A stretch of DNA of 7,181 nucleotides from Bacteroidales bacterium (GTDB lineage: Bacteria > Bacteroidota > Bacteroidia > Bacteroidales > ML635J-15), in assembly GCA_028696755.1 (NCBI GenBank), contig JAQVGK010000178.1, forward strand, positions 1 through 7,181. Reading direction: 5' to 3'. A model generated the notes under the pieces. That model ran no database searches and was not told the origin of the DNA. It saw only the letters and a program-made list of their open reading frames with translations. The position numbers and the translations under genes were made by a program. The first letter of the stretch is position 1; every line of letters starts with the position of its first letter. This document shows positions 1 through 7,181 of the stretch, piece after piece.

Positions 1-7
1 GTATCAC

Positions 8-36
8 TTGTTAAATTAATGAAAACATTAACAATT
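8..36. repeat. AT-rich inverted repeat before the first gene
   Basis: Two nested inverted repeats share this stretch: TTAATG (16-21) with CATTAA (26-31) around an AAAA loop, and TTGTTAA (8-14) with TTAACAA (28-34). It lies 9-37 bases before the ATG at 45, so it could be an operator or a leader hairpin. In DNA this AT-rich, chance is a real alternative. Confidence 0.3.
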
Positions 37-44
37 AGCTGATA

Positions 45-896
45 ATGAAAAAAGTAAATTTATTATTGTTTATATTTCAACTTTTAGCATTTAATTTAAT
101 GGCTCAAGAATCAGAGCTAGTAAGGCTTTATAAAGAGTTTCCCGACAGTCTTCTAAAATTGTATTATTATCACAACGATGAAGTACCTGTATTTTCGCAA
201 GATTCGAGAACACATTTTTTGAATAAATGCTATTACGACAAGAACAGAGACGAATACTCGGCAAATATGTTCCGAGAAATTGATGGATGGTACGAAGGTG
301 CGGATTCGAAACCGATGCCTGACACTACTGCCGAAGATTACAACTCGTATGATTATGAGGATAATTATGTTTTGAAGATTCACGAAGATGTTGGACGCAT
401 CAGCTATGAGTACAATTACGAGGGACAGTGTACTAAACTTGATTTTATTTTGGTTCGTGAGACCGATATGTATTATATTGTATTGCTAGAACAGTATTTG
501 CCTGGAATGGGAGTGCCAAACTTGCAGGAATTTACAGCTTATAAATTTGATTTCGACAATAATCTTATTAGTACAATTCCGATTCCTTTACCAATCTTTG
601 GGTGGGAAGATTTCTATCCAAGAAGGAAAGCTAAAAAAATAAGGAGAGATTTAATTGGAGATCTTCGCATGCCATATAAGCTTAGTGTTTCTGATAATTA
701 TCGCGAGGTGTTTATTTGCATAAGTCCCGATTTAGACGATTTGGCGTGGCGAATTATGCAAACTTTAGAGTTTGGTGAAGAAATAGGTATTGGTGAAGCA
801 TATCAAGAAACATACTCCAAGCTTGGCTTTGATGGCTTGCCTAAAGCCCAAACATTGTGCATACGTATTCGTGGTTTTATTGTCGATGGTCCCTAA
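45..896 (+). CDS. Secreted protein of unknown function
   Basis: This is a 283-residue protein that I do not recognise. It opens with a signal peptide: two lysines, a hydrophobic stretch over about residues 5-18, then a likely cleavage after Ala20 (LMA before Gln21). It is therefore probably exported to the periplasm or beyond. The mature part is rich in Tyr, Asp and Glu, has no second membrane segment and shows no catalytic motif I can name. The ATG at position 45 is chosen because it places the signal peptide at the N-terminus and follows an A-rich leader. The gene lies upstream of tRNA-Val, so on the attL reading it is host chromosome and not element cargo. By eye its base composition is less AT-rich than the genes to the right. 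Reality of the gene is fairly sure; the function is unknown. Confidence 0.8.
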   Translation: MKKVNLLLFIFQLLAFNLMAQESELVRLYKEFPDSLLKLYYYHNDEVPVFSQDSRTHFLNKCYYDKNRDEYSANMFREIDGWYEGADSKPMPDTTAEDYNSYDYEDNYVLKIHEDVGRISYEYNYEGQCTKLDFILVRETDMYYIVLLEQYLPGMGVPNLQEFTAYKFDFDNNLISTIPIPLPIFGWEDFYPRRKAKKIRRDLIGDLRMPYKLSVSDNYREVFICISPDLDDLAWRIMQTLEFGEEIGIGEAYQETYSKLGFDGLPKAQTLCIRIRGFIVDGP

Positions 897-1057
897 GTTG
901 AGGGCAATTTGAGGCAGACTGCTAAAATTTTGCAGAACCCCGCAGGACGCACGCAAGTAAATCATCCTCAGCCTTCGCCTTCGCCTTCGCCTCCACCTTC
1001 ATCAATAAAAAAGATTGCAAAAAAATTGCAAATCCCGAAAAAAATAAAAAGAAATTG
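897..1057. other. Intergenic spacer before tRNA-Val, no gene seen
   Basis: No convincing gene lies between the first CDS and the tRNA. The stretch holds an imperfect palindrome CTGC-TAAAATTTT-GCAG (919-935) without a T-tract, so it is not a convincing terminator, and a hexanucleotide repeat (971-1000). Two TTGCA motifs 11 bases apart (1015-1019 and 1026-1030) resemble the repeats in front of the integrase. An open frame from 909 runs into the tRNA and encodes mostly Pro/Ser repeats, so it is not a gene. Confidence 0.6.
971..1000. repeat. Hexanucleotide tandem repeat (GCCTTC)
   Basis: Three exact GCCTTC units (971-988) are followed by two one-base variants, GCCTCC and ACCTTC (989-1000). It is a short, relatively GC-rich simple repeat in otherwise AT-rich non-coding DNA and may vary in length by slippage. 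No function is visible. Confidence 0.7.
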
Positions 1058-1065
1058 TATCTTTG
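1058..1065 (+). promoter_or_regulatory. Promoter -7 box of tRNA-Val
   Basis: TATCTTTG matches the Bacteroidetes housekeeping -7 consensus TAnnTTTG. It ends 9 bases before the first tRNA base, which suits a start just upstream of the tRNA. No well-spaced -33 TTTG box is seen; the nearest TTG at 1026 is about 10 bases too far away. Confidence 0.65.
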
Positions 1066-1074
1066 CGCCAGTTA

Positions 1075-1149
1075 GAGTTATTAGCTCAGTTGGTTTAGAG
1101 CACTAGCTTGACAGGCTAGGGGTCACTGGTTCGACTCCAGTATGGCTCA
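1075..1149 (+). tRNA. tRNA-Val (anticodon GAC)
   Basis: The cloverleaf can be drawn in full. The acceptor stem pairs 1075-1081 with 1142-1148 (two G-U pairs) and the discriminator is A1149. The D stem is GCTC (1084-1087) with GAGC (1098-1101). The anticodon stem is CTAGC (1103-1107) with GCTAG (1115-1119), around a loop carrying GAC at 1110-1112, which reads valine codons GUC/GUU. The T arm is ACTGG-TTCGACT-CCAGT (1125-1141). The CCA end is not encoded. An integrase gene begins about 200 bases downstream, reading away from the tRNA, so the 3' half of this gene is the probable attachment site of the element to the right, which must have restored an intact tRNA. Confidence 0.95.
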
Positions 1150-1160
1150 CAAAATTTGAA
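1127..1160. other. Probable attL (tRNA 3' end)
   Basis: The T arm and 3' acceptor strand of tRNA-Val, plus the bases just after it, form the likely crossover region of the element whose integrase follows. Known tRNA-targeting tyrosine integrases usually leave a direct repeat of the tRNA 3' end at the far end of the element. I find no second copy in this window, so attR must lie beyond position 7181 and the exact crossover cannot be fixed here. The call is an inference from gene order. Confidence 0.55.
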
Positions 1161-1196
1161 AGCGTTGAAATTACTGTGAACTTTTGATGTAACGCT
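1161..1196. repeat. Inverted repeat AGCGTT/AACGCT beside attL
   Basis: AGCGTT (1161-1166) and AACGCT (1191-1196) form an exact 6-bp inverted repeat separated by 24 bases, just inside the presumed element end. It could be an integrase or accessory-factor binding site, or chance. It has no T-tract and is not a terminator. Confidence 0.35.
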
Positions 1197-1199
1197 GTG

Positions 1200-1229
1200 A
1201 TACCAGTCCTTTAAACTGGTATTTTTTTT
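1200..1229 (+). terminator. Rho-independent terminator after tRNA-Val
   Basis: An 8-bp perfect stem, ATACCAGT (1200-1207) with ACTGGTAT (1215-1222), closes a 7-base loop and runs into eight T residues. It would end tRNA transcription before the integrase region, so the integrase needs its own promoter. If the element supplies this sequence, the host tRNA uses an element-borne terminator. Confidence 0.8.
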
Positions 1230-1250
1230 AATTTGTTTTTTGCTTTTTTG

Positions 1251-1280
1251 TCCTTTTTATTCCTTTTTACTTCCTTTTAA
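1251..1280. repeat. Three T-rich 10-bp direct repeats
   Basis: TCCTTTTTAT (1251-1260), TCCTTTTTAC (1261-1270) and the related TTCCTTTTAA (1271-1280) follow head to tail at about one helical turn each. They lie between the terminator and the integrase promoter, where accessory or bending-protein sites of an attachment region would be expected. Function is inferred from position only. Confidence 0.55.
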
Positions 1281-1351
1281 AATTGCATAATAATTGAATT
1301 ATTACTAAATTTGCACTATAAAATTGCATTAAAATTGCACCAAAATTGCAC
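1279..1351. repeat. Cluster of five AAAATTGCA repeats upstream of integrase
   Basis: The core TTGCA with A-rich 5' flank occurs at 1283, 1311, 1324, 1335 and 1346, giving start-to-start intervals of 28, 13, 11 and 11 bases. The last three are near-identical 11-base units that reach almost to the integrase ATG. The first overlaps the presumed -33 box and the second the -7 box of the integrase promoter. Roughly helical phasing is typical of sites for a repeatedly bound protein. Two readings fit: arm-type sites for the N-terminal domain of the integrase, or operator sites for autorepression. They could serve both. Confidence 0.65.
1282..1313 (+). promoter_or_regulatory. Integrase promoter
   Basis: TAAATTTG (1306-1313) is an exact match to the Bacteroidetes -7 pattern TAnnTTTG. 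ATTG at 1282-1285 sits 20 bases upstream, an acceptable -33 spacing. Transcription would start near 1320, giving a leader of about 37 bases made almost entirely of the three 11-base repeats. Both boxes overlap copies of the AAAATTGCA repeat, so a protein bound there would block transcription. Confidence 0.6.
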
Positions 1352-1356
1352 GAAAT

Positions 1357-2598
1357 ATGGCTTCAATATCAATTATTTTAGACAATAGAAAACCTGGTAT
1401 AGATGGTAAATTTGCTGTTAGGCTAAGATTAGCTCATAATTCAAAAACTCGATACATAACGCTGCCATATCGCTTAACCGAAGCTGAATGGGACTTCTCA
1501 AACTCAAAAATTAAAAAAACTTGTACTAGTTACTATGCAGATAAAGAGAATTTTGCAATAGCTGATTTTAAAAGATCGTTCGAGGAATTTACAATTAAAT
1601 TAAATTATGAAGACGATATATTGAATTATTCTGCAGCAGATCTTATCGAGAAATTCAATAATTTAAAGTCCGGTAAAAGCTTGACATACGTGGATCAGTT
1701 GTTTGAAGCTTACATTAAGCTTAAATTAAGTGATAATCCTTCCGGTGGCACTGCGTATCTTTATCAAAATACACTTGCATTACTAAAAGCATATAAACCT
1801 GAGCGAATCAAGATCAAAGATATAAACACATCATTTCTAATAAATTTTGAATCTTATTTGAAAGGGATCAATCAGAAAACTAATACTATTTCAATAAATC
1901 TAAGGAACTTACGCTGCATCTATAATTACGCAATAAAAATTGGAGTGGTGGATATGAATTCTTATCCATTTAGAAATTTTAAAATTAAAAAAGAGAGAAC
2001 ATTACACAGAACTATTGAAATTAGTGATTTAAGAAAACTTCTCAAATATAAAGGGACTGAGGCACAGAACCAGGCACTTGATTTATTCAAATTAAGTTTC
2101 TTCTTGATGGGAATTAACTTTAAAGATCTATTATATGCGGAAAACGCAAAAATTTATAATGGGCGGCTTTACTTTAAGAGAGCTAAAACTGGTATTGATC
2201 ATTCAGTTAAAATAACACCGATCGCAAAAAAAATAATTGAAAAATATAAGGGCGAAGAGTTAATGTTGAACATTCTCGAAAATAAGTTGCTTTTCGCTAA
2301 AGAAAATAGAACAACTCAAATTCACACAGATGTTACTCGAACAGTCAATGATCATTTAAAGGATATTTGCACAAAGTTGAAAATAAATTTAGATGTGAGC
2401 ACATATTTTGCACGACATACATGGGCCACAATAGCTCGAAAAATCGGAATTGATTACGATATTATACAGTTAGCACTTGGACATTCAAACAATGATGTAA
2501 CGGCTGGTTATATTGAATATAATTTTGATTTAATTGATGCTGCAAATGTTGCAGTTATTGACTTTGTTATTAAAAATAGGATGCACAAAAAAACGTGA
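1357..2598 (+). CDS. Tyrosine recombinase/integrase of the element
   Basis: This 413-residue protein has the size and layout of Bacteroidetes phage/ICE integrases. An N-terminal arm-DNA-binding domain (about 1-90) is followed by a SAM-like core-binding domain (about 105-205) and a catalytic domain (about 215-405). Visible catalytic residues are Lys277 (RAKTG), Arg353 (ARHTW), His376 (LGH) and the nucleophile Tyr385 (TAGY). The first catalytic arginine, expected in the SFYLRG-type motif, is Met251 here (FFLMGINF), and the His of the HxxR box is Tyr350. Loss of the first arginine is known in the CTnDOT integrase, where it is Ser, so this need not mean inactivity. The gene points away from tRNA-Val, has its own promoter, and ends inside the palindromic terminator. 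It should excise and insert the element at the tRNA. No Shine-Dalgarno is seen; the leader is A-rich. Confidence 0.95.
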   Translation: MASISIILDNRKPGIDGKFAVRLRLAHNSKTRYITLPYRLTEAEWDFSNSKIKKTCTSYYADKENFAIADFKRSFEEFTIKLNYEDDILNYSAADLIEKFNNLKSGKSLTYVDQLFEAYIKLKLSDNPSGGTAYLYQNTLALLKAYKPERIKIKDINTSFLINFESYLKGINQKTNTISINLRNLRCIYNYAIKIGVVDMNSYPFRNFKIKKERTLHRTIEISDLRKLLKYKGTEAQNQALDLFKLSFFLMGINFKDLLYAENAKIYNGRLYFKRAKTGIDHSVKITPIAKKIIEKYKGEELMLNILENKLLFAKENRTTQIHTDVTRTVNDHLKDICTKLKINLDVSTYFARHTWATIARKIGIDYDIIQLALGHSNNDVTAGYIEYNFDLIDAANVAVIDFVIKNRMHKKT

Positions 2599-2620
2599 GC
2601 AGATCTGCTCACGTTTTTTT
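2587..2620. terminator. Bidirectional terminator, 34-bp perfect palindrome
   Basis: Seven A, then a perfect inverted repeat centred on AGATCT (2601-2606), then seven T. The hairpin stem CGTGAGCA/TGCTCACG has a U-tract downstream when read from either strand, so it can stop the integrase transcript and also the leftward operon, whose last gene ends at 2643. The integrase stop codon TGA (2596-2598) lies inside the left arm. With convergent genes on both sides, one shared terminator is an economical design. Confidence 0.9.
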
Positions 2621-2642
2621 AGTTGTTTTAGACAGTTACTAT

Positions 2643-3050
2643 TTATAATAATTTTGACCCTGTAACTTTATCATTAGGATACCTTCTTTGCATTTTCTTT
2701 CCGGCTTCTTCCTTTGATTTTGCACCAACTCTATCAAAGCTTCTTTCAGGATCATTATTAAAGTAAACTTCATAAAGTTTTTCCAAAGGACTTTTTCTTT
2801 TAAATGTGCTTTGTTTATTTACTTGCTTTTTCTCTACACTTTTTTTTGCAGATTTTGCTTTAACGACTTCGTCCTTTTTCTTTACAGAATTTGATTTCTT
2901 TGCAGATGATTTTGCATTACTTTCATTCAGCTTTTTTAGCTTTGCGCGTCCTTTGGCCAAAGCTTTCTTTTGAGCTTCTGACAATACTCTTTTTTTTGCT
3001 GGATTTTTACCATCGCTTTTTTTCTTTTTGCCTTTAGTTGTAGTTGCCAT
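2643..3050 (-). CDS. Lysine-rich, histone-H1-like basic protein
   Basis: The product has 135 residues, about a quarter of them lysine (36 by my count). Residues 1-86 are low-complexity and probably disordered, built from Lys, Ala and Ser with runs such as GKKKK and KKKD, apart from one likely helix (about 22-41, LSEAQKKALAKGRAKLKK). Residues 87-135 look like a small folded domain (PLEKLYEVYF, then RRYPNDKV). The composition resembles H1-like bacterial proteins and implies binding to DNA or RNA by charge; the specific family is not recognised. It is the last gene of the leftward operon, 13 bases after the M23 gene, and its ATG is preceded by an AT-rich leader that resembles the one at the internal start of the large polyvalent gene. 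A role in coating or packing the element's DNA is a guess from composition and context. Confidence 0.85.
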   Translation of the reverse strand: MATTTKGKKKKSDGKNPAKKRVLSEAQKKALAKGRAKLKKLNESNAKSSAKKSNSVKKKDEVVKAKSAKKSVEKKQVNKQSTFKRKSPLEKLYEVYFNNDPERSFDRVGAKSKEEAGKKMQRRYPNDKVTGSKLL

Positions 3051-3063
3051 AATATTATAAAAT

Positions 3064-3546
3064 TTAAGTTAGATTAATGAATTTCACTTTCGCTGGATCA
3101 ATATATTTTTGAAGTTTTATCGAGAAAACAACAAAATGTAAATGAGGCCCCGTTGATCTTCCAGTACTACCGACTAAACCAATTTTTTCTCCAGCTTTAA
3201 TTTTTTGCCCTTTACGAACTAATACTTTGCTTAAATGACAGTAACCTGTATGTATTCCTTTTTTCTCATGTAGAATTCTAACACCGGTTCCACACATAGT
3301 ATCTTGCCATACGTTTATTACCTCTCCATCGAGAGGGCAAAGTATTGGAGTTCCAGTTTTTGCTGATAAATCAATCCCATTATGAAATTCTTTTGAACCA
3401 AATAGAATGCGATATCCGAATCCTGATCCAACAGCAGCACCTTTTAAAACCTTTGCGGAGTTGTTGAACATTCTGGATAATAGAATAGCAGTAGCAATTG
3501 CAGTACCACCAAAAATCCCGATTCCTATTTTTTCTATTTTATTCAT
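3064..3546 (-). CDS. Membrane-anchored M23 (LytM-type) endopeptidase
   Basis: I choose the ATG at 3546 (160 residues). A start 9 bases further upstream at 3555 would be TTG and overlap the preceding gene, whereas ATG 3546 follows that gene's TAA with one base between (TAAAATG), suggesting coupled translation. Residues about 5-24 form one hydrophobic segment, so the enzyme is probably anchored in the inner membrane with its domain in the periplasm. The M23 zinc site is complete: His55 and Asp59 (HNGID), His104 (CHL), and His135/His137 in HLH. Family members cut peptide cross-bridges of peptidoglycan. Almost nothing besides anchor and catalytic domain is present, so it is a minimal hydrolase. 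In phages and conjugative elements such enzymes open the wall locally for DNA transfer or lysis, which fits the neighbours. Activity is well supported; the role in transfer is inferred. Confidence 0.92.
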   Translation of the reverse strand: MNKIEKIGIGIFGGTAIATAILLSRMFNNSAKVLKGAAVGSGFGYRILFGSKEFHNGIDLSAKTGTPILCPLDGEVINVWQDTMCGTGVRILHEKKGIHTGYCHLSKVLVRKGQKIKAGEKIGLVGSTGRSTGPHLHFVVFSIKLQKYIDPAKVKFINLT

Positions 3547-3547
3547 T

Positions 3548-6220
3548 TTATTCAAAAACAGTCATTTCTCCTTTACCGCCAAACCTATTCTTTTGACCAA
3601 TGGAACTTACAACACCATTCGACGCTTTTAAAACACAATCAACATCATGCGCATAAGTTTCTTCACCTCTAAAAATGCCGTCCTTAGTTACCTGAAAAAC
3701 AAAAATCTTAAGCAAATTAGGATATTGCTTTTGTATAGCTCTAATATCATCAGGTTTCAAATTCAAAGATTGTACACTGTCATAAATTGCATAATCAAAT
3801 GAAGAAAGATCATCAGGGATTTCCTTATATAATTCTATACCAGGAATATTAGCTTTAAGCCTTAAAACTTTTTCTTGCATTGTATATGACTTTCCTTCCT
3901 CATTAGAAATGTAAGCAACTTTTTCATTTTGTTCTGCCACTGCTTTTGAAAGCATAATTAGAAATGTACTTTTGCCAGCTCCAGGACCACCAAAAATCAT
4001 TATTGAACCACCTTTTTCAGGTTTTCCAACAATACTATCAAATTCACTTGGTAATGATTTTAATTCAAAGCGAATTTTTGCAAGTTCACTAAATGAAATT
4101 GACTCATTATCATTCGAGTTAGTGTTTAAATTTTTGTCTTCTTCTATCCCAGCTAAAGAGCTAGTTTTTTTCTTAACTGGAGAAGACATTTTCTTAAGAA
4201 AGTCATAGTTATCAATATTTACTTTTACATGAGTTGCTTTTGATCTCTTACATTCAGTTTCTAGGCTTTCAATTCTCTTAGCCAGCAAACCAATATTAGC
4301 ATCTTTTGACTTAATAAATACTTCTCTGATAATCGTAATCGCTCCAATTGGAACAGTTTTATTATCAAGATCCGTAAATAGTCTTACGTAACTTTCTGTT
4401 GCAAGTGATTTAGATTTATCAATGCCAAATAAGCTCTTTTGTTGAAAATTTTGTTTTGTGCGCTCATCGTAGTATTTTGAAATTACTAACGCAACATTGT
4501 AAGCAGAACCGTCAGTTCCAATAAGTTCTTTACCTAGCTGATTGAGTTTCTTATTATCAAGAGATCCTCTTTCGTAGGCAACTTGTAAAATCTTATAAGC
4601 AGCTTGATCTTTTTTGTTCTTTAAGTACTGTATGGCCTCTGCAAAATATGTGTCTTTAGTGTCAGATTTATCAGTGGTTGAAATAGCTTTTTCAGCCTTA
4701 TCAAATTCTCTTGATTGCATTGTCTCTGGAACTAAATTGTCTAAGTCGATTCCTTCGATCAAATAGTTAACAGCATCACAAGCGAATTCATAAGCTTCGA
4801 GCAAGTTTTTGTCCTTATCTCCTTTTGCTTGGCCAGCCCAGCCGCGTAAATATGTTACAGAATTAACTCTATTGTATTGTAATCCCATAAGATCACACAG
4901 AATATTTGCTCCAATTTCTGCAACTAATTCTTCATTTGCATAAGCAAGTTTTGATTTACCACGGCCAAGACGGTTCGGGTTATTAGTTGAATGTATTATT
5001 TCGTGAAAAAGTGTGCTGTAATATTCTGCAATTTCTTTAAACTGTTTCACTTGAACAATGTGAATTTCGTCTTTGCTGTAAATTGGTGGATTTGATACAT
5101 AATATGCTTTGTCAGCTTGATCATAATATACTTTGGGAATTCTTTTAAGCTTTTTCAGTTGATTCAAGAAGTTCTCAATATATTCATTTAACTCATGTTC
5201 TTTAAATTGTGATAAATGATATTTTGGAGCCTTAACACCTTTTACATAATCAACATTTATTACAGAATGCAATTTAGGAAGTCTAAATTTTACATGAACT
5301 GTCTTTGTTACCTTTGATTCTTCTGTAATTGGAATAAAGCTAATCGCGTTGATGATTTTATCCTTGTCAAGAATTTCACCACCTTCGCTCTTAAGTTTCT
5401 TTAATGTGATAAAATAAGGAGAGTTTCCAACCTTTTCTTTCATTTGAAAGATATTATAAGCGTTGTTGTAAATGTTGCCATTTACATTTTTGAATCCTAG
5501 AATAACTTTTCCTGAGTTGTCAAAAATCAGAGATGGGATCCAGGGCTTTTCCCATTTTGTGAAAAGGAATGTTTTTATATCATTCAGCAACTCAATTTTA
5601 AACTTTTCTTTATCATCTTTCCATCCATCTAAGCCTAAAAAGCCTTGAAAATCAAATTTTTTTGCCATAATATTTCTTTTTGAATTAGTATTTTTAATAA
5701 TTTTGTTGCGAGATTTTAAGTGTATGCTAATTAAAAGGGTTTTATAATTCGGCTTGAGATCATTAGCAAATCCCAACAGTGCCGTGATGCTATCATTTTG
5801 ATAGATTATTTGACCCTCACTTAAAATCTTTTTTATTTGGGTATGTCTTCGAGGGTGATTAGATACTACGTTTAGTTCTTCGTCTGAATCAACAAAAGAA
5901 ACAAAGAATAGTGTTCCTTCAAATTTGAATGTCTTAATATAACATAATCTTAAAATTCCATTTCTATCTTTTGATTTAACAATTAAAAGAGGATTCGACA
6001 AAGTTGGTTTAATTAAACCATAATATTTCTGACGAAGTTTGTTTTCGACTTTAAGAAACTGATCTATGTCAATTATTGATATTCCTAATGGGGTTTTTAC
6101 TTCTGAGTTTGGCCCGAAGTCATTTAAAAATGCTTGAAATGAGAATTGCTTTTGTGGAAAGTTGTCAGCAAGTTCAATCAAAACATTCAAGAGTTTTTCT
6201 ATGTCAGCAAATTTCTTCAT
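3548..6220 (-). CDS. Polyvalent protein: PBECR-like nuclease, ArdC, zincin, RadA-like ATPase
   Basis: The 890 residues fall into four parts. (1) About 40-150 resembles the PBECR nucleases of polyvalent proteins: KTPLG (42-46), IKPTLSNP (70-77), YIKTF (94-98), VVSNHPRR (118-125). (2) About 190-300 is ArdC-N-like, ssDNA-binding in known ArdC: KPWIPS (225-230), a YNNAYN segment, then a FITLKKLKSEGG run (260-271 region). (3) About 330-495 is an ArdC-type zincin with HEIIH (406-410) and EELVAE (430-435). (4) About 715-890 is a RecA-fold ATPase with Walker A GGPGAGKS (744-751), Walker B ending IYD (812-814), a DSVQSL motif as in RadA, and KNRFG (877-881), the RadA signature. Residues 500-700 are mostly helical with no recognised family. 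ArdC proteins counter restriction during DNA entry; the ATPase may act in recombination or branch migration. Residues 2-184 contain no Met, and Met185 (codon at 5668) has a better leader, so a shorter product without the nuclease is possible. Domains 2-4 are secure, the nuclease assignment moderately so. Confidence 0.88.
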   Translation of the reverse strand: MKKFADIEKLLNVLIELADNFPQKQFSFQAFLNDFGPNSEVKTPLGISIIDIDQFLKVENKLRQKYYGLIKPTLSNPLLIVKSKDRNGILRLCYIKTFKFEGTLFFVSFVDSDEELNVVSNHPRRHTQIKKILSEGQIIYQNDSITALLGFANDLKPNYKTLLISIHLKSRNKIIKNTNSKRNIMAKKFDFQGFLGLDGWKDDKEKFKIELLNDIKTFLFTKWEKPWIPSLIFDNSGKVILGFKNVNGNIYNNAYNIFQMKEKVGNSPYFITLKKLKSEGGEILDKDKIINAISFIPITEESKVTKTVHVKFRLPKLHSVINVDYVKGVKAPKYHLSQFKEHELNEYIENFLNQLKKLKRIPKVYYDQADKAYYVSNPPIYSKDEIHIVQVKQFKEIAEYYSTLFHEIIHSTNNPNRLGRGKSKLAYANEELVAEIGANILCDLMGLQYNRVNSVTYLRGWAGQAKGDKDKNLLEAYEFACDAVNYLIEGIDLDNLVPETMQSREFDKAEKAISTTDKSDTKDTYFAEAIQYLKNKKDQAAYKILQVAYERGSLDNKKLNQLGKELIGTDGSAYNVALVISKYYDERTKQNFQQKSLFGIDKSKSLATESYVRLFTDLDNKTVPIGAITIIREVFIKSKDANIGLLAKRIESLETECKRSKATHVKVNIDNYDFLKKMSSPVKKKTSSLAGIEEDKNLNTNSNDNESISFSELAKIRFELKSLPSEFDSIVGKPEKGGSIMIFGGPGAGKSTFLIMLSKAVAEQNEKVAYISNEEGKSYTMQEKVLRLKANIPGIELYKEIPDDLSSFDYAIYDSVQSLNLKPDDIRAIQKQYPNLLKIFVFQVTKDGIFRGEETYAHDVDCVLKASNGVVSSIGQKNRFGGKGEMTVFE

Positions 6221-6229
6221 AAGAATAAT

Positions 6230-6265
6230 AAAAAAGTGGATGCCTGCCCCTAATCAGACACCCAC
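6230..6265 (-). terminator. Terminator or attenuator before the polyvalent gene
   Basis: On the - strand an 11-bp stem (6255-6265 with 6236-6246, including two G-U pairs) closes an 8-base loop and is followed by six U (6235-6230). It starts 4 bases after the stop of the DUF6549-like gene and ends 9 bases before the ATG of the polyvalent gene. It would cut transcription between the two genes and lower expression of the downstream three. No clear -7 box for a new promoter is seen between it and the start codon, so downstream expression would depend on read-through, antitermination or a promoter inside the preceding gene. Confidence 0.75.
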
Positions 6266-6269
6266 CGAT

Positions 6270-6911
6270 TTAGAACCACCGTTCCCGTTTTATATAAACT
6301 ACCCTATTGTAAATAAATCTAGTTTTTGGATTTTTCGAGGTAATGGTAACTAGCAGGGGCCTTTTTCTAAAAAGAAATGGATCATACCATTTGTCGTATT
6401 TCCCTCGATGCACAACTTGAACTAGACTGTCAATGATCTCAAATTTTAGATTCTTTATTTTGTTTTGCTGAATTGTTCCTGAAATACTATTAAAAGAATC
6501 GCTGTAACTAAATGCACTTACTAAAGTATCATCAATAATAACAGTATCATATTTGAATTGAAAACTGTAAATTATATCGCTGGTTATTGAAGTTGTTGTA
6601 TTGTACATTTCAACTCTTTTTAACTTAATTCTGAGATCATTAAGTTCTTTTTCCATGCCAGGAATCGTAATTTGCTTAGCCTCATTTAATGACAATTGCA
6701 GAACTTTGTTTTCATAAGCAAGCCTGTTTGATTTTGTTCGATAAACTCTAGTGTCGCTTAGTGCAGCATCTACATTACTAATTTGTCTATTTGAGTTTTC
6801 GACAAACTCAAAATATGTTATGACTAACCAACCTATACCACAAATTGCAGATAATACCCACAACGGAGCATAAGGGTATTTATTAATAATCTTCTTGATA
6901 ATCGTCCACAT
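6270..6911 (-). CDS. Membrane-anchored coiled-coil protein, DUF6549-like
   Basis: The 213-residue protein has one transmembrane segment near the N-terminus (about 16-33) preceded by basic residues, so the remainder probably faces the periplasm. A heptad-like helical region follows (about 55-105). The C-terminal part (about 105-213) appears beta-rich and ends with a pattern (FLFRKRP at 180-186, then ITSKNPKTRF at 190-199) that I associate with DUF6549 proteins of Bacteroidetes prophages; this rests on memory of the pattern. Anchor, coiled coil and periplasmic domain resemble inner-membrane spanin (Rz) architecture, so a lysis or envelope role is possible but unproven. Its ATG follows the stop of the upstream gene by one base (TAATATG), indicating coupled translation, and a terminator hairpin follows its own stop. 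Confidence 0.8.
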   Translation of the reverse strand: MWTIIKKIINKYPYAPLWVLSAICGIGWLVITYFEFVENSNRQISNVDAALSDTRVYRTKSNRLAYENKVLQLSLNEAKQITIPGMEKELNDLRIKLKRVEMYNTTTSITSDIIYSFQFKYDTVIIDDTLVSAFSYSDSFNSISGTIQQNKIKNLKFEIIDSLVQVVHRGKYDKWYDPFLFRKRPLLVTITSKNPKTRFIYNRVVYIKRERWF

Positions 6912-6912
6912 A

Positions 6913-7181
6913 TTAAATGCTTTTTATTGTTGCTTCGGTTTGCTTAAGTGCGGCGTTTGTCATTACACTTCTCATAATTGTGTATCGTGCCATATTAGTA
7001 TCTTTCTGACTAAGAAGCATGTGTAAAATTTTAACAAATGTTTCTCCAATCACACCATCTATTCCACCGTTTTTATCAATCTCTTGTTTTGCTTTTGGGT
7101 TAAGAGAAAAATAAGTTTGTATCTTTTTGATTGCAGATTTTGCGAAGGTGTATCGCTTTTTTCCAATCGCAATTGAATTTG
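6913..7181 (-). CDS. 3' end of an unrecognised gene (cut by window edge)
   Basis: Reading leftward from the right edge, 88 codons are open without a stop and end at TAA (6915-6913), one base before the ATG of the DUF6549-like gene. The start lies outside the window. The visible C-terminus is mixed charged and helical, with no membrane segment. A short stretch GIDGVIGETF (about 39-48 of the visible part) recalls the glycine-rich loop of peptidoglycan-binding domains, but the match is too weak to name a family. The tight junction places it in the same leftward operon. Codon usage is like that of the next gene. Confidence 0.75.
   Translation of the reverse strand, partial: NSIAIGKKRYTFAKSAIKKIQTYFSLNPKAKQEIDKNGGIDGVIGETFVKILHMLLSQKDTNMARYTIMRSVMTNAALKQTEATIKSI

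Follow-up and report, generated by a model that had tools for sequence, protein, structure and literature searches.

A four-module polyvalent protein of a Bacteroidales bacterium and the predicted single-jelly-roll capsid gene beside its relatives

The window (the whole stretch of DNA analysed here, 7,181 nucleotides of a Bacteroidales contig) carries a tRNA-Val (gac) gene (1075 to 1150, plus strand) and a gene for a tyrosine integrase of 413 aa (1357 to 2598, plus strand; Pfam PF00589, PF13102, and PF17293). The element probably starts at the tRNA-Val, with the integrase gene next, and the tRNA-Val is likely to be its attachment site; a second copy of the tRNA end (the right attachment site) was not found within the window. 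On the minus strand follow the genes for a lysine-rich protein of 135 aa (2643 to 3050; no family), an M23 peptidase of 163 aa (3064 to 3555; Pfam PF01551, E = 9.5e-29), the polyvalent protein of 890 aa (3548 to 6220; as listed, the gene overlaps that of the M23 peptidase by 8 nt), and a DUF6549 protein of 213 aa (6270 to 6911; Pfam PF20186, E = 1.5e-24), which adjoins the polyvalent gene, and then an ORF without a family match that runs off the end of the window, of which the C-terminal 88 aa are present (6913 to 7179). For the lysine-rich and the cut ORFs, no relatives were found at useful E values. The M23 peptidase was also matched by the metallo-endopeptidase and endolysin PHROGs, and is likely to be a lysis or entry enzyme. 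To the left of the tRNA-Val, an ORF of 283 aa (45 to 896) with a signal-like start had no family match above the cut-off and is probably a host gene. The sequence TATCTTTG (1058 to 1065), upstream of the tRNA-Val, fits the Bacteroidota -7 promoter motif, as expected if the host belongs to the Bacteroidota.

The 890-aa ORF is real, and the four modules that the initial annotation had proposed for one chain (PBECR, ArdC-like, zincin, and RadA-like ATPase) were all confirmed. The PBECR2 domain (residues 41-141; 5798 to 6100, minus strand) was matched by Pfam PF18810 with 42.8 bits against a cut-off of 27.1 (E = 7e-11), a significant match within residues 40-150, where a PBECR domain had been expected; invariant residues were found across the four compared sequences. 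Iyer et al. 2017 (PMC5512222) predict that PBECR domains cut RNA. The ArdC-like part (residues ~199-365; 5126 to 5626, minus strand) is supported by matches to ArdC of R388 (residues 247-475, E = 3.5e-15) and to phrog_7245 (residues 221-495), and by a structure match (residues 205-492). The ArdC N-domain claimed initially was assigned from the R388 match and the structure model, and not from the Pfam ArdcN profile, which was absent among the matches of the protein up to E = 1. The zincin metallopeptidase (residues 368-470; 4811 to 5119, minus strand; Pfam PF18818, E = 4.5e-19) includes the zinc motif HEIIH (residues 406-410; 4991 to 5005, minus strand); HExxH, the distal Glu, and the ArdC fold with a zincin are all present. 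The middle part (residues 511-705; 4106 to 4690, minus strand; no family found) is helical by the secondary structure of the model (note that the model of the whole protein was poor, with a mean pLDDT of 64). The RadA-like ATPase (residues 706-890; 3551 to 4105, minus strand) was matched by profile and PHROG, by 5lkm (E = 2.4e-5), and by the structure model, with the Walker A motif GGPGAGKS (residues 744-751; 3968 to 3991, minus strand) and the KNRFG motif (residues 877-881; 3578 to 3592, minus strand). Full-length RadA also has a zinc finger and a Lon-like domain. The chain stops at the RecA core and the other domains of RadA are absent; only positions 61-271 of the 454 of the full-length RadA/Sms profile were aligned (48 bits against a cut-off of 403). 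Several disparate domains in one 890-aa chain bear out the initial label of a polyvalent protein, for which at least two domains of disparate activity are the criterion (Iyer 2017).

One protein search retrieved 53 proteins, the window protein among them; scoring was limited to the 7,997 candidates with the most words in common with the query. An ATPase profile from which the window protein had been left out matched 46 of the 53, or 45 of the 52 others (the relatives without a match were P0008, P0017, P0037, P0040, P0042, P0049, and P0054). The RadA-type motor had at first been taken for a combination not described before; this does not hold, since such ATPases are common among the relatives and SMS/RadA domains in polyvalent proteins of Bacteroidetes already appear in the passages available of Iyer et al. 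2017 (PMC5512222). Viral contigs gave no relatives with the single protein as a query and 564 with a profile query, of which the best 80 were 22-41% identical, mostly over the ArdC-zincin region.

Relatives of the ArdC-zincin body and of the ATPase are often part of conserved gene neighbourhoods that also hold a predicted jelly-roll capsid gene, a gene for a transglutaminase-like (TG) protein, lysis genes, and, where seen, a recombinase gene. Among 56 genomes of the Marinifilum family, 11 had a strong ArdC-zincin protein (E = 1e-99 or better; the next best was 2.4e-22), and the predicted single-jelly-roll capsid gene was found in exactly the same 11, on the same strand and 2.7-2.9 kb from the ArdC-zincin gene in all of them. 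A class-wide survey of 395 genomes gave 47 places at E = 1e-20 or better, and 44 ATPase places in 38 genomes remained after three with an ArdC or PBECR2 match instead of an ATPase match (G002, G655, and G598:C9) were set aside. The capsid profile matched 41 of the 395 genomes at E = 1e-5. A capsid gene was located 7.2-15.2 kb upstream on the same strand at 24 of the 44 places, and both genes occurred in 24 genomes (hypergeometric p = 5e-18, with relatedness ignored). At eight places (G361 twice, G362, G391, G422, G432, G462, and G563), at least 15.2 kb upstream was read and no capsid match was found there; the other 12 had less than 15.2 kb of contig upstream, and the capsid gene is thus upstream in 24 of the 32 judgeable places. 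The capsid-positive ATPase contexts that were read number 13, and four of them have a relative of the DUF6549 protein: in L156 and L163 its gene is upstream of the ATPase gene, and in L173 and L174 it belongs to the same element.

One candidate capsid protein was modelled, and two neighbours of its gene, of 108 and 120 aa, are possible second capsid proteins. In a viral structure library the capsid-like model had no named capsid at the top (VP4 of SPV1 was at rank 47, E = 2e-3), and neither the 50,697 phage records nor a pattern-based IMG/VR scan gave a match to the capsid-like protein. The 43 proteins of four related loci (L163, L162, L002, and L005) matched 19 families at E = 1e-3, none of them a relaxase, T4SS, terminase, or portal family; one protein of L163 matched a tail-fibre PHROG, and ten proteins of L002, the related element in Marinifilum flexuosum DSM 21950, had few family matches beyond a lysozyme. 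As for G361, its two loci hold a large protein, an ATPase, and a serine-recombinase-like gene (L160 9259-15533 and L161 9969-16339; the large protein of L160 is a Strawberry-notch helicase by Pfam), with no capsid gene within 17 kb upstream; the capsid-like genes of this genome are on the other strand, at a distance of over 30 kb from the ATPase places, and the two loci are possibly satellites or another kind of element. RadC-like JAB domains were seen fused to a helicase adjoining the ATPase gene (L158 6492-11639 and L164 10724-15913); a RadC match in L163 (8886-9524) is probably a separate gene beside the ATPase gene, and the arrangement in L121 (10821-11423) looked similar by eye.

ATPases related to that of the window also occur as stand-alone proteins, and those inspected (476-629 aa) consist of a mainly helical-looking part and the same ATPase. 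The stand-alone ATPase profile matched the window protein with 160 bits, P0005 with 173, and P0006 with 177, against 38-69 for the main polyvalent group. As to a possible separate acquisition of the window ATPase, p-AU in the tree test was 0.060 for grouping with the main clade and 0.231 for grouping with the stand-alone group (the groups had been named once a first tree was available). The helical part of the stand-alone proteins was matched in P0006 (94 bits) and was without a match in the middle part of the window protein. P0006 joins an ArdC-zincin body to a stand-alone-type helical-plus-ATPase module (residues 22-335, 610-838, and 894-1077) and seems to have arisen by the direct joining of two genes of an element. 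A 636-kb phage (L206, LR756504.1) has a stand-alone ATPase of 218 aa with KNRFG, at 171 bits on the stand-alone profile.

The ATPase profile that leaves out the window protein also found gp40 of Salisaeta icosahedral phage 1 (SSIP-1) at 64 bits; it matched RadA-like host proteins of 449-458 aa at 33-48 bits, three ATPases of 206-211 aa from bacterial genomes at 71-74 bits, and ATPases of the Mu-like phages p00 and Peternella at 73-75 bits. In the tree, gp40 had a long branch and grouped with host RadA. Given these scores of host and phage ATPases, gp40 is, as judged from its sequence, RadA-like and a putative counterpart rather than an established orthologue. The RefSeq record of SSIP-1 annotates gp40 as an ATPase and gp43 as a DNA methyltransferase, and marks both as structural proteins; a review, in the passage available, has gp40 as the predicted packaging ATPase (PMC4124505). 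With its methyltransferase and ParB_N domains, gp43 (L123 25400-32359; 2,319 aa) resembles a polyvalent protein, here encoded by a tailless phage. The TG protein, searched against the 50,697 phage records, matched only SSIP-1 (two records; gp34, E = 1e-3); against the SSIP-1 proteins alone, the TG profile matched gp34 (E = 1.5e-12), the GH108 profile gp31 (E = 4e-10), and the capsid profile nothing convincing (best E = 0.91). SSIP-1 is assigned to the vertical single beta-barrel group in passages of several papers (PMC4958249, PMC5332951, and PMC6356626). The kingdom of that group was moved to the new realm Singelaviria according to a passage of another (PMC12714852); in the NCBI taxonomy SSIP-1 is unclassified. 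The virion roles in SSIP-1 are taken from the record annotation and from passages in other papers.

On balance, we lean towards reading the window protein as the polyvalent payload of an integrated tailless provirus with a single-jelly-roll capsid in a Bacteroidota host, probably inserted at the tRNA-Val. Upstream of the polyvalent gene the window extends for 961 bp, which does not reach the place expected for a capsid gene, and it holds about 6 kb of the element. We infer the provirus nature of this element from its relatives because the window ends ahead of any capsid gene; its mobile-element genes are the integrase, tRNA, M23, and DUF6549 genes, and virion-like genes were seen in the relatives only. 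The element would thus be of the same kind as the capsid-bearing relatives. The RadA-like ATPase may be a virion or packaging-type ATPase, and the protein would ride in the particle because it contains such an ATPase, the domains fused to it being carried inside. After entry, the zincin might cut its own chain or a host target, freeing or destroying the target, the ArdC part might shield single-stranded DNA from restriction, in the way that ArdC of R388 aids conjugation in the face of restriction (PMC7213743), and PBECR2 might cleave host RNA of a defence system.

It is a serious, if lesser, possibility that the provirus is tailless and the ATPase a RadA-like branch-migration motor, which acts on the incoming DNA in the recipient and has no packaging role. 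KNRFG and the RadA-like fold agree with this, as does the RadA-like ATPase adjoining the transposition genes in Mu-like phages; gp40, however, is recorded as structural, although it is a putative counterpart and not an established orthologue. Moreover, in the compact loci (L118, L119, L120, L122, and L005), the polyvalent ATPase was the only convincing Walker A protein in a scan of ORFs of at least 60 aa with one pattern (the other pattern matches were the lysozyme of L005 and a fibre-like protein of L118 and L122), and this makes a virion or packaging role attractive. The processing of incoming DNA suggested in the initial annotation, and by Iyer et al. too, is possible but not preferred, in view of gp40 and of the predicted capsid gene beside the relatives.

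Rather unlikely, in our opinion, is a conjugative or plasmid-type element, in which the RadA part would handle incoming single-stranded DNA at circularisation or integration and the ArdC part would block restriction. Iyer et al. 2017 (PMC5512222) proposed this for RadA-type polyvalent proteins, whose RadA domain they see mainly where the protein belongs to a conjugative element or plasmid and to which they ascribe a possible role in handling incoming DNA. Among 72,556 plasmid records, 1,806 contain relatives of the ArdC-zincin body, and 924 of these are predicted to be conjugative; however, no plasmid record covers 80% of the protein and the identities are below 60%, the capsid-like gene adjoins in the same 11 Marinifilum-family genomes, a scan of 43 proteins from related loci brought up neither relaxase nor T4SS families, and the M23 and DUF6549 genes fit a lysis module. 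We give still less credit to the gene being cargo of a tailed prophage, with the provirus-like relatives forming a different branch: the integrase and M23 peptidase fit this, DUF6549 relatives also adjoin amidase/endolysin genes in Bacteroides phages with a portal gene, and MuF-C domains, which belong to head proteins of tailed phages, are in many of the retrieved relatives by precomputed Pfam, whereas of the 69 phage records that match (among 50,697) none covers 80% of the protein and all are below 60% identity, close relatives adjoin the capsid-like gene, and no terminase or portal family was among those of the 43 proteins.

With respect to PBECR2, precomputed Pfam gave the domain in the window protein and in 2 of the 52 others (P0003 and P0004), where the same block lies between the zincin and the ATPase (51% identity over residues 3-173), and the order PBECR2-ArdC-zincin-ATPase occurred once among the 53 retrieved proteins. 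With residues 1-183 as the query, the window protein was the sole match; this search is weak, as it needs shared 5-residue words and missed P0003 and P0004. In the locus L165, a PBECR2 ORF of 224 aa is followed by a PBECR3-ATPase ORF. Because PBECR2 is internal in P0003 and P0004 and a separate ORF ahead of PBECR3-ATPase in L165, the polyvalent parts shuffle, and the N-terminal PBECR2 is a rare variant. Close homologues without the fusion, which had been named at first as a sign of a local joining of genes, are thus many for PBECR2 and not for the ATPase. That PBECR2 is outside the working protein, by translation from Met185 or by two genes joined through a lost stop, is improbable: an internal ATG does lie at residue 185, directly ahead of where conservation in the family starts, and among the 53 only the window protein carries PBECR2 at its front, but the frame is open across the whole ORF, P0003 and P0004 have the block at an internal position, and PBECR2 is likewise ahead of an ATPase protein in L165.

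The protein itself is a variant of a published class, and the aspect that looks new, against the open-licence literature searched, is its setting among predicted tailless proviruses. RadA polyvalent proteins have so far been attributed mainly to conjugative elements or plasmids (PMC5512222, in the passages available), and the capsid-like gene points to a virus-like element group (41 of the 395 genomes). If the relatives are tailless proviruses, anti-restriction payloads are joined to an ATPase with an SSIP-1 counterpart that is annotated as a particle component, and this, if true, would be a simple way of loading effectors into particles. We propose, tentatively and with considerable doubt, a widespread and so far unlisted lineage of small tailless single-jelly-roll proviruses in Bacteroidota, with a RadA-like virion or packaging motor fused to anti-defence enzymes, in which the motor would load the payload into the particle and so deliver it to the next cell.

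Compared with the SMS/RadA polyvalent proteins of Bacteroidetes, as far as described in the passages available (PMC5512222), the window protein is alike in the RadA-like ATPase chained to other domains and in the zincin and ArdC hubs, and differs in the order PBECR2-ArdC-zincin-ATPase and in the predicted capsid gene beside its relatives. The Marinifilum zincin-like protein P0009 (588 aa) shares the ArdC-zincin body (~56% identical over residues 197-504) and a C-terminal ATPase, but it is without PBECR2 and its ATPase is 27% identical, with 53 bits on the stand-alone profile against the window's 160. ArdC of R388 (6i89 and 6sna) has the same ArdC fold with a zincin, HExxH, and distal Glu, at ~26% identity and without PBECR2 or an ATPase. 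RadA/Sms (5lkm and 8rxc) shares the RecA core, Walker A, and KNRFG, whereas the window ATPase matches its profile partially and is fused to other domains. SSIP-1, a tailless phage containing a membrane, differs from the elements here in its genome of 43.8 kb and in having no ArdC-zincin match at useful E; alike are the RadA-like ATPase and the very large multi-domain protein, both recorded as virion components in SSIP-1, and the TG-like and endolysin genes common to SSIP-1 and the related elements.
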